From Magnetococcales bacterium (lineage in GTDB: Bacteria > Pseudomonadota > Magnetococcia > Magnetococcales > DC0425bin3): DNA of 63,964 bases. Shown here in pieces: positions 1-63,964 of this stretch; positions within the stretch are counted from its first letter, which is position 1, and each line of letters begins with the position of its first letter. The stretch is from assembly GCA_015231175.1 (NCBI GenBank), contig JADGBZ010000013.1, positions 1 through 63,964 of the forward strand. Reading direction: 5' to 3'. The notes under the pieces are model-generated. The model saw only the letters and a program-made list of their open reading frames with translations. It was not told the origin of the DNA and searched no databases. The translations under genes were made by a program, and so were the position numbers.

Positions 1-55
1 AGTTGTTGCCCAATTGGCGACGCAACGGGGCGATCTGGAAAAGGCGACCCTGTAC
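1..55. repeat. 55-bp exact inverted copy of an internal segment (probable assembly overlap)
   Basis: These 55 bases equal the reverse complement of 3301-3355, which lies inside the TPR lipoprotein gene. Identity stops abruptly at base 55, two bases before the ispE stop codon. An exact length of 55 at the very edge is what a de Bruijn-graph assembly with k=55 leaves at a contig end, so I read it as an assembly join rather than biology. A real inverted duplication cannot be excluded from sequence alone. Confidence 0.85.
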
Positions 56-57
56 TC

Positions 58-972
58 TCAACCGGCACGGTCACTGCGCATGTAGCGTTCCCATTCGGCG
101 GCGAAGGGGTGGGCGTTGCGCGTGGCGCCATGCACCACCCGCCAACCCGGAAATCGCTCCGCCAAACCCTGGGCGGCGATGGCAGCTTCCTGCAGGGATG
201 CAAACACGCCAAAAACCGCCGTTCCACTGCCGGACATGCGCGCCGCCGAGGCCCCTGCTCCCCGCAAAGCAGAGAGCGCCTGACCCACCACAGGGGCCAA
301 ATCCACGGCCACGGACTCCAGATCGTTTTCCAAATCCCCAAAAACGTCCTCTCCTCGACATGCACTGGGGATGCTAATCGGGGATGCCCGGTTTGTCAAT
401 TGCCCGGCAAAGAGTCCGAACACCTTTTGCGTCGAAAGACCCACTCCCGGATGCACCACGACCAGATGCACCAAAGGAAGATTCGGCAAGGGGGTCAACA
501 ACTCCCCCACCCCTTCGGCCAGTGCCGCCTGCCCCCCCAGAAAAATGGGCACATCGGCACCCAAGGCCAAACCGATGGGCAGCAGGTCAGTCAAGGCAAG
601 ATCCAGATGCCACAGACGATTCAACGCCAACAGAGTGGTGGCCGCATCCGAGGAACCCCCTCCCAGGCCGGCGCCATCCGGAATCGTTTTTTCCAACGAA
701 ATATTGACACCCCGCCGAATGCCACAGGCACGACACAGGCTTGCAGCGGCACGATAAACCAGATTCTCCTCGGGACGCCGGGTGACCGGTGGGTGGCATG
801 CGAGCTGGATGGTGTCGCCCCCAGGCAGGAAGGTCAAGCGATCCTGCCAGGGGAAAAAAGTCATCACCGTCTTCAACAGGTGATATCCATCCGGTCGCCG
901 CCCCACCACGCGCAGCATCAGATTGACTTTGGCGGGAGCGGAAAAACAGGGAACCATGGGCATGTCCACCAT
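58..972 (-). CDS. ispE: 4-diphosphocytidyl-2-C-methyl-D-erythritol kinase
   Basis: GHMP-family kinase of the non-mevalonate (MEP) isoprenoid pathway. It phosphorylates CDP-methylerythritol in the cytoplasm. The protein begins MVDMPMVPCFSAPAKVNLML, with the family's N-terminal PAKVNL motif. The glycine-rich GHMP ATP loop follows (PDGAGLGGGSSDAA), and a C-terminal MSGSGTAVFG segment matches the third GHMP motif. At 304 residues it is slightly longer than the usual 280-290. The ATG shares one base with the upstream lolB stop (TGATG), so translational coupling is likely. A longer frame reaches 1149, but its extra N-terminus overlaps lolB and has no family similarity. The order TPR-lolB-ispE resembles the lolB-ispE pairing common in proteobacteria. 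Confidence 0.93.
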   Translation of the reverse strand: MVDMPMVPCFSAPAKVNLMLRVVGRRPDGYHLLKTVMTFFPWQDRLTFLPGGDTIQLACHPPVTRRPEENLVYRAAASLCRACGIRRGVNISLEKTIPDGAGLGGGSSDAATTLLALNRLWHLDLALTDLLPIGLALGADVPIFLGGQAALAEGVGELLTPLPNLPLVHLVVVHPGVGLSTQKVFGLFAGQLTNRASPISIPSACRGEDVFGDLENDLESVAVDLAPVVGQALSALRGAGASAARMSGSGTAVFGVFASLQEAAIAAQGLAERFPGWRVVHGATRNAHPFAAEWERYMRSDRAG

Positions 973-1742
973 CAATCCAGGGGTCGCCGTAGAGAAAACC
1001 CCGGCGGAATGGCGTCGCTCTCTGCCACCTGCTCCGCAGGGTCGCTGGCCTCCCATTGCCGCGCACGCACGACAAACAGGGCGTCGTCGCCGAGATGGAT
1101 GGAAATCTTCTCGGGCAGCAACACCCCCTGCGTGACCGGGGCACCCCAAAGATACTGGACCATGAAAGCGGTCCCATCCGGGGCGAGGCCATGACGTTCA
1201 AGTATGCGTCCGCTGTCAGGCACCAACAGCAAACGTTCACCGGTGGGAGTATCGGCCCACACCCCGCCATCCTCTCCCGGGGGAAGAACCGTGGCCGCTT
1301 CGGCCCTTGCCTGCAACAACGCCAGCAACAGACCTGGCTCCAAAGAAAGGCCTGTCAAATACTGCATGCCCTCCGCCGAAGCGGGCACCTCCACCACATC
1401 ACGTTTGCCCGGATCGGACAATCGGATCCACTCCCGGGTCAGGTGCAACTCGCCAGCCACGTCACGAAACGGGCCAAAAAGAACCAGACGCGCCCAAGTG
1501 ACGCCACGCCCCCACAACTCCATGCGGTTGCGGCGTAGAATCTTGGGCGTGTCCATCTCCAGGGTACCCTCCACCCGCCACCCTTCCGTCAGGAAACCGG
1601 TGCGGCGCAAGGCCTGGTCACTTTGGTAGCGCACGGCCACATCCCCCGACGCCACCCCACCCGGGAGAGGAGAAGGCAACGAAGCGCACCCCCCTACCGC
1701 CAGAAGAAGAGCAAAAAAGGAAAGGAGGTAACTGCTCACCAC
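972..1742 (-). CDS. lolB: LolB-like outer-membrane lipoprotein
   Basis: About 256 residues. The signal peptide SSYLLSFFALLLAVGGCASL has a lipobox (AVGGC), followed by a beta-rich domain with basic strands, as in LolB/DUF4292-type lipoproteins that receive lipoproteins at the outer membrane. The family call rests on the lipobox, the domain pattern and the position directly upstream of ispE; sequence similarity to classical LolB is weak. The frame stays open for 69 codons further upstream, but that part is the dispersed element translated. The first plausible starts are tandem GTG codons at 1742 and 1739, which lie inside the terminal repeat of the element. No good Shine-Dalgarno precedes them, so the start is uncertain. 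Confidence 0.7.
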   Translation of the reverse strand: MVSSYLLSFFALLLAVGGCASLPSPLPGGVASGDVAVRYQSDQALRRTGFLTEGWRVEGTLEMDTPKILRRNRMELWGRGVTWARLVLFGPFRDVAGELHLTREWIRLSDPGKRDVVEVPASAEGMQYLTGLSLEPGLLLALLQARAEAATVLPPGEDGGVWADTPTGERLLLVPDSGRILERHGLAPDGTAFMVQYLWGAPVTQGVLLPEKISIHLGDDALFVVRARQWEASDPAEQVAESDAIPPGFSLRRPLD

Positions 1743-1855
1743 CCGGCAACCGATCGGGATCCAGGGGACTGGCTCCCTGGCAGGTCCAGGACAGCGACCT
1801 GGTGAGGTTCGGGGCGAAGCCCTGACAAAGGCTTTCATATCCAGGCTTTTCTTGC
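1728..1855 (-). repeat. MITE-like dispersed element, copy A (leftward)
   Basis: On the minus strand this carries the conserved core (AAGCCTGGATATGAAAGCCT, then GGGCTTCGCCCC, then CCAGG/CCTGG hairpins). On the plus strand it ends with GTAACTGCTC, matching the terminal inverted repeat of other copies. The opposite terminus is missing; homology starts at CAAGAAAAGC. It sits between the TPR gene stop and lolB, and its end provides the presumptive lolB start codon. Confidence 0.8.
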
Positions 1856-1890
1856 GCATGCGGGAGAGCGCATGGACCACTCCCAGCCAG

Positions 1891-3699
1891 TCAAGGAGCC
1901 TTGTTGGCGTGCTTCTGGATTTTATCCCGCAGGAGCTGGTTGTCCGCATCCAACTCCAGGGCCTTCTGCCAGACCGCCATCGCCTCCTGCCCCTGGCCGA
2001 TGGCCATCAGGACATCCCCGAGGTGCTCGTTGATGGTAGGATCCTTGGGTTCCAGACGGACCGCCTCGCGCATGGTGGCCAAGGCCTCCGACAGGCGGTT
2101 GAGGCGAAAAAGCACCCACCCCAGACTGTCCGTGATAAACCCGTCACCCGGGGCCAATTTGACCGCTTTTTGCAGATATGCGTAGGATTGATCCAGTTTT
2201 TCGTTGCGATCCGCCCAGGAGTATCCGAGATAGTTCAGGGCCTGGGGATCATCCGGGTTGGCAACCAGGTAATCCAGCAAATCTTTTTCGGCTTCATTCC
2301 AGCGTTTCAGCTTGTCATAAGCCATGGCGCGATTGAACACCAACCGGGATTGTTTCGGATCCAGAACCAACCCGCGATTGGCCATCTCCACCACGCCCAC
2401 ATAATCCTTTTCCTGCAACATCAGGACACTGGCAGCCAGGAACACCTCTCCCTTATCCCCAAACTCCTCCACCAACCGGCGCACTCTTTCCAAGGCGACC
2501 GGCCCCTTGCCGTGGGTGGATTCATGATAGGCCAGGCGAATCTGCGCCTCCATATGGAAGGGTTCGCCTTTGGGGATCTGGGCAAAGGTCTTGGCGGCCT
2601 CTTCCCGTTGTTGCATCGCCTCCAAAGCTTGTCCGAGATAAAACAGAATCCCGGTATTGTCCGGTTGGATGGCCTGCGCCATACGCAACTCCTTCAAGGC
2701 CTCCTGGAAGGAACCCTGACTGAGCAGAATCAGGGCGCTCGTCAACCGGGCCTGGATGCTCTCGGGGGCCAGACGGGTGACAGTCTGAAACTGCTCCAGG
2801 GCCTCCTGGCGCTTATCCTGGGTCAACATCAGTCGCCCCAGGCGCGTATGCACCACACGGCTGCCGGGATTCCCGTCCAAATAAGCCCGATACACCTTTT
2901 CGGCCTCGGCCTGTCTCTCCATCTTCTGGAGCTGCCCGCCCAGGGCCAGAACCGGCTCGATCTGGTCAGGATCCAAACGCCTGGCCTCCTGAAACGCAGA
3001 GAGGGCCTTTTGATCATCGTCTTGTTCGATATAGACGCGCCCCATCGCCAAATGTGCCCGCCACGCAAAACCGGGTTTTTTGAACAAAGGTTCGAGCACC
3101 CGATGCGCCCGTTGTGGATCTTTCATCAAGCCATGGAGAGGGGCCAACAGCAAACGGACATGATCCGCATTTTCCCCGTGCTGGATCAAATATTCGTAGT
3201 GCTCGGCAGCCTCCGGCAATTTTTGCATGGTGCGTAACAGAGATGCGAGCAGCAGGCGGGTTCCTTCCCGCTTGGGGTCCAGGACAACCACAGCCTTGGC
3301 GTACAGGGTCGCCTTTTCCAGATCGCCCCGTTGCGTCGCCAATTGGGCAACAACTTCGCGAACATCCACACTCTTGGGGTCCAGATCGGCCACCCGGGTA
3401 AAGGCATCCTCGGCTTCCTGGAAGCGATGCTCACGCAGGTGGACAAACCCCAGCAGGTATTGGAGCGTGATATCCTTGTCTGAAGAGGCATTTTCCAACT
3501 GGCCGACGACACGGTCCAGGTCACCGGCATCATCACCCCATGCAACCTTCGCGGGCAGCACCGGCTCCCCCCCAACTGCGGGAGGCACAGCACAACCGGA
3601 AACTGCCATCGTCAAGCCGGAAACGGCAAGCCAGCCAAGCACAGAAACAACCCGCCAACCATCCATGCGCAAGACCATTCTCCAAAACTTCCACGCCAT
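1891..3699 (-). CDS. TPR-repeat lipoprotein
   Basis: About 602 residues. A basic N-terminus and hydrophobic stretch (WLAVSGLTMAVSGC) end in a lipobox, so the protein is probably lipid-anchored and periplasmic. The rest is an almost continuous array of tetratricopeptide repeats, seen as regularly spaced units such as YLGYSWADRN and HLGDVLMAIGQGQEAMAVWQ. TPR lipoproteins scaffold envelope complexes; no specific partner can be read here. The ATG at 3699 is preceded by GAGGGTGGGG; alternatives are a TTG at 3720 and ATGs at 3678 and 3666. It is followed after ~150 bp (holding element copy A) by lolB-ispE on the same strand. Its segment 3301-3355 recurs inverted at window bases 1-55. Confidence 0.85.
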   Translation of the reverse strand: MAWKFWRMVLRMDGWRVVSVLGWLAVSGLTMAVSGCAVPPAVGGEPVLPAKVAWGDDAGDLDRVVGQLENASSDKDITLQYLLGFVHLREHRFQEAEDAFTRVADLDPKSVDVREVVAQLATQRGDLEKATLYAKAVVVLDPKREGTRLLLASLLRTMQKLPEAAEHYEYLIQHGENADHVRLLLAPLHGLMKDPQRAHRVLEPLFKKPGFAWRAHLAMGRVYIEQDDDQKALSAFQEARRLDPDQIEPVLALGGQLQKMERQAEAEKVYRAYLDGNPGSRVVHTRLGRLMLTQDKRQEALEQFQTVTRLAPESIQARLTSALILLSQGSFQEALKELRMAQAIQPDNTGILFYLGQALEAMQQREEAAKTFAQIPKGEPFHMEAQIRLAYHESTHGKGPVALERVRRLVEEFGDKGEVFLAASVLMLQEKDYVGVVEMANRGLVLDPKQSRLVFNRAMAYDKLKRWNEAEKDLLDYLVANPDDPQALNYLGYSWADRNEKLDQSYAYLQKAVKLAPGDGFITDSLGWVLFRLNRLSEALATMREAVRLEPKDPTINEHLGDVLMAIGQGQEAMAVWQKALELDADNQLLRDKIQKHANKAP

Positions 3700-3765
3700 C
3701 GTGCGACACCCCACCCTCAAGGCAACGAGGTAGCTGACCTACTGGCAGCAGCGGATCAAGTGCCT

Positions 3766-3981
3766 TCAGGAACTCCTCCTCCGCCCGTCATGGGCGTGAT
3801 CACGCATTTTCAGCAAGAGTTGTTCCATGTCAAGTTTATACATCCTGGCCACATCCTCCAGGGTATCCACCTGGGAAGCCAGGCAGTTGCCGCAATCAAT
3901 CCCCATCTCCGCCAAAACAGCGCCAACTTCCGGATGTTCCTGGATCAAGTCCGCCATTTTTTTTGTCGCATCGATCGCCAT
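3766..3981 (-). CDS. DUF1858 domain protein
   Basis: 71 residues beginning MAIDATKKMADLIQEHPEVG. It has the compact helical DUF1858 pattern with a CxxC motif (GIDCGNCLAS) and ends in a basic tail. The family often occurs as a small stand-alone protein or fused to redox/hybrid-cluster proteins. Its biochemical role is not established, though the CxxC suggests thiol or metal chemistry. A longer frame to 4068 has an unlikely N-terminal extension. It is divergent from rpmB. Confidence 0.75.
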   Translation of the reverse strand: MAIDATKKMADLIQEHPEVGAVLAEMGIDCGNCLASQVDTLEDVARMYKLDMEQLLLKMRDHAHDGRRRSS

Positions 3982-4137
3982 AATGCCGCAACTCCGCTCC
4001 CCAGGTTCCGACCCACCCGCCACCTCGGTCGACCATTTTCCACCTTCCCTTGTGGCCGGGTCAACCATTCGCTATATTCCTGGATTCAATAGACACCGGA
4101 TCCAGGTTCCAACTTCTCCACACCGAAGAGAATTTCC

Positions 4138-4431
4138 GTGGCCAGAAAACTGACGATTGGCGACAAGCCGCCCCTTACCGGACACAAGGTATCCCATTCC
4201 AACCGCAAGACCAAACGGAAATGGATGTCCAACGTCCAAAAAAAATCAATGTTCAGCGTCGCATTGGGACGTTTCATCAACACCACCCTCTCCACCCGGG
4301 TCATTCGCACCATCGACCTGGCGGGCGGATTGGACAACTACCTGCTTGCCACAGACGCCGCAGCGCTTTCCGCACCCATGCGCCGCCTGCAGGAGGTCAT
4401 TCGCACGCAAGTTGCCAGGAAGGCTGCCTAG
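4138..4431 (+). CDS. rpmB: 50S ribosomal protein L28
   Basis: 97 residues, very basic, opening MARKLTIGDKPPLTGHKVSH as L28 does (MA+KC..TGK.P..GN.VSH), with a TKRKWMSNVQKKS segment and the conserved RTIDLAGGLDNYLL C-terminal region. The start is GTG, with GAAGAG about 8 bases upstream. The usual neighbour rpmG is not seen. It is followed by a large hairpin and converges with the phosphoglycerate mutase gene. Confidence 0.95.
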   Translation: MARKLTIGDKPPLTGHKVSHSNRKTKRKWMSNVQKKSMFSVALGRFINTTLSTRVIRTIDLAGGLDNYLLATDAAALSAPMRRLQEVIRTQVARKAA

Positions 4432-4441
4432 CCACCTTGTG

Positions 4442-4484
4442 CCACCCTGGCCAAGTGCAGGTCACCTGCGCCTGGCCAGGGTGG
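4442..4484. repeat. Strong inverted repeat in the rpmB/apgM convergent intergenic region
   Basis: Perfect 12-bp arms, CCACCCTGGCCA (4442-4453) and TGGCCAGGGTGG (4473-4484), enclose a second nested palindrome, GCAGGT/ACCTGC. There is no T-tract, so it is not a classic intrinsic terminator, although it could end transcription from both sides. The rest of 4432-4693 is very G+C-rich, with further short hairpins (for example CTCCC/GGGAG near 4621-4637), and I see no gene in it. Confidence 0.7.
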
Positions 4485-4693
4485 GATTGCCTGCCTGGGA
4501 TCCATCCCGAGCCCCTGACCCGAGCAGACCCTGACCTGGGCAGCGCAGCGCCCCTGTTACTCCCTGCCTGCGAGGGTGGCCCGGGTCCAGGGTCGGGCCG
4601 GGTTGATCACGAGGAGCTGCTCTCCCTGCCTGCGGGAGCGATCCAACCACCAGCCAGGGTTGCCCTTTGGCTGGTCTTGCATCGCAAACAGAC

Positions 4694-5920
4694 TCACGAC
4701 CCAACCCTGGCCTGTAGGCCGAAGGTGTTCCAATCCAACAGAGCCGGCATCAACCGGAAGCCGGGATCAAAGGCATGGCTGCCGGTTTGCAGCAATCTTT
4801 CGTCGTAGGCGGTGTTGTGATCAGGCGTGACATCGCTGCCGTACAAGGCAAAAGGAACCAGGTCGGAGTTGTGGGTTTTGGTAGCCACCGGTGTCGGATG
4901 GTCCGGGAGAGAGATGGCCCGGAACGGCTCGCCGCGTCGTTGCAGTCCGTCCAGGACAGCCCCAACCACCAGGGCATCAAAATCTTCGATAGCCTGAATC
5001 TTGTAATCCAGGCGGCCCGCATGACCGGCCTCGTCGATCCCCTCGACATGCACAAACATCAGGTCATGACGGGTCAGACCATCCAGGCAGGCCTGAGCCT
5101 TGCCATGATAATCGGTGTCGATCCACCCAGTCGCCCCGGGGACGTGGATCACCTCCATGCCAATATGTACGGCGATGCCGCGCATCAAATCCACGGCAGA
5201 GATCATGCCGCCGGTAATGCCACGGCGATCACGGAACAGATCCAGGGCAGGCTTGCGACCATGTCCCCACAACCAGATGCTGTTGGCCGGCTTGCGCCCC
5301 GCCGCCCGCCGCCGCTGGTTGACCGGGTGATCCGTCAATACGTTCCATGACTCCTGCATCAGGCGGGCAATTGGCTCCGCATCCGCGCCCGAGGGGAGAT
5401 GTCCCGCAATGGGACGATCAGAGATGTCATGCGGCGGCGTACATTGCAATTGATCCCCCCCCCCGTGCCAAACCAGGAGATGCCGGTAACTCACACCGGG
5501 ATAAAAGCGCAGCCGATCACTCCCCAGGTTATTCTGGAGATAGTGGATCAACTCCCTGGCCTCGTCGGTCGCGATGTGGTCGGCGGCAAAGTCCGCCATG
5601 ATCTGGAAATCTTCGGACAGGGAGACCAGATTGCAGCGGAACGCGACATCTTCGGATTGCAACGTCACCCCCATGGCGGCAGCCTCCAGGGGGCTCCGTC
5701 CAGAATAGCTGCGGGTCACGTCATATCCCAACACCCCCAGATTGGCGATGTCACTGCCCGGATAATACCCATCCGGGGTATTCCGCGACCAACCTCCGAC
5801 TCCCTCCCGCACCATGCGGTCCAAGTTGGGGGTTTTGGCCACCATCAGGGGTGTCCGACCATCCAGTTCCGGCATGGGCCGATCGCTCATGCCATCTCCC
5901 AGAAAGATGACAAACTTCAT
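4694..5920 (-). CDS. apgM: 2,3-bisphosphoglycerate-independent phosphoglycerate mutase (ApgM type)
   Basis: 408 residues starting MKFVIFLGDGMSDRPMPELD, the signature start of the archaeal-type (ApgM) mutase of the alkaline phosphatase superfamily. These enzymes interconvert 3- and 2-phosphoglycerate in glycolysis and gluconeogenesis. Metal-site and serine motifs are visible: GDGMSD near residue 8, PGSDIANLG with the likely nucleophile Ser56, and late motifs HVEGIDEAGH and KTHNSDLVPF. AAGGAAAC precedes the ATG. A longer frame to 6004 is not needed. Confidence 0.92.
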   Translation of the reverse strand: MKFVIFLGDGMSDRPMPELDGRTPLMVAKTPNLDRMVREGVGGWSRNTPDGYYPGSDIANLGVLGYDVTRSYSGRSPLEAAAMGVTLQSEDVAFRCNLVSLSEDFQIMADFAADHIATDEARELIHYLQNNLGSDRLRFYPGVSYRHLLVWHGGGDQLQCTPPHDISDRPIAGHLPSGADAEPIARLMQESWNVLTDHPVNQRRRAAGRKPANSIWLWGHGRKPALDLFRDRRGITGGMISAVDLMRGIAVHIGMEVIHVPGATGWIDTDYHGKAQACLDGLTRHDLMFVHVEGIDEAGHAGRLDYKIQAIEDFDALVVGAVLDGLQRRGEPFRAISLPDHPTPVATKTHNSDLVPFALYGSDVTPDHNTAYDERLLQTGSHAFDPGFRLMPALLDWNTFGLQARVGS

Positions 5921-6043
5921 CCTTGTTTCCTTGCACCACCAGGGGAGCCACGGGGTTCGACAAGGCGGGAAGCGGACGCACCCCCGCCTTGTCGCTTCAT
6001 CCAAACCTACATGTCAACCGAAGGGAAGAGGAAGGGATCCAAA

Positions 6044-7027
6044 TCAATGACGCAACAGATCCTTCACCACCTCCCGCTCCTGGCGCAACTCGTTGAGGAC
6101 GAGGTCAAATTTTGTTTTGCCCAGGGCGGACATCGGGAGTCCCTCCACCACCTTGACGGCACCATCTCCCTTGGCCTGAAGGGGGTAGCCAAAGATCAGC
6201 CCCTTGTCGACGCCGTATTCGCCTTTGGAACAGATGGCCGAAGTGAACCAGTCGCCCGCCGGAGTGGCCGCCATGGAACGCATGACCCCATCCAGTGCGG
6301 CGTTGGCAGCCGAGGCAGCGCTGGAAGCCCCACGCGCCTTGATGACCGCCGCCCCCCGGTTTTGCACATCCTTGGTGAATGTCTCCTTCAACCATTGGTC
6401 ATCCGTAATCACCTCAGGAACCGGTTTTCCCTTGATGCGGGCGTTCTCATAGTCCGGATACTGATTGTTGGAGTGATTGCCCCAGATGGTGACATTGGTC
6501 ACCTGAGTCAACGCCACGTTAGCTTTTTTGGCCAGCATGGTGCGGGCCCGATTCTGGTCGAGAGACATCATGGCCTGGAATCGCTCTGGAGCGACATCGC
6601 TGTTATTCATGGCGATGAGGCAGTTGGTGTTGCAGGGGTTGCCCACCGTCAGGATGCGCACATCGCTGGCGGCCTTGTTCAAAGCCTTGCCCTGCCCCAC
6701 AAAGATGGGGCCGTTGACCTTGATCAGGTCGGCACGTTCCATACCGGGCCCCCGTGGGCGCGAGCCGATCATGAGAACCCAGTTTGCGCCGTCAAAAGCC
6801 ACTTCCGGGTTGTCGGTCGCCACAATCCCCTTGAGAAGAGGGAACGCACAGTCGTCAAGCTCCATCACCACACCCGACAATGTGCCCATGGCGGCAGGAA
6901 TTTCGAGTAGTCGCAACTCCACAGGCCGGTCTTTGCCGAAAATTTCCCCCGACGCCAAACGAAAAAGCGTGCTGTAAGCGATTTGCCCTGCTGCTCCCGT
7001 TACCGCAACACGGATTGGATCGGCCAT
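6044..7027 (-). CDS. mdh: Malate dehydrogenase
   Basis: 327 residues of the cytosolic-type (group 2) NAD-dependent malate dehydrogenase, interconverting malate and oxaloacetate in the TCA cycle. The N-terminal Rossmann loop is [24 protein letters not shown] and the catalytic-histidine segment [11 protein letters not shown] are present, together with [12 protein letters not shown] for substrate binding. The start MADPIRVAV is preceded by AGGAGTGAGACGC, so I use 7027 rather than the ATG three codons earlier. Upstream bases 7028-7220 hold two ~21-base imperfect direct repeats (CGCAYCTGCRTGCCCGGYCC) and no gene. Confidence 0.95.
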
Positions 7028-7220
7028 GCGTCTCACTCCTCTGGATTGGAATTAACCTTTACGCCGACGGTCAACAGTTTCATCATCCACCCTCGGCGTT
7101 TCGTGACGCTCTCTCCACACCACCTGTGTCCCGCACCTGCATGCCCGGCCCAACTGCCCCGCATCTGCGTGCCCGGTCCAGCGCGGATGGAAGAGAGGAA
7201 TCCTCTACCCAAACCTCCCT

Positions 7221-7430
7221 ATGCTACTCAAAAAAATACTCTCCCTCAAGGAATCCTTCGAGACGGACGGGCGCCAGCCCCTGGGTATTCGCCTGACGCC
7301 GGCACAAGCCAAGGAGATCCGTTGGGAGTTGCATCAACTCTACGGTTTCGATCCCGGTCCCGGCCTGATGCCGCTTTACGGCATGGAGATCCTCGCTACG
7401 GATGCCGACTCCATGACCTTGGAGGAGTGA
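7221..7430 (+). CDS. Small hypothetical protein
   Basis: 69 residues (MLLKKILSLKESFETDGRQP... ending DSMTLEE), soluble and acidic toward the C-terminus. I recognise no family. The composition and hydrophobic spacing (GIRLTPAQAKEIRWELHQLYG) look like a real protein. Against it, there is no clear Shine-Dalgarno, and its last 55 bases overlap the 3' end of the moaE-mogA gene on the opposite strand. Confidence 0.45.
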   Translation: MLLKKILSLKESFETDGRQPLGIRLTPAQAKEIRWELHQLYGFDPGPGLMPLYGMEILATDADSMTLEE

Positions 7431-8539
7431 TGGTCATGCCCTCCGCCGTCGGCCATGAGGCAAACATGGGGAACCAGATCGGCAACGGCATGGAAACTGT
7501 GAACGGCGCCACGTTGTGATCCGGGCAAGTTGACGATCAGGGTTTTGCCACGTATGGCCGCAACGCCCCGCGTCAGCACCGCAGAACGGACATGTTCGAT
7601 GCCGGCCTGTCGTATCAACTCGGGCAGGCCGGGCATCTCCCGATCGCTGACATCCCGGGTGGCTTCCGGGGTAACATCCCGCGGTCCGGGGCCGGTGCCA
7701 CCGGTGGTCAGGACCACATCGAGATGCTCGGCATCGGCCCACTGGCGCAGCAGTTGGCTGATCTGTGCGCGGTCGTCGGGCAGGATGGTGCGCAGCGCCA
7801 TGACACCACCCGTGGCGCGGACCAGCTTTTCCAGGGCATCGCCACTCCCGTCACGGGTTGCATTCCGGCTGTCGGAAAGAGTCAGGATGCCCACCCGCAA
7901 ACCGGCCCAGGAGGGGACGCCTCCCTGGGGATGACCTTGTTGGCCATGGGCATGGGCATGCGTACAGGCATGAGCATGGGCATGATCGTGGCCACGCTCA
8001 TGGGCGTGGTCATGTCCATGTTTGCACTTCTCTCCCATCTGGACATCCGATCCATGGACCTCCGATGCCTGGAGATCCGGTGTCATGGCATCTTGCCAGG
8101 CTTGGGCAGCCGCCTCACAACCCGGGCAGGTATCCACCCAACGGACACCCTGGCTGGTGATCTCCTTTTTCCAGAATGTGGCGTGCCGCTTCAAGTGGTC
8201 GATCAAAAACCGGCAGGCATCGAAGGCTGCGGCCCGATGGGCGGCAGCGGCCACGACGAGGACAATATTTTCTCCCAGGTTCAGACGCCCCACCCGATGC
8301 ACGATCGAGACCGCCTCGACCTGGAAACGGGTGCGGGCCATGGCAACGGTTTTTTCCAACTCCTTTTCGGTCATGCCCGGATAGTGTTCCAACTCCAAGG
8401 CAACCACCCGTGTATCCCCTTCGGTCAAATCCCGCACGGTGCCGGTCATGGTCACCACAGCGCCCACATGGGGATTGCCGGATGTCAGGGCGTGGATCTC
8501 CGCTGCAATGGAAAAATCCTCCTGCTGGATGCGAATCAT
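7376..8539 (-). CDS. MoaE-MogA/MoaB fusion with histidine-rich linker (molybdenum cofactor synthesis)
   Basis: 387 residues. Residues 1-150 are MoaE, the large subunit of molybdopterin synthase, with GTVRDLTEGDTRV, HRVG and the active-site FWKKE segment. About residues 215-358 are a MogA/MoaB domain, which adenylylates molybdopterin before Mo insertion, with ILTLSDSR, LTTGGTGPGPRDVTPEAT and VNLPGSQRGAV. Between them, residues 174-203 hold twelve histidines in HxH and HAHAH runs plus Cys172, and a CPGC motif lies at 139-142. A GGGHDHHSS tail follows the second domain. The fusion would place two consecutive cofactor steps on one chain; the linker looks metal-binding. It is the third gene of a mobA-moaD-moaE/mogA operon, 13 bases after moaD. 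Confidence 0.92.
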   Translation of the reverse strand: MIRIQQEDFSIAAEIHALTSGNPHVGAVVTMTGTVRDLTEGDTRVVALELEHYPGMTEKELEKTVAMARTRFQVEAVSIVHRVGRLNLGENIVLVVAAAAHRAAAFDACRFLIDHLKRHATFWKKEITSQGVRWVDTCPGCEAAAQAWQDAMTPDLQASEVHGSDVQMGEKCKHGHDHAHERGHDHAHAHACTHAHAHGQQGHPQGGVPSWAGLRVGILTLSDSRNATRDGSGDALEKLVRATGGVMALRTILPDDRAQISQLLRQWADAEHLDVVLTTGGTGPGPRDVTPEATRDVSDREMPGLPELIRQAGIEHVRSAVLTRGVAAIRGKTLIVNLPGSQRGAVHSFHAVADLVPHVCLMADGGGHDHHSSKVMESASVARISMP

Positions 8540-8552
8540 GCAGTCGCTCCCC

Positions 8553-8804
8553 TTACCCGCCGCTGACTGGCGGAAAAATAGCCACTTCATCGCCATCATG
8601 GACCGGGTCATCGGGAAGGGCATAGACCTGATTGACAGCCACGCGCAGGTGCGCCCCTGCCAAGGCCGCCGCAAAGGGGGCACCCCGTTGGCGTAAAAAG
8701 ACCAGCATGTCGGTAACGGTATGCACCGCTTCCGGCAGCGTGATCTCCATCTGTGCCTGGCCGATCGTTTCACGAACCCGGGCGAAAAACAAAAAATGCG
8801 CCAT
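8553..8804 (-). CDS. moaD: Molybdopterin synthase small subunit
   Basis: 83 residues with a ubiquitin-like fold pattern (MAHFLFFARVRETIGQAQME), ending in the obligatory double glycine (FPPVSGG). That C-terminus is adenylated and thiocarboxylated to donate sulfur to precursor Z together with MoaE. GGGAG lies upstream of the ATG. It begins four bases after the mobA stop and precedes the MoaE fusion, as expected for the synthase pair. Confidence 0.93.
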   Translation of the reverse strand: MAHFLFFARVRETIGQAQMEITLPEAVHTVTDMLVFLRQRGAPFAAALAGAHLRVAVNQVYALPDDPVHDGDEVAIFPPVSGG

Positions 8805-8808
8805 CGCA

Positions 8809-9441
8809 TCAACTCCCGCCAAACCCCCGTTCCAGCCAGCGACGTGCGGTGACCAGATCCTCCGGGGTATTGATGTTGAAAAAGGGGTCCGGGGCCCCCT
8901 CCCGGCAGATAAATTCCACAACACGATGGGGGTGATCGGCCAGCCAGACGCCCAAAGCCAAACGGCCTGCATCCAAGGCCAAGCTGATTTCAGGAAGGAG
9001 CTGCCGGGGCCACAGGCAAACCGTCGGATGCAAACGCCCTGCCGAAACCACGGTGACCGGTTGCGCCGGATCATCGGCTGCCAGGCACAATCTTTGCGTC
9101 AGGTCTTGCGGCAGAAAGGGGAGATCCACAGGAACGACGCATACCCAGGGCGCAGCCATGCAGGTCAGGGCCGTCTCGATCCCGGCCAGCGGCCCCATGG
9201 AACCGGTCCGCAAATCGGGCATGACCCGCATGTTGCAGGCGGCGAAACGCCCCGCATCACCGTTGGCGTTGATCGCCAGGGCGGCCAACTGTCCACGCAG
9301 GAGTTCGATCATACGCGCCAGGAGCGTGGCGCCCCCCAGATCGAGAAAGGCCTTCTCCCGACCCGCCATGCGCCGCGACAGCCCCCCCGCCAGGATGACG
9401 CCGCTGAGACTCTCGGGAGACGGTACACAATCAGGGGTCAT
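8809..9441 (-). CDS. mobA: Molybdenum cofactor guanylyltransferase
   Basis: 210 residues. The nucleotidyltransferase signature LAGGLSRRMAGREKAFLDLGG lies near residue 17, and a DLPFL metal-site motif follows (PVDLPFLPQDL). MobA attaches GMP to Mo-molybdopterin to make the bis-MGD cofactor of DMSO-reductase-family enzymes. First gene of the leftward mobA-moaD-moaE/mogA operon. The 293 bases upstream (9442-9734), shared with a divergent gene, hold no recognisable feature. Confidence 0.93.
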   Translation of the reverse strand: MTPDCVPSPESLSGVILAGGLSRRMAGREKAFLDLGGATLLARMIELLRGQLAALAINANGDAGRFAACNMRVMPDLRTGSMGPLAGIETALTCMAAPWVCVVPVDLPFLPQDLTQRLCLAADDPAQPVTVVSAGRLHPTVCLWPRQLLPEISLALDAGRLALGVWLADHPHRVVEFICREGAPDPFFNINTPEDLVTARRWLERGFGGS

Positions 9442-9734
9442 TCATCTCCCCGCAAAGGGTTGTCAAGCTTTGTCGTTACACAAGATCGATGGTCATGGGT
9501 TCCTCACCCTCACGGAACCAATCGTGGATCAGGATGTCTAAGAAATCAAGGCAGAACTGAATTTGGACCCGTTGCGATCACCTGTGCGTGCCGGTTCTGA
9601 CCGCCATTTTTCCAGCACGCGCCAACTTGACGACAAGAGGCACAAACACTCACATCCAGCAAAAGGGGGCAGGGAACGCCAGAGAGAACGATTTTCGTCC
9701 CGGATGGGGGTGGGTTGTGTCAGGAGTGTTCAAC

Positions 9735-10724
9735 ATGTTGCAAAGTCAGAGCAAGTCAAAACCCCATTCCGCTCCTGCCAGGGCACCCCTGCCCACGAAT
9801 GGGATACGGCCCACACCACATCCGCATGGCAACCCCGGGGTGCATCCCCCATCCATCCGTTCCAATCCCCCTGCGGACCGCGTCTCCCTTATCGAGGCAG
9901 ATCACTCTCGCGGTCCGCACTCCCACGACCGGAATCATCCACATCCCCAGCCCGGCCCGACCGCTCCCCATCACAAGGCCCAGCAGGTCACGCCACATCA
10001 GATCACGCCACATGAAGAGAGAATCCTTCACGAGGAGTTGGAACTTCTGGCACAAAAACACGCCGAACGAAAAAAACGGCAGCGCTTTCTTCTTCTGCTC
10101 TACGCTGCCATCCTCGTGCCGCTCAGCTTCTATGTCTATGCCCATTTCAAACTTTCGGACGAACCGCCGGAGGTGGCTGATACACCCCCGAAGGAGATCG
10201 TCCTGGAAAAAGCACCGGGATCCGCCCGGACCGCGATTCGGGTTGCCGGCGGTTTACCCAACCAGCCAAACGCGAACGAGCCGCTCCCCATGCGCATCCT
10301 GGAGTCCAAAGCGCACCCGCAAGATGCCCCTGACCCTGCTGCGACGCAAATCCAGCGCGTGGAGAGCGGTCCCCTCCTGGTCACCAATATCCATGCAGGA
10401 CGTGACTCGCAAGGCAAGATTCGCCTGCGTGGAGATCTGTTCAATCGTGGCCGCATCCCCATCAGTCAAGTCACGCTGCGCGCCCTGTTTCCAGACCAGG
10501 ATGGTTCTCCCCTGGTGGTCCAGCAGGTCAACCCCCTGATGACGCAAAGTTGGGTTCTCGGCGAAGTCAGCGCCCCCCTGGAGGCCGGAACTTCCCGATC
10601 CTTCGAAGCAGATGTCCCGAACGTTCCATCTGGTTGGGCAGGTCAAGTCGTCCTGGACATCACCCATTTTGACCTTGCCGAAGGCACAGGATCGATCACA
10701 GAACCCTCCCATAGCGACCCATGA
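9735..10724 (+). CDS. Single-pass membrane protein with His/Pro-rich cytoplasmic region and DUF3426-like periplasmic domain
   Basis: 329 residues. Residues 10-95 are low-complexity and rich in His and Pro (PHPHGNPGVHPPS, HSHDRNHPHPQPG). A charged helix and one transmembrane segment follow at about 118-138 (FLLLLYAAILVPLSFYVYA), then a periplasmic domain at ~220-315 (TNIHAGRDSQGKIRLRGDLF). That domain has the beta-sandwich pattern of DUF3426/FxLYD domains, though the usual zinc-ribbon at the N-terminus is absent. AGGAG precedes the ATG at 9735; a longer frame to 9588 is unlikely. Its stop overlaps the maf start (ATGA), so the two are co-translated. Function unknown. Confidence 0.75.
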   Translation: MLQSQSKSKPHSAPARAPLPTNGIRPTPHPHGNPGVHPPSIRSNPPADRVSLIEADHSRGPHSHDRNHPHPQPGPTAPHHKAQQVTPHQITPHEERILHEELELLAQKHAERKKRQRFLLLLYAAILVPLSFYVYAHFKLSDEPPEVADTPPKEIVLEKAPGSARTAIRVAGGLPNQPNANEPLPMRILESKAHPQDAPDPAATQIQRVESGPLLVTNIHAGRDSQGKIRLRGDLFNRGRIPISQVTLRALFPDQDGSPLVVQQVNPLMTQSWVLGEVSAPLEAGTSRSFEADVPNVPSGWAGQVVLDITHFDLAEGTGSITEPSHSDP

Positions 10725-11296
10725 AACTGGTCTTGGCCTCCACATCCCCCTTTCGACGGCAGTTGCTGGAACGGTTGGGGATCCCTTTCAACATATGCGC
10801 TCCCGAGGTGGACGAATCCCCCATGCCGGGGGAGTCCCCTCGGGAACTGGTCCGGCGTCTGGCCGAGGCCAAGGCCAGGGCTGTTGGCCCTGCTCATCCC
10901 GAGAGTCTCATCATCGGCTCAGACCAGGTCGCCATCCTCGGGGAACAGATTCTCGGCAAACCGGGCGCCCATGCCCAGGCTGTGGCCCAGTTGAGCCTTG
11001 CATCCGGGAAACGCATCTCTTTCGCGACCGGCCTCTGCCTGTTCAACAGCGACTCGGGCCGGGTCCAGTGGGATGTCATCCCCTTCCACGTCCATTTTCG
11101 CCCGCTGGACAGAGAACGTATCGAAAACTACCTTCTTCGCGAACGCCCCTACAACTGTGCCGGAAGCTTCAAGGCAGAGGGGTTGGGAATCGCCCTGTTC
11201 GAGCGCATGGAGGGTGACGATCCCACCGCCCTGATTGGCCTGCCCCTGATTCGCCTGACAACCATGCTTGCGGAAGAAGGTGTGAATGTGGTCTGA
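10721..11296 (+). CDS. Maf-family nucleotide pyrophosphatase (YceF-like)
   Basis: 191 residues beginning MKLVLASTSPFRRQLLERLG, the Maf opening motif. Catalytic segments GSDQVAILGEQILGKPG and YNCAGSFKAEGLGI follow. Maf proteins hydrolyse non-canonical or modified NTPs; the YceF branch prefers m7GTP, and the CAGSFK...LIGLPL pattern fits that branch, but substrate assignment is inference. The ATG overlaps the upstream stop by four bases. Confidence 0.9.
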   Translation: MKLVLASTSPFRRQLLERLGIPFNICAPEVDESPMPGESPRELVRRLAEAKARAVGPAHPESLIIGSDQVAILGEQILGKPGAHAQAVAQLSLASGKRISFATGLCLFNSDSGRVQWDVIPFHVHFRPLDRERIENYLLRERPYNCAGSFKAEGLGIALFERMEGDDPTALIGLPLIRLTTMLAEEGVNVV

Positions 11297-11404
11297 TATT
11301 GGCGTTTCGGGCCAGAAGGTTCTGCACAAAACTCTCTGGCATATCTGACGGCCTGTGCCGGCGTGTCGTTTCCGGTCCGTGCCGCGATTCGTGATCTATC
11401 GCAC

Positions 11405-12280
11405 ATGGTGACCTGGATGAGTTCTTCCACCGCAACCGCCCACGCCTCTGCCAACGGGTTTCCGGGCAGATTTGTCGACACGACCTGGCTGGCCGAACGC
11501 CTGCAAGAGCCGGACTTGCGGATCGTCCAGGTGGGAGGCGATAATTTCTACGCCAACCTTCATATCCCCGGGGCGGTGCTGGTGCGTTATCGGGAGATCA
11601 TCACCCAGCGCGACGGCATCCCTGCCATGCGGGCGGATGCTGCCGATTTGGCGACCCTCTGCAACCGGCTGGGGGTGAATAAAACAACCCGGGTTCTGGC
11701 CTACGACGCCACGGGGGGGCTTGATGCGGCGCGCTTCATCTGGACCCTGGCCACCCTGGGACACGACCTGGGCGCCGTCCTGGATGGTGGCATGGGGGCC
11801 TGGTACCAGGAGAGCAAACCCGTGGCTCAAGCCGCTCCCGAAATCGCTCCCGCCGTATTTTCTCCATGTGATTCACCCCTGTGGAGTGCAACCCGGGATG
11901 ATGTCCTGGAGATCTCCCAAGGCAAGGAAACGGCCACTCTCCTGGACACCCGCAGCGAGGGGGAGTATCTCGGACGCAACCTGACCGGTCCACGCGGACA
12001 CATTCCCCGGGCACGGCATTTGGACTGGACCGAAACCCTGCGCAATCGGCAAATGCCGGTGTTGAAGGAGCGGGAACTTCTGCTGGAGTTGTTGGCCCTC
12101 CGGGGTTTGCGGGACTTTTCCCAACCGATCGTCGTCTACTGCCAAACTGCCCATCGGGCCTCGCAAACCTGGCTGCTGCTGCGTCATCTGGGCTTCACCT
12201 CGGTTCGGCTCTACGACGGTTCCATGGCCGAATGGGGTCTGCTCGGTCTGCCTTTGGTGACCGGACCTGATTCCCAGTGA
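11405..12280 (+). CDS. sseA: Sulfurtransferase (tandem rhodanese, SseA-like)
   Basis: About 291 residues with two rhodanese domains. The N-terminal one (FVDTTWLAERL...IPGAVLVRY) is inactive-type. The C-terminal one carries the persulfide loop cysteine in VVYCQTAHRASQT. This layout matches thiosulfate/3-mercaptopyruvate sulfurtransferases, although the loop does not exactly match either consensus. The start is uncertain: ATGs at 11405 and 11417 and a GTG at 11363 are all possible, and none has a strong ribosome-binding site. It lies 13 bases upstream of ffh on the same strand. Confidence 0.85.
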   Translation: MVTWMSSSTATAHASANGFPGRFVDTTWLAERLQEPDLRIVQVGGDNFYANLHIPGAVLVRYREIITQRDGIPAMRADAADLATLCNRLGVNKTTRVLAYDATGGLDAARFIWTLATLGHDLGAVLDGGMGAWYQESKPVAQAAPEIAPAVFSPCDSPLWSATRDDVLEISQGKETATLLDTRSEGEYLGRNLTGPRGHIPRARHLDWTETLRNRQMPVLKERELLLELLALRGLRDFSQPIVVYCQTAHRASQTWLLLRHLGFTSVRLYDGSMAEWGLLGLPLVTGPDSQ

Positions 12281-12293
12281 GAGGATTCCTATC

Positions 12294-13655
12294 ATGTTCG
12301 ATGCCTTAAGCGACCGCCTGGATGCGGTTTTCAAAAAACTGCGTGGACGTGGCACCCTGACGGAAGCCAACATTGACGAGGCCATGCGGGATGTGCGTTT
12401 GGCTCTGCTGGAGGCAGATGTCCATCTCAAGGTGGTGCGGGAGTTCATTGCCCGGGTCAAGGAGAAGGCCATCGGCATGGAGGTTTTGGCCACTCTCTCC
12501 CCGGGGCAGCAGGTGATCAAGGTGGTGCATGACGAATTGATCCACCTGATGGGAGATGCCAACGCAATTCTCAACCTGGCCACCCAACCCCCTGCCGTGG
12601 TGATGATGGTTGGCCTGCAAGGATCGGGCAAGACCACCAGCACCGGTAAACTCGCCCGCTGGCTGGCGGAAAAACAGCGCAAACGCAGCCTGTTGGTCTC
12701 CCTCGACATCTATCGACCCGCCGCCATGGACCAGTTGGCCACGATCGGCCAGCAGGCCGGGATCACCGTCCTACCCGGGCGCCCCCAGGATAATCCACGC
12801 CAGATTGCCCAGGATGCCCTGCGGGAGGCCCGCAACGGCGGCTACGATATCCTCTTTCTCGACACCGCCGGTCGGCTGCATATCGACGAGGAGTTGATGA
12901 CCGAACTGGCCGATGTCAAGGCCCTGGTCAACCCCATCGAAATATTGCTCGTGGCAGACGCCATGACCGGTCAGGATGCCATCACCGTCGCGGAACGTTT
13001 CCATGACCGTCTGGCCATCACGGGGGTGGTGTTGAGCAAGACCGATGGCGATGCCCGGGGGGGCGCTGCCCTCTCCATCCGCCATGTCACGGGCACCCCC
13101 ATCAAGTTTTTGGGAACCAGTGAAAAACTGGAGGGTTTGGAGCCGTTTCACCCCGACCGTCTCGCCTCCCGTATCCTGGGCATGGGGGATGTGCTCACCC
13201 TGGTCGAAACCGCCATCGAAAAGATGGATATGGCCAAGGCCAGCCAGTTCCAGGAAAAGATGCTCACCACTCAGTTCACGCTGGAAGATTTTTTGGAACA
13301 GATCCAGCAGATGAAAAAGATGGGATCCATGGGGGATTTGATCGGCATGATTCCCGGAGTCAAGCAGATGCTCAAGGGCCATGATGTTTCCGGAGCGGAT
13401 GGTCAACTCAAGCGCGTCGAAGCCATCATCCGTTCCATGACCCGGGAGGAGCGTCGCAAGCACCAGGTGATCAACGCCTCACGTCGCCGCCGCATCGCCA
13501 AAGGTTCAGGAACCTCCGTGCAAGAGGTCAACAAGGTTCTGAAACAATTTGTCGAGATGCAGAGCATGATGAAAAAACTGGGAAAATTGGGCAAGAAGGG
13601 GTTCATGCGCGGTGGTTTTCCCGGCATGCCCAAAATACCGGGGATGCCGTTTTGA
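12294..13655 (+). CDS. ffh: Signal recognition particle protein Ffh
   Basis: 453 residues: an N helical bundle, the GTPase G domain (GLQGSGKTTSTGKLARWLA, DTAGRLHIDEEL, TKTDGDARGGAAL-type motifs) and a methionine-rich M domain ending KIPGMPF that binds 4.5S RNA and signal sequences. It targets nascent membrane and exported proteins to FtsY/SecYEG. AGAGGA precedes the ATG. The frequent partners rpsP-rimM-trmD are not downstream here; a convergent gene follows after 60 bases. Confidence 0.97.
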   Translation: MFDALSDRLDAVFKKLRGRGTLTEANIDEAMRDVRLALLEADVHLKVVREFIARVKEKAIGMEVLATLSPGQQVIKVVHDELIHLMGDANAILNLATQPPAVVMMVGLQGSGKTTSTGKLARWLAEKQRKRSLLVSLDIYRPAAMDQLATIGQQAGITVLPGRPQDNPRQIAQDALREARNGGYDILFLDTAGRLHIDEELMTELADVKALVNPIEILLVADAMTGQDAITVAERFHDRLAITGVVLSKTDGDARGGAALSIRHVTGTPIKFLGTSEKLEGLEPFHPDRLASRILGMGDVLTLVETAIEKMDMAKASQFQEKMLTTQFTLEDFLEQIQQMKKMGSMGDLIGMIPGVKQMLKGHDVSGADGQLKRVEAIIRSMTREERRKHQVINASRRRRIAKGSGTSVQEVNKVLKQFVEMQSMMKKLGKLGKKGFMRGGFPGMPKIPGMPF

Positions 13656-13715
13656 GATCAGGCAGCCTCTAAACACCCCGAACGCCATGCCGATGCCAAG
13701 CCGACCGTCACCCCC

Positions 13716-14543
13716 TCAACGATTCAGGCCCAGGCCGTAACGCTGCAACAGTTCCAGGGTTTCGGTGTGGATTTTTTTGTTCGTTCCCGCCACCAGCCAA
13801 CCCGTGTGCGTCAGGGGGGCAATGGGGTTGCCCCGCAGGTCCGAAACACGGCCCCCCGCCCTTTCCACCAACAAGATGCCGGCGGTCAAATCCCAGGGCA
13901 TGATGGGCGCGTGGGTCGGCGCCAGAATGTAGGCCGCATAACTCCCCTGGGCCACACGGGCCAGGCTGTAGGTGGGCGATCCACCGGTACAGACCACTCT
14001 GCGCACCCGGCGATCCCCCCACAAATCCAGGATGGCGTCGATCTCCTCGCGCATGCAGCGGGGTATCTGGTAATTGATCACCCCGGTGGCAAGGCTCGCG
14101 GGCCGCACCAGGGGGAGCGGACGACCATTCGCCATTACTCCTTGTCGTGAGGCCTCGAACAGCTCTCCCGTGCAAGGATTGTGGGCCAATCCCAATACAG
14201 TACGCCCCTCTTCCAAAAGGGTCAGGACCGAACAAACGGTGGTCTCGCCGTTGCAATATGCCCAGGCCCCGCTGGTGGCAGCAAAGGCCCAGAGGCACGA
14301 AGTGGTGGATGCCGCAGGGGAGAAACCAGTCGCCTCTCCGTGAAACCGGTGTTCGGGAAAGGCAGTCAGAAGCAACTCCGCGACCCGTGCTTCGGCGGAC
14401 CGGTTGCCTGCTGTTTTGGGAGTGCCATCAGGGTGGCACGCCATGCCGACATCCATCCCCTCCCGCACGGCGCGAATCATCTCACCTGCCTCCAGCACCG
14501 CTTGGCGACCCACAGCCAGATAGGCCTGCAAAACCCCGTTCAT
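13716..14543 (-). CDS. Inositol monophosphatase-fold protein lacking catalytic metal ligands
   Basis: 275 residues with overall IMPase similarity: GEATGF at the first metal loop, GLAHNPCTGELFEASR mid-domain, and MPWDLTAGILLVERAGGRV matching the C-terminal WDxAAG motif. The central DPIDGT motif aligns with residues reading AATSGA (in LWAFAATSGAWAY), so both metal-binding aspartates are replaced. The flanking frame is intact, so this is substitution rather than a frameshift. It probably has lost, or radically changed, phosphatase activity. GAGG lies 6 bases before the ATG at 14543; a GTG at 14555 is an alternative. Confidence 0.8.
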   Translation of the reverse strand: MNGVLQAYLAVGRQAVLEAGEMIRAVREGMDVGMACHPDGTPKTAGNRSAEARVAELLLTAFPEHRFHGEATGFSPAASTTSCLWAFAATSGAWAYCNGETTVCSVLTLLEEGRTVLGLAHNPCTGELFEASRQGVMANGRPLPLVRPASLATGVINYQIPRCMREEIDAILDLWGDRRVRRVVCTGGSPTYSLARVAQGSYAAYILAPTHAPIMPWDLTAGILLVERAGGRVSDLRGNPIAPLTHTGWLVAGTNKKIHTETLELLQRYGLGLNR

Positions 14544-14706
14544 GATCGGCCTCACACCCTGTCACAATCCGGGAGCGCCCACCCTCCCCTTTATTTCCCG
14601 CGATTCTACAGGAGATCCCCCGGTCTAGCCATGCCATCCATGCAGGGTCCAGGGTACCGGAAGGATGATGCATGGCAGATTTTCAATAAAAGGAGTGCCG
14701 GGCGCC

Positions 14707-15423
14707 CTACCCCCAGGAGACGACGGACCACCCTTTTGACCGGGCAATCTTTTGCAACGTCCGCGTGGGGTCCACGGCAAACGGGCGCCCGGCTACCGAC
14801 AGGATGCTCAGGTCTGCCTGATGGTCGGAGTAGACATGGGCCTGACAGGTGGCCAATTTTTTACCAAGATATTGCTCCAGGACAACAAGCTTCTCCGCGC
14901 CATAACAGTTGGGCGAGGTCAGCACTCCCCGAAACATGGCCGGGTTATCCGAATCGTCCCGGGCAGGCCAATCCGTGCGGGTACACACCACTTCATCGAT
15001 TCCCAACCGGTGCGCCAGGGGCACGACATACAGATCCAGGCTGGCTGTGGCAAGAATCACGCGGCAGCCGGCGTGGCGGTGCCGGGCCAACTCCTGAACG
15101 GCGCCCGGCTTGAGCCAGTCGCGGACCAACTCCTCGACAGTGGCCTCGATCCAATGTTGCATGGCGGAACGTGGCACACCCCCCGCCACATGCCGGAGAA
15201 ACTGCCCCTTCAACCAGCCATTGTCCCGATGTCCGCTTTTGAAAAGAAGCACAGCCCCGAGCAACCATGGCAACCGTCCCCAACGGGCCGGACGCCGCCA
15301 CAGAACATGGCGCAAAAAAATGCGGTAGGTGTCACACGCCGTGATGGTCTTGTCCAGATCGAACACGGCCATCGGCGGCTGCGGATCGTGCGGCATGCCC
15401 GGTTTTTGTCCAATCGGCTCCAT
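14707..15423 (-). CDS. HAD-superfamily phosphatase (HAD-IB, SerB-like)
   Basis: About 238 residues. HAD motif I is FDLDKTITACDTY, motif II is the threonine/serine in ILATASLD, and YSDHQADLSIL carries the motif IV acidic residues with an upstream lysine (GAEKLVVLE). A helical cap with a hydrophobic stretch (LPWLLGAVLLFK) resembles HAD-IB membrane-associated phosphatases that act on phosphoserine or phospholipid-like substrates; the substrate is unknown. The ATG at 15423 lies ten bases after the upstream wecA stop, so co-transcription is likely. Confidence 0.83.
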   Translation of the reverse strand: MEPIGQKPGMPHDPQPPMAVFDLDKTITACDTYRIFLRHVLWRRPARWGRLPWLLGAVLLFKSGHRDNGWLKGQFLRHVAGGVPRSAMQHWIEATVEELVRDWLKPGAVQELARHRHAGCRVILATASLDLYVVPLAHRLGIDEVVCTRTDWPARDDSDNPAMFRGVLTSPNCYGAEKLVVLEQYLGKKLATCQAHVYSDHQADLSILSVAGRPFAVDPTRTLQKIARSKGWSVVSWG

Positions 15424-15432
15424 ATCAGGCAA

Positions 15433-16542
15433 TCAAACACCAACTTTGGGTTCAATCGCCTCGGCAGACCCGGAATGTGCCGGTGCAACCGACCAAAGAC
15501 GGGTACTCCCCCAAAAATACCCAAAAAAAACCATCAGAATGCCGGCAAACATGACATATTCCGGAATATTCAACCGCTCTCCCAAAATGCCCACCACACC
15601 GCAGAGCAGGGAAAGCCCTGTCAGAAAGAGCATGGTGCGGTTGACCGACCACCCCAGATGCAAAAGGAGGTGATGAAAGTGTTTGCGATCCGGAGCAAAA
15701 GGGGGGCGTTTTTGCAGAATCCGCCGCAACAAGACGCTGAACATATCGATGAGTGGCACTGCGATCAGCCATATGGCCGTGACTGGCCGCAAAACGTGGT
15801 GGTCTCCCTGGGTCAGATAGACCATAAACCAGGCCAGGGAGAAACCGAGAAACGTGCTCCCGGCATTGCCCATAAACAGGGAGGCAGGACGGCCAAACCA
15901 ACGCACGTTGAAACCCAAAAAAGGCAGAAGCACCACGATGAAGGCAGCGGCCAGCACCGCCACATTCCAGAGACCCGCTTCCAGCGAGAGCAGGACGATC
16001 AGGGTGAAGGTGACCAACCCAAGTCCCCCTCCCAGGCCATCCAAACCATCGGCCATATTCACGGCATTGATCACCCCAACGACGCAAATCACTGTAAAGA
16101 TGACCATCCAGTTACCCAGATAGATCGGGCCCAGGGCAAAAAGGTCGCCCAGGTAGTAGATCCCCACGCCACCCCACCAGGCCATGATGACAGCCACCGT
16201 GATGTGAACAACGAACCGCAGGGCCACACTCAGATTCAGATAATCGTCCAGAACCCCCACGAGCACCAGAATGGCAATCGCCAGACGCAGGTGGTGCAGC
16301 TCCGGAATGTCCAGATCAAGAAGAAAAAAAGCGACCAGAAGTCCAAGGAACATCCCAGCCCCCCCGATCAGGGGCTTGTCGCCGATGTGTACCTTGCGCG
16401 TATCCGGATGGTCGACGAGACCGATACGATGAGCCAAAGAGCGGCCCATCCATAGCACCACGCAGGTCACTGCCCCACCCGACAACAGGCCGACCAAAGA
16501 ACTCCACGCCATCATCCGCACCAGACCTGCCTCCCCTGGCAT
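15433..16542 (-). CDS. wecA: WecA/MraY-family polyprenyl-phosphate GlcNAc-1-phosphate transferase
   Basis: 369 residues with about ten transmembrane segments. Family motifs are all present: DDYLNLS (magnesium site), NAVNMADGLDGLGGGLG, GNAGSTFLGF and the cytoplasmic HFHHLLLHLGWS histidine motif. Such enzymes start O-antigen, teichoic-acid-like or exopolysaccharide units by moving a sugar-1-phosphate onto undecaprenyl phosphate. WecA-type rather than MraY is inferred from the HxHH motif and the absence of mur/fts neighbours. AGGA lies 5 bases before the ATG. Confidence 0.9.
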   Translation of the reverse strand: MPGEAGLVRMMAWSSLVGLLSGGAVTCVVLWMGRSLAHRIGLVDHPDTRKVHIGDKPLIGGAGMFLGLLVAFFLLDLDIPELHHLRLAIAILVLVGVLDDYLNLSVALRFVVHITVAVIMAWWGGVGIYYLGDLFALGPIYLGNWMVIFTVICVVGVINAVNMADGLDGLGGGLGLVTFTLIVLLSLEAGLWNVAVLAAAFIVVLLPFLGFNVRWFGRPASLFMGNAGSTFLGFSLAWFMVYLTQGDHHVLRPVTAIWLIAVPLIDMFSVLLRRILQKRPPFAPDRKHFHHLLLHLGWSVNRTMLFLTGLSLLCGVVGILGERLNIPEYVMFAGILMVFFGYFWGSTRLWSVAPAHSGSAEAIEPKVGV

Positions 16543-16961
16543 GATTTCCTGCTACTTCCCAACATACCCCCCTCTGATTCCAAAACGACCACACCCTCAC
16601 CGCTCGGAAAGCAAAAACCATCCAGAAAACCGCCCAGCGGGGCACATAGACCACTGCCCGATGGAAAGATCGGGCAACACGAACAACCCGCATGGCAAGT
16701 TCCCAGTTAACCAGATGATGCACGCATAGGACAAGGCATGACGCAAAAGTCACCTCTTCGCTTGCGAAGCGTCAATCGACCGCCATCCCCAGAGCCACGG
16801 ATCTTAACTGTCTCACCAAGTCAACGCAAATCGGGTGCAAGAAATCATCCATTTTCCTTGTCACAGGTTTATGTTGGTATACACTGGCCCGGTTGGGGGA
16901 CTCGAATATCCCCATCCATTATTTTTCGGTAACAGCATTTTATTGAGATTGATCTCTTGCC
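16543..16961. other. 419-bp divergent intergenic region between wecA and the PilZ gene
   Basis: No gene seen. A short hairpin, CTTCGC/GCGAAG, lies near 16758-16772. The part next to the PilZ gene is A+T-richer and contains TATACA near 16879, preceded by TTGTCA with only 14 bases between, so a promoter there is only a guess. Confidence 0.4.
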
Positions 16962-17408
16962 ATGGCCAATCAGCACCCAAGAAAGCCGGCTTTCGGGAAT
17001 TCTGCGGCGGCAACCCCCGTGGGGGGCAAAAGCGGGGTGGAGATTGCCGACCCGACCCGTGACGCTGCGGACAAATCCCGCCGGCAGTGGGAGCGATCAA
17101 CCTTTTCAATCCGGGCAACCTTGACCCTGGATTTGCGGGAATTTCTTCCACTCACCGGGGTTACCGAAGATGTCAGCCTTGGTGGCGCCAAGTTTCGTCC
17201 CTCTCGGACCATTCCCCCCATTCCCATCGGAATCGAGGGGTCGTTTGTCATTGCCCTGGGTGACGGCCCCATGACCTTCCGCTGTCGTACTGTTCGGATC
17301 ACCCCCACCCATATTTTCCTCAACCTGCTCGGTAAAGAGGCCCTTTTTGGTCAGGCCATCGCCGTCGAGGCCCTGCGCAGCATCAAAAAGTCCAATCCAA
17401 CCCACTGA
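16962..17408 (+). CDS. PilZ-domain protein (putative c-di-GMP receptor)
   Basis: 148 residues. After a flexible N-terminus there is an arginine cluster (KSRRQWERSTFSIRATL) corresponding to the RxxxR switch, and EDVSLGGAKF corresponding to (D/N)xSxxG, the two c-di-GMP contact motifs. The domain occupies residues ~38-140. The first motif is not perfectly canonical, so ligand binding is likely rather than certain. An HD-GYP protein elsewhere in the window (37475-38614) could degrade the same messenger. Confidence 0.8.
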   Translation: MANQHPRKPAFGNSAAATPVGGKSGVEIADPTRDAADKSRRQWERSTFSIRATLTLDLREFLPLTGVTEDVSLGGAKFRPSRTIPPIPIGIEGSFVIALGDGPMTFRCRTVRITPTHIFLNLLGKEALFGQAIAVEALRSIKKSNPTH

Positions 17409-17436
17409 TGCTCCCCATTTAATTTTCCGAGGTGCC

Positions 17437-18234
17437 ATGGAGCAGGTACATTTGTTTCTCATGTACGCCGTGTTGGGTGCCGTCTCGGGTGTTTTGGCCG
17501 GCCTGCTGGGTGTGGGTGGGGGCATCGTTCTGGTGCCTGTTTTGCTCTTCTCCCTGGAAACACAGGGGGTTGCAGCGACGGTTTCCATGCACATGGCCTT
17601 GGGAACCTCCCTGGCCATCATCGTGATCACGGCGCTGGCATCGGTGCGCGCCCATCACCGTCGGGGAGCGGTGGAGTGGCCCATTGTTTGGCGCATCACC
17701 CCAAGCATTTTGTTTGGCACGCTGCTCGGGTCGGGTTTGGCGGACCACCTGTCCGGTACCGTTCTGAAAAAAATTTTTGGCCTTTTCGCCTTGAGCCTGG
17801 CCTTTTATCTGGCCTTTGGCCGCCCCCCTGCGGCCAATCGGACCCTGCCGCGCACCGCAGGCATGGCCATGGTCGGCAGCGGTGTCGGCTTCGTATCCGC
17901 TTTGATGGGAATCGGTGGAGGAAGTCTTTCGGTGCCCTTCATGGTCTGGTGCAATGTGACCATGCGGCAAGCCGTGGCCACCTCGGCGGCCATTGGCATG
18001 CCCATCGCGATCGCTGGCGCCACAGGCTATGTCATCACGGGGTGGGGAAACCCCCTTCTACCTTCCATGAGCCTGGGTTACGTTCACCTCTCCGCGCTCC
18101 TGGCCGTGGCCCTCTCCAGTGTCTTTTCCGCTCCCCTGGGCGCACGCTGGGCGCATAGCATCCCCCCCCTGCTGTTGCGACGCCTTTTCGCCACCCTGCT
18201 CCTGATGCTGGGTGGGCGCATGCTTCTGGTATAG
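17437..18234 (+). CDS. TSUP (TauE/SafE) family membrane transporter
   Basis: 265 residues with about eight transmembrane helices in two homologous halves, each opening with the family's glycine-rich motif: GLLGVGGGIVLVPVL and ALMGIGGGSLSVPFM. Family members export or import sulfur-containing anions (sulfite, sulfoacetate, thiosulfate); substrate unknown here. CCGAGG precedes the ATG at 17437; an in-frame extension overlapping the PilZ gene is unlikely. Confidence 0.88.
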   Translation: MEQVHLFLMYAVLGAVSGVLAGLLGVGGGIVLVPVLLFSLETQGVAATVSMHMALGTSLAIIVITALASVRAHHRRGAVEWPIVWRITPSILFGTLLGSGLADHLSGTVLKKIFGLFALSLAFYLAFGRPPAANRTLPRTAGMAMVGSGVGFVSALMGIGGGSLSVPFMVWCNVTMRQAVATSAAIGMPIAIAGATGYVITGWGNPLLPSMSLGYVHLSALLAVALSSVFSAPLGARWAHSIPPLLLRRLFATLLLMLGGRMLLV

Positions 18235-18255
18235 AACGTCCCCCAAAAGGTGCTG

Positions 18256-18286
18256 ATAACCATGCAGCATCCCTCCAAGAAAAGCT
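18256..18286 (+). repeat. Possible degenerate left end of the MITE-like element
   Basis: ATAACCATGCAGCATCCCTC followed by CAAGAAAAGC resembles the left end of intact copies (GTAACYRTTCACCACCCTTG, CAAGAAAAGC), but the conserved core does not follow. It lies in the convergent TSUP/mddA intergenic region. Confidence 0.35.
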
Positions 18287-18308
18287 CAGCGCAACCATTC
18301 ACCATCCT

Positions 18309-19052
18309 TTACCGTTCTTCGACGGACCGCCTGATCAAGGGCACGAGCATGGGCACCCGCTTGCGGTAAAGCCCATAGGGTTCTCCCAGAGTGGTCAACA
18401 TGTCGCGCTCTTCCAGGAAAATGCCGATGAAGATATAGGCGCTCATGAAAGCCGCCCATAAAAAATGGCCCCATGTCATGACAGGAACCGCCCAAAACGC
18501 CACCATGGTGCCAACCATGATCGGGTGGCGGACGACCTTGTACATCCCCCTTTCATCAAACCGGGGTGGGGCATAAGGAAGACCCCGCATATGACAATAC
18601 ACCTGCCGCATGCCGAACAGATCGTAGTGATCGATCTGAAACGACGCCGCCAAGGGAGACAAAAGGGCCACGATGAACACCATCTGGATCATCCAGACAC
18701 CGGCCACATTCTCCACGCGCCACAACTCCCCCAGAATAGGCTGCCACAATCCCATGATCAACGCCAGCAACAACGATGCGACCAGGACATAGACGCTGCG
18801 TTCCAGGTGGGCGGGAACATGCCTGGTGAGCCATGCCTTGAAAAAGGGTCGGGAAGCCACGCTGTGATGAACGGCGAAAAGGAGCATCAGGAGGGTATCG
18901 ATCCCCAAAGATTGGAACAGCGGAACCCCTACCTGGGGAAAATCAATCGACTTGGGTACATACACATTGGCCAGGAAACCGGCAAGATAGACAAAGACCG
19001 CATTGAAGGCGGCATAGGCCATCAAACCAAAAATAAAATGAAGCAGGCGCAT
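18309..19052 (-). CDS. mddA: Methanethiol S-methyltransferase-like membrane protein (MddA/NnrU family)
   Basis: 247 residues, 5-6 transmembrane segments. It follows the MddA pattern closely: VPKSIDFPQVG, LFAVHHSVASRPFFKAWL, HLERSVYVLVASLLLAL, then the isoprenylcysteine-methyltransferase-type VVRHPIMVG and EERDMLTTLGEPYGLYRKRV. MddA methylates methanethiol to dimethyl sulfide with SAM; this is inferred from family resemblance, and NnrU-like proteins are close relatives. The ATG lies 55 bases after the hypF stop, inside the first unit of a 51-bp tandem duplication. Confidence 0.75.
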   Translation of the reverse strand: MRLLHFIFGLMAYAAFNAVFVYLAGFLANVYVPKSIDFPQVGVPLFQSLGIDTLLMLLFAVHHSVASRPFFKAWLTRHVPAHLERSVYVLVASLLLALIMGLWQPILGELWRVENVAGVWMIQMVFIVALLSPLAASFQIDHYDLFGMRQVYCHMRGLPYAPPRFDERGMYKVVRHPIMVGTMVAFWAVPVMTWGHFLWAAFMSAYIFIGIFLEERDMLTTLGEPYGLYRKRVPMLVPLIRRSVEER

Positions 19053-19141
19053 GTTCTATGATACCCCAACTTTGGAAGGCTGCCGGAAATGAAGCAAACG
19101 CATGTCTTATGATACCCCAACTTTGGAAGGCTGCCGGGAAT
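19040..19141. repeat. Two-unit 51-bp tandem duplication at the hypF/mddA junction
   Basis: Unit 1 (19040-19090) and unit 2 (19091-19141) are identical at 46 of 51 positions. Each unit, read leftward, contains the last codons of hypF with a stop (TAA in one, TAG in the other), a short spacer, and an ATG followed by codons for R-L-L-H-F, the mddA start. Unit 2 therefore encodes a decoy 15-codon frame (MRLLHFRQPSKVGVS) ahead of the true mddA start. Confidence 0.9.
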
Positions 19142-21422
19142 GTCGGATGGTTGCGCGATGTCTCGCCGCTGCCTCGACGATCTGACCAAAGGCTATGCCG
19201 CCATCATTACCGGGAAATTGGGTGTGCAACAAGGTGGAGAAACGATTTTCCGCCAAGAGGGCGATGGCGGATTCGGTCAACAGGCGATTCTGGAACACCC
19301 CACCTGTCAGTCCAACCCGACTGACACCCGTTTGCTCCCGCACCGTGCAGGCCGTGTGCAGGATGGCAAAGGCCAATGAGGCATGAAACCGGGCCGCCTG
19401 AACGTCGGGAGACTCCCGGGATCGATAAAGGGAGTGCAGCAAGGGCTCCCAGTCCAGTTCCAGGAGCCGTTGCGGCAAAAAACGGTAGGGAAGCGCCATG
19501 GCCTCGGTTCGGGTATGACCTGCCACGGCTTCCAACTCCATGGCTGCCTGCCCCTCGTAGGTAGCCACCATCCGTCCGAGGATCAACGCCGCCGCTGCAT
19601 CGAACAACCTGCCCACTGCATGGGTGGGCAAGGTGTTGATTCTCCTTTCCCAGGCTTGTCTGACCAGACCCCATTCAGGCTGGGGAGGACGCCACGACAA
19701 ACCGCACTCCCAGCACAATCCGGCTGCTGACCGCCAAATCTCGCGTGTCACCCGATCTCCGCCAGGCAGGGAGAATGTGCGCATGGTCGCCACGCGCTGC
19801 CAGTTGCCGGGCGTTCCCAACAAGGCCTCCCCCCCCCAAAAGGAGCCGTCGAAGCCCAAACCCAGGCCATCCCAGGTAAAAACCAGGGTCGGCTCGGTTT
19901 GATTCTCCACCTCCCCCAGCAGGGAGGATGCGTGCGCCACATGGTGCTGGACCTGGTATACAGGCAATCGTTGCCGCTCCGCCCATTGGACCGCCTGATA
20001 TTCAGGGTGCAGATCCACCACCAAACCCCGGGGCGTCACCCCGTAAAGGGTTTGCAGATCCCCGATCACCTGTTGAAACATGTCCAGCGCACGCGGTGAT
20101 TGTAAATCTCCGATATGTGGCGACATGACCACCCGCTTCTCCCAGGCCAGGGCAATCGTGTTTTTCATCTGGCTGCCGGTCGCCAGAATGGGCTCTTCCA
20201 GAGCAAACGGAAGCGAATACTCCTGGGGCGCCAGGCCTCTCCCTCCCCTGATCAATCGGGCCTGCCCGGCGATCACCCGAAACACCGAGTCATCTGCCGG
20301 ACGGCGAATGGGACGATCATGGTGCAAAAAGCCGTCGGCGACCTGGGCCAGGCGCTCCTCCACCTCCTCTGCCCGGGTCAGTACAGGGTCGCCACGCAAA
20401 TTGGCCGAGGTCGCCAATAGCGGCCTGCCAAATTTTTGCGTCAAGAGGTGGTGCAATGGACTGTAGGGGAGCATGACGCCCACCTCGTTCAGGCCCGGGG
20501 CAACCTCCAGCGGGAGCAGGGAATCCGCGCAACGGGGGAGAAGAACGATGGGACGAGCCGGATCGGTCAACATCGCCGCATGGGCCAGCTCCAGCGTGAC
20601 GACGCTGCGCACAAGATCCAGACCATCGCAGCCCGCTTCAGGAACCATCACTGCCAGGGGTTTGTCAGGTCGGGGCTTTTTTTCCCGAAGGCGCGCTATC
20701 GTTTCCCGTCGGCCCGCATCCCCCATCAAGTGGTACCCGCCGACCCCCTTGACCGCCACGATCTCCCCCCGCGCAAAGGCTGCGAGGCAAGCATCCAGCG
20801 CTGGGTCCGAACCTTGAACGATGCAACCGGTTGCGTGATAGGTCAAGCGGGGGCCACAATCCGGACAAGCCAGGGGCTGGGCATGAAAACGCCGGTCCAG
20901 GGGATTGTCAAACTCGGCGCGACAGGGTTCACACAATGGAAAACCGGCCATGGCGGTGTTGTTCCGATCATAAGGCAACCGGTCCATGATGGTATAGCGC
21001 GGGCCACATTGGGTGCAGTTGGTGAAGGGGTAATGGTAACGGCGTGCCTGGGGATCCGCCATCTCCTCGCGGCAAGCGGAACAGAGGGATTGATCGGGAG
21101 GGATGCATGGCCAGGTATCTCCCTTCTCCTGGCTGGGGAGGATGACAAATCCAGGTGCATCCTGGGGCAACGCCTCGGCAACCTTCTCCAAACCGGGACG
21201 GGCCAGAGGGGGATGGCGTGTCAAAAGATCCCGGATAAAACCTTCCAGAGCCTCAGGCCGACCTTGCACCCTGATCTCCACCCGGGAACCCGTGTTGCGA
21301 ACCCAGCCCGACAGCGCCCACTCCCTGGCCAGGCGAAAGACGAACGGACGAAACCCGACGCCCTGTACCTGACCGGTCAAGGTCAGGTGCCGAGCCAACA
21401 GGAGGGGCTTTTCATCAGGCAT
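19107..21422 (-). CDS. hypF: Hydrogenase maturation carbamoyltransferase HypF
   Basis: 771 residues in the full HypF order: acylphosphatase (QVQGVGFRPFVFRLA), two C4 zinc fingers (CSACREEM...CTQCGPRY and CEPCRAEF...CPDCGPRL), a YrdC-like domain (KGVGGYHLM, KPLAVMV, RPIVLLPR) and a Kae1-like carbamoyltransferase domain (QHHVAHASSLL, LTGGVFQNRLL). HypF makes the carbamoyl group that becomes cyanide on the NiFe-hydrogenase iron. No other hyp or hydrogenase gene is in the window. Its ATG overlaps the moeA stop by eight bases. A start eight codons earlier is possible. Confidence 0.96.
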   Translation of the reverse strand: MPDEKPLLLARHLTLTGQVQGVGFRPFVFRLAREWALSGWVRNTGSRVEIRVQGRPEALEGFIRDLLTRHPPLARPGLEKVAEALPQDAPGFVILPSQEKGDTWPCIPPDQSLCSACREEMADPQARRYHYPFTNCTQCGPRYTIMDRLPYDRNNTAMAGFPLCEPCRAEFDNPLDRRFHAQPLACPDCGPRLTYHATGCIVQGSDPALDACLAAFARGEIVAVKGVGGYHLMGDAGRRETIARLREKKPRPDKPLAVMVPEAGCDGLDLVRSVVTLELAHAAMLTDPARPIVLLPRCADSLLPLEVAPGLNEVGVMLPYSPLHHLLTQKFGRPLLATSANLRGDPVLTRAEEVEERLAQVADGFLHHDRPIRRPADDSVFRVIAGQARLIRGGRGLAPQEYSLPFALEEPILATGSQMKNTIALAWEKRVVMSPHIGDLQSPRALDMFQQVIGDLQTLYGVTPRGLVVDLHPEYQAVQWAERQRLPVYQVQHHVAHASSLLGEVENQTEPTLVFTWDGLGLGFDGSFWGGEALLGTPGNWQRVATMRTFSLPGGDRVTREIWRSAAGLCWECGLSWRPPQPEWGLVRQAWERRINTLPTHAVGRLFDAAAALILGRMVATYEGQAAMELEAVAGHTRTEAMALPYRFLPQRLLELDWEPLLHSLYRSRESPDVQAARFHASLAFAILHTACTVREQTGVSRVGLTGGVFQNRLLTESAIALLAENRFSTLLHTQFPGNDGGIAFGQIVEAAARHRATIRHSRQPSKVGVS

Positions 21423-22620
21423 AATCGATGAGCCAAACCTCAGCAATGTCTCCCATATTCATCTCCAGGGGGGATGGCGGCAATACGATGAAGGCATTGG
21501 CCCGGCTCATGCTGGTCAGCATGCCAGACCCCTGGGCCCCCGTGCTCTCCACCCAGGCGCCGTCGGCAGCAAAGTGGACCACACCCCGTTGAAAGTCCAT
21601 GCGGGTGTGTTTTTTGACCAAGCGTCCCCGCAAAGGCAGTTGCAGACAACGATCAGGCTCCGGTGCAGCCCCCATCATGCGCAGCAAAGCAGGCCGCACC
21701 AAGAGCAGAAAAACCGCCAGGCAGGAGACCGGATTGCCCGGCAGGCCGAAAAAAGCCGCCTTGCCCAGGCGGCCATAGGCCTGAGGTTTGCCTGGTTTCA
21801 TGCCCACCTTCCAAAAATCGATGACCCCCTCCTTGGCAAGAATTTCCTTGACCAAATCATAGTCACCAACGGAAACCCCACCCGTGGTGATGACCGCATC
21901 GGCAGAGGTGGAACCTTTCCGCAGCGCGGCCCGGATCTGTTCACGGTCATCCCGGACCAGACCCAGATCGATCACCGTGATACCCATGGCCTCCAGGGAG
22001 GCCCTCAAAGTGGTTCGATTGCTGTCGTAGACGTGGCCCGGCGCCAATGGGGCGCCAACCGCCTGGATCTCGTTGCCGGTGGAGAGCAAAGCCACCCGCA
22101 GGCGTGACATGACCATGATATGGGCAAAGCCCAGGGAGGTCAGCAGTCCCAGATCAGCCGGGGTGAGCCTGCGTCCCTGGGGGAAAACCTGCGTGCCGGC
22201 ACGAATATCCTCTCCAGCCCGGCGCAGGTTTTGGCCGGCACGTTGGCCAGCGGGTATCGTGACCCGGTCGGCCTCCCGGCGCGTCTCTTCCTGCATGACG
22301 ACACAGTCACAACCGCCCGGTATGGGTGCGCCTGTCATGATACGCACCGCCTCCCCGGATGCCAGGGGGCGATTGAGGCGGTTTCCGGCAGGCAGGTCGG
22401 CGACAACTGTCAGGGTCGTTTCATCGGTTGGCGACAAATCCGCCAGGCGCACGCCATAGCCATCCATGGCGCTGTTGTCATGATTGGGAACATCGAGGGT
22501 GGCCAGAATCGACGTGGCCAGAACCCGCCCCAAACCAGCCCACACATCAATCCGTTCTGTCCGGGTGATCGGGGCCACACCTGCCATGACCCGTTCCCGG
22601 GCCTCTGCAAACGAGATCAT
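21415..22620 (-). CDS. moeA: Molybdopterin molybdenumtransferase MoeA
   Basis: 401 residues with standard MoeA architecture. The N-terminal region has NSAMDGYGVR-type sequence (NHDNSAMDGYGV), and GAPIPGGCDCVVMQEE follows. The MogA-like domain carries TTGGVSVGDYDLVK and GMKPGKPQAYG, with LPGNPVSCLAVF before the C-terminal barrel. It inserts molybdate into adenylylated molybdopterin, the step after the MogA domain of the fusion at 7376-8539. Between a radical SAM gene (three-base gap) and hypF (overlap) on the same strand. Confidence 0.96.
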   Translation of the reverse strand: MISFAEARERVMAGVAPITRTERIDVWAGLGRVLATSILATLDVPNHDNSAMDGYGVRLADLSPTDETTLTVVADLPAGNRLNRPLASGEAVRIMTGAPIPGGCDCVVMQEETRREADRVTIPAGQRAGQNLRRAGEDIRAGTQVFPQGRRLTPADLGLLTSLGFAHIMVMSRLRVALLSTGNEIQAVGAPLAPGHVYDSNRTTLRASLEAMGITVIDLGLVRDDREQIRAALRKGSTSADAVITTGGVSVGDYDLVKEILAKEGVIDFWKVGMKPGKPQAYGRLGKAAFFGLPGNPVSCLAVFLLLVRPALLRMMGAAPEPDRCLQLPLRGRLVKKHTRMDFQRGVVHFAADGAWVESTGAQGSGMLTSMSRANAFIVLPPSPLEMNMGDIAEVWLIDYA

Positions 22621-22623
22621 GTT

Positions 22624-24123
22624 TTATCCTTCCCCGGTATCCGTGACCTCCTGGTACGCATAAGCGTTGAAGGCCAGCAGCGGTAAAATCGTTGAGATGC
22701 GAACACGACTGTCAAACATTTTTGGCAATAGTCTGAGAATGAATCGACTGCGCGGGAGATTGGTGGAAAACAGGAACGTCAGCAACCGCAAGGCAAAAAG
22801 CAGGCGATACTTCAGCTTGACCGGGTCGTGCCGGTTGGAGTGCGCCCAAAAATCCCGCTCCCAGTAGTGATTGAGACGTTTCCAGATGGCAGGGAAAGAG
22901 TAAACTTTGCGAATCAAACGGCGATGGCCGGTCAGCAGGGCCTCCGGCGTCATGGGAGATGGCTTGAAAACAACGTGGTTGGAGTCATATCGATTCCAAT
23001 CCTCGTGCAGAATCCGGCCCTCTTTTTTCATGCGTTCGAAAAGTGGAGTACCCGGGAAAGGAGTGAGGATGTTGATGACCGGACCCAACAGGTTGGTCTC
23101 CGCGATAAAATCAGCCAGGTGGTCAAAACTGGCCTGGGTATCCCCGTCATAACCGACGATGAACGAGGCATGCACCAGAATGCCTGTCGCCTGGATCCTG
23201 GCGATGGCGGTTGCATAGTCATACTTGAGATTCACATCCTTGTTCATCTGTGCCAGATTATGCGCGTCGATGGACTCCAGACCAATCAGGACGGCGCCAC
23301 AACCACTCTCCCGCATGGCCTGCAACAGAACGTCGTCCTTGGCCAGATTGACAGAGGCCTGACAAGACCAACTGAGATTGAGCGGCTTGATGGCCTGAAA
23401 CAACTCCAGGGCAAATTTTTTGTTCGCGATGATGTTGTCATCGGCGAAAAAGATGGACTTCTTTTTATCGAAGCCATGTTCAGTCCGACCCACAGCGTGA
23501 ATTTCATCCAGGACCTGTTCCACGGATTTGTGTCGTACCCGGTTGCCATCGTAGGCATATACGGAACAGAACTCACAACGGAATGGGCACCCCTTGGTGG
23601 TTTGAATGACATCCAGCAGATAGTTGCAATGGCTGAGTCCCTGACGATCAGGCAGGGGATATCGCTTCAGATCGACAAGGGTATCGGCCTGATAACTCCG
23701 TTGCAAGACCCCCTTCTCGGCATCCTGGAGAACGACCGGCCAAATTTGTTCCGCCTCGCCGGAAACCACCGTATCGCAGTGGGCCAGGGACTCTTCCATG
23801 CACATGGAAGGGTGTATCCCACCCAGGACCGTCTTGACCCCCCGTTGCCGATACATGGCGGATATCTCATACGCCCGTTTGGCAAACATGGTCCGGGCGC
23901 TGATCCCAACCAAATCCGGAACCCAGGAAAAATCGATATCTTCCAAATGCTCATCGAAGATGCGCACGGTGTGGTTTTTGGGCGTCAAGGCAGCCAGGGT
24001 GGGTATGGCCAGCAGGTAGGAGAAATGTTTCCGGGTGAACAAAAACTCCGTGTAGAACCGATAGTCATAGAAACTTCTCTCGGGGCCGGCATAACTCCTG
24101 GGGATGATCAGAGCTATCTTCAC
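22624..24123 (-). CDS. B12-binding-domain radical SAM protein
   Basis: 499 residues. An N-terminal cobalamin-binding-like domain (GISARTMFAKRAYEI, GGIHPSMCMEE) precedes a radical SAM core with the cluster motif CPFRCEFC (Cys179, 183, 186). A GLESIDAHNLAQMNK segment follows, and the DUF4070-like C-terminus contains a basic hydrophobic helix (KYRLLFALRLLTFLF). Such proteins do methylations or rearrangements; the substrate cannot be read. The start is GTG with no obvious Shine-Dalgarno, 12 bases after the OmpA-domain gene, so it may be co-transcribed with the exported-protein cluster upstream. Confidence 0.88.
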   Translation of the reverse strand: MKIALIIPRSYAGPERSFYDYRFYTEFLFTRKHFSYLLAIPTLAALTPKNHTVRIFDEHLEDIDFSWVPDLVGISARTMFAKRAYEISAMYRQRGVKTVLGGIHPSMCMEESLAHCDTVVSGEAEQIWPVVLQDAEKGVLQRSYQADTLVDLKRYPLPDRQGLSHCNYLLDVIQTTKGCPFRCEFCSVYAYDGNRVRHKSVEQVLDEIHAVGRTEHGFDKKKSIFFADDNIIANKKFALELFQAIKPLNLSWSCQASVNLAKDDVLLQAMRESGCGAVLIGLESIDAHNLAQMNKDVNLKYDYATAIARIQATGILVHASFIVGYDGDTQASFDHLADFIAETNLLGPVINILTPFPGTPLFERMKKEGRILHEDWNRYDSNHVVFKPSPMTPEALLTGHRRLIRKVYSFPAIWKRLNHYWERDFWAHSNRHDPVKLKYRLLFALRLLTFLFSTNLPRSRFILRLLPKMFDSRVRISTILPLLAFNAYAYQEVTDTGEG

Positions 24124-24135
24124 GGGTCGGAACGG

Positions 24136-24861
24136 CTACATCGATCCGGTCAATCTGAATTGAACGCGCCGATTGTCCGCGCCGGTTGGATCATCGGGAT
24201 TCAGAAGCTCCCTGGGGCCTTTGCCCACCACGGACATGCGCTGCGCGGGCACATTTTCGGCCAGAAAATCCCGCACGGCCTTGGCGCGGGCTGCCGAGAG
24301 CCGCAAATTGTACTCCTGGCTGCCGGACGCATCCGTGTGACCTTCGATGGCAAAGCGGCAATGAGCCAATTGGTCGCTGTTCATGGCCTCGGCGACATTT
24401 TTCAGGGTCTTGGAGGCATCTGCGCTCAACTGGTAGGAGTTGAACTCAAAAGGAACGGACAATGCCACCGCATTCCCCTTGGGGCATTCGCCACCTGTAG
24501 CGGAGTGTGTCGAAGCACGATCTTCCTGATCCGCCGCCTTGGCTGCGGCCTTGCCGGCAGATTCGGAAACCGCCTTGTGCTCAGCCTTCGGAGGGGAGGC
24601 GCCAGCGCCGTCAAAAACGATGCCCCGGGTCTTGACCTTGGGACGACTCCCGACCTTACCCTCTCCCGCCCCATTTTCCCGGCTACCGGCCCCCAACAGA
24701 CCCTCGACAATATCCGTTGCACTGGGTTCCTTGCCTTGCAAGGAAACGACATCGCCGGCCAGAGCCCGATTGCCACATATGCAGACCGAAGCCGCCGCGA
24801 CAATCAACGCCCCACCCCATACCACGGCACGCACCTTCGGTAGGCAAACTGCTTTGAACAT
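24136..24861 (-). CDS. Exported OmpA-C-domain protein
   Basis: 241 residues. An N-terminal signal sequence (VVWGGALIVAAASVCICGNRALAG) leads to a low-complexity charged linker of about 90 residues, then an OmpA-like peptidoglycan-binding domain at ~130-240: VPFEFNSYQLS, IEGHTDASGSQEYNLRLSAARAKAV and DNRRVQFRL. No beta-barrel domain is present, so it is probably a periplasmic protein that ties a complex to peptidoglycan. GGGGGG precedes the ATG at 24861. It is the last envelope gene of the 29478-24136 leftward cluster. Confidence 0.87.
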   Translation of the reverse strand: MFKAVCLPKVRAVVWGGALIVAAASVCICGNRALAGDVVSLQGKEPSATDIVEGLLGAGSRENGAGEGKVGSRPKVKTRGIVFDGAGASPPKAEHKAVSESAGKAAAKAADQEDRASTHSATGGECPKGNAVALSVPFEFNSYQLSADASKTLKNVAEAMNSDQLAHCRFAIEGHTDASGSQEYNLRLSAARAKAVRDFLAENVPAQRMSVVGKGPRELLNPDDPTGADNRRVQFRLTGSM

Positions 24862-24958
24862 GTCACAACCCCCCTGACTCAACATCCCTTCACGAACACA
24901 CCTCCCAAACCGGGGAGGAAGATATCAGACTCACCAAAAAAACCATGGAAACGTTTTT

Positions 24959-25813
24959 TCAACGACCGACGGAGACATCCCCAACGCCGTCGATTTGAAT
25001 ATCCGGTTCAGTGAGGGATTTGGCAACGGTCACTCTGCCGACACCCTGCATCGATACACGCACCTTGCGGGCGACGCCACCGAAGGAGACATTGCCGCTC
25101 CCGGTCAGATCGATCTGCAACTGGTCGACCTCCCCCCCCTTGACCTGGATATCCGACGCACCCGCCGCAACGATGGTCAACTGGCCGGCAACAGAGGTAA
25201 TCTCGACACTGCTGGCCCCATCGGCACGCAACCTGGCCGCACCCACATCACCAGCTTTCAAGGTGCAGGCTCCGCCCACATCGACATCCAGGAAACCTGC
25301 CATGCCATCAATGTCAACCTGCTGGCAACTTCCGGTGACAGCGAGAGCAACCTTTTTGGATAGAAGAAGATCCAATCGCACGGGTTCGCGACCACTTGAG
25401 GCGCCATCTGTCACACGAACCCCGTCCACACGCACACTGCCTATTTCGATAGACCCGGACGACTGGGTGATCGAACCAACCGTCGCCGATGTGGAAATAC
25501 GATTGCCGAATGATGATGTGGAAACATGACTGCCGAATGATGCGGTCCCCGTGGACTTTTCATGAACACTCAGCACTTTTCCTTGTTGCTGAAAACCGAG
25601 TGCATCCTTACCCAACGGACCCGAAGCGCCAAGCACCGTCTGTGGCTGGTCATGGGTATGGATCCGAATCGGGTGCAAGATGCCATCCAAACGAACCTTT
25701 TCCACTTGTCCACGCCAGAGGGGCTCCAGACTCTCGGCACACACCCCGCCGCTCCACAAGATGGCCGGCACGACAAAAAAAACCGACCCCAGACCAATGC
25801 GCGTTCTGCTCAT
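24959..25813 (-). CDS. Exported protein with head-GIN (DUF2807-like) beta-helix domain and the cluster's shared repeat
   Basis: 284 residues from MSRTRIGLGS. A signal peptide cleaves near VCA-ES. Residues ~103-131 (GNRISTSATVGSITQSSGSI) match the 29-residue repeat of the small protein at 29164-29478. The C-terminal half (~145-284) is a run of short beta units (VDIDGMAGFLDVDVGG, ARLRADGASSVEITSVAG) as in DUF2807/head-GIN domains of surface adhesin-like proteins. A SHVSTSSFGNRISTS stretch suggests local duplication. Likely extracytoplasmic and structural; function unknown. Confidence 0.78.
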   Translation of the reverse strand: MSRTRIGLGSVFFVVPAILWSGGVCAESLEPLWRGQVEKVRLDGILHPIRIHTHDQPQTVLGASGPLGKDALGFQQQGKVLSVHEKSTGTASFGSHVSTSSFGNRISTSATVGSITQSSGSIEIGSVRVDGVRVTDGASSGREPVRLDLLLSKKVALAVTGSCQQVDIDGMAGFLDVDVGGACTLKAGDVGAARLRADGASSVEITSVAGQLTIVAAGASDIQVKGGEVDQLQIDLTGSGNVSFGGVARKVRVSMQGVGRVTVAKSLTEPDIQIDGVGDVSVGR

Positions 25814-25878
25814 GAACCACCCGAACCTCAACCTCCGGGACAGCAGCGAAAACCACCCAAACCGCTGAACCGGGAAAC

Positions 25879-25987
25879 GTAACCACTCACCACCCTTGCA
25901 AGAAAAGTCTGGACATGAAAGCCTTTGTCAGGGCTTCGCCCCGAACCCCACCAGGAATCTCTCCTGGACCTGCCAGGGAGCCCCACC
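25879..25987 (+). repeat. MITE-like dispersed element, copy C (3'-truncated)
   Basis: It starts with GTAACCACTCACCACCCTTG and carries the core through the CCAGGAATCTCTCCTGG hairpin and CTGCCAGGGAGCC. Homology ends near 25987, just before the stop codon of the small exported protein gene at 25994. It is oriented against the surrounding genes. Confidence 0.8.
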
Positions 25988-25993
25988 CCCCCT

Positions 25994-26335
25994 TCAAGGC
26001 TCACCTTGCACCATGCACAGGGCATCACCCAGGACAAACAACTCGACCGGCAGGGCGTTCTTGCTGCGCGTCGTGAAGGAGATCGGCCTTTGACCAGCGA
26101 CAATATACTCCTTGGGATCAGCAAGGTTTTTGCGTTCCAAAATCTTGGCTCCATGTTGCCAGCAGGTCAGCGTGAAACCCCCGGCAAAGGGCTTGGCATC
26201 CGCCTTGCCCACGCCCAACCCCATATCCCCACTGATCCCGGCCAGCGCACACGGCGGCGAAGAGGCCAAACCGAGCAACAGAACCAAAGCTGGGAGAACC
26301 CTTACAGCAGTCAGATGCAACACAGCCGCGCCCAT
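25994..26335 (-). CDS. Small exported protein with two cysteines
   Basis: 113 residues. A hydrophobic signal sequence (VLPALVLLLGLASSPPCALA) is followed by an ~80-residue mature domain with two cysteines (TLTCWQHG and DALCMVQG) that could form one disulfide, and several predicted beta strands. I do not recognise the family. Size, export and position beside a CsgG-like gene recall the small curli accessory proteins (CsgE/F/H), but there is no sequence support for any of them. Confidence 0.7.
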   Translation of the reverse strand: MGAAVLHLTAVRVLPALVLLLGLASSPPCALAGISGDMGLGVGKADAKPFAGGFTLTCWQHGAKILERKNLADPKEYIVAGQRPISFTTRSKNALPVELFVLGDALCMVQGEP

Positions 26336-26372
26336 GACTTGACTCCGCTTCGATCAGGATGCCAAACCGACC

Positions 26373-27008
26373 CTACCGCAAATCGACACCACCACTCTGC
26401 ACGCCGGCCCCCTCCTCCACCTTCATGGAACCGATTCGGCTGCCAGTCGTCACCCGGGAATCCCGGCTGACATGGGCCCCACCGATCTGCACTGGGGCAT
26501 CTCCCTTGATCTGGTACTTGTCCATGGCCTCTTTGCGAAGTTCACCACCCAACTGGGATGTCAGCGCAGAGAGCGTTTCATCCAACTCGTGAAGAACGCG
26601 GCCATCACCGAGCTTTTGTTTGGTCTTCTGGATGACGCTCTGTGCTTCTTCATAGTTTTTGACAGCTTCCCGCTTGTTCCCCTCGCGCATGGCGATGTTG
26701 GCCAGACCGGCGTAGGCATCCACCTGGTAGCGGACATTGCCACTCTCCCGGGAGAGGCGGGTCAAAACCTCCTTCGCTTTGTCGTAATCCCCGTCTTTGA
26801 TCAGCATATCGGCAGAACGGAGCAGCGCCCCCTCGTTACTGGGGCACCCGTCCATAACCTGCCTGAGCATTTGCCGGCTTTGGACCGCCGACAACGAACG
26901 AGGGGACTGAACCCCGTCCTGGCAAGGATCAAGAGCCAAAGCTGTCTGGCAAAAGCCCCCCACCAAAAACACCACGGCACCCGACACGCTCCGCACAACA
27001 TTCGCCAC
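26373..27008 (-). CDS. Exported TPR protein with C-terminal shared repeat
   Basis: 211 residues from a GTG start. A signal sequence (VSGAVVFLVGGFCQTALALD) is followed by two Cys that could pair, then TPR-like helices at ~60-125 (YDKAKEVLTRL, GNKREAVKNYEEAQS). The last 29 residues align without gaps to the second repeat of the protein at 29164-29478: DSRVTTGSRIGSMKV... ending GGVDLR, against NSKISTSADTGTIKT... ending GGVNIK. The TPR part could hold partners while the tail joins a repeat-based assembly. That is inference. Confidence 0.8.
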   Translation of the reverse strand: MANVVRSVSGAVVFLVGGFCQTALALDPCQDGVQSPRSLSAVQSRQMLRQVMDGCPSNEGALLRSADMLIKDGDYDKAKEVLTRLSRESGNVRYQVDAYAGLANIAMREGNKREAVKNYEEAQSVIQKTKQKLGDGRVLHELDETLSALTSQLGGELRKEAMDKYQIKGDAPVQIGGAHVSRDSRVTTGSRIGSMKVEEGAGVQSGGVDLR

Positions 27009-27070
27009 AGCCTACCCTCCCGGTCAGGGCCATATCTGCAAACCACCGCAGGTCAACGCACGCGCCTTGG

Positions 27071-28627
27071 CTACTTGACTTGGATTTTGACCTGTCCTTC
27101 AGCCACCCCTGCGTCCGTAGCGGCAAAGAGGGAACGGATCTTATCCAGGGTATAGCCCTCGATCGCCTCCAGATCGACAGACTTGACCGCACTGGGCAAC
27201 CGGTCTGCCAGATCCTCCTGGGAGGCAAAACAGGCCACAGTGTCCGCAGAGCCGGGGTGCTCGACCTGGATTCTGAAACGCATATCCCCACTGGGTATGG
27301 CAAAGCGCCTCGATTTGACCAGAGATTCGGTGCGAAAACGATTGGGCAGGATTCTGGAAACCGTTTTCCCTCCCTGATCCCAGAAGCAGTAGACATGCGC
27401 ACCGTTGGAAAGATCCAGGGTGACCACCATGCTTTCGCCGGCTTTATACTGACCCTGACTCGTAGACACATTCAGACGCAATGGGGCCTGAACCGCGGCA
27501 GCTTTGCTGGCTACGGGCTCTTTGGGCGCGGGGGCGCTCGCCACCCTCTTGGCAATCTCGTAGTGCCGGGCCATGTTGTCGGTGATGGGCATCTGGATCC
27601 AGGCATCCAACAGGGCCTGAGTCGGGATCGTCGCCAGGGAAGTTGCGTTATAATCGATCTTGGCAGAAGCAAAGACCTTGTTGATCGCCCCTACCGCCTT
27701 GGCCGAGTCGCGCGGGTAGGTATCCTGGAAGTAGCCGTTGGCTCCGAGGATCATATCGGCAATCACCTCGGAACCCGCCGCATCAATATCCTCCTTGATC
27801 GTGCGAATCAGCAACCGGTCCGGTTCAGCGCCCTTCAGCATGCGCCAATACGGCACACGGAACTCACGCCCCAACAACTGCACGACGCTCACCTCCACGA
27901 GGGAGCGAATGGCTGCATGCACACCCTGTGAGCGGCTGGCATTGCCCGTCATGCCAAAACCGGTACCGAAGATGGAGAAAGCCCAACCCGAGGTCTTGTT
28001 CTCTTTCCTGACCGACACGGTATTGGATGTGTGCGCACCCGTGGAGGTCTGCGTGACGTAACTCAGCACACCAAAGTCGATGGTCATGCGCGACTCTTGG
28101 GCATCGCTGCGCTTTTCGGCTGACGCATCGGCAGAGGATTGCCCCAGGGGAACGGAGAGATCCAACTGCTGGGATGTCCCCTTGGTGGCCAGATCCTTGT
28201 CAAATTCCGTGATCGCGCCGGCAATGACGATATCGGGCATCTTGTTGCCGAGCCGTATGCCTCCGCGCAAACCAATCTCATTGCTCAAGTATTGCGGATC
28301 GTAAGGGACATTGACCATCGGCGCACCAATCTTGTCAATGGTGGTCGAGACCATGCGGGTAATATCGCTGGGGAGCCCGGCGCCACCACCCGTATCGTTG
28401 GTGATCGGCTTGATCTGCAAATAGTAGGGGTGGGTAGCGGACTTGCCGGTATAGGCCCGAATCAATTTGCCAAAATCGTAAAGCACCTCATCCTGATCCG
28501 TCTGCCGCGACACGACCGCCTCGGTTTCCTTCATGTCGATGGCCGGCGGATCCGACGAGACACAGCCATAAAGACCAGCCCCACCCAGCGCCACAAGAGC
28601 CGAAAGCAACTTCAGGGAGTTTCTCAT
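27071..28627 (-). CDS. CsgG-like outer-membrane lipoprotein with DUF4384-like C-terminal domain
   Basis: 518 residues. The signal peptide ends in a lipobox (GAGLYGC, Cys22). Residues ~65-260 follow the CsgG pattern: DIVIAGAITEFDKD, a strand RMTIDFGVLSYVTQTSTGAH corresponding to CsgG's RVVNVSTGEI region, then a Gly/Phe-rich WAFSIFGTGFGMTG before SQGVHAAIRSLVEVSVVQLL, which parallels NEPVMLCLMSAIETGVIFLI. CsgG forms the nonameric pore that exports curli subunits. About 383-470 resembles DUF4384 (YKAGESMVVTLDLSNGAHVY, RILPNRF). Its ATG overlaps the stop of the upstream gene (ATGA). Pore function is inferred from family resemblance. Confidence 0.82.
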   Translation of the reverse strand: MRNSLKLLSALVALGGAGLYGCVSSDPPAIDMKETEAVVSRQTDQDEVLYDFGKLIRAYTGKSATHPYYLQIKPITNDTGGGAGLPSDITRMVSTTIDKIGAPMVNVPYDPQYLSNEIGLRGGIRLGNKMPDIVIAGAITEFDKDLATKGTSQQLDLSVPLGQSSADASAEKRSDAQESRMTIDFGVLSYVTQTSTGAHTSNTVSVRKENKTSGWAFSIFGTGFGMTGNASRSQGVHAAIRSLVEVSVVQLLGREFRVPYWRMLKGAEPDRLLIRTIKEDIDAAGSEVIADMILGANGYFQDTYPRDSAKAVGAINKVFASAKIDYNATSLATIPTQALLDAWIQMPITDNMARHYEIAKRVASAPAPKEPVASKAAAVQAPLRLNVSTSQGQYKAGESMVVTLDLSNGAHVYCFWDQGGKTVSRILPNRFRTESLVKSRRFAIPSGDMRFRIQVEHPGSADTVACFASQEDLADRLPSAVKSVDLEAIEGYTLDKIRSLFAATDAGVAEGQVKIQVK

Positions 28628-29064
28628 TTGACCTCGATATCCTTTGCGCGCACAACACTCTTGAGTTCCTTGTTCCGCATGACACCCCCGCCCTGGTACT
28701 CCACGGTTCCCAGGTTGACCTTCGTCGGCTCCGACACTTTGCCCGGCATACTGTTGATCTTGATATCCTTCCGGGTATCAACAACGGTCACCACCTTTTT
28801 GACATCGGAGTTCTTGTCAACCCTTTCACTGCATAAATCGAATTGATTGGAGCCTTTTTGCCGGGTTTTTTGAATCTCCCCCTGAATCTCCTTGTCATCG
28901 CAATAACGATACGTCTTATCCTTATAAACATCTGAATTTTTTTGAAATCTCTCGCGGTTCTTGGTGACCACCGCGTCAACCAGATCGCCAGCCTGGGAGG
29001 CCGGACACATTACGAGGAGGGTGACAGCAACGACACCCGAGGTCAAAGCAAATATTCTCTGCAT
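28624..29064 (-). CDS. Small exported protein with a C-terminal repeat related to the cluster's shared repeat
   Basis: 146 residues from MQRIFALTSG. A signal peptide cleaves near SQA-GD. A charged helical section carries two Cys (RYCDD, DLCSE), then a beta-type region. Its last residues, KSVVRAKDIEVK, match KSVVKAATVEVG of repeat 1 in the 29164-29478 protein, and an upstream DIKINSMPGK...LGTVEYQ looks like a second, shorter unit. GGGAGG lies 7 bases before the ATG. Translationally coupled to the CsgG-like gene by a four-base overlap. Family unknown. Confidence 0.78.
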   Translation of the reverse strand: MQRIFALTSGVVAVTLLVMCPASQAGDLVDAVVTKNRERFQKNSDVYKDKTYRYCDDKEIQGEIQKTRQKGSNQFDLCSERVDKNSDVKKVVTVVDTRKDIKINSMPGKVSEPTKVNLGTVEYQGGGVMRNKELKSVVRAKDIEVK

Positions 29065-29088
29065 CACCACACCTCCCCGTCTCTCCCG

Positions 29089-29124
29089 AAAAACCGGGGC
29101 CGCGCCGCGCAGCAGCGCGGCCCC
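29089..29124 (-). terminator. Intrinsic terminator or attenuator between the first and second genes of the CsgG-like cluster
   Basis: Perfect 10-bp G+C stem GGGGCCGCGC/GCGCGGCCCC with a nine-base loop. In the leftward direction CCGG and a run of five U follow. It starts 40 bases after the stop of the small repeat-protein gene and ends 25 bases before the next ATG. Partial read-through would give much more of the first product than of the pore. Confidence 0.8.
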
Positions 29125-29163
29125 CACTGGCAAACGGTCCGTCTCGCGAACTTGTCCCGCTAC

Positions 29164-29478
29164 TTACTTAATGTTCACGCCGCCGGCATTGACCTCGGCC
29201 TGGCCGGAGGTCTTGATGGTCCCGGTGTCGGCGGAGGTGCTGATCTTGCTGTTCTGAATGGTGTTGCCACGACCCACTTCCACGGTAGCCGCCTTGACCA
29301 CGGACTTATCCTTGGCTTCGATGGTCCCGGTCTTGCCGTGGGTCTTGATGTCCGTGTTCTGGATCACGGTCTCTTTGCCACCACCACCACCCTCACGCTG
29401 GGCATTCAGGCTCTCGGCCATGACGGTGCCACTGACAAGAAGGGACGCAGCCAAAACAACAGCGGGAAACATTTTCAT
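29164..29478 (-). CDS. Small exported two-repeat protein, candidate fibre subunit
   Basis: 104 residues. A signal peptide (MKMFPAVVLAASLLVSGTVM) cleaves near VMA-ES. The mature ~82 residues contain no Phe, Tyr, Trp, Pro, Cys or Met and are rich in Gly, Thr, Asn, Lys and Val. After a GGGGG linker come two units of period 35, with 29-residue cores at 41-69 (NTDIKTHGKTGTIEAKDKSV...) and 76-104 (NSKISTSADTGTIKTSGQAE...), both with alternating hydrophobic residues typical of stacked beta structure. GAGGAG precedes the ATG. First gene of the leftward cluster, with its own terminator. No known family recognised; the fibre role is inference. Confidence 0.78.
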   Translation of the reverse strand: MKMFPAVVLAASLLVSGTVMAESLNAQREGGGGGKETVIQNTDIKTHGKTGTIEAKDKSVVKAATVEVGRGNTIQNSKISTSADTGTIKTSGQAEVNAGGVNIK

Positions 29479-29942
29479 GGAAAACTCCTCTTTCAATGAC
29501 GAATAGTAACAAACAGTATCGAATAACCCCCACCCGACACACGGGCAGCGACCGGCCACCCTCGATCAGGCGGAGGGGATTCAAGCATATTCTCATCTCA
29601 CCTGTCAACAAGATTGTTATTCATAAAGCCTTCATAAAAATCGCAACTTGGTCCATTAAACAAAATTTGGCTTGTCGGGTTGCATCCTTCTCGATTCAAT
29701 CAAGGTTCAGTGGTTCACTATTCGGAAAATCATTGGCCAATTTTTGTCCGCCCTTGATCACAAAACCCCTTTATATTATGAGGTATCAATTGCATAAAAG
29801 ATCTTGGGCAATCTGAAATTTCCGGGCATATCCGATATGCCGCCAAACTCCCTGCGCTTCATCTTACCCACACCCCAACGCCACCGGATATTTTCGGATC
29901 ATCTGGGTCCGAAGCGCGCCGGACCTCTCAAGGAACGCAACC
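29479..29942. other. 464-bp A+T-rich divergent intergenic region
   Basis: It separates the leftward exported-protein cluster from the rightward FIST/kinase operon and contains no gene I can support. It holds a leftward promoter candidate (separate entry). On the plus strand TTGATC (29754) and TATTAT (29774) are only 14 bases apart, so they make a weak rightward promoter at best. Confidence 0.5.
29579..29608 (-). promoter_or_regulatory. Candidate sigma-70 promoter for the exported repeat-protein cluster
   Basis: On the minus strand TTGACA (29608-29603) is followed after 18 bases by TTGAAT (29584-29579). This gives a perfect -35 box and a 4/6 -10 box, about 100 bases upstream of the small repeat-protein ATG. 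Unverified. Confidence 0.4.
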
Positions 29943-31094
29943 ATGCAAATCTGGCAACATGTGCTCACGACGGAAACTTCCCCTCACATCAATCCGGAAG
30001 ATCCCCGGGAAAAAGACGCCAACCTGGTGCTCGTGTTCGGTTCGATCGAATATTTTTCGGCGCCACACCTCTTGCGGACAATCCAGGAAACCTTCCCCCA
30101 GGCCGTTGTGGCGGGTTGTTCGACCGCCGGAGAGATTGCTCAACGTGGCCTGTTGGAAAACACAGCCCTGATCACCGCCATACGCTTTGACCACACCACC
30201 GTTCGCGTCGTGGATGCAGAGATCACCCGGATGGAGGATTCATTGGCAACAGGAACAATTTTGGGCGATGCCCTGGTTGGACCGGGTCTTGCCGGCGTCC
30301 TGATGTTCGGCGTCGGTCTGCAAATCAACGGCAGCGATTTGCTCGAAGGGTTGACGGCTCGCATCGGAACACAGATACCCGTTTCCGGAGGATTGGCTGG
30401 CGACGGTGGAGCATTCAAGCAGACCTGGGTTGCATCAGGATCAACCACTTCCAACCAGAAGGTGGTGGCCATCGGACTGTACGGCAAGCGGGTTCGTCTG
30501 GGCCATGGCTCTTTTGGCGGCTGGGAACCGTTCGGTCCTTCCCGCAAGATCACCCATGCCCAGGGCAATATCCTTTACAAACTGGACGGTGAGTCGGCGC
30601 TCGCCATCTACAAGCGCTACCTGGGTGACCACGCCAAGGATCTACCCGGATCCGGGTTACTCTTCCCCCTGGAGGTTCTGGATGAACACCATGCATCCGT
30701 GGGGTTGATCCGCACCATTCTCGGTATCGACGAAACCTCGGGGAGTCTTACTCTGGCCGGGGCCGTCGAAGAAAATGGCCATGTGCGCCTGATGCACGCC
30801 AGCACGGACGCGCTGATCCTTGGAGCGCGACAGGCGGCTGAGAAAAGCGTGGGGCAACTGGATCTGAACAACCATCTGGGCCAGGGTCTGGCGATCCTGG
30901 TCAGTTGTGTTGGCCGCAAACTGGTCATGGGCGATCAGGTCGATGACGAGATCGCCGAGGTGGTTGGCCAGGTCGGTTCGGAGTTCGTTTTCACAGGCTT
31001 CTACTCCTACGGCGAAATGTGCCCCCTGGAAAACGCCAAGGCCTGCAAATTACACAACCAAACCATGACCGTCACCCTGATTGCCGAGATCTGA
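29943..31094 (+). CDS. FIST-domain sensory protein
   Basis: 383 residues, FIST_N (about 30-220: VVAGCSTAGEIAQRGLLENT, PVSGGLAGDGGAF) plus FIST_C (about 225-370, ending GSEFVFTGFYSYGEMCPLEN). FIST proteins bind small ligands such as amino acids and commonly pair with chemosensory proteins or kinases. There is no signal peptide, so it is cytoplasmic. AAGGA precedes the ATG. The hybrid kinase gene begins five bases after the stop, so the two form a ligand-sensor/kinase unit. Confidence 0.93.
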   Translation: MQIWQHVLTTETSPHINPEDPREKDANLVLVFGSIEYFSAPHLLRTIQETFPQAVVAGCSTAGEIAQRGLLENTALITAIRFDHTTVRVVDAEITRMEDSLATGTILGDALVGPGLAGVLMFGVGLQINGSDLLEGLTARIGTQIPVSGGLAGDGGAFKQTWVASGSTTSNQKVVAIGLYGKRVRLGHGSFGGWEPFGPSRKITHAQGNILYKLDGESALAIYKRYLGDHAKDLPGSGLLFPLEVLDEHHASVGLIRTILGIDETSGSLTLAGAVEENGHVRLMHASTDALILGARQAAEKSVGQLDLNNHLGQGLAILVSCVGRKLVMGDQVDDEIAEVVGQVGSEFVFTGFYSYGEMCPLENAKACKLHNQTMTVTLIAEI

Positions 31095-31099
31095 GCACC

Positions 31100-34000
31100 A
31101 TGCATTCCATTTTGCAGAACCAGTTGAAACGCATTTTTGGCATAGGTTCTCCAGATGAACTGCACAACGTCCTGGCAGCTTTGCCCGAATTGGCAACCGG
31201 CGCAAACGTCACACCACAAGTGGGCCACTTTCTCTCCCGGATCGGCCTGTTCCTGGAGCGCGTCGACGGAAGTTACCAACAGTTTGGACGTGACCTCGAT
31301 CTGCGGGCCCGCAGCCTGCAAATCAGCTCTCAGGAGCTGGCCGAGACCAATGAACGTTTGCGTCAGGAATCCGCGGTGCAGCGATCCGCCATCCAATCAC
31401 TGCGTGAAACGGCCAACCAACTCCTGAGAGGTGATGGCAAACCGGAACTGGGGAGTGATGCCAACAGCCTGCAAAAACTCTCCGCCCTGGTCGCCACCAT
31501 CGTCGAAGAGCGCGCCATCGCCCAACGCGACCTGGAACGCCAGAAGTTTGCGCTGGATCAACACGCCATCGTCAGCATCACCGACACCTCAGCCACCATC
31601 CTCTACGCGAACGACAAATTTTGCGAAATCTCCGGGTACTCCCGGGAGGAGTTGATCGGCAAAAACCATCGCATCGTCAAATCCAGGATTCACCCGCCCT
31701 CTGTCTACCAGGAGATGTGGAACACCATCTCCCAGGGAAATGTCTGGCACGGAGAGATTTGCAATGAGGCCAAAAACGGGACGCTTTACTGGGTCTCGGC
31801 AACGATCGTACCCTTGCTCGACTCAACCGGAAAACCTGAACAGTACATTGCCATCCGGACCGACATCACCCTGCAAAAGAGCATGGAATCCGCCCTGATC
31901 GAGCAGCGCCGTTTTCTGCAAAGCATCACCGATGCCATGGGTGAAGGGGTCTATTATCTCGACGCCAAGGGTCACTGCACCTTCTTGAACCCCGAGGCGC
32001 AACGCCTTCTGGGCTATTCGGAAAAGGATGTCCAGGGAAAACCCTTCCACGACATCACCCATTTCAAGGACGGAAATGGCCAACCGCTGGCATTGGAAGA
32101 TTGCCCGATCCTGCAAACCATCTCCCGGGGCGAGACCTATAAATCCGAAAACGACTATTTTGTGCGCCGTGACGGCACGCAGTTCCCCATATCCATCGTT
32201 TCGGTCCCCCTGTTCACGGAAGAGCAGTTGACCGGCTCGGTATCGGTTTTTCAGGACATCACCGAGCGGCGGCAGATTTTCCAGGTACTGAAGAAGGCCA
32301 AGGAGGATGCGGAAAACGCCAACCAGCTCAAAAGCAACTTCCTGGCCAACATGAGCCATGAAATTCGCACCCCGATGAATGGCATCATCGGCTTGAGCCA
32401 CCTGCTGACGCAGACCGACCTCTCTCCCCAACAACGCGATTATCTGCTCAAGATCGATTACTCCGCACGCAATCTCCTGGGCATCATCAACGATATTCTC
32501 GACTTCTCCAAGGTTGAGGCCGGCAAGCTGACCATCGAGCGCATTCCCTTCAACCTGACGGAGCTCCTTCAGGAAATAACACCCGTCATTCAAGCCAGAA
32601 TTCGGGAGAAAGGACTGGAACTGGTTTTCGACCTGAGTTCCCACCTCCCTCCTTTACTGCTCGGTGATCCTCTGCGCCTGCGCCAAATCCTCCTCAACCT
32701 GGTCTCCAATGCGGTCAAGTTTACGGAGACGGGAACGGTCGTGATCACCGTCCGCAGCGAGATTCTGGAGGGTGACCTGGTCCGCATCGACTTCAAAGTT
32801 CAGGACACCGGCATCGGCATGACACCGGCACAAGCAGCCACACTTTTTCAACCATTTGTTCAGGCTGATAATTCATCCAGCCGCCGCTATGGCGGCACAG
32901 GACTGGGACTGGCCATCAGCCGTCAGTTGGTCGAACTGATGGGAGGGGGCATATCCGTTACCAGCACCCCGGATGTGGGTAGCACGTTCCATTTCCATGT
33001 GCCGTTCCGCCTCGTCAGTCAAAATCCGGATATCTATTGTTTTCCAGAAGAGATGAGAAATCTGCACATCCTGGTCGTGGATGACAGTGCAGCTGTCCGT
33101 ACCATTCTGGCCGATACCCTGGAACATTTCGGTCTTTGCGTCGATCTCGCCGAGAGTGGTGCAACGGCCTTGCAGGCACTGCAACAGACCGCCGAGGGGA
33201 CAAGAGCCCCTTACCGAATTCTTCTGCTCGACTGGCGCATGCCAGACATGGATGGGGTTGAGACGCTCCGGCGCATCATGTCGTTGACCATTCCCCAACC
33301 CCATACGATCATGATGACGGCCTATGGCATGGAGTCGGTGCAATCCGCCCTCGGGGAGATTCGCGTTGCGGGCATTTTGGAAAAACCGATCACACCCTCC
33401 ACCCTGTTCGACTCTCTCGTTCACGTCCTGGATCTGCCGGATCAAGCCCCAAACACAAACGCCTCGCCACGACCCATGCACGGAAAAGCTCCCGGATACG
33501 CACCGACATTGCGAGGCCGGCAGGTGTTGTTGGTGGAGGACAACCCCATCAACCAGCAGGTCGCCAGTGGTCTGCTGGATCTGATGGGCATCGAGGTCAC
33601 CCTGGCTTCCGGTGGCGAGATGGCGATCACCGCCCTGCGCCAGCATCGCTTCGATGTCGTCCTGATGGATATCCAGATGCCGGGCATGGATGGATACCAA
33701 ACCACAGAGGTGATCCGCCAAAATCTCGGCCTGGAGCAGCTTCCCATCATCGCCATGACGGCCCACGCCATGGCCGGAGACCGCGAACGGTGCCTCGCTG
33801 CGGGCATGAACGACCATGTGGCCAAGCCCATCGATCCGACAACCCTGCATGACGTTCTCACGCGCTGGCTGACTGAATACCCGCCTTTTTCGGAAAACCC
33901 TTTTTCACCCACCGACACTCCGGCCCTCCAACAGGAAACCCACACCATTGCCGCACTTCCGGAAAACATGCCCGGCATCCATTTGGACGCAGCCTGCCGC

Positions 34001-34642
34001 AACGTCAACGGCAACATTCCTCTTCTGCGCAAGATATGGTTCGATTTTGCCAACCAATACCAGGATGGCGTGGCGGCGTTTCGATCCGCATGGGGGTCCG
34101 GCCAATGGCACGAAATCAACAGAATGACCCATACCCTGAAAGGAACGGCTGCCACCATTGGCGCCCTTGAATTGGCTCAGGTTGCGGGAAACCTGGAGAC
34201 GATGACGCTCAACTCCAAGGAGTCGGACCCGATCGATTCACATGCCCTGGCATCCCTTCTGGAGATTTTCTCCGAACACCTCGGAGCGGTCATCACGGGT
34301 ATCCGGACTCTGCAACGAGACACCCTTCCGGTTGTACCCACCTCCGAACCGGTGACCAGCGGATCCGTCAGCCAGGATCTGGTGACAAAAGCCCTCGAAT
34401 GGACGGAGGAGTTGGCCTCACTCCTGGCCGCAGACGACCCCGACGCCGAAACGCTGGCGGAACGGTTGGCCGGGATGCTGGCACAAACACCTTTTGCGGA
34501 AACTTCCAACACGCTTTTCCACCACGCCGGTTCCTACGACTTTACCGATGCCTTATCGGTACTGTCCTCATTGCGCCAGCAACTCCTCGCGCATCGAAAC
34601 AGTTCCAGTCCGACACGACAAGAAGCTCTTCCGCCTTTTTGA
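31100..34642 (+). CDS. Hybrid sensor histidine kinase (PAS-PAS-HisKA-HATPase-REC-REC-HPt)
   Basis: 1180 residues from [16 protein letters not shown], no transmembrane segment. Order: N-terminal helical region and coiled coil (~1-150), PAS (~152-260), PAS (~270-390), HisKA with His420 in [15 protein letters not shown], HATPase_c with N-box NAVKFTETG and [13 protein letters not shown]1 (VVDDSA...[12 protein letters not shown], ~660-780), REC2 ([11 protein letters not shown]...[13 protein letters not shown], ~815-930) and HPt ([13 protein letters not shown], ~970-1060). A full phosphorelay is on one chain. Being soluble and adjacent to FIST, it probably takes input from FIST or through PAS. Confidence 0.93.
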
Positions 34643-34710
34643 AATTGCGGAGGCCCGTGCCACATTGGCCTCCTTGACCCGACCATTGAACACCTTCCTG
34701 GAGCCATCCC

Positions 34711-35526
34711 ATGAGCTGTCACGAGGAACCTGAAACTGGCCGGCAAACCTCATCAACTTTATCCCGGTTTCTGATTCTCATCACCCTGTTGTGCCTTTCC
34801 CCCTTCTGCCGTTCCGAGGCCCGCGCCGAGACCATCAAGCTGCGGGCTGACCTCTGGTGCCCTTACAACTGTGACCCGGATTCGGACAAACCCGGGTTGA
34901 TCGTCGAGATTGCCCGGGCCATTTTCATACCGGCAGGCCATACGGTCGACTACCAGGTCATGCCATGGAGCCGAACACTCAACGAGGTCCGCAAGGGCCA
35001 CATCTCGGGCGCCATCGGTGCCCTGCCCTCCGAAGCGCCTGATTTGATTTATGGCGCCAACCCGGTGGCCCAGGACGAGTCCGGTTTTGCGTTCAAGAGA
35101 GACATGGCATTCACCTATCACGGCACGGACTCCCTGGCCCCATACCGGATTGCCACCATTCAGGATTACAACTATGACGATGGTGAAATCGACGCCTACT
35201 TGAGGAAGCATGCCCAGAATACCACCCACATCCAGGTCAATACCGGTGGCCAGGCAGGAGTTGCCAACCTGAGGAAACTGCTGGCCGGGCGGGTTGATCT
35301 GGCTTTGGACAGTCGCGCCGTCCTTGCCTATCTCATCCATCAGGAACATCTCGACCAGGAGATCGGGACCGTTGGCCTGGGCCGTCTGGTTGGGGTTCAC
35401 ATCGGATTTTCACCCGCACTTGCAGACTCCAAAAACCTGGCGGACCTGCTCTCCTCCGGTGTGGATCGCCTACGGCAACAGGGTGAGCTGGCGGCCATCC
35501 TGGCCCGTTATGGTGTGAAGGAATAG
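34711..35526 (+). CDS. Periplasmic solute-binding protein, family 3 (SBP_bac_3)
   Basis: 271 residues with an N-terminal signal sequence (FLILITLLCLSPFCRSEARAE). The binding-protein body opens LRADLWCPYNCDPDSDKPGL, with VDYQVMPWSRTLNEVRKG and a C-terminal LADLLSSGVDRLRQQGELAAI. No ABC permease or ATPase gene is nearby, and sensor kinases lie on both sides, so it more likely presents a ligand to a kinase than feeds a transporter (inference). About 70 bases after the hybrid kinase on the same strand. Confidence 0.87.
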   Translation: MSCHEEPETGRQTSSTLSRFLILITLLCLSPFCRSEARAETIKLRADLWCPYNCDPDSDKPGLIVEIARAIFIPAGHTVDYQVMPWSRTLNEVRKGHISGAIGALPSEAPDLIYGANPVAQDESGFAFKRDMAFTYHGTDSLAPYRIATIQDYNYDDGEIDAYLRKHAQNTTHIQVNTGGQAGVANLRKLLAGRVDLALDSRAVLAYLIHQEHLDQEIGTVGLGRLVGVHIGFSPALADSKNLADLLSSGVDRLRQQGELAAILARYGVKE

Positions 35527-35615
35527 AGAAAACCCTGATCACACGCGCAGCCATTCTGGACGGGTGCATCCGTGCCCGCTCTCATTCTGGACCCCTTGAG
35601 GCGCGATCCCAGCCG

Positions 35616-37475
35616 ATGAACGATCTCTCTTTTTCAACATTGCGTCGCTCTCTCATCGTCAGGTTCACCCTCTGGATGATTGCGGGGTCGCTGCTGCTCA
35701 TTCCATTGCTGGCCGGCTTTCAGGTGTGGCAAACCCATCTCCGCGAAACGGCTGACCAGAAGCAAACGCTCACCGCCCTGGCCGACGCCTTCAAACAGCC
35801 CCTGGAGGTGGCTGTATGGAATGAGGATACGGTCAGCATTGGTACGCAACTGGGCAGCATTGTGATGTTTCCGGGCGTTGCCTCTGCCAAGCTGATCACG
35901 GACATCGGCCATGGTAAAGAGGGAAAAATTTTCAGTGCGGGATCCTCATCACCAGGTGGTGAAGTTCTGACCATCATTTTGGCCGCGCCTGGCGCCCATG
36001 GCGCCCGTCCCATGTTGGGCCGGTTGGAGCTGGGGGCAGACCAGGCGACTTTGCACGACGCTGTGTTGCGGCAGGCCATGGAGATCGTTTCGACAGCGAC
36101 GCTCCAGGTTCTTTGTCTGAGCCTGCTTTTGACCATGGCCGTGCGCCATCTGGTCTCGAATCGCATCGTCACCTTTGCCCGGCATGTGCATCAACTGGGG
36201 CATAATCTTGATTTCACACCCCTCTCGGAGGCCAAAAATCCCGATGAGCTGGGCCTTCTCGCGCACGGTATCAACCAGATGCAAACCCGGTTGCGGCATC
36301 ACTTCATGGAAATCAAGCAATTGAAGGATCAGCTTGTTTTACACCGTGATCAGCTTGAGGTCGTCGTGCAGGAACGCACCCATGAATTGACCGTTGCCAA
36401 CCAGAATCTGCGTGCCGCCAAGTTGAGCGCCGACCTGGCCAACCAGATCAAGAGTCATTTTCTCGCCAACATGAGCCATGAAATCCGTACCCCCATGAAT
36501 GCCGTGATGGGCTTCAGCTACATGCTGATAAAAACCGAACTGACCCCGCAACAACATGAATACGTAGACAAAATCGAAGAAGCCACCCGCGACCTGCTCA
36601 AAATTGTCAATGACCTCCTGGATTTTTCCAAGATCGAATCGGGCGAACTGGTACTCCGGCAGGTTCGGTTCGATATGATCGAAACAATGGACGATCTTCA
36701 CAAGATCGCCCAAACGAAGGCCCATAAAAAGGGACTCCGTGCCACCCTGAACATGGACCCACATCTGCCCCGCATGGTCGAGGGAGATCCACTGCGTTTG
36801 CATCAACTACTGCTTAACCTGATCGACAATGCGGTTAAATTCACCCGACAAGGCGGCATCACGATGGAGACCAGGGGAAAGGTGGCGCAGGGCAATCTCC
36901 TTTTGCTGGATGTCTCGATCCACGACACAGGCATCGGCATCGACCCCGATGAAACATCTCGATTGTTTCAACCGTTTATCCAGGCAGACAGTTCCAAAAC
37001 CCGTCATTTTGGCGGGACCGGCCTGGGTCTGGCCATTTGCCGGCATGTGCTGGAACTGATGGGGGGCAACATCCACGTCGAGAGTACACCAGGCGTGGGA
37101 AGCACTTTTCATGTGCATATTCCCCTCCAGATATGCCATCCTGATCTTGCGCTCAACGTCCCACCCAAACCTCATGTCGCCGCCTGTGTTGCCGCAACCC
37201 ATCCGTCCCAAGCGCCGGAAATCGGCGTCACGCCTGACGCACACACCCTGCGGCAAGCTTGCCAAATGCTTGAACGCCTGGATCACAGGATTGCCGCAGC
37301 CGACCCCGAGGCGGGAGATCTGGCCAGTGAATTGGCGGGTTTATTGGCCCATACGCCCGCAGCCATCCCGGCGCAGAAACTCTCACGACTCACCAACATC
37401 TTCGATTTTGAAGAGGCTGCCCCCGAACTGGCATCTTTGCGGCGCACCTTGAACACACTCATGGAGAAAGTTTGA
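35616..37475 (+). CDS. Membrane sensor histidine kinase (HAMP-HisKA-HATPase)
   Basis: 619 residues. TM1 at ~13-36, a short periplasmic domain (~37-155), TM2 at ~158-178 ([16 protein letters not shown]), HAMP (~180-235), coiled coil, and HisKA with His288 in [15 protein letters not shown]. HATPase_c follows with [19 protein letters not shown] and [11 protein letters not shown], and a helical tail after residue ~515 ends the protein. No receiver is attached; the downstream HD-GYP regulator overlaps by one base (TGATG) and is the obvious partner. Confidence 0.93.
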
Positions 37476-38614
37476 TGAGCACCACAAAAAATCACATTCT
37501 GGTCGTCGATGACGAACCCATCAATTTGAAGGTGCTCTCCAACATCCTGCGCGACCTTTATTCCATCAGCGTGGCCAAGGATGGACCCCATGCCCTGGCA
37601 AGAGTCGCTGCCGGTCCCAAGCCGGATCTTATCCTGCTTGACGTGATGATGCCCGACATGGATGGCCTTGAAGTGTGTCAACGTCTGAAACAGGAAGAGA
37701 GCACGGCACACATCCCCGTCATATTTGTGACCGCCCTGGGCCAACCGCACAACGAAACCCAGGGATTCGAGGCCGGGGCCGTCGATTACATCACCAAACC
37801 CATCTCTCCCTCGGTGGTCCTTGCCCGGATACGCACCCATATCGCCCTGGTGCAGACCCAACGTGCGTTACGTGACCACAATCTCGAACTTGAGCGCCTG
37901 GTCGCCCAGCGCACCCAGGAGGTCGTCAGCACCCAGGATGTGACCATTCGCGCCATGGCCTCCCTCGCCGAAACCCGTGACAACGAAACCGGCAATCATG
38001 TCAAACGTACCCAACATTATGTACGTGTACTGGCTGAACGTCTGCGCAATCATCCCAGCCATGCTTCCGTTCTTGACGATCGTACTATCGGCCTGCTTTT
38101 CAAATCTGCCCCGCTGCATGACATTGGCAAAGTCGGCATTCCCGATGCCATCCTGTTGAAGCCCGGCAAGTTGACCGATGCAGAGTTCGACATCATGAAA
38201 AAACATCCCGACCTGGGTCGGAATGCCATTCTGGCTGCCGAAGAGAGCCCGGATGATCACAATATCTCCTTCTTGCGCCTGGCCCGGGAAATAGCCCACA
38301 GCCATCACGAAAAATGGGACGGCTCTGGTTATCCTCTGGGTCTGTCCGGCACGGAGATCCCCCTGGCGGCCCGCCTCATGGCCCTGGCCGATGTCTACGA
38401 TGCCCTGATCAGCCGGCGCGTCTATAAACCACCCTTCCCGCACGAGAAAGCTGTCGAGATCATCATGGAAGGAAGAGGCAGACATTTCGATCCGGATATT
38501 CTCGATGCTTTTGCCCTGGAAAAGGATGCCTTCAAAACGATAGCCGACTCCTTCAGCGATGCACAGGCGCCAGAAACAGATGCCAGCAGTGACGCTTATG
38601 AAAAATTTTCGTAG
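37475..38614 (+). CDS. HD-GYP response regulator (c-di-GMP phosphodiesterase)
   Basis: 379 residues: REC (ILVVDDEPIN, phosphoacceptor Asp56 in LILLDVMMPDMDG, TKPISPS), a coiled-coil linker, then an HD-GYP domain with LHDIGKVGIPDAIL, SHHEKWDGSGYP (complete GYP) and ADVYDALISRR. These enzymes linearise c-di-GMP. The ATG at 37475 shares its first base with the kinase stop; a TTG one codon earlier is possible. The stop codon TAG lies inside the left terminal repeat of element copy D, so the last residue or two may have been set by that insertion. Confidence 0.94.
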   Translation: MSTTKNHILVVDDEPINLKVLSNILRDLYSISVAKDGPHALARVAAGPKPDLILLDVMMPDMDGLEVCQRLKQEESTAHIPVIFVTALGQPHNETQGFEAGAVDYITKPISPSVVLARIRTHIALVQTQRALRDHNLELERLVAQRTQEVVSTQDVTIRAMASLAETRDNETGNHVKRTQHYVRVLAERLRNHPSHASVLDDRTIGLLFKSAPLHDIGKVGIPDAILLKPGKLTDAEFDIMKKHPDLGRNAILAAEESPDDHNISFLRLAREIAHSHHEKWDGSGYPLGLSGTEIPLAARLMALADVYDALISRRVYKPPFPHEKAVEIIMEGRGRHFDPDILDAFALEKDAFKTIADSFSDAQAPETDASSDAYEKFS

Positions 38615-38757
38615 CTATTCACCACCCTTGCAAGAAAAGCATGGATATGAAAGCCTTTGTCAGGGCTTCGCCCCGAACCCCACCAGGACTCTGTCCTGGA
38701 CCTGCCAGGGAGCCAGCCCCCTGGACCCCGATTCGTGGCATGGTGGGGAATGGTTTC
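38611..38757 (+). repeat. MITE-like dispersed element, copy D (full length)
   Basis: 147 bp with terminal inverted repeats GTAGCTATTC and GAATGGTTTC. Inside are GGGCTTCGCCCC, the hairpin CCAGGACTCTGTCCTGG and a second CCAGGG/CCCTGG hairpin. Homology to copy H continues for about 35 more bases (CGTAACCAT...CCCGGC). A direct repeat AATTTTCGTA occurs in the left flank and just beyond the right end. It has no coding capacity of its own. Confidence 0.85.
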
Positions 38758-39058
38758 AAATTTTCGTAACCATGCGCTGACCCGGCACCCCCTGGCGGCC
38801 TGACAGTCATCTAGCACCAACCAACTGAAAATGCTGCATTTCCGTCACACACCGACAGTGATCTGTCAACCCAGCCGTCACGGCGGGCGTTCGGCGACCA
38901 TGGCGCCGATTCCCGGGGGAGAACCGCAGGACGCCTTTATTGAAGGCGACGACGCGCAATCGAGGCAGGTTGGTGGAGCGACGTTTCGCCCCTATTCCGG
39001 ATCAGGGTGGTTGGACTGAGGCGATTTTCTCAACGGGCCGTTAAACCGTAACAATTTC
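38758..39058. other. 301-bp intergenic region upstream of the NtrB-like kinase
   Basis: The first ~35 bases still resemble the end of element copy H. A small hairpin CGCCTT/AAGGCG lies near 38930-38946. No gene can be supported; a 62-codon frame at 38831-39019 has no ribosome-binding site or recognisable product. Confidence 0.4.
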
Positions 39059-40561
39059 ATGAAAAATCACGAACCGAAACAAGTCAAAAAATCCAGCATA
39101 AGAAAAAGAATATCCACAGGCAGCGCTGTCGGTTTTCTTTTTCTCGTCACTTACGCCGCATTTATCTTTACAAACCTTCTTTTAATAGAAAACCAAATAG
39201 AATTGTATTCAAAAATTTCCAGGTTTCTGGATGTCATCCTTGAGGCCAGACGCTTTGAAAAGAATTATTTTCTCTATCATGACATGAATGACATCAGTCG
39301 ATCCCTATCGTTTGTGAGCATGGCCAAGAGAATGGTGGAGGACGATATTGAATCTCACAAACGGGGTTGGCTCGTCATGGCCAGTGAACTGTGGCTGCAT
39401 CCCTTCGAGGATTCTCCGACCCCAAGCGACCAGAAACCCACCAATCCCGGGGAAATTCTTCGCTTGTTGAATGACTATGCCAATCTGTTGACCAAAACCC
39501 AATCCGGATCTGAATCAACGCCAATTTCCCAGTCGGCCATCCGTGACAAGGGACAAATTTTATCGGAGATCGCTGAAAGGCTAAATAAACTGGAATTCCA
39601 ACATATTCAAGCGCTATTCAAGGCCATCAAATGGATTCTGTTTTTTCTGATCCTGACATTTATTATTTTCACACTCGTCGTTGCCAGATTCATGGTCCGA
39701 TCAGTGACCAACTCTTTGCGAGCCCTTGAAGAAAGCATGAAACGCATCTCATCTGGCAACCTCACCCCTTTGCCTCTGGCCATCGCGGATGATGAAATTC
39801 GTTCCACGCACGAGGCCTTCAACCGGATGATTCGTGAACTGTTCGAGCATCGCCGCGAAATCGTCCGCTCCGAAAAGCTGGCCTCCCTGGGAACCATGTT
39901 GGCCGGCATCGCCCATGAAATCAACAATCCCCTCTCCAACATCTCCACATCCGCCGAAATTCTCCACGCGGAAATGGAAGAACCGGATATGGCCTACAAA
40001 AAAATGTTGGCAGAACAAATTGTCTCCGAGACTGACAGGGCAAGGGACATCATCAAAACGGTTCTGGAATTTTCCCGGGATCGGAGCTCTGACAAGAGCC
40101 GAACCAACCTTCTCTCCACCGTTCAAGGAGCACTGTTGCTGATGGGCAGGAAAATGGATGGCAACCTCATTGTCAACATTAAAGTTGTCAACTGTCATTA
40201 TGTTCTGGCCAACAAACAACAGATGCAACAAGTTTTCATCAATCTGCTCAAGAATTCTGCCGAGGCCATGGAATCCACTTCCGGGAAAAAGCAAATCGTC
40301 ATCTCCTCCCGGAACATGCATGACGGTTTTTTGGAAATCACCTTCACCGACAGCGGACCCGGCCTGCCTGCGGAATATCTTCACCAAATCTTCGACCCGT
40401 TCTTTACGACAAAGGAACCCGGCAAAGGGACGGGACTGGGTCTCTTTGTCACGCATCGGATTATCGAAGAACACGGCGGGTTCATTCACGCAGAAAGTGA
40501 GCCGGAGCAAGGCGCAACCTTCAGGATAAAAATACCAGGCGGAGAAGAGAACCATGGATGA
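39059..40561 (+). CDS. NtrB/ZraS-type membrane sensor histidine kinase
   Basis: 500 residues. TM1 at ~22-42, a periplasmic helical domain (~45-188), TM2 at ~191-212 (KWILFFLILTFIIFTLVVAR), HAMP (~213-265), and HisKA with His286 in LAGIAHEINNPLS, the form typical of NtrB-class kinases that act on sigma-54 activators. HATPase_c has NLLKNSAEAM, DSGPGL and GTGLGLFVTHRI. The coding sequence is more A+T-rich near its 5' end than its neighbours. It overlaps the NtrC-like gene by eight bases, a coupled two-component pair. Confidence 0.92.
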   Translation: MKNHEPKQVKKSSIRKRISTGSAVGFLFLVTYAAFIFTNLLLIENQIELYSKISRFLDVILEARRFEKNYFLYHDMNDISRSLSFVSMAKRMVEDDIESHKRGWLVMASELWLHPFEDSPTPSDQKPTNPGEILRLLNDYANLLTKTQSGSESTPISQSAIRDKGQILSEIAERLNKLEFQHIQALFKAIKWILFFLILTFIIFTLVVARFMVRSVTNSLRALEESMKRISSGNLTPLPLAIADDEIRSTHEAFNRMIRELFEHRREIVRSEKLASLGTMLAGIAHEINNPLSNISTSAEILHAEMEEPDMAYKKMLAEQIVSETDRARDIIKTVLEFSRDRSSDKSRTNLLSTVQGALLLMGRKMDGNLIVNIKVVNCHYVLANKQQMQQVFINLLKNSAEAMESTSGKKQIVISSRNMHDGFLEITFTDSGPGLPAEYLHQIFDPFFTTKEPGKGTGLGLFVTHRIIEEHGGFIHAESEPEQGATFRIKIPGGEENHG

Positions 40562-41912
40562 TCCCCCACACATTCTCATCGTGGATGATGAACTCATCAC
40601 CCTGCGCAACCTGGAACATTTTTTGGCCAAGGAGGGCTACGGCGTGCAAACCGCCAACAGTGGGCGTGAGGCCATCACCCTTCTGGAAACAATCGCCTTT
40701 GACGTGGTCCTGACCGACCTGCGCATGGAAAAAGTCGATGGCATGCGCGTACTTCAGTATTGCCGGGAAAAACAGCCCGAAGCCGAGGTCATCCTGCTCA
40801 CCGGGTTCGCCACAATCGACACGGCTGTCAAAGCCATGAAACTTGGAGCTTTTCACTATATAACAAAACCATTCAAACTCGGTGATGTGCGCAGAGCGGT
40901 CCAGGAAGCGATCGCCAAGGCATACCCCCGAAGAGTCACCAGAGCCTTGCGCGAAAAGCTGGACCACCTGCCACGCCTGGGGAAAATCATCACCCAGGAC
41001 GCCACCATGCGGCAATTATTGGCAAAGGCCCGGGATGCGGCCCAGACCGATTGCACCATTCTGATCGCCGGTGAATCGGGAACCGGCAAAGAGCTGGTCG
41101 CCCAGTACATTCATCAATGCTGCAATCACGCCGAAGCTCCCTTTGTCGCCGTGAATTGTGGCGCCTTTACAGAAGAACTCCTTGCCAACGAACTGTTCGG
41201 CCATGAAAAGGGGGCCTTCACTGGCGCCCATGGCGCCAAAGTGGGACTCCTCGAAGCAGCGACCCATGGCACCCTCTTTCTGGATGAAGTGACCGAAATG
41301 AGCCTCGCGATGCAGGTTAAATTTTTACGGGTCATTCAAGAACGAGAATTCTACCCCATAGGAAGCCCTGTACCCAGAAAGATAAACACACGTTTCATCG
41401 CCGCATCCAACCGAAACATTCAACGCATGGTCGACAACAATGAATTTCGCCGTGATCTTTTTTACCGTCTGAACGTGGTATTGATCAAGCTTCCCCGCCT
41501 GTGTGAAAGAAAAAGCGACATCGGTCCTTTGACCATCCATTTTTTGACAAAACATGCCGCCAGCAAAAACAAACCGCAGATCCGTCACATATCTGGTGAT
41601 GTCATGGATGTTCTGAAAACTTATCCTTTCCCTGGCAATATTCGCGAGTTGGAAAACATTATCGAGCAGGGTGTCGTTTTGGCCAAAGGAACCACCCTTG
41701 AGATGTCGCACCTGCCCGAGGATATGCAGCAAACCAATTGGGCCACCATCGACCAGACTGGCGCTGCGATCCCCTCCCTCGAAGAGCATGAGATAGGCTA
41801 CATCCGCTGGGTTCTCGGAAAGACAAACGGCAACAAAACCCGAGCCGCAGCCCTGCTGGGAATCGACCGCGCATCCCTGTGGCGCAAATTGAAACGTCAT
41901 GGCGTTCAATAA
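40554..41912 (+). CDS. NtrC-family sigma-54-dependent response regulator
   Basis: 452 residues: REC with Asp55 (VVLTDLRMEK), AAA+ domain with Walker A GESGTGKE, the sigma-54 contact loop GAFTGA, Walker B TLFLDEV and R-finger region, then a Fis-type HTH (NGNKTRAAALLGIDRASLWRKLK). It activates sigma-54 promoters when phosphorylated by the upstream kinase. I found no convincing -24/-12 site in the following intergenic DNA, so the target is unknown; the SulP transporter gene is the next intact gene. Confidence 0.94.
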   Translation: MDDPPHILIVDDELITLRNLEHFLAKEGYGVQTANSGREAITLLETIAFDVVLTDLRMEKVDGMRVLQYCREKQPEAEVILLTGFATIDTAVKAMKLGAFHYITKPFKLGDVRRAVQEAIAKAYPRRVTRALREKLDHLPRLGKIITQDATMRQLLAKARDAAQTDCTILIAGESGTGKELVAQYIHQCCNHAEAPFVAVNCGAFTEELLANELFGHEKGAFTGAHGAKVGLLEAATHGTLFLDEVTEMSLAMQVKFLRVIQEREFYPIGSPVPRKINTRFIAASNRNIQRMVDNNEFRRDLFYRLNVVLIKLPRLCERKSDIGPLTIHFLTKHAASKNKPQIRHISGDVMDVLKTYPFPGNIRELENIIEQGVVLAKGTTLEMSHLPEDMQQTNWATIDQTGAAIPSLEEHEIGYIRWVLGKTNGNKTRAAALLGIDRASLWRKLKRHGVQ

Positions 41913-42073
41913 AATGAAACGTTGCATGGCGCAACCGTGTATTTTGAACACATCAAGATATTGTATTAAAATATTTTTTCTATTTTTCACCCTTGATTTT
42001 CAACGCGGCGATCCCTCATGCGCGTTGCGTAACGCAACGGTCCTGCCGTCATCGTTCAGGCCCCCCCCTGACC

Positions 42074-42219
42074 GTAACCGTTCAGCACCCCTTCCAGAAC
42101 GGCCCGGATATGAAAACCTTTGTCGGGGCTTCGCCGAACCCCACCAGGGCACTGCCCTGGACAAAGCCAGGGAGCCATCCCCCTGAATCCCGATGCATTC
42201 CCGGGTTCTGAATGCTTAC
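42074..42219 (+). repeat. MITE-like dispersed element, copy E (full length, diverged)
   Basis: 146 bp between GTAACCGTTC and GAATGCTTAC. The core is diverged (GGATATGAAAACCTTTGTCG, CCAGGGCACTGCCCTGG), and the variant CCTTCCAGAACGGC replaces CTTGCAAGAAAAGC, as in copy G. Copies E and G also share a left flank resembling TTCAGGCCC, so they form a subfamily. Confidence 0.8.
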
Positions 42220-42529
42220 GTCCTGCCCGCAAAATTGATCCCACGCATCCCTTGATCGAGTCGATCCAAGGATGTCGGAGGTGGATGAAGGGGTGGTTCA
42301 ACCTGCACCCCAGGCATGGATCCGGGCGCAGCGCCCCCTGGTATAACCGGGCCGAACAGTCGCATGGGTACCGTACACCGCTGCAATAGGCAACGTATTT
42401 TGTATCCCGGGGGTTTGAATTTAATATTTTACATTCTATATCAATAATTTATAAAACGGCACACCTGTTGCTGAGCGGGAGCGGTGCAGCAGAATGTCAT
42501 AGCCTCTCAAATTGGATACTGGAACACTC
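42220..42529. other. 310-bp gene-free stretch between element copy E and a receiver remnant
   Basis: A G+C-rich first half contains GGGCGCAGCGCCCC near 42330-42345. A strongly A+T-rich segment follows around 42410-42460. I see no gene. The preceding stretch 41913-42073, after the NtrC gene, holds a weak GTTGC/GCAAC hairpin (41921-41935), an A+T-rich tract and a near-perfect 15-base palindrome GTTGCGTAACGCAAC (42024-42038). Confidence 0.4.
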
Positions 42530-42871
42530 ATGGGCAAGAAGAGGTCTTTGGAAAACATCATAAACATACTGTCGATCATGGGTCAGGGACTCTCCAGTCA
42601 ACATCTCAGCGAGTCGGCTTTCACACAAGTCCTGAAAGAGGATCCTGTCACGCAGGATGCCCGGGAAAAAACGGACCTGTCCTCTCCACCTGATGCCACC
42701 ATCCGGAACCGGCCTCTCTTGAAAGGAAAAAAAATATTGGTTGTTGGAAATGAGGTCAACCAGCAACTCAAAAGCGTCTCATTCATCCTGACCGATCCCG
42801 ATCATAATGAAGACGAGAATATGATTCATGCCTCCGTGCCGGTTTTTTGTGTGAGAACCGCCAAGCTCTAG
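42530..42871 (+). pseudogene. Possible receiver-domain remnant (short ORF)
   Basis: 113 residues from MGKKRSLENI. The central LLKGKKILVVGNEVNQQLKS looks like the start of a receiver domain (typically ILVVDDE/ILLVEDN..NQQ), but the acidic pair is replaced by GN and the domain ends after about 20 residues. It sits between element copies E and F in a gene-poor, disturbed stretch. It may be the tail of an eroded hybrid kinase or a short functional ORF; I favour a remnant. Confidence 0.4.
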
Positions 42872-42907
42872 TGGCTCAACCGACATGATTTGAAGTGTTC
42901 ACTTTTC

Positions 42908-43042
42908 GTGACTATTCCGCACTCTTTCAAGAAAAGCTTGGAAATGAAAGCCTTTGTCAGGGCTTAGCCCCGAACCCCACCAGGGTGCTGCCCTGGACTA
43001 AGCCAGGGAGCCAGCCCCCTGGACCCCGATTCATGGCTTGCC
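42908..43042 (+). repeat. MITE-like dispersed element, copy F (right end missing)
   Basis: Left end GTGACTATTC, then the core with GGGCTTAGCCCC and the hairpin CCAGGGTGCTGCCCTGG. Homology fades after CCCCGATTCATGGC and no right terminal repeat is found. Confidence 0.75.
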
Positions 43043-43140
43043 TGCACATCAAATCAACACGGTTGAGCCACTGGATGCGGCACGCATGGCGCTGAAACCT
43101 GGCCAGGCAATGATCGAAACCGTTCAGAGGCCCGCGACCC

Positions 43141-43287
43141 GCAACCATCCTGAAACCCTTCCAGAACAGCTTGGATATGAAAGATTTTATCGGGGATTCG
43201 CGCCGCACCCAAGCATGGCGCTGCCCTGGACCCGCCTGGGGACCATCCCCCTGGACCCCGATGCGTTGCCGGGTTCCGAAGGGTTAC
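43141..43287 (+). repeat. MITE-like dispersed element, copy G (full length, diverged)
   Basis: 147 bp between GCAACCATCC and GAAGGGTTAC. Its core is the most diverged in the window (GGATATGAAAGATTTTATCG, GCACCCAAGCATGG), while the 3' half keeps CCCCCTGGACCCCGATGCGT. It lies 56 bases upstream of the SulP start. Confidence 0.7.
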
Positions 43288-43342
43288 CGATGGTCTGGTT
43301 TTTACTTGCAAGACTTCCATACCGCTTTATGAAGGCACTGAC

Positions 43343-45181
43343 ATGACGAACAACCGCCCCGCGGAACTCTCTCCGCGCATCATCAGATTACTCCCCTTCA
43401 TGGCCTGGTGGCACCTCGTCACCCCGGCAACCTTGCGCTCTGATTTCATCGCTGGTCTCACCGGAGCGGTGGTCGTTCTTCCCCAGGGGGTGGCTTTTGC
43501 CGTCATTGCCGGCATGCCCCCCGTTTATGGCCTGTATGCCGGCATGGTGCCTGCCATCGTGGCCGCCATGTTTGGCTCTTCGTGGCATCTGGTTTCCGGG
43601 CCAACCACCGCCGCTTCCATCGTGCTTTTTTCCACGCTCAGTGTCCATGCCGAGCCTGGCAGCACCCAATATGTGCAATTGGCGTTGACCATGGCCTTTC
43701 TCGTCGGGACAGTTCAATTGGGACTCGGGCTGGCACGCCTGGGGATCCTGGTCAACTATATCTCTCATTCCGTCGTCGTGGGCTTTACTTCCGGGGCCGC
43801 CCTGCTGATCGCATCCAACCAGCTTAAATATTTTTTTGGCATTCAAGTGCCCAAGGGTAGTGATTTCACTCACACAATGATCAGTTTTTCCCATCAACTG
43901 ACCACGATAAACCCTTATGTTTTGTTTGTCAGCGGCACAACGCTGATGACCGGAGTTGCCATTCGGCGATTTTTCCCCCGCTTCCCTTATATGATCGCCG
44001 CCCTGCTGGCTGGAAGTATTCTGGCCTATGCTTTAAATCACTTCGTCCGGGGAGCAACGGGCATCACCACCATGGACGCCATTCCAGCTTCATTGCCCCC
44101 CCTTTCCACCCCCGATTTTACCCTCTCCACATTGCAAACGCTCGCTCCCGGGGTGGTTGCCATTACCATCCTTGCCCTGACCGAAGCCATATCCATCGCC
44201 CGCGCCCTCGCCGTTCGCAGTGGACAAAATCTTAATGGAAATCAGGAATTTATCTCCCAAGGGCTTTCCAACATGGTGGGTGGTTTCTTCTCCTCCTACG
44301 TGGCAACCGGCTCTTTCAACCGCAGCGGACTCAACTATAACTCTGGCGCCAAGACACCTCTTGCCGCCGCATTTTCAGGCTTCCTGCTGATTGGACTGGT
44401 CATGCTGGTTGCCCCATTGTCCGCCTACCTTCCCCATGCTGCCATGGCCGGAGTTCTCTTTCTGGTTGCCTGGGGATTGATTGACTATCACCATATCGAC
44501 CAGATTGTGCGCACCAGCAAGGCAGAGACAACCATCCTGATCTCAACCTTTCTGGCAACCCTCCTGCTCAATCTGGAGCTGGCCATCCTGCTCGGGGTCA
44601 TGCTTTCACTGGGAGTCTATTTAAACCGCACATCCAATCCCAATATTCTCGAACGAATTCCCGATTTCAATCATCCAACACGCAAGTTTGTCACTCGGGG
44701 AATCAACTCACACGGGTGTCCGCAAATCAAATTGATTCGCATAGACGGTTCCCTCTTTTACGCAGCCACACAACACGTCTACAATCATCTGTCCGCTGCC
44801 ACCCCGGAAGACTGTAAAAGTCACGTGATCATCATTGCCACCGGGATCAATTTCATTGACATTTCCGGCGCGGATCTCTTGACCAGAGAGGCTGAAAAAC
44901 GCCAAAGCTGTGGATCGGGACTCTATTTTATTCGTCTTAAAAAATCGCCGCGATCTTTTCTCAAAAAAGGTGGGTATCTGGCCAAGATTGGAGAAGAAAA
45001 TCTGTTCAATTCCAAGTCCGAGGCCATCCACACGGTCATCGCCAGGATTGACAGAAACGTTTGTGCAAAGTGTCCTCTGGACGTTTTTCTTGAATGTCCT
45101 CAACAAAAAAAGGCGGACCCTTCCCCCCCTCTCAGCGACGGGTCGATTGGCTCTTCACCATCCCCTCTACAACAAACTTGA
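43343..45181 (+). CDS. SulP-family anion permease with STAS domain
   Basis: 612 residues. The transmembrane part (~30-430) opens with the SulP motif LTGAVVVLPQGVAFAVIAGMPPVYGLYAG and carries SGPTTAASIVLF, SLSNMVGGFFSSYVATGSFNRSG-type sequence and a LFLVAWGLIDY segment. A STAS domain (~450-560) follows with IRIDGSLFYAATQHV and NFIDISGADLL. An unusual tail has CAKCPLDVFLECPQQK (three Cys). SulP proteins move sulfate, bicarbonate or other anions; substrate unknown. It follows an NtrB/NtrC pair on the same strand but is separated by ~1.4 kb containing three elements. Confidence 0.93.
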   Translation: MTNNRPAELSPRIIRLLPFMAWWHLVTPATLRSDFIAGLTGAVVVLPQGVAFAVIAGMPPVYGLYAGMVPAIVAAMFGSSWHLVSGPTTAASIVLFSTLSVHAEPGSTQYVQLALTMAFLVGTVQLGLGLARLGILVNYISHSVVVGFTSGAALLIASNQLKYFFGIQVPKGSDFTHTMISFSHQLTTINPYVLFVSGTTLMTGVAIRRFFPRFPYMIAALLAGSILAYALNHFVRGATGITTMDAIPASLPPLSTPDFTLSTLQTLAPGVVAITILALTEAISIARALAVRSGQNLNGNQEFISQGLSNMVGGFFSSYVATGSFNRSGLNYNSGAKTPLAAAFSGFLLIGLVMLVAPLSAYLPHAAMAGVLFLVAWGLIDYHHIDQIVRTSKAETTILISTFLATLLLNLELAILLGVMLSLGVYLNRTSNPNILERIPDFNHPTRKFVTRGINSHGCPQIKLIRIDGSLFYAATQHVYNHLSAATPEDCKSHVIIIATGINFIDISGADLLTREAEKRQSCGSGLYFIRLKKSPRSFLKKGGYLAKIGEENLFNSKSEAIHTVIARIDRNVCAKCPLDVFLECPQQKKADPSPPLSDGSIGSSPSPLQQT

Positions 45182-45183
45182 GG

Positions 45184-45331
45184 GTAACTATTCACCACCC
45201 TTTCATGGAAAGCCTGGACATGAAAGCCTTTGTCAGGGCCTCGCCCCGAACCCCACCAGGACTCTGCTCTGGACTAAGCCAGGGAGCCAGCTCCCTGGAC
45301 CCCGATTCGTGGCCGGGCGATGAATGGTTAC
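45184..45331 (+). repeat. MITE-like dispersed element, copy H (full length)
   Basis: 148 bp between GTAACTATTC and GAATGGTTAC, the best terminal-repeat pair in the window. It begins three bases after the sulP stop. Core motifs as in copy D, and the ~35 bases after its right end match those after copy D. Confidence 0.88.
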
Positions 45332-45373
45332 CATGGTTGCAAACTTTCGTAACCATCGCTGGCCCGGCGCCCC

Positions 45374-46144
45374 TTAACGGTCGACCTGGGGAGCCTCGAC
45401 TTGGTGAATACCATAGATCGTGGCCACCCGCCCCGAAGCGCTCATCTCTGCCAAGGTGGCGTTGAGTGCGGGAAACAGTCCAGCCTGGGGTGACTTTTTG
45501 GACATGCCATAGAAGTTGCCTATTTTCTGGTGGTAAACGTACTCGGCAAAGGCATGATCCTTGAAACCCAGACCAGCCAACACCCCTTCCATGGCTTGAC
45601 GATCCAGCAGTGCAACCGTCTCAAAACGACCACCCATGAACATCCGTGCCAGGCTGTGGTCATCCGACGATGTCTCCTTGTGGATGGTCGCATCACCGTC
45701 GAAAGGGTCGAAATAGGCGGTTTTCAGCTTGACACCCACCACCATTTTGCGCAGATCCTCATAGGTGCGGATGCTTCCCTCCTGCCCTTTGCGGACCAAA
45801 AAATGGATATCTTTTTTCTGGTATCCGATAGGACCGAGAAATTGCGTGAAAGACTCGCGCTCGGGGGTGTGAACGACCCGGGGAACGATATCCACCTGTC
45901 CGGTCTCCAAACCATGCAGACTTTGCGGGAAAGGGACGACGCGCCACTGCACCTTGTATCCGTGCCGGGCGGCGGCCTCCTCCAGAATGTCTTTGAGGGG
46001 ACCGGAAATCTGTTCACCCTCACCCACCACCATCTCTGGTGAGCGAGGGCGAAAATCGGCATGCAAAATTTTTTCTTCGGCAAAGGCTTGTCCAGCCAAC
46101 CCTGCCACAAGAAGCAACATCGAAAACACCCGCACAACATTCAT
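45374..46144 (-). CDS. Periplasmic solute-binding protein, family 3 (SBP_bac_3)
   Basis: 256 residues from MNVVRVFSMLLLVAGLAGQA with signal cleavage near AFA-EE. Binding-protein features include ADFRPRSPEMVVGEGEQISG, VVPFPQSLHGLETGQVDIV and SKKSPQAGLFPALNATLAEM. No ABC transporter genes accompany it. It is divergent from a PocR/PAS sensor, so a sensing role is plausible. GGAGGAAAAAGGACA precedes the ATG at 46144. Confidence 0.87.
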   Translation of the reverse strand: MNVVRVFSMLLLVAGLAGQAFAEEKILHADFRPRSPEMVVGEGEQISGPLKDILEEAAARHGYKVQWRVVPFPQSLHGLETGQVDIVPRVVHTPERESFTQFLGPIGYQKKDIHFLVRKGQEGSIRTYEDLRKMVVGVKLKTAYFDPFDGDATIHKETSSDDHSLARMFMGGRFETVALLDRQAMEGVLAGLGFKDHAFAEYVYHQKIGNFYGMSKKSPQAGLFPALNATLAEMSASGRVATIYGIHQVEAPQVDR

Positions 46145-46380
46145 TGTCCTTTTTCCTCCAGAAATGCGCAATCAAAGCAGGGGTGTCGCTATGTCCTCTC
46201 GCGGCTTGGCAACCAGATTTCTTCCATTGCCCCCCATCGACCCACAAGCCTATCATCTCAGCGCAGCAAGGAATCACCTCCTGCCGGATGGCCTGGGCGG
46301 GAAACAGCAAGCTGCGCTGTCCAATGTCTCCGGACGGCACCCCGTAATGATATTCCATCTGTCACGACAGAGGCAAGATA

Positions 46381-48504
46381 TTGTCCACAACGCTCTTCCA
46401 AATCAATAGTCTGAGCGGAAAACTGCTGCGGATCCACCTCTCCTTGACGACAGCGGCGGTCCTTGTGCTGTTATTGGTTCTGGAGTTGGATTTTTATCAC
46501 GATGAGCGTGCGCGACTGGTCGAGAGTCTGGTCAGGCTGGTAACCGTTCAGGAGTCCGCCATCGAGTCGGCAGTGTGGGAGTTTGATCTGCAACATGTGC
46601 GGAATCTCCTGACGGAACAGAGTCGCCTGCCATTTTTTCAATCGGCGGAAGTGCGTGGCAAGGATAACGAAATTCTGGCCGCTGTCGGTGATACCCGGCA
46701 ACCACCCCGTTCGGTCGATTTTCGACTGGAACGTCCGTTACATCGTCATAAACCCGGTTCCGACTCCACGGTCATCGGCCATTGGGTGGTCACGGTCCAC
46801 GATGACGGTATCCGCAAAGCCATGGTTCAGCATTTCAAGGTCAATGGGGCCATTCTCCTGACTTTGCTGGCAGCCTTGGGTGCAGGAACGATCTTTGGGG
46901 TTCGCGCCTTGATTGGTCGCCCATTGGCGGAGTTCCGCAACGCCATCCAACGCCCACTGGATGCGCAAATCCAATCGCCGTTGCAGTGGGATCGAAGCGA
47001 CGAACTCGGCAAGGTGCTGCTCGCCTACAACGCCATGCTGGATGCGCGCCATCATGCTGAAATGGCCATGCTCCAAAGGGAAAAGGAGCTGCGCAAGGCT
47101 GTCCAAAGCGCCAACGAATCCAGCGCCGAGTCGGAGCGATTCAATCGTCTGGCCAGGGGTCGCGAGCTGCGCATGCTGGAATTGAAGAACGAGATCAACG
47201 CACTCTCCCGTGAATTGGGTCGCGTGGCCCCCTTCAAGGTCGTGGAACGCGACGACGGGGAAAACGATGGACACGCCGGAATGGATACGCTCACGGCCAA
47301 CCAGGAGGCGGATGATCAAAATCTTTCCCTGGAAGCCATTCTGGGGCAGGCTGACATTCAACCTCTTTTCGAGGAGTTTTGTTCTGCCGTCGGTGTAGCG
47401 GCAGCCATCACCGATCTGGATGGCAAGATTCTGATCGCGTCCAACTGGCAACGAGTCTGCACCGATTTTCATCGTGTCAACCCTGCAACCTGTGCCCACT
47501 GCCTCGAAAGTGACACGGTTCTGTCACATCATTTGCAGGCCGGGGAAGAGTACGCCATCTATCGCTGCAAGAATGGCCTGACCGATGCGGCATCTCCCAT
47601 CGTGGTCAATGGCCAACATCTGGCCAATATTTTGATCGGCCAATTTCATCTGACACCGCCGGACAAGGCGTTTTTCCAAACCCAGGCGCAGGATGTGGGC
47701 TTTGACGAGGAGAGCTACCTGGCAGCCATTGCCGAAGCTCCCGTCATGCATGAAGGGAATCTTCCTTCCATTCTGGGCTTCATGTGCCACTTTGCCCGGC
47801 TGATTGCCACCATCTCCATCGAGCGTCTGGAGTCCAGGCGTTCGGAATCCGCCCTGCTGCAAGGACGGTTGGCGGCGATGAATTTGGCTGAAGATGCCGA
47901 AAAGGCGCGTGCGGAACTGACCGAGTATCAGAAAGGTTTGGAATCTCTGGTGGAAAAACGCGCTGCCGAACTGCGTGAGGCCGAGGAGCGCAGCCGATTG
48001 ATCCTTGACAGCGTTGGCGAAGGGATCTTCGGAACCGATGCCCAGGGCAAGGTGCATTTTATCAACCCTGCCGCCCTGAAAATGCTGGGGCGCAACGCCG
48101 ACGAGGTGATCGGCCATACCCTGCACCCCCTGGCCCACCACTCCCTCCCGGACGGCGCCCCCTATCCTGCGGAGAAGTGCCCCATGTGGCGCGCCCATGC
48201 CCACGGCGTGAGCGCCCATGTGGACGACGAATATTTTTGGGACAAGGATGGCAAAGGTTTTCCAGTCGAATATTCGGCCAAACCGATTGAAGCCAACGGG
48301 GCGGTGGTCGGGGCGGTGGTCACGTTTCGGGATATCACCATGCGTCGGGAGGCCGAAGCGCTGGTTCAGGAAAAAATGGCGGAGCTGGAAAAGTTCACCC
48401 GAGTGGCAGTGGGGCGTGAACTGCGCATGATCGCCCTCAAGGAGGAGGTCAATCAACTCAGCGCCGAACTTGGCCGCGAACGGCCCTACAAGATCGTCGA
48501 GTAG
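46381..48504 (+). CDS. Membrane sensor with PocR and PAS domains, no kinase domain
   Basis: 707 residues from a TTG start with GAGG eight bases upstream. TM1 at ~18-36, periplasmic domain, TM2 at ~154-176, HAMP (~178-232), coiled coil, and a PocR ligand-binding domain (~320-470) with cysteines in RVCTDFHRVNPATCAHC and IYRCKNG. After a second coiled coil comes a PAS domain (~535-655). A ~30-residue motif (GRELRMLELKNEINALSREL...) at ~260-289 recurs at the extreme C-terminus (GRELRMIALKEEVNQLSAEL...). There is no HisKA, GGDEF or other output. The hybrid kinase gene starts six bases later, so the output is probably through that kinase. Confidence 0.88.
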   Translation: MSTTLFQINSLSGKLLRIHLSLTTAAVLVLLLVLELDFYHDERARLVESLVRLVTVQESAIESAVWEFDLQHVRNLLTEQSRLPFFQSAEVRGKDNEILAAVGDTRQPPRSVDFRLERPLHRHKPGSDSTVIGHWVVTVHDDGIRKAMVQHFKVNGAILLTLLAALGAGTIFGVRALIGRPLAEFRNAIQRPLDAQIQSPLQWDRSDELGKVLLAYNAMLDARHHAEMAMLQREKELRKAVQSANESSAESERFNRLARGRELRMLELKNEINALSRELGRVAPFKVVERDDGENDGHAGMDTLTANQEADDQNLSLEAILGQADIQPLFEEFCSAVGVAAAITDLDGKILIASNWQRVCTDFHRVNPATCAHCLESDTVLSHHLQAGEEYAIYRCKNGLTDAASPIVVNGQHLANILIGQFHLTPPDKAFFQTQAQDVGFDEESYLAAIAEAPVMHEGNLPSILGFMCHFARLIATISIERLESRRSESALLQGRLAAMNLAEDAEKARAELTEYQKGLESLVEKRAAELREAEERSRLILDSVGEGIFGTDAQGKVHFINPAALKMLGRNADEVIGHTLHPLAHHSLPDGAPYPAEKCPMWRAHAHGVSAHVDDEYFWDKDGKGFPVEYSAKPIEANGAVVGAVVTFRDITMRREAEALVQEKMAELEKFTRVAVGRELRMIALKEEVNQLSAELGRERPYKIVE

Positions 48505-48510
48505 CGGGCC

Positions 48511-51500
48511 ATGGACCAGAAAAACACCGCCCCACCCTCTGCCTTGGCCAACCTGGTTGTGCGTTTTGGCCTGCGAGGACGCATACTGCTTTTTTTCCTG
48601 GTGGTGTTTCTGGGAGCAGGGTTTATCGCCTCGCTGGCCATGCGTCACCTGATGGTCCGAGAGGCGCACGTTCTGGGCAACGTCCTTGCCCAACGCCATG
48701 TGCTTTGGCACAGGGAAAAAATCATGGGCGCGGTACAACGTGAAGTAGCCATTGCCCGACAAATGGCCGGCTCCCTTACCCTGCAACATTGGGCGCGCCA
48801 CGAAGACGACCCGGAAGCGATCGCAGCAGCACAAGCCGAGTTGTCTCTCTTCCGCGAAAATTTCAGAGCCCACAGTTTTTTTCTTGGGTTGGCATCCTCC
48901 CGCCATTTCTACTTTTCCGACAACAAGACTGAAAAAGTGACGCTGAAGGTGGTCAACACCCTGGATCCGGAGGCGAAAGACGATATCTGGTACTTTGCCA
49001 GCATGCAATCCGCAGCGCCATTCAACCTGAACGTAGACCACAACGACAAACTTGATGTGACCAATTTGTGGATCAACTACACCATGCAGGCAGGATCGGA
49101 GCGGCTGGGAGTGGTGGGGACCGGTGTGCCCCTCACCGACTTCGTCCAGTTGTTCACCCAGGCCGAGACCAGCGGTGTCGTCGGCATGCTGGTTGATGAA
49201 AAGGGCGCCATCCAGGCCCACAAAAACACCCTCCTGATTGACCGCAACGCCTTTGCCGACGCCAACGGAAGCGAAGTCCGAGGTGTTTTCAGCCTGCTTG
49301 CATCCAAAGCGGAACGTGACGCCCTGAAAGAAACCATGACCCAACTTCAGCAGGACAAGTTGGGGGCCAAAGTGATCACCCTGACGCTGGATGACCGGGA
49401 GCAACTGGTTGCCATCGCCTGGCTTGAGCCGCTGCGCTGGTACTCCATCGCCTTTCTGGATCCGACGAGCGTCATTCCGGCCCAGGATGCAAAGCTGTTC
49501 TGGCTGGCCCTCGTGATATCGTTTGTGGTCGCTGCGGGGATGCTTATCCTGGGTCAAAACCACATGATCATCCGTCCATTGCTCCGCCTTACCGAGGGCG
49601 CCAAGGCCATGGCCTGTGGTCTGTATGATACCCGCGTGGAAGTGACCAGTCATGATGAACTGGGAGTCTTGACCCAAGCCTTCAACAACATGTCCTCGGT
49701 CATCGCCAACTCCACCCGCACCCTGCTCAAAGAAGTGGATGAAAATTCGGAAGAATTGACACGAAAGGAGGTGCAACTACGCACCTTGGTGGACAGCATC
49801 CAGAGTTCCATCTTCATGAAAGATCTTCAGGGACGCTATACGCTGGTCAATGCCTGCCACTCCAGGATGCATGGCCTTTCCAGTGAGGAGATTCTCGGCA
49901 AAACCGACTTTGACCTCGTACCCCCCGAAGATGCGGAGCATGACACTGCCAAGGATCGCGAGGTTTTTGCCAAGGCAAAGGCCCTCACCTTCGAGGATCA
50001 GCACCTGTCGCACCGGGATGGCTTGCTGCGCACCTATCTCACCACCAAGGCGCCATTGATCAATGCTGAAGGACAAATCTACGGCCTCTGTGGCATTGCC
50101 ACCGACATCACCGACCAGAAGGTCAACGAAAACAGCCTCAGAACCCATATGGAAGAGCTGAATAATACGCGCAAGTCCAGCCTGAACATGTTGTTGGATC
50201 TCGAAGAGGAAAGAAAGATTGCCGAGGATCTGCGAGAAAAGGCGGAAACGGCCACCAAAGCCAAGTCCGACTTTCTGGCCAACATGAGCCACGAAATCCG
50301 CACACCCATGAATGCCATCATCGGCATGTCCTTCCTGGCATTGAAAACCGACCTGACCCCCAAACAGCGGGACTACATCCACAAGGCGCACAACGCCGCG
50401 ACCTCCCTGCTGGGTATCATCAATGACATTCTCGATTTTTCCAAGATTGAAGCCGGCAAACTCTCCATGGAGCTGGTGCCATTCCAATTGGACGACGTAT
50501 TGACTGGCGTCAGCACCGTGCTCTCTCCCAAGGTGAACGAAAAGGGGTTGGAGCTGCTGTTCGACATAGCCCCGGACGTACCGACAACCCTGGAGGGCGA
50601 TCCTCTGCGTTTGAACCAGATCATCGTCAATCTGGGTGGCAACGCGGTCAAGTTTACGGAACGGGGCTCCGTCACCCTGCGAGTACGGCTACTGGAACAC
50701 CAGGGGGAAAAGGTCAAGCTGCAATTTTCCGTACACGATTCCGGAATCGGCATGACGCAAGAACAAATCGGGCGGCTGTTTCAGGCCTTTACCCAGGCAG
50801 ACTCCACCACCACACGCAAATATGGCGGCACCGGCTTGGGCTTGACCATCTCCCGGCGGCTGGTGGACATGATGGGGGGAACCATCTGGGTGGAGAGCAC
50901 TCCCGATGTGGGCTCCACCTTCCATTTTACGGCCTGGATGGGACGTGGTGCAGAAACTGCGTTGTTGCGAACACTGCCTGAAGCGTTGGCCGACCTTCGT
51001 GTATTGGTGGTGGATGACAACCCGGCAGCCGTGGAGATCATGTCCGAAATGATGAAAACTTTGCGTGTGCGCGTCGATACGGCAACCAGTGGTGAACAGG
51101 CGCTCGAACGGGCGGTGGAAGCCCACTCAGCCAAAGATCCCTATGGCCTGATGGTCATCGATTGGCGCATGCCAGGTTGGGATGGCCTGGAAACAACCAA
51201 ACGCATGATGCAACAACTGCAAGACACCATGCCCCGTGTGGTCATGGCGACTGCCTTCGACAAGGATGGTTGCCAAACCGAAGCCAAACAGGTCGGCATC
51301 GATGCCTTGTTGACCAAGCCGGTCAATGCATCGACACTGTTCGACACGATGGCCAACATGTTCGGCCATGCACCCGGTGTTGGTGGTCACGAGAAGATCT
51401 CCGCCCAGGTCGATCTGCACGGTCTGCGTGCGTTGCTGGCCGAGGATAATGAGATCAACCAGCAGATCGCCATAGAACTTATGGAGTCGGTCGGAGCCCA

Positions 51501-52458
51501 GGTGACAGTAGCCAACAATGGCCAGGAGGCATTGGACATTTTGGAGCGTGCGGGGGCATCGGCTTTCCATGTGGTGTTGATGGATCTTCAGATGCCGGTC
51601 ATGGATGGCTATGAGGCCACCCGCAGGCTGCGCGGGGATGAACGTTACGCCGGTCTGCCGATCCTGGCCATGACCGCCCACGCCTTGGCTGAAGAGCGCG
51701 AACATTGCATCGACCTGGGGATGCAGGATCACATCACCAAGCCCATTGACCCGACTGCATTCTATGCCATTTTGTCCCACTACCGACCCGCGCCGACACA
51801 AACCACATCCGCACCTGCACCCTGCGTCACGCATACGCCAGAGTCAACGATCTCCATTCCGAATATTATTGGCCTGGATACGAAGTCAGGATTGGCGCGC
51901 ACTGCGGGCAATGTTGCGCTTTACCGCAAGCTGCTCGGCAATTTTGCGCTGAAACAGCTGGACGCCGCTGCAAAAATTCGCGCCATGCTGGCCCAGAGTC
52001 ATCGGCATGAAGCCGAACGGGAGGCACACACGGTCAAAGGCGTGGCTGGAAATATCGGCGCCGAAGGTGCGCAACTGGCCGCTGCGCAACTTGAAGCGGC
52101 CCTGCGTGGTGATCTTGATGGGGTGGAGTTGTCCCACCTGATCACGCAGCTCGAAGAGGCGTTGGTCGCGATTTGCCAACGGATCGACGACGCCCTGGGT
52201 CCAACCACCCCGGTGACGCAGCCGACATACACCCCCACCCCCATGGTGCGCCAGGATCTGGAAGAGCTTTTGCGCCTGCTGGAAGATGACGACGCCCAGG
52301 CCACCACGTTGTTTGACAGCCACGCCAGAGAGTGGGAAACCCTGCCAGACAGTGGCCCGCTCCTGATGCGTATGCAGCAGGCCATCAGCAATTACGATTT
52401 TGAAACAGCAGCCGGCATTTGCCGCGAACTGTTGCACGATGTACCCCCTGCACCTTGA
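48511..52458 (+). CDS. Membrane hybrid sensor histidine kinase (Cache-HAMP-PAS-HisKA-HATPase-REC-REC-HPt)
   Basis: 1315 residues. TM1 at ~22-45, a large periplasmic Cache-type sensor (~50-325), TM2 at ~328-350, HAMP (~352-405), PAS (~420-535) and coiled coil. HisKA carries His594 in [15 protein letters not shown]. HATPase_c has [19 protein letters not shown] and [13 protein letters not shown]1 follows (VVDDNPAAV...[11 protein letters not shown]), then REC2 ([10 protein letters not shown]...[13 protein letters not shown]), HPt ([14 protein letters not shown]) and a short helical C-terminal domain. A full phosphorelay chain. It directly follows the PocR/PAS sensor. Confidence 0.94.
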
Positions 52459-52581
52459 CCGAGGATCGCCATGGCCTCTTCCTCTGTATGGGCACATGCA
52501 CATCCCCATCCCACACTAAACTGATCATGCATGGGATCGGCGTCTCGCTCACATTGGCACAGAGGGGGACAGGAAGGGAAT

Positions 52582-54450
52582 ATGGATATAGAACTTATTG
52601 AAATTATCGATTTTATCAGCAAACACCCCCCCTTTTCCCTGCTGCCGGCTGCCACGCGGGAATCACTTCCCGCCCACATGGAGATCAGTTATGCCCGGCG
52701 TGGTCAGGTGATTTTGCACGTTGGCCATGAGAACCAGACTTTGTACATCATCCGCAGTGGGGCTGTGGAGGTACACTCCCCTGATGACGAACTGCTCCAA
52801 CGTCTGGGAGAAGGGGATCTCTTTGGGGCCCAGGCGATATTGCAAGGTGGACGGGTACACAACCATGTGACCGCCATCGAGGATTCACTTCTCTACCGTC
52901 TGTCCAAGGAGGCGTTCGACCGATTGTGTCGGGAAGAGAAGCTCTTTGCTGATTATTTCGTTCCACAAGGGGCGGATCGCTTGCGCATGGGGTTGCGCAA
53001 CAAACAGCCGCTATCCAGCCGGATCAACCTTGCGACCGCCCGCATCGGTGACATCCCCCTGCAAAAACCCGTCACCGCCCGACCATCGACTTCCATCCGC
53101 CAAGCGGCGGAAATGATGACTGCCAGTTGCGCATCGGCCTTGCTCCTGACTGGGGAAGAGAGCTTGCAGGGCATTGTGACTGACCGCGATTTGACCACGC
53201 GGGTCGTCGCTGCCGGTCTCTCTCCCGATCTGCCCATAGCCGCCGTCATGACCCCCCGCCCGATTACCGCCGACAAGAACGATTACGTCTTTGATGTCAT
53301 GCTGAAAATGGTGTCCCACACCGTCAACCACATGCCTGTGATGGACGGATCCCGGCTTATTGGCTTGATGACAAGCCAGGATCTCCTCTCCCGCCAACAG
53401 GGCAGCTCGCCGGTGCGTCTGGCGAGACAGATCAGCCGTATGGAGAAGATTGAAGATTTGCACGCCGCCGTCCGGGAAGCGCAACTCCTCCTTGTCAGCA
53501 TGGTTTCGGCCCACGCCACGGCGCACAGCATGGAACGTTTTTTGACCCATCTGACCGATGCCATAACCGTGCGCCTTTTGGAAATGGCAGAGGAAAAGCT
53601 CGGCCTCCCACCCATACCCTATGCCTGGATGGCCGCCGGTTCGCAAGGTCGCCAGGAACAGGCCATTCAGGGGGACCAGGACAATTTTCTCATTATTGAT
53701 GATCGATACGATGCCGCGCAACATGGAACCTATTTCAGGGCCTTGAGCCGATTTGTCTGCGATGGCCTGAACGAGTGTGGATACCTTTATTGTCCTGGCG
53801 ACATGATGGCGGCAAATCCCGCTTGGCACCTGCCCTTGCGGCAGTGGCAGCAACGCTACGGGGCCTGGATCGATGAACCATCCCCCAAAGCCTTGATGCT
53901 GACCTGTATCTTTTTTGATTTGCGCCTTGTGTACGGTCAGCGTTTTTTGAGCGACGCGCTGCATGCGTTTATTCAGGAGAAGGTCAAGGGAAACAACTTT
54001 TTTTTGGCCCATATGACCGTCAATGCCCTGAGCCGCCAGCCTCCTTTGGGGTTTTTTCGCCATTTTGTTCTGCAACACGGTGGCGACCACGCTGAAACCC
54101 TGGATTTAAAGATTCACGGCGTCATTCCCATTGTCGATCTTGCCCGTATTTATGCCCTGGAGGCTGGTTTGCCACAGGTCAACACCCACGAACGTTTGCA
54201 CGCCGCAAGCCTGGCGGGAAGCGTCAGCCAAGGCAGTGCCCGGGATCTTGATGACGCCCGCGAATTCATTGCTTTTACCCGACTGCGCCATCAGGCGCAA
54301 AGGCTCCACGAGGGCAAACCCGTCGACAATTTTCTTCCCCCCGGAGATTTGTCGGAGTTGGAACGCAACCACCTGAAGGATGCCTTCAAAGTGGTCAAAA
54401 CCCTGCAACACGCCTTGGCTTTGCGCCACCAGGTGTCGAGAATTTCTTGA
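52582..54450 (+). CDS. CNMP-binding, CBS-pair and DUF294 nucleotidyltransferase-like signalling protein
   Basis: 622 residues from MDIELIEIIDFISKHPPFSL. A cyclic-nucleotide-binding-like domain (~15-125: RRGQVILHVGHENQTLYIIR) precedes two CBS domains (~150-275) and DUF294 with its C-terminal helical domain (~300-620). The nucleotidyltransferase motif reads GSQGRQEQAIQGDQDNFLI, close to the family's GSxGRxExxxxTDQDN, with Thr replaced by Gly. AGGAAGGG precedes the ATG. The exonuclease gene follows ten bases after the stop, a pairing often seen for this family. Confidence 0.92.
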   Translation: MDIELIEIIDFISKHPPFSLLPAATRESLPAHMEISYARRGQVILHVGHENQTLYIIRSGAVEVHSPDDELLQRLGEGDLFGAQAILQGGRVHNHVTAIEDSLLYRLSKEAFDRLCREEKLFADYFVPQGADRLRMGLRNKQPLSSRINLATARIGDIPLQKPVTARPSTSIRQAAEMMTASCASALLLTGEESLQGIVTDRDLTTRVVAAGLSPDLPIAAVMTPRPITADKNDYVFDVMLKMVSHTVNHMPVMDGSRLIGLMTSQDLLSRQQGSSPVRLARQISRMEKIEDLHAAVREAQLLLVSMVSAHATAHSMERFLTHLTDAITVRLLEMAEEKLGLPPIPYAWMAAGSQGRQEQAIQGDQDNFLIIDDRYDAAQHGTYFRALSRFVCDGLNECGYLYCPGDMMAANPAWHLPLRQWQQRYGAWIDEPSPKALMLTCIFFDLRLVYGQRFLSDALHAFIQEKVKGNNFFLAHMTVNALSRQPPLGFFRHFVLQHGGDHAETLDLKIHGVIPIVDLARIYALEAGLPQVNTHERLHAASLAGSVSQGSARDLDDAREFIAFTRLRHQAQRLHEGKPVDNFLPPGDLSELERNHLKDAFKVVKTLQHALALRHQVSRIS

Positions 54451-54460
54451 GGTCGGGTCC

Positions 54461-55153
54461 ATGATATCCTGGGTATCATTTTTGGATATACACCGGCGCT
54501 ACTGGCTCAGGCGCGTACCGCCCGGGGCCCTGCGCGACTATCTGGCCTGCCCTTTCCCTGCCGCAAAAACCCCCTGCGCATCGATCCCCTTTCTTGCCCT
54601 TGACCTGGAAACCACAGGTCTGGATGCCCAAAATCACGAGATACTCACTTTCGGCTTTGTCCCCCTGCTGGAGGGCAGGATTGCGCTCCGCGAGGCAAGA
54701 CATTTATTGGTGAGACCCCACCAGGCCATTCCGCCAGAGACGGTGGTTCTGCATGGTCTGACGGATGACCGTTCCGCCACCGGCGACTCCCTGGAGAGCA
54801 CCCTCCCCGTCCTGTTGCATGCCATGGCCGGACGGGTGCTCCTGGTCCACTACGCACCCCTGGAACGGGCATTTTTACGTCAGGCATGTCAGCGGCTCTA
54901 CGGCGTGGTCCCCCCCATGTTGTTCGTCGATGTCATGGCTCTGGAGATCCGTCGCATGCAGCGGCAGAACCACCATCCACTGCCTGGAGAGTTGCGTCTT
55001 GCCCGATTACGCAAACACCACGGTCTTCCCCGCTACCGCGCCCACAACGCCCTCTCGGACGCCGTGGCGACAGCGGAACTGTTTCTGGCCCAGATGGCCC
55101 GCCAATCGAAACCGGAACACGCCCCCCCTCTGCATCGTCTGCTGACCTGGTGA
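54461..55153 (+). CDS. DnaQ-like 3'-5' exonuclease (DEDDh)
   Basis: 230 residues from MISWVSFLDIHRRYWLRRVP. Exo I motif FLALDLETTGLDAQNHEI, Exo II-type HYAPLERAFL, and Exo III with YRAHNALSDAVATAELFL, i.e. His and Asp spaced as in DEDDh nucleases of the DNA polymerase III epsilon family. It lacks the C-terminal alpha-subunit-binding region of replicative DnaQ and sits behind the DUF294 gene, so it is probably an accessory nuclease. Confidence 0.9.
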   Translation: MISWVSFLDIHRRYWLRRVPPGALRDYLACPFPAAKTPCASIPFLALDLETTGLDAQNHEILTFGFVPLLEGRIALREARHLLVRPHQAIPPETVVLHGLTDDRSATGDSLESTLPVLLHAMAGRVLLVHYAPLERAFLRQACQRLYGVVPPMLFVDVMALEIRRMQRQNHHPLPGELRLARLRKHHGLPRYRAHNALSDAVATAELFLAQMARQSKPEHAPPLHRLLTW

Positions 55154-55202
55154 GGAGGCATGCAACAGCCTTGTATCGAACGGGGCAGGTTCCCTGCCCG
55201 GC

Positions 55203-58200
55203 TCAATACTGATGTTTCCAATTGATCCCGACCTCCTGGGATTTTTCCTCATGCATCTCTGTTTTCAGAGAGAGGTTGTGGGTCATGTCCATCTCCACCG
55301 AAACCCCGCCTGTTCCGGAGGCAAGTCCGCGTTCCACCTGTAAAAATATTTTGTCATTGATGTATTTTCCGACCTTGACCACGCCGGTCTCCGGACGGTC
55401 GCCCGGGGCAAAGTCGAGTTTGCTGATACCGATGGCCTTTTGAAACCGATCCAAAAAACTTTGGCCATCACCGTCGTTCAGGGTACGCAGCGCCAGGGCC
55501 AACGTGGCAGCCTGGGTTGGGTTGATCTCGGCTGTTGTCCGTCCGAACAGAATGTTGGCAATGATATCATCCTGCGCCAATGGCGGATCGCTGACAAAGG
55601 AGAGGGTCGGCGAACGGATGGGGCCCTGGAGACGCAAAGTGACCTGAAGATTCTTACGTTGCAGCGTGGCATCAAGGTCGGTCAGGGGATTGGGTGGCAC
55701 AGAACCGGTAAAATGGATGGTACCACGTGCGGCCTGAAATCTTTGTCCCAGTAAATCAATCTGGCCACGCTGCATATGCATCACGCCACGCAACTCGGGG
55801 CTGTCATAGGAACCAGTCACCTTGACTTCGCCTGACCACTCCACGTCGATCCCCCGGCCTCGCGTCACCAAACGACCCGGCGAACGGATCTCCAGGTCAA
55901 GCGTTGGGCGGTTCTCGCGCACCGGTGTCCCGATCTTGACCCGCTCCAGGGGAACGCCGTTCATTTCTTCCTCGACGGCCATGCTGTCCATCTCTTCCGC
56001 TTCCGGATCCGTGAGAAAAATCTGGCTCTCCCCCAGAGTGATGGAACCAGCGATCCGAGGCGCAAGCAGCGGACCTGCAACCCGGATACGTCCATCGGCC
56101 AAGACAATCGCGGTCTGATTGTGCAAAGGTTTGACCTGGTCCAAATCCAGATCGATCTGCAACGGAAACCCTGACTCGGGAAGCAAGGAAAACGTGCCCG
56201 TGCCAAGCACATGCCCCTCGGCGCCGCTGTCGGCGGAGAGACGGGTCAGGGTCAGGGTCCGACCCATGGCCCGAGCCTCAAGGCTTATATTTTTAAATTC
56301 GGCGCCGGTTTCCAGATGGAGATAACGTCCCTCCGTCACATGGATCGACCCGGTCAATCCGAGCTGCTCCAGGGCTCCGTCGAGACGCAAATCACTCTGT
56401 AGACGGCCTGTCAGCTCTTGTTGGGGCAGGTCCAAAAATGCGGCAAGCTGCTCCATGCGCAAATCGGCACGCAAGCTGGCGACCAGTTTTGTCTGTGGAG
56501 GCAACTCCCCATGCAGAGGAAACCCCCGCCATTTGACAGGGATGGAACCGTCCAGGTGCAAGACACCGGGGTTCAGATTGGTCAAATCGGCATTGAGTTT
56601 CAGGGTTTGCTCTGCGAAAGCCAGCATCACCTTGGCATTGAGGGGAGGCACCCGGGTCCAGGCCGGTCGTTTGGCATGCAACTGCAACAAGTTGATCGCA
56701 CCCACCAGGTTCGGCTGATCGGCTGTACCCGACAGGTCCAAATAGCCTTCGGCGTCCCCCGCCCAGGGGGTTTCCAAATGTACCGTCGCCAGAGAGAGCG
56801 GCACATGAAACACCATCCGACCGGATATATCCTGGCTGGCAAGGTGAAGGTGGGCGACAAGCCGGGCACGTCCCAGGGAGAGGTCGAACGGGGAGAGATC
56901 CCAATACGTTTTGTGCTGGACGATCTGAAACGGGGTCGTCAGGCGAAGCGAATCCTTGCCATATTTTCCCGACAATTGGTCAACGGCCAGCTCCATGCTT
57001 GCGGGGTGCGCCCCTGCGGCGTGCGCCAGGCGCAAGGTGCCAGCACCATCCAGGGTAAAGGGCCGCCAGAACTCTCCCCGCGCTGCCAGGTTGACGGCAA
57101 GGTTGCGCAACTCTCCGGAGGTTTCCATGCGGAAATGTTCCAGACGGTGTGGACCATGGCGGCCCTGTGTCGCCGTCACGTTACCCTGGAGCCAAGCCTT
57201 TTTCCAAAGATCTTTTCCTTGCAGGTACCCATGCACACGTTGCACGGATCCCCAGGATCCCGCCCAATCCTCTCCCTCCAGGATCGCCGTGAACTCCTGC
57301 TGGCCATGCCGGGCTTGCAGGTCAACCTGCACCTTGCCCTGACCCGTCATCGCCACGCCCAGGAGGGGGCCGAGAGAGGAGAGGCGGGGCAGGCCAACCC
57401 GCAGGGCGCCTTCCGTCAACCCACTCGTCATCTCCGTGTGGAGTTGTCCCGTCAGGTTGCCTGCCGGGGCCTCTACCCGGAGGCGTGAGAGATCCAACTG
57501 CTTTCCCTGAAGACGAAAATGCGCCTCGGTGCGCGTGGTTCCACCAGGAAATTCAGCCGTCAACCGCACCTCGCCATCCGGCTTTGCAGGGAACCCCTGC
57601 ACCTGAAGCTGTGCCTGAAGGTGATCCACAGGTTGGCGATTCCACACTATTTTTTCCCCCCGGATCACCACCTGGAGATGAGGATCGTCGATGGAACCAT
57701 GCATCGTTGCCGACCCCCGGATCCTCCCGGCCACCGGGTGTGCCAACGGTTTGGCAAGAAGCCGCAAATCGGCCAACTCCCCTTGCCAATCGGCAGTGAA
57801 TGATCGGGACGCCCTCTGGTACCGGCCATGACCGGCACATGACAACCCGGTCCCTTCCAGGCGGGCATGGGTGAGGGTGAAGTCACCTTCTTGCAGATCT
57901 CCGGAAATATGTGCGCTCAAGGTGGGCGTCGGCCCTGACAACGCCAGGATCGGCGCAGGCCAGGCGCGCAGATCATGCAATGCCAGGCTGGCTTGCAGAT
58001 CCAGCTTTTTTTGGGCCGGAAAGATGGCATAGTCAACATGGAGTCGACCATCGCCATCCGGCATTTTTTGATCTCCAGGGGTTGCTTGTTTCCCCCCCTC
58101 GCCCGGTTTATCTGGATGGGCCAGGGCCAACCAGGAGGCCAGGTCCGTCAAGTCGGTGGTGACCATCCCTTTTCCGGCCAGGGTACGCGGATCCCATGTT

Positions 58201-59198
58201 CCCTCTCCCGTCAGGCGGAGTGGCTTTCCCTGGATCCCCTGTACCCGCCAGGTGCCGATTGAGCCGGTCATGGCCAGTTTGACCGGCACATCCTCCCATG
58301 AGGTCAGGGAAAACAGCGTCTCCAGAGTGGCGTGCAGATGCTCCGCATACAGGTTATCCCCTTGCACATGGTCGCCATCCAGGGTGGCATTCAGGCGAGT
58401 TTTTTGGAACGCTCCCCTGGTTTGCAAGGTCAATTGGGCGGCGCCACGCAAAGGCTGGCCCAGAGCCGGTCCCCAGGGGTGCAAATCCGGCAGAGAGATG
58501 TCGATGGTCGCCTCTTCGGCCAGCCAATCCGCACTCAGACTCCCACGGGCGGCCAAGGTGAACAGGCCTTCCCGAACCGCAACCATCCGGCACTCCGGGC
58601 CTGGCAGCGGTGTGGCATGTGCAGCGACTGGCAGAGGTACAAGACACTCTCCCTGTAGAGAAAACACGATCGAACCACCCGGAAACAGAGCTGCCGGAAA
58701 ACCCGACAACGGCCCGCCCAGGTGGATCCGCTCAACGGCAAAATGCTCCGCCTCCAAGGCCACCAGGGGCAGACCCATGGCAAGAAGTGGCGTGTTGACC
58801 CAAGGCGATGGGGAGTCCGCCTGGGAGGCCGATGCCTGGGGCTGTCGATACCAAGAAAAATCAGATGCCTGAAGATCCTGAATGCGCACGACCCCGCGCA
58901 ACAATGCCCACCCCGACCAGGTCAGGGTCAAGTTCTCCACATCTGCCCAAACCCCCTGGGCATCCGTCCATTCCACGTGCGCAACCCGAATCTGAAAAGG
59001 CAGGCGCCCACTGATCCCTCGCAACGTAACCGGGACGTGGTAGAGAGCCAGCATATGGTTGACGGCGCGTTCCACATGCTCAACTCCCGCCGGGGTGCGC
59101 AGGGCAAAAAAAGTGGTTCCAACCAGCAAAAACAGTGCGCCAAGGAGCGATAATCCCAATAAACGAACAGCGTGGCGGAGGAAAAGAAGTGGACGCAT
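55203..59198 (-). CDS. tamB: Translocation and assembly module subunit TamB
   Basis: 1331 residues. An N-terminal inner-membrane anchor (LLGLSLLGALFLLVGTTFFA, ~13-33) is followed by a very long beta-rich periplasmic region, and the C-terminal TamB (DUF490) domain has VKVTGSYDSPELRGVMHMQR, DIIANILFGRTTAEINPTQA and TGGVSVEMDMTHNLSLKTEM. It ends in an aromatic residue (WKHQY). TamB bridges the periplasm and, with TamA, supports outer-membrane protein assembly or lipid transport. It starts five bases after the tamA stop. Confidence 0.93.
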   Translation of the reverse strand: MRPLLFLRHAVRLLGLSLLGALFLLVGTTFFALRTPAGVEHVERAVNHMLALYHVPVTLRGISGRLPFQIRVAHVEWTDAQGVWADVENLTLTWSGWALLRGVVRIQDLQASDFSWYRQPQASASQADSPSPWVNTPLLAMGLPLVALEAEHFAVERIHLGGPLSGFPAALFPGGSIVFSLQGECLVPLPVAAHATPLPGPECRMVAVREGLFTLAARGSLSADWLAEEATIDISLPDLHPWGPALGQPLRGAAQLTLQTRGAFQKTRLNATLDGDHVQGDNLYAEHLHATLETLFSLTSWEDVPVKLAMTGSIGTWRVQGIQGKPLRLTGEGTWDPRTLAGKGMVTTDLTDLASWLALAHPDKPGEGGKQATPGDQKMPDGDGRLHVDYAIFPAQKKLDLQASLALHDLRAWPAPILALSGPTPTLSAHISGDLQEGDFTLTHARLEGTGLSCAGHGRYQRASRSFTADWQGELADLRLLAKPLAHPVAGRIRGSATMHGSIDDPHLQVVIRGEKIVWNRQPVDHLQAQLQVQGFPAKPDGEVRLTAEFPGGTTRTEAHFRLQGKQLDLSRLRVEAPAGNLTGQLHTEMTSGLTEGALRVGLPRLSSLGPLLGVAMTGQGKVQVDLQARHGQQEFTAILEGEDWAGSWGSVQRVHGYLQGKDLWKKAWLQGNVTATQGRHGPHRLEHFRMETSGELRNLAVNLAARGEFWRPFTLDGAGTLRLAHAAGAHPASMELAVDQLSGKYGKDSLRLTTPFQIVQHKTYWDLSPFDLSLGRARLVAHLHLASQDISGRMVFHVPLSLATVHLETPWAGDAEGYLDLSGTADQPNLVGAINLLQLHAKRPAWTRVPPLNAKVMLAFAEQTLKLNADLTNLNPGVLHLDGSIPVKWRGFPLHGELPPQTKLVASLRADLRMEQLAAFLDLPQQELTGRLQSDLRLDGALEQLGLTGSIHVTEGRYLHLETGAEFKNISLEARAMGRTLTLTRLSADSGAEGHVLGTGTFSLLPESGFPLQIDLDLDQVKPLHNQTAIVLADGRIRVAGPLLAPRIAGSITLGESQIFLTDPEAEEMDSMAVEEEMNGVPLERVKIGTPVRENRPTLDLEIRSPGRLVTRGRGIDVEWSGEVKVTGSYDSPELRGVMHMQRGQIDLLGQRFQAARGTIHFTGSVPPNPLTDLDATLQRKNLQVTLRLQGPIRSPTLSFVSDPPLAQDDIIANILFGRTTAEINPTQAATLALALRTLNDGDGQSFLDRFQKAIGISKLDFAPGDRPETGVVKVGKYINDKIFLQVERGLASGTGGVSVEMDMTHNLSLKTEMHEEKSQEVGINWKHQY

Positions 59199-59203
59199 GG
59201 GGA

Positions 59204-61132
59204 TCAGAACGCTTGTCCGATGCTGGCGGAAATCTGGTAGTTTTTGTCAACACCCGAACGCCGATCCAAAGGAACGGCCACATCCAGCCGCAAGGGTCCA
59301 ATCGGAGTCAGGTAGCGCAAGCCACTCCCGGCGCCAAAGTAAGGCCGATCGGCAAAATCAGGCCAGGGACTCTGCATGGTGGCCCCCTCGTCCAGGAAAA
59401 GGACCAGTTCCAGGTCTTCCCGCACCATCAACCGGGCTTCGACGGAGGACTCCACCAGGGATCGGCCTCCCAGAGGTTTATTGTTGCTGTCCAGAGGACC
59501 AGCCAGTTGGTAGGCATAGCCTCTGAGAGAGCCGTTGCCGCCTGTGTAGAACCTCTCATCGATCGGCACTTCGCTCCGCCTGGATCCGACCAGAATGCCG
59601 GACTTGATTCGTTCCGCCAAAACCAGGCGCGGGCTGTCGATGATGGTTTGATAACCGGTTGCCTGAAGATAAATTTTTGTAAACGAGTGGCCGTTTTCCA
59701 GCGTGTCCAGAAGCGGCGCCAAAAAGCCGTTCAGGCGCCAGCCCCGGGTTGGGTTCAGCAGATCATCGCTGCGATCCAGGGTGGCCTTGAACGGAAAGGA
59801 GATCAGCCCGAAGGTACCAGTGCCATCGGGAACCGTCGAGTCGCCCTGAAACAGCTCGGTGAGGCGATAGGAAGTTCCCAACGACAACCGCCAACCCTCG
59901 GGATACTTTCGCTCCAACCCGCCCTGAATGGCGACGGAATTTTTCCGATAGGCTTCCACGTTTTCGCTTTCAGTGATGAACTCCAGCAGGAGTGACTGAT
60001 CCTTGCGGCCAAAATGGGGCTTGCCCAGGTTGCCTTTGAGGCGTTTACGCACCCGGTCATAATCCAACTGGGCGGCCAAATCTTCCCCTTCTCCCAGCAG
60101 GTTGCGGTGCTCCCAACCCAGAGTGACTTTGGGGCCCTGGTCCGAGGTGATGCCTGTTCCAAAGGAGAAGGTACGTGGCAGACGTTCCTGCACAGTAATC
60201 GTGACAGGGAGGGATCCGTCCGGATCCAAGGAGGGTGCGTGTTTTAAATCCACCATGGCAAACAGACCCGATTTCAACAATTCGTTGCGGGTCCGTTCCA
60301 GCTTGTCCGACGCAAAGGGCTCCCCTTCCGACCAGAGAAGCTGATGTTGGACAAAATCCGCTTTGATCCCCGCCAACCCAACCCAGGTGGTTTTTCCCAT
60401 GCGGGCGTGGGGTCCGGGGTTCAGGTACAGGTTGACCTGCATATCATGGGTTGCATGATCGACCACGATATGGCGAGGCAACAACGCCGCAAAAGGGTAT
60501 CCATGGTTTTGCGCGTGGAGCAACAAGCCCTTGTCTGCCTGCAAAACTTTCCTGCTCTGAGCTGGATCGCCCTGGATCAACCCCAGATCCTCAGGGGAAG
60601 GTGGCTGGTAGGTGTCATCCCCCCCCTGGAGGTGCAAAACGCGGCTGCCGAACTTGTAGAGAGGACCGGTTTCCACGGCAAACAAAACGTGAACGGGGAT
60701 CTCATGGAAAGGGGATGCCGCAACATGCCGATCTTGTTCCCCTTGCGGCAAAGATGTATCTGCAACTTGCCGACCTTGCGGCCCTTGCAGCAAACGTTGT
60801 GACATATCGGTCGTGTGACTCACCGAGGCTGCAAAGTAGCCCTGGGAACGCAACGCCTTGAGGATACGTTTGCGGTCACGGGTGGCCTGGCTGCGCAGGG
60901 TCGCCAGAGAGGGGACTGCATCGCCCCTCTCTCGATAGGTCAGGGAGACCCTTTCCAGCAAGGAACGCACACCCTGTTCACCCGTTATTTCAAAGGCCAC
61001 ATCGTAGTGAAACGGCTTGAATTCCGGCTTGGGCACGGGTTCGGCAGCCATGGCCACCGTGATCGTCAGATAGAAACAGCCCGCCCGGAAAAAAAAACGG
61101 CAAAGTGTCAATATGCAGCCATTGTGGAACAT
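59204..61132 (-). CDS. tamA: Outer-membrane assembly protein TamA (Omp85 family)
   Basis: 642 residues from MFHNGCILTLCRFFFRAGCF; the signal region ends near AMA-AE. POTRA-type repeats occupy ~25-290 (for example KRILKALRSQGYFAASV and ASDKLERTRNELLKSGLFAM). The Omp85 barrel follows, with the lid-lock motif GSLRGYAYQ and C-terminal strand GPLRLDVAVPLDRR, ending in Phe. A ~30-residue Gln/Gly-rich insertion interrupts the first POTRA region (RLLQGPQGRQ...). Upstream of and near-contiguous with tamB. Confidence 0.93.
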   Translation of the reverse strand: MFHNGCILTLCRFFFRAGCFYLTITVAMAAEPVPKPEFKPFHYDVAFEITGEQGVRSLLERVSLTYRERGDAVPSLATLRSQATRDRKRILKALRSQGYFAASVSHTTDMSQRLLQGPQGRQVADTSLPQGEQDRHVAASPFHEIPVHVLFAVETGPLYKFGSRVLHLQGGDDTYQPPSPEDLGLIQGDPAQSRKVLQADKGLLLHAQNHGYPFAALLPRHIVVDHATHDMQVNLYLNPGPHARMGKTTWVGLAGIKADFVQHQLLWSEGEPFASDKLERTRNELLKSGLFAMVDLKHAPSLDPDGSLPVTITVQERLPRTFSFGTGITSDQGPKVTLGWEHRNLLGEGEDLAAQLDYDRVRKRLKGNLGKPHFGRKDQSLLLEFITESENVEAYRKNSVAIQGGLERKYPEGWRLSLGTSYRLTELFQGDSTVPDGTGTFGLISFPFKATLDRSDDLLNPTRGWRLNGFLAPLLDTLENGHSFTKIYLQATGYQTIIDSPRLVLAERIKSGILVGSRRSEVPIDERFYTGGNGSLRGYAYQLAGPLDSNNKPLGGRSLVESSVEARLMVREDLELVLFLDEGATMQSPWPDFADRPYFGAGSGLRYLTPIGPLRLDVAVPLDRRSGVDKNYQISASIGQAF

Positions 61133-61241
61133 GGGTTGCTGTCGGAACTCCCGGTGGTGAGTTTCCACGATCGGTTTGCCGTTTTCGGGCGGGGGAAATC
61201 TCTCCCCGCAGGCCAGCGTCGCAAAGGTCGCTCTGTAGCCT

Positions 61242-62486
61242 TTATCGTGAAGCAGATCCCAGGTCAGCGGTAAAATGGAACGTAGAACCCTTGCCTTCCC
61301 AGCTTTCCACCCAGATCCTGCCCCCCATGCAGGGTATGAAGCGCTTGCAGATGGTCAATCCCAGGCCAATACCTTCATGCCTCCGGGTGTGGTAATCTTC
61401 CAACTGGGTGAAGTCCTGAAAGATCGCCTGTTGTTTGTCGACAGGGATGCCCACGCCGGTGTCCCGAACCCAAAAATGCAGCAGGGTGGGCAGGTCAGAC
61501 GTGGAAGCGGACCGAACGCCCAGGCACACAGACCCGACATCGGTAAACTTTATGGCATTGCGCAACAGGTGCAGCAATACCTGCCGCAACCGCTTTGGAT
61601 CACCAAGCACCTCCCTCGGGCAGGTACGGGGATCCCACTGGATCGGATGCAACTCCAGTTTCAACCCCTTTTTATCGGCCAGTGGTCTGACTTCGCACAA
61701 AATCTCATCGATCAGGCTCGACAGATCAAAATTCAGACTCTGAAACCGGTACTCCCCCGATTCCACCCTGACCAGTTCGAGAATTTCGTTGATCAACTCC
61801 AGCAGGGATCGTCCGGCCTTGAGAACCATCTCAACCATGGATCTGTCTTCATCCGACTGCAGCGAGAAGACCAGGAGATCCGAAAAACCGATGATGGTGT
61901 TCAGGGGCGTGCGCATCTCATGACTGATGATGGAGAGAAACTCATCCTTGGCACGAATACCGGCCTCGGCAGACTCCTTTGCCAGGTTGAGCTCATGGGT
62001 GCGCTCACCGATCAGAGAACCGAGATTCGCCAAGTGTTGCTTGAGCAGGTATCCACTCCTGGTGCCCTCGATGAGGATGTGCAAACGCTGCTTCAAGGCA
62101 GTCCAGTGGATAGGTTTGTGGATATAATCCTGTGCGCCGGCTGCGAAAGCCTGCTCAATGGAGGCATGATCGTCCAGGAAGATCATCATGACCACGGGCA
62201 CTCTTTTGCCCAGGGGAGATGCCTTGATGCGCCTGCACGCCTCGAACCCATCCATGGTCGGCATCTGCGCGTCAAGCAGGAGAAGGTCGAAAGGGCGTTC
62301 CAGGCACATCTCCACTGCCTGCCTGCCATCGGCCACCGAGACCACCTGATAGCCCCATTGGCCCAGATGAGCGTTCACCATCTCCCGCAATGCGAACTCC
62401 ACGTTGCAGACAAGTATGGAGGGCGATTTGGATCCATCTGCCGTCCGAAGACCTTCCTTGCTGGTTGCCGGATTCACATCGACCAT
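61242..62486 (-). CDS. Receiver-histidine kinase protein with atypical receiver
   Basis: About 414 residues from MVDVNPATSK. An N-terminal REC (~25-145) keeps the phosphoacceptor (LLLLDAQMPTMDG) and the lysine (HKPIHW), but its first strand reads ILVCNVE where ILVVDDE is usual, and the Thr/Ser position is Met (VPVVMMIF). HisKA follows (FLSIISHEMRTPLNT), then HATPase_c with NAIKFTDVG, DTGVGIPVDK and GIGLGLTICKRF. The start is uncertain: ATGs at 62546 and 62531 would overlap the divergent glycerate kinase start. Confidence 0.85.
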   Translation of the reverse strand: MVDVNPATSKEGLRTADGSKSPSILVCNVEFALREMVNAHLGQWGYQVVSVADGRQAVEMCLERPFDLLLLDAQMPTMDGFEACRRIKASPLGKRVPVVMMIFLDDHASIEQAFAAGAQDYIHKPIHWTALKQRLHILIEGTRSGYLLKQHLANLGSLIGERTHELNLAKESAEAGIRAKDEFLSIISHEMRTPLNTIIGFSDLLVFSLQSDEDRSMVEMVLKAGRSLLELINEILELVRVESGEYRFQSLNFDLSSLIDEILCEVRPLADKKGLKLELHPIQWDPRTCPREVLGDPKRLRQVLLHLLRNAIKFTDVGSVCLGVRSASTSDLPTLLHFWVRDTGVGIPVDKQQAIFQDFTQLEDYHTRRHEGIGLGLTICKRFIPCMGGRIWVESWEGKGSTFHFTADLGSASR

Positions 62487-62521
62487 ACCGTCAGGTTCAC
62501 CTTTTCGGGGCGGCGTGCAAC

Positions 62522-63964
62522 ATGAAACCATCCTGTCTGTCACCATGCATCCCTGAGCCTGTCGTTGCCGGGTTGTCTGCACCGGAGAGCCCCCATCCGG
62601 CCAAAAGCCTATTGGATATTTTTCACGCTGCATTGACAAGGGTAAATGGCCAAAATGTGGTACAAACCACCCTTCCCTCGCTGATCGGGACCGAGGAACC
62701 GGTGAAGCTGGTGGCCATCGGCAAAGCCGCCATGGCTATGACTCGGGGCGCTTTGAACGTTCTGGGGGAGCAAATCAGGGCAGGCCTGGTCATCACCAAA
62801 AGTGGCCATGGTGGACTCTTCGACGCTAACCTGCCGATCCGCGTATGGGAGTCCGCTCACCCCGTGCCTGATGCATCCTCTCTGGAGGCTGGCGCCCTGC
62901 TCCTGGATTTTCTCCACGCCAGACCAGACTGTATCGGGAACAAAAAGTTCCTTTTCCTGATTTCGGGTGGTGCCTCTTCTCTGGTGGAGTGCTTGCCGGA
63001 ACAGGTCACGCTGGCCGATTTGCAGCGCGTCAATGCCTGGCTGCTCGGTAGTGGTTTGGAGATCCACCACATGAACCGGATTCGCAAGTGCTTATCCAGG
63101 ATCAAGGGCGGACGCCTGATGACCCATTTGGGGGGAGTTCCAGCAACAGCTCTGCTTCTTTCCGACGTACCGGGAGACCATCCCGGAACGATCGGATCAG
63201 GTTTGTTGGTTTCGGAAGAAGCACAAGCCTTGCCGGAAACGCTGCCCGGATGGCTCCACGTTCTGCTGGCGCAAACACCGCCCTGGCCCAGACCCGAGGA
63301 TACCTTGTCGCCCCATGTGGACCTGCATGTGGTCGGACGCAACACCGACGCTTTACGGGCTGCCGGGGAACGTGCTGCCGCATTGGGATTTCCAGTACGC
63401 AAAGCGGATGGCACCCTCGCCGGCGATGCTGTGGAACAGGGCCGCTTGCTGGCAGATGAATTGCTGCGCGGGGAGCCGGGCATCTACCTCTGGGGCGGAG
63501 AGACCACGGTGACACTGCCCCCCTCTCCCGGGAAAGGGGGGAGAAATCAATCTCTTGCTTTGGCCGCTGCCCGAGAGATCCAAGGCCGAGATGACCTCTT
63601 TATCCTGGCTGCCGGAACGGATGGATCCGATGGACCAGGATCCTGGGCCGGCGCTCTGGTTGACGGGAAGACGATCGCCAGAGGTCGCCGGGCCGGCCTG
63701 GATCCAGAGATATCCCTCCTCCAGGCCGACGCCCAAACCTTTTTGACGGCCAGCAAAGATTTGTTGCAAACCGGACCTACCGGTACCAACGTCATGGATA
63801 TGGTCATCGGTTTGCGTCAGCCGTCTCGCATAAAACGTCTGGATACAGGCAGGGCTGCATGGACACGAATGGGTAACTGTTCAGCACCCTTGCAAGGAAA
63901 GCTTGGACATGAAAGCCTTTGTCAGGGCTTCGCCCCGAACCCCGCCAGGGCTCTGCCCTGGACC
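62522..63964 (+). CDS. Glycerate 2-kinase (DUF4147/MOFRL family), open at the window end
   Basis: At least 481 codons. From ATG 62522 the frame reads MKPSCLSPCIPE, then the N-terminal helix AKSLLDIFHAAL, VAIGKAAMAMTRG, SGHGG, LFLISGGASSLVE, ALLLSDVPGDHPGTIGSG, IYLWGGETTVTLP and AAGTDGSDGPGSWAG. It reaches the family's C-terminal TGPTGTNVMDMVIGLRQ near codon 440, where related proteins end soon after. No stop follows; the frame continues into element copy I (APLQGKLGHESLCQGFAPNP) and off the window. The enzyme phosphorylates glycerate to 2-phosphoglycerate, which feeds the mutase product pool. Confidence 0.88.
   Translation, partial: MKPSCLSPCIPEPVVAGLSAPESPHPAKSLLDIFHAALTRVNGQNVVQTTLPSLIGTEEPVKLVAIGKAAMAMTRGALNVLGEQIRAGLVITKSGHGGLFDANLPIRVWESAHPVPDASSLEAGALLLDFLHARPDCIGNKKFLFLISGGASSLVECLPEQVTLADLQRVNAWLLGSGLEIHHMNRIRKCLSRIKGGRLMTHLGGVPATALLLSDVPGDHPGTIGSGLLVSEEAQALPETLPGWLHVLLAQTPPWPRPEDTLSPHVDLHVVGRNTDALRAAGERAAALGFPVRKADGTLAGDAVEQGRLLADELLRGEPGIYLWGGETTVTLPPSPGKGGRNQSLALAAAREIQGRDDLFILAAGTDGSDGPGSWAGALVDGKTIARGRRAGLDPEISLLQADAQTFLTASKDLLQTGPTGTNVMDMVIGLRQPSRIKRLDTGRAAWTRMGNCSAPLQGKLGHESLCQGFAPNPARALPWT
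63873..63964 (+). repeat. MITE-like dispersed element, copy I (cut by window end)
   Basis: It starts with GTAACTGTTC and CAGCACCCTTGCAAGGAAAG, then the conserved core to CCAGGGCTCTGCCCTGGACC, where the window stops. It is read in frame by the glycerate kinase gene. Ending inside a multicopy element is what an assembly break would give. Confidence 0.85.

Follow-up and report, generated by a model that had tools for sequence, protein, structure and literature searches.

Where does translation of a lipoprotein gene begin when a mobile repeat is joined directly to its signal peptide? The window analysed here, a 63,964-nt stretch that makes up an entire contig (C13) of a 175-contig, 3.81-Mb assembly of a Magnetococcales bacterium, raises this question near its left end, where the minus strand carries a TPR gene, a lipoprotein gene and ispE in this order (Table 1). 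A copy of a repeat of about 147 bp, copy A, lies ahead of the lipoprotein gene, and an earlier note on this DNA had suggested that its insertion replaced the native translation start.

Copy A and its junction with a lolB gene

Copy A was recovered in an nhmmer profile search (4.6e-39, 131 bits), and many other copies of the repeat match it at near 90% identity, while its left terminal repeat (model positions 1-18) had no match in the same search. On the minus strand, the junction reads CGG, two GTG codons (1742-1740 and 1739-1737) and AGC AGT TAC for S-S-Y (1736-1728), and directly after the element, from 1727, CTC CTT TCC and so on (LLSFFALLLAVGGC), up to a lipobox LAVGGC read from the sequence with its cysteine codon at 1688-1686. 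The earlier note had placed both GTGs and the S-S-Y codons inside the terminal repeat of copy A and the start of the signal peptide at the element boundary; both placements hold, as the model match ends at 1729, the consensus terminal C is at 1728 and the first base of the hydrophobic segment comes directly after it. We dropped a target duplication at copy A (CTCCTTTC versus CTCCTTGA at 1898), and likewise a left terminal repeat in decayed form, since shuffled sequences equalled them in 23% and 19% of cases, respectively. An Rfam scan of window positions 1600-2010 found no known RNA family and gave two matches far below the gathering score.

Table 1 Positions in the window of copy A, the lolB start region, the neighbouring genes and the other copies of the repeat
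Feature	Position	Strand	Remark
MITE copy A	1728..1856	-	model 19-146 at 1856..1729, plus consensus terminal C at 1728
Right terminal inverted repeat of copy A (GGGTGGTGAGCAGTTAC)	1728..1744	-	frame 0 open, contains GTG GTG
Hydrophobic segment of signal peptide and lipobox (LLSFFALLLAVGGC)	1686..1727	-	starts at first base past the element
LolB-family lipoprotein gene	972..1742	-	if begun at GTG 1742; open frame reaches 2006
Candidate start GTG 1742, preferred	1740..1742	-	in terminal repeat of copy A
Candidate start GTG 1739	1737..1739	-	in terminal repeat of copy A
Alternative in-frame start ATG 1838	1836..1838	-	inside element; overlaps stop of small upstream ORF (ATGA)
Alternative in-frame start ATG 1859	1857..1859	-	abuts aligned element from outside
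Upstream ORF, 12 codons (MRSPACARKAWI, then stop)	1835..1873	-	behind GGGAG; starts 17 nt after TPR stop
Upstream TPR gene	1891..3720	-	stop 34 nt before aligned copy A
Downstream ispE ORF	58..1149	-	kinase homology from residue 69
Other MITE copy, partial	25879..25983	+	profile search
Other MITE copy, full	38611..38757	+	profile search; 8-bp target duplication AAATTTTC
Other MITE copy	42074..42219	+	profile search
Other MITE copy	42908..43038	+	profile search
Other MITE copy	43143..43287	+	profile search
Other MITE copy	45184..45331	+	profile search
Other MITE copy, cut by contig end	63873..63964	+	profile search

On sequence comparison, the lipoprotein gene downstream of copy A is a divergent, conserved LolB. 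LolB works at the outer membrane, where LolA hands lipoproteins over to it, and lolB is essential in E. coli. The likeness lies in the position of a lipoprotein gene beside ispE and in a family profile that matches five solved LolB chains (8.8e-5 to 2.3e-3); 12 of the 19 aligned family members matched PF03550 at E ≤ 0.1, whereas the very divergent window protein alone gave no Pfam match, PF03550 included. Protein searches found matches to it in 44 of 61 genomes, its own included, and the order TPR-lolB-ispE is common to the window and two genomes of the same genus, G001 and G002. Cys19 is invariant across the 19-row family alignment and, together with the lipobox, predicts a lipoprotein signal peptide. 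Differences by codon position (56/52/108 versus G002 and 61/60/132 versus G001) show a third-position excess, therefore the gene looks functional. Protein search turned up no second full-length copy in the genome, the single additional match being 21 residues long and located at the end of a contig. The earlier note had called for a comparison with relatives lacking the insertion, and it came out as that note would have it: the fetched lolB loci of G002 (L010) and G001 (L011) contain no significant match to the repeat, and their N-termini differ from that of the window protein. In another genome of the order (G006, locus L022) a different repeat-like stretch, reading TLSPCGRGKGEG, stands just before the lolB signal peptide, possibly the same trick performed with an unrelated repeat.

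Further repeated stretches were seen in the window. Positions 1-55 repeat positions 3301-3355 of the TPR gene without a mismatch, as their reverse complement. This fold-back at the edge of the contig is probably an artefact of assembly or amplification. There is a 51-bp tandem duplication with 92% identity at 19036-19137, and three related stretches (243 and 78 nt) at 32309, 36429 and 50242, which we take to be probable histidine-kinase paralogs.

The repeat in the genome and its IS66-like ends

The repeat is a MITE, a non-autonomous transposable element, and is classed so because its 147-bp full copies have terminal inverted repeats (GTAACTATTCAGCACCC ... GGGTGGTGAATAGTTAC, with the tip sequence GTAACTATTCA...) and 8-bp target duplications; it is multicopy and carries no transposase gene. 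Target duplications of 8 bp (at least 7 of 8 positions matching) flank 29 of the 47 full copies, against a mean of 0.8 and a maximum of 5 in shuffles, while 9-bp duplications (at least 8 matching) were found in only one of the 47. The profile was built from one window copy and had 156 matches in the first 454 kb and three small loci; in 2.04 Mb, or 53% of the genome, it had 451. The 1.58 Mb not selected for hits contained 301 matches, equal to 0.19 per kb and 2.0% of bases, which projects to about 725 per genome with fragments counted. At up to two mismatches, the terminal signature is found at 214 places in the genome, compared with 0 for a reversed-pattern control, and is not a product of chance. 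Matches were present in 23 of 41 genomes, the own genome included, many of them to the core alone; G036, G020 and G038 are genomes with related repeats. In G039, which belongs to another family of the order, two copies (C109:2963-3109 at locus L041 and C157:1-109 at locus L064) show 89% and 94% identity with the window copy, and may reflect recent transfer or contamination of the G039 assembly.

In their sequence, the MITE ends are IS66-like. In the IS66 family, inverted repeats start with GTAAGCG and are accompanied by 8-bp direct repeats (PMC11946415). The MITE shares the GTAA tip and the 8-bp duplications with the family so described, whereas it has no transposase and begins with GTAACTA rather than GTAAGCG (PMC11946415). 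The genome gave two IS66 matches, and comparison of the ends only showed L089 and L090 to agree with the MITE in the tip, the TTCA core and the duplication length. One of them, an IS66-type element with a 19-bp terminal repeat (L089 736..2434), has the ends GTAGTCGTTCAGAGACCCC/GTAACCGTTCAGAGACCCC and flanks that match at 7 of 8 positions; its better end differs from the 17-bp repeat of the MITE at 5 of 17 positions. L089 is a candidate relative of a putative mobiliser of the MITE.

Candidate starts of lolB

We propose that the front of lolB received an insertion of a non-autonomous IS66-like MITE, within or beside the stretch encoding the N-region of the native signal peptide, and that the hydrophobic segment thereby came to adjoin the outward right end of the MITE, with its one open frame containing GTG codons. 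Under this reading, lolB would be translated from inside the element, at GTG 1742 or 1739, or at ATG 1838 coupled through the small upstream ORF, and the lipoprotein would owe to the element its start codon as well as the N-region of its signal peptide. In favour of an element-borne start we count the evidence that the repeat is a MITE, the lack of any ATG, GTG or TTG between the end of the element and the lipobox cysteine, the element-free G002 and G001 loci with their different N-termini, the functional look of the gene, and the parallel genes described below. The lolB frame is open from 2006 to the end of the gene and has six in-frame ATG, GTG or TTG codons before the lipobox (ATG 1949, GTG 1880, ATG 1859, ATG 1838, GTG 1742 and GTG 1739), and the next one, TTG 1679, is already past the cysteine. 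The two GTGs are hence not the first usable starts, as the earlier note had it, but the last of the six, and also the last ordinary starts that would yield a lipoprotein; a score-based gene caller set the start downstream of the lipobox.

None of these candidates is well supported by its sequence context. The longest Shine-Dalgarno match is 3 nt at GTG 1742, GTG 1739 (1 nt away), ATG 1838 and GTG 1880, none was found at ATG 1859, and ATG 1949 has 4 nt but lies inside the TPR gene. However, the absence of such a match is only mild evidence, because at least 4 matching nucleotides precede 47% of 772 score-chosen starts of the same genome and as many as 24.5% of random inner positions. Coupling of the 12-codon upstream ORF to ATG 1838, which overlaps its stop codon, is a plausible route. 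Against an element-borne start we counted the Shine-Dalgarno matches of at most 3 nt at the GTGs, an mRNA no more open there than elsewhere (predicted mean unpaired 0.40 and 0.25 at the two GTGs, 0.38 over the whole stretch), the derived N-region M-V-S-S-Y with no Lys or Arg and so no positive charge, the four other in-frame starts upstream, the start chosen by the gene caller, and the lack of a recognisable target duplication or left terminal repeat at copy A. The open frame through the element was dropped as a sign of selection: when frame 0 is read from a start codon at -111, 53 of the 68 comparable MITE copies are open anyway, so that openness is not evidence of use. Weighing these points, we consider that lolB translation probably, if far from certainly, begins at one of the element-borne codons taken together; within that reading, the GTGs at 1742 and 1739 are the most likely, with about two thirds of the weight, and ATG 1838 takes about one third. 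The repeat and its boundary, the open frame, the conserved gene, the relatives without the element and the parallel genes are observed; the codon used, and removal rather than displacement of the native start, are what we infer. The claim that insertion replaced the native start is thus likely, and part of it stands, namely a real transposable repeat and an intact, conserved gene; use of the GTGs is less secure, in view of the ATGs that lie upstream in frame, the poor Shine-Dalgarno matches, the uncharged N-region and a parallel gene, described below, that keeps a native-looking start.

The main competitor, which we judge unlikely though well short of negligible, is that translation starts outside the element, at ATG 1859 or further up in the TPR gene, and reads through the element as a long N-region. 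It agrees with the frame being open from 2006 onwards, and it has a precedent in the same genome: the gene at C62:12580 keeps a TTG behind GGGAGGAG and reads through an element remnant flanked on both sides by AAAAAATT. Long N-regions also occur in the family, as in element-free G001 the nearest in-frame start (TTG) lies about 23 residues before the hydrophobic segment. From ATG 1859, however, the N-region would be MRKKSLDMKAFVRASPRTSPGRCPGPAREPVPWIPIGCRVVSSY followed by LLSFF..., that is, 44 residues ahead of the hydrophobic segment, and the lipobox cysteine would be residue 58, which is unusually deep; ATG 1859 has no Shine-Dalgarno match; and the coding score is negative for the element and the stretch upstream of it, a weak argument given that the signal-peptide stretch is slightly negative too. 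We did not accept G001 as proof that ATG 1859 is the native start. The similar ATGCGCAAAAAG of G001 lies inside the last codons of its TPR gene, unlike the window's ATGCGCAAGAAA, which lies after the TPR stop, and we treated the resemblance as chance.

It is improbable that the insertion crippled expression, leaving lolB silent or poorly expressed and another protein in its role. The weak initiation context of every candidate but ATG 1949 would fit such an outcome, but the 251 intact codons beyond the element with their third-position substitution excess, the gene order shared with G001 and G002, and the failure to find a second full-length copy argue against it. A start at a rare codon, for example the ATC at a place where some other copies have ATG, or at another codon outside our list is slightly more improbable still: two of the fused copies (L071 and C52) do have ATG at that place, but ATC starts are very rare. 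An element-borne start hence remains our preferred reading for lolB.

Recurrence at other genes and comparison with known elements

A survey of the 2.04 Mb covered 201 right ends and 215 left ends, and 86 gene-like open frames were found to cross an end. The open frame of the right end is rich in GTG and ATG and reads I-R-C-R-V-V-N-S-Y; GTG stands at codon -15 in 146 of the 201 right ends, and the final 15 nt contain a stop in only 3 of these 201 ends when read in frame 0, compared with 85 in frame 1 and 163 in frame 2. A hydrophobic segment within 22 residues was found in 8 of the 15 right-end crossings in frame 0 versus 7 of the 71 others (Fisher p 0.0004, a descriptive value, as the threshold, a mean of at least 1.9 over 10 residues in the first 22, was set after the cases had been seen). 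By the same measure, the ten left-end crossings in frame 0 had no hydrophobic segment. In six of the eight, lolB included, the element forms or enters the N-terminus, with the hydrophobic window 0-8 residues past the boundary; five further genes in this 53% of the genome thus have an export or membrane segment starting at most 8 residues from the same MITE end, in the frame that its terminal repeat keeps open. Protein labels such as outer-membrane efflux lipoprotein, HlyD-like, Sel1 or NrfD-like are presumed from the sequences.

A parallel for an element-supplied start is C10:17997, which has the architecture of lolB (IRGRVANGY/WFLFLAVLPTGC, the slash marking the boundary), with no ATG or GTG between element and lipobox and a TTG at +6. 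A search for a same-genus ortholog of it found none; the closest relative found, in G039, is 45% identical and has its own MANRTRMIPALAC... N-terminus. L071:14001 reads MRCRVMNGC/VLFTLLSIWSFASWA, with an alternative GTG lying right at the boundary and no target duplication (4 of 8 positions), and its relatives in G002 (60%) and G001 (55%) have other N-termini and no element match there. The same holds for the G002 relative (67% identical) of C52:6547, which reads MRQLFFRGRVLSGC/LQGSFPLPGLFILVLALL and has a TTG at +18 as an alternative. C2:1, at a contig end, reads VSKGC/LFLLFLTAMWGG with a TTG at +9. As these four genes keep a TTG or GTG at or past the boundary (+18, +6, +9 and 0 for C52, C10, C2:1 and L071), the element start is not strictly required there. 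The lipoprotein gene at C62:12580 (about 12580-12613, locus L203) shows a second mode, in which, to judge by its sequence, the gene retains a native-looking start and uses the element as an inserted N-region: a TTG with a strong Shine-Dalgarno sequence, behind GGGAGGAG, starts MKKIASVTP, followed in frame by an internally deleted 33-bp MITE remnant (model 114-146) and by KKLSGFSFLALFVVSAC, and AAAAAATT, likely the target sequence, flanks both sides of the remnant. Its relatives in G002 (64% identical) and G001 have other N-termini and no element match there. This gene is evidence, from within the same genome, for the read-through alternative at lolB.

Other crossings were rejected. Two of the eight keep native starts: the HlyD-like gene at L074:16637 has its boundary GTG conserved in an element-free G002 relative (79% identical), and C10:12088 has its own ATG at +6. 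C62:10778, C10:46114, C6:7546, L082:2819, C54:12388, L084:14039 and L082:10053 were taken, on inspection by eye, for cases of a native start, an antisense frame or a broken transposase; these seven are counted within the 15. In G001 and G002, a stricter right-end pattern occurred at 0 and 3 places, respectively.

Tentatively, and with somewhat less confidence than an even call would take, we suggest that the right MITE end is a portable translation start with a short basic N-region, which genes for exported and membrane proteins adopt or tolerate, lolB being one of perhaps ten captures in this genome. Such genes could tolerate the MITE end because the N-region of a signal peptide is a gene start whose sequence hardly matters.

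Fusions of MITEs with ORFs, some of them at signal peptides, are already published. ERIC/RU is a MITE-like repeat of about 127-168 bp with open frames fused to enterobacterial ORFs at 24 annotated loci (PMC2759123); RU-2 forms residues 1-30 of YPO1552, within a predicted signal peptide, with unrelated signal sequences in the relatives (Delihas 2007, PMC2759123), and YPO2495, a second RU-2 locus, has a predicted signal sequence too (0.722) (PMC2759123). In that account, fusions with large conserved proteins are C-terminal, whereas the MITE described here joins six export or membrane genes at the N-terminus, by the same end and in the same frame, within half of the genome. Repeats of about 150 bp known as Rickettsia palindromic elements (RPE) are described as lying in frame in protein genes and being translated (PMC10969869). 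They are described as inserts within ORFs with a conserved peptide (PMC10969869), while in our case the N-terminus comes from the end of a MITE with 8-bp duplications, and translation of the interior is not required. The likeness that we propose to ERIC/RU or RPE is one of mode of action alone, and the MITE is a different repeat from ERIC/RU. Searches in a library of open-access papers found no report of the window MITE, of Magnetococcales genes with a start supplied by a MITE, or of one MITE end being used repeatedly to begin an export signal; on that basis, the recurrent capture as an export-signal N-region is what is new.

If the proposal is true, tiny mobile repeats rewrite the fronts of conserved genes by donating start codons and export-signal N-regions, and lolB, a normally essential outer-membrane lipoprotein factor, is among the rewritten genes. 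Automatic start-site annotation near MITE copies may then be wrong. Furthermore, the proposal would offer a testable route by which transposable elements alter proteins and yet leave them intact, and would explain export signals as a favoured landing zone.

Follow-up and report, generated by a model that had tools for sequence, protein, structure and literature searches.

The synthesis of Moco passes through molybdopterin (MPT), which is made by MoaE together with MoaD and adenylylated by MogA, after which MoeA inserts molybdate. To our knowledge, the protection of the oxygen-sensitive MPT dithiolene before metal insertion and the physiological role of copper at this stage are still open questions, and a role of copper in bacterial MogA is not established. 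Two of the steps are carried on one chain in the eukaryotic Mo-insertases (gephyrin, Cnx1 and NIT-9), where a MogA-type G domain is fused to a MoeA-type E domain. The question of copper's physiological role was raised by the copper-containing, MPT-bound structure of Cnx1G (PDB accession code: 1uuy, described in PMC9458074), and product-substrate channelling has been reported for gephyrin (as cited in PMC11489736). A natural fusion containing MoaE is known too, the MoaX of Mycobacterium tuberculosis, but here the partner is MoaD; MoaX requires cleavage to work because the C-terminus of MoaD must be free (PMC4326299). In the open-licence literature we found no published description of a fusion between MoaE and MogA.

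Such a fusion is encoded in the stretch of DNA considered here, 63,964 nucleotides from a Magnetococcales bacterium (hereafter the window). A preliminary description had named, besides the fusion itself, a linker with twelve histidines and a flanking CPGC motif, and all three are confirmed: the two domains are recognized by Pfam within one open reading frame, and the histidines and the motif lie as given below.

7376..8539, minus strand: moaE-mogA fusion gene (ATG at 8539, stop at 7376-7378; 387 aa plus stop)
8135..8539, minus strand: MoaE domain, MPT synthase large subunit (aa 1-135)
8117..8128, minus strand: CPGC motif (aa 138-141), opening a predicted helix
7910..8092, minus strand: interdomain linker (aa 150-210)
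7931..8020, minus strand: dense histidine segment (aa 174-203), 12 His in an HxH/HAHAH pattern plus one Cys
7460..7900, minus strand: MogA domain, MPT adenylyltransferase (aa 214-360)
7436..7447, minus strand: C-terminal GGGH (aa 365-368)
8553..8804, minus strand: moaD, sulfur-carrier subunit, directly upstream of the fusion, its stop 13 bases before the fusion ATG
8809..9441, minus strand: mobA, guanylyltransferase, upstream of the fusion in the same apparent operon
21415..22620, minus strand: moeA, molybdenum insertase, the step after MogA and the genome's only other MoCF_biosynth domain

The coding part without its stop codon (7379-8539, minus strand) thus gives a single protein in the order MoaE, CPGC, disordered linker, MogA and GGGH tail. 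With moaD a separate gene here, no cleavage is needed for the MoaE-MogA fusion. The moeA gene lies directly downstream of the fusion gene in most members of the class; in the window, in contrast to most relatives, it stands apart, next to hypF ([NiFe]-hydrogenase maturation) on the minus strand, the two genes slightly overlapping (19107-22620). A sulfurtransferase with two rhodanese domains (11363-12280), about 2 kb from the mobA-moaD-moaE genes, is a candidate sulfur donor. The open reading frame at 9588-10724, which matches no Pfam family, carries a second histidine-rich stretch near its N-terminus (9 His in 40 aa), and its start is perhaps over-extended.

The assignment of the two domains rests on several lines of comparison. 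Pfam MoaE matches residues 4-118 (E 6e-38, 129.9 bits against a gathering score of 23.4) and MoCF_biosynth matches residues 218-355 (E 4e-27). A search of the source genome for further copies found no unfused moaE or mogA, so that the fusion protein is its sole MoaE and its sole MogA, and both halves must therefore work. In an alignment of 42 fusions (41 from Magnetococcia plus one from G048, a genome outside the class), the MoaE pocket residues R36, H101 and R102 and the lysines K117 and K124 are invariant, aligning with Arg39, His103, Arg104, Lys119 and Lys126 of E. coli MoaE. The first three form the anion pocket of the E. coli enzyme (PMC9916421). Equally invariant are the aspartates D255 and D288 of the second half, whose counterparts in E. 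coli MogA are the catalytic residues Asp49 and Asp82 (PMC9458074). At the Asp49 site the fusions have Asp and E. coli MoaB has Glu, and the second half is therefore MogA-type by its residues. It does not reach the NCBIfam equivalog cut-offs (119 bits against 158 for PRK09417; 107 against 222 for moaB_proteo) and passes the general domain model TIGR00177 alone, which leaves it MogA-like in residues and below the equivalog level. The closest NCBIfam entry to this half, the bifunctional MoaC/MoaB (PRK03604 / NF002947), has a MogA-like half with a GGGH C-terminus, but its N-terminal partner is MoaC, with no MoaE, while the N-terminal domain of the source protein is MoaE according to Pfam; at 128 bits the fusion stays far under the entry's 285-bit cut-off. 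The AlphaFold2 model, made from the 42-row alignment, is confident in both domains, where most residues exceed 90; in the linker, pLDDT stays below 50 over residues 162-177 and 179-205. Foldseek matches the domains to MoaB/MogA/Cnx1G (2is8, 1uuy) and to MoaE.

Is the fusion a product of the assembly, or does it exist in other genomes? It was matched in 43 of the 48 genomes of Magnetococcia (the magnetotactic-cocci group), and in every one of the 27 genomes with at least 90% completeness and at most 5% contamination. In the five genomes that gave no match, completeness is 57-77%; only a fragment was recovered from one genome of 82% completeness. Because both domains share one open frame in 41 of the 42 Magnetococcia genomes from which the gene was extracted, a one-contig genome included, an assembly or frameshift artefact is ruled out; the lone exception (G023, C156; L060 / L037), where the fusion runs across two separate frames, is a probable frameshift in a metagenome assembly. 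Neither of the circumstances that the preliminary description had held to be fatal is found, since the relatives are single-frame and carry the fusion, not separate genes lacking the histidines.

Among the matches listed from a sample of 398 Pseudomonadota, one fusion only was seen outside Magnetococcia, that of G048, the sole genome of its class; it is 46% identical, with both CPGC and GGGH present. No further MoaE-MogA fusion stands among the matches listed in about 350 other sampled Pseudomonadota, a search that covers those matches with the weak end excluded and that a very divergent fusion may have escaped. In the 78 genomes of the class of G170, which we take to be Zetaproteobacteria, moaE and mogA are separate, and a fusion in that class was rejected. 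An apparent fusion in G255 proved to be two adjacent genes, and the long MogA frames in the class of this genome were rejected as MoaE-MogA, the true fusions there being of the MoaC-MoaB type: in five loci of that class (L123, L125, L126, L133 and L134) a MogA/MoaB-like domain lies behind a MoaC-like domain, and L125 ends in GEGH. No relative of the fusion was found in viral contigs, and a plasmid origin was likewise discarded, as the best plasmid matches are separate moaE and moaB genes. One MogA of G170 (L073, C11:1-633) shares about 50% identity with the Magnetococcia domain and has the same GGGH end. At the edge of the contig, a short stretch containing Cys and His precedes it, the MoaE of that genome being separate on another contig; horizontal transfer of this MogA is possible.

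We turn to the function of the fused protein. With moderate confidence we read it as MPT synthase and MPT adenylyltransferase in one bifunctional enzyme, in which the dithiolene is channelled and a soft metal is probably bound by the linker. From what is known of the pathway, the MoaE half with the separate MoaD would convert cPMP to MPT, and the MogA half would convert MPT to MPT-AMP and pass it to MoeA, usually encoded next door, for molybdate insertion. The preliminary description had placed the two enzymes before and after sulfur insertion. This has to be corrected, as MoaE is itself the sulfur-insertion subunit and MogA adenylylates its direct product. Two consecutive enzymes on one chain suggest a direct hand-over of the fragile sulfur intermediate, possibly under the guard of a metal ion: the tether would hand the oxygen-sensitive dithiolene from the MoaE site to the MogA site with little release, and the disordered linker, which has CPGC where MoaE has its C-terminal tail, along with an excess of His and often further Cys, may hold a putative Cu or Zn near the hand-over point. 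Channelling is likely, given the order of the pathway and the analogy with gephyrin; metal binding and the identity of the metal are possible and have less support than channelling. Since soft metals are typically bound by Cys and His, and copper is present in a Cnx1G structure, a metal guard is an attractive hypothesis. The interpretation offered in the preliminary description is in this way partly supported, with shielding of the dithiolene plausible through channelling and a copper or zinc role of the linker compatible with the sequence data.

The linker is the part on which the metal portion of this reading depends. In the source protein, 12 His fall within 40 residues, the densest such run among the 37 open reading frames checked in the 64-kb window, whose other frames average 3.3% His. 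Shuffling the bases of this linker gives a mean of 2.3 His against the 13 observed, and 0 of 2000 shuffles reach 13. Class-wide, the linkers past the CPGC helix hold 325 His against 64 from shuffled bases (about 5-fold), and the excess is individually significant (p<0.05) in 31 of 39. Both codons are used (CAT 178, CAC 147), so that the excess is not one expanding DNA repeat everywhere. As to whether other fusions keep the histidine linker, the fusions are found throughout the class but the number of histidines runs from 0 to 40, with one sub-clade near the shuffle expectation; the linker itself varies from 10 to 127 aa, and taken in its wider definition it holds 1-40 His. In two members the linker is down to 16-17 aa and 3 His, and the closest relative, of the same genus (L020, G003 C19), has 127 aa with 40 His, largely HG/HD repeats. 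An HTH[APD] motif or a Cys/His cluster follows CPGC in 34 of 42 fusions. With the count this patchy, the cluster this frequent and a relative at 40 His, the Cys/His-rich linker is a class trait and the number twelve is local. The conserved elements are CPGC and the terminal GxGH, not the density of histidine.

This variability gives some weight to a simpler explanation, which we regard as possible though rather unlikely: that the fusion is a plain tether serving channelling or a fixed stoichiometry, its linker a flexible, soluble, loosely constrained spacer in which His drifts through HA, HG and HD repeats. Length and His content indeed change fast, with at least 11 switches across the threshold of six His on a tree from which the linker was left out; some linkers, such as that of L020, are near-perfect dipeptide repeats, and about nine other (HX)5 DNA sites occur in the source genome. 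A free drift does not account, however, for His being the commonest linker residue across Magnetococcia, at about five times the shuffled level and from both codons, for the lack of substitute repeats built from other residues, or for a CPGC that is nearly invariant.

That motif is kept in 41 of the 42 extracted Magnetococcia fusions and in G048, and is found in 0 of 46 MoaE of other groups. In alignment it replaces the RESD (140-143) of E. coli MoaE, and AlphaFold2 places it at the start of a predicted helix (139-151). In about 350 genomes outside Magnetococcia, the DNA pattern for W-V-x-x-C-P-G-C with a following Ala-like codon occurs in 3 more, and in each of them it lies either on a different contig from the MoaE match or some 500 kb away from it. 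The only extracted fusion lacking CPGC (L028, G025 C723), by a true loss or perhaps through an assembly problem, has a linker of 10 aa with one His and no His segment. The tail named in the preliminary description, GGGHDHH (aa 365-371, with 16 more residues to the protein end), is present, and its GGGH is conserved (GxGH in 42/42 fusions, with H368 invariant), but DHH is private to the source protein, nearly all relatives ending a few residues past GxGH. Since GxGH is also carried by MogA-type proteins unfused to MoaE (a MogA from the class taken as Zetaproteobacteria and one MoaC-MoaB-type protein), it either predates the fusion or is unconnected with it, and GGGH was rejected as a fusion-specific site.

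A bolder form of the metal guard would bring the linker's Cys/His cluster together with CPGC and the C-terminal GxGH in one Cu(I)/Zn site, capping the MPT dithiolene as it passes from MoaE to MogA. If true, this site would be a metal chaperone built into the Moco pathway, guarding the intermediate until molybdate arrives. We hold it to be speculative and unlikely in this complete form. The very variable number of His, and G025 with neither CPGC nor a His segment, speak against the metal reading, and where a CxxC opens a helix, a redox or structural function is just as possible. An oxidized CPGC disulfide that shuts off MPT synthesis, with the His segment incidental, would suit the position of the motif at a predicted helix start, like that of thiol-redox CxxC sites, and its replacement of the E. 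coli RESD tail; such a switch appears improbable, as it leaves the His excess unexplained and no thioredoxin-like fold is among the Foldseek matches listed. Very improbable is a store in which, on the pattern of HypB, UreE and SlyD, the His segment serves general homeostasis by keeping Ni, Zn or Cu and is merely parked on the enzyme: for all its resemblance to the stretches of nickel chaperones and the presence of hypF beside moeA in the same window, storage requires no Moco enzyme, CPGC is located in the MoaE tail outside the segment, and no metal-homeostasis gene is seen beside the fusion.

The channelling enzyme that we favour can finally be set beside the known systems. By sequence and fold, the nearest solved structures are those of Thermus thermophilus MoaB (2is8) and Burkholderia MoaE (7l2a, 7l32), which, unlike the fusion, are separate proteins without a linker. 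The nickel chaperones HypB, UreE and SlyD carry a His-rich stretch of variable length on a cofactor-maturation protein, as does the fusion, but they are unrelated enzymes with no CPGC-MoaE context, and the likeness is one of composition. As in gephyrin, Cnx1 and NIT-9, consecutive Moco enzymes are fused through a linkage region, and a trimeric MogA-type domain is joined to a dimeric partner; those proteins, however, join MogA to the next step, MoeA, and are without a MoaE CPGC tail, whereas here MogA is joined to the previous step, MoaE. A natural single-chain MoaE-MogA, kept class-wide together with its conserved CPGC and a linker rich in His, allows dithiolene protection and the role of copper to be tested directly on a single purified protein, and stands beside gephyrin/Cnx1 as a second, independent case of tethered successive Moco steps, one step earlier in the pathway.
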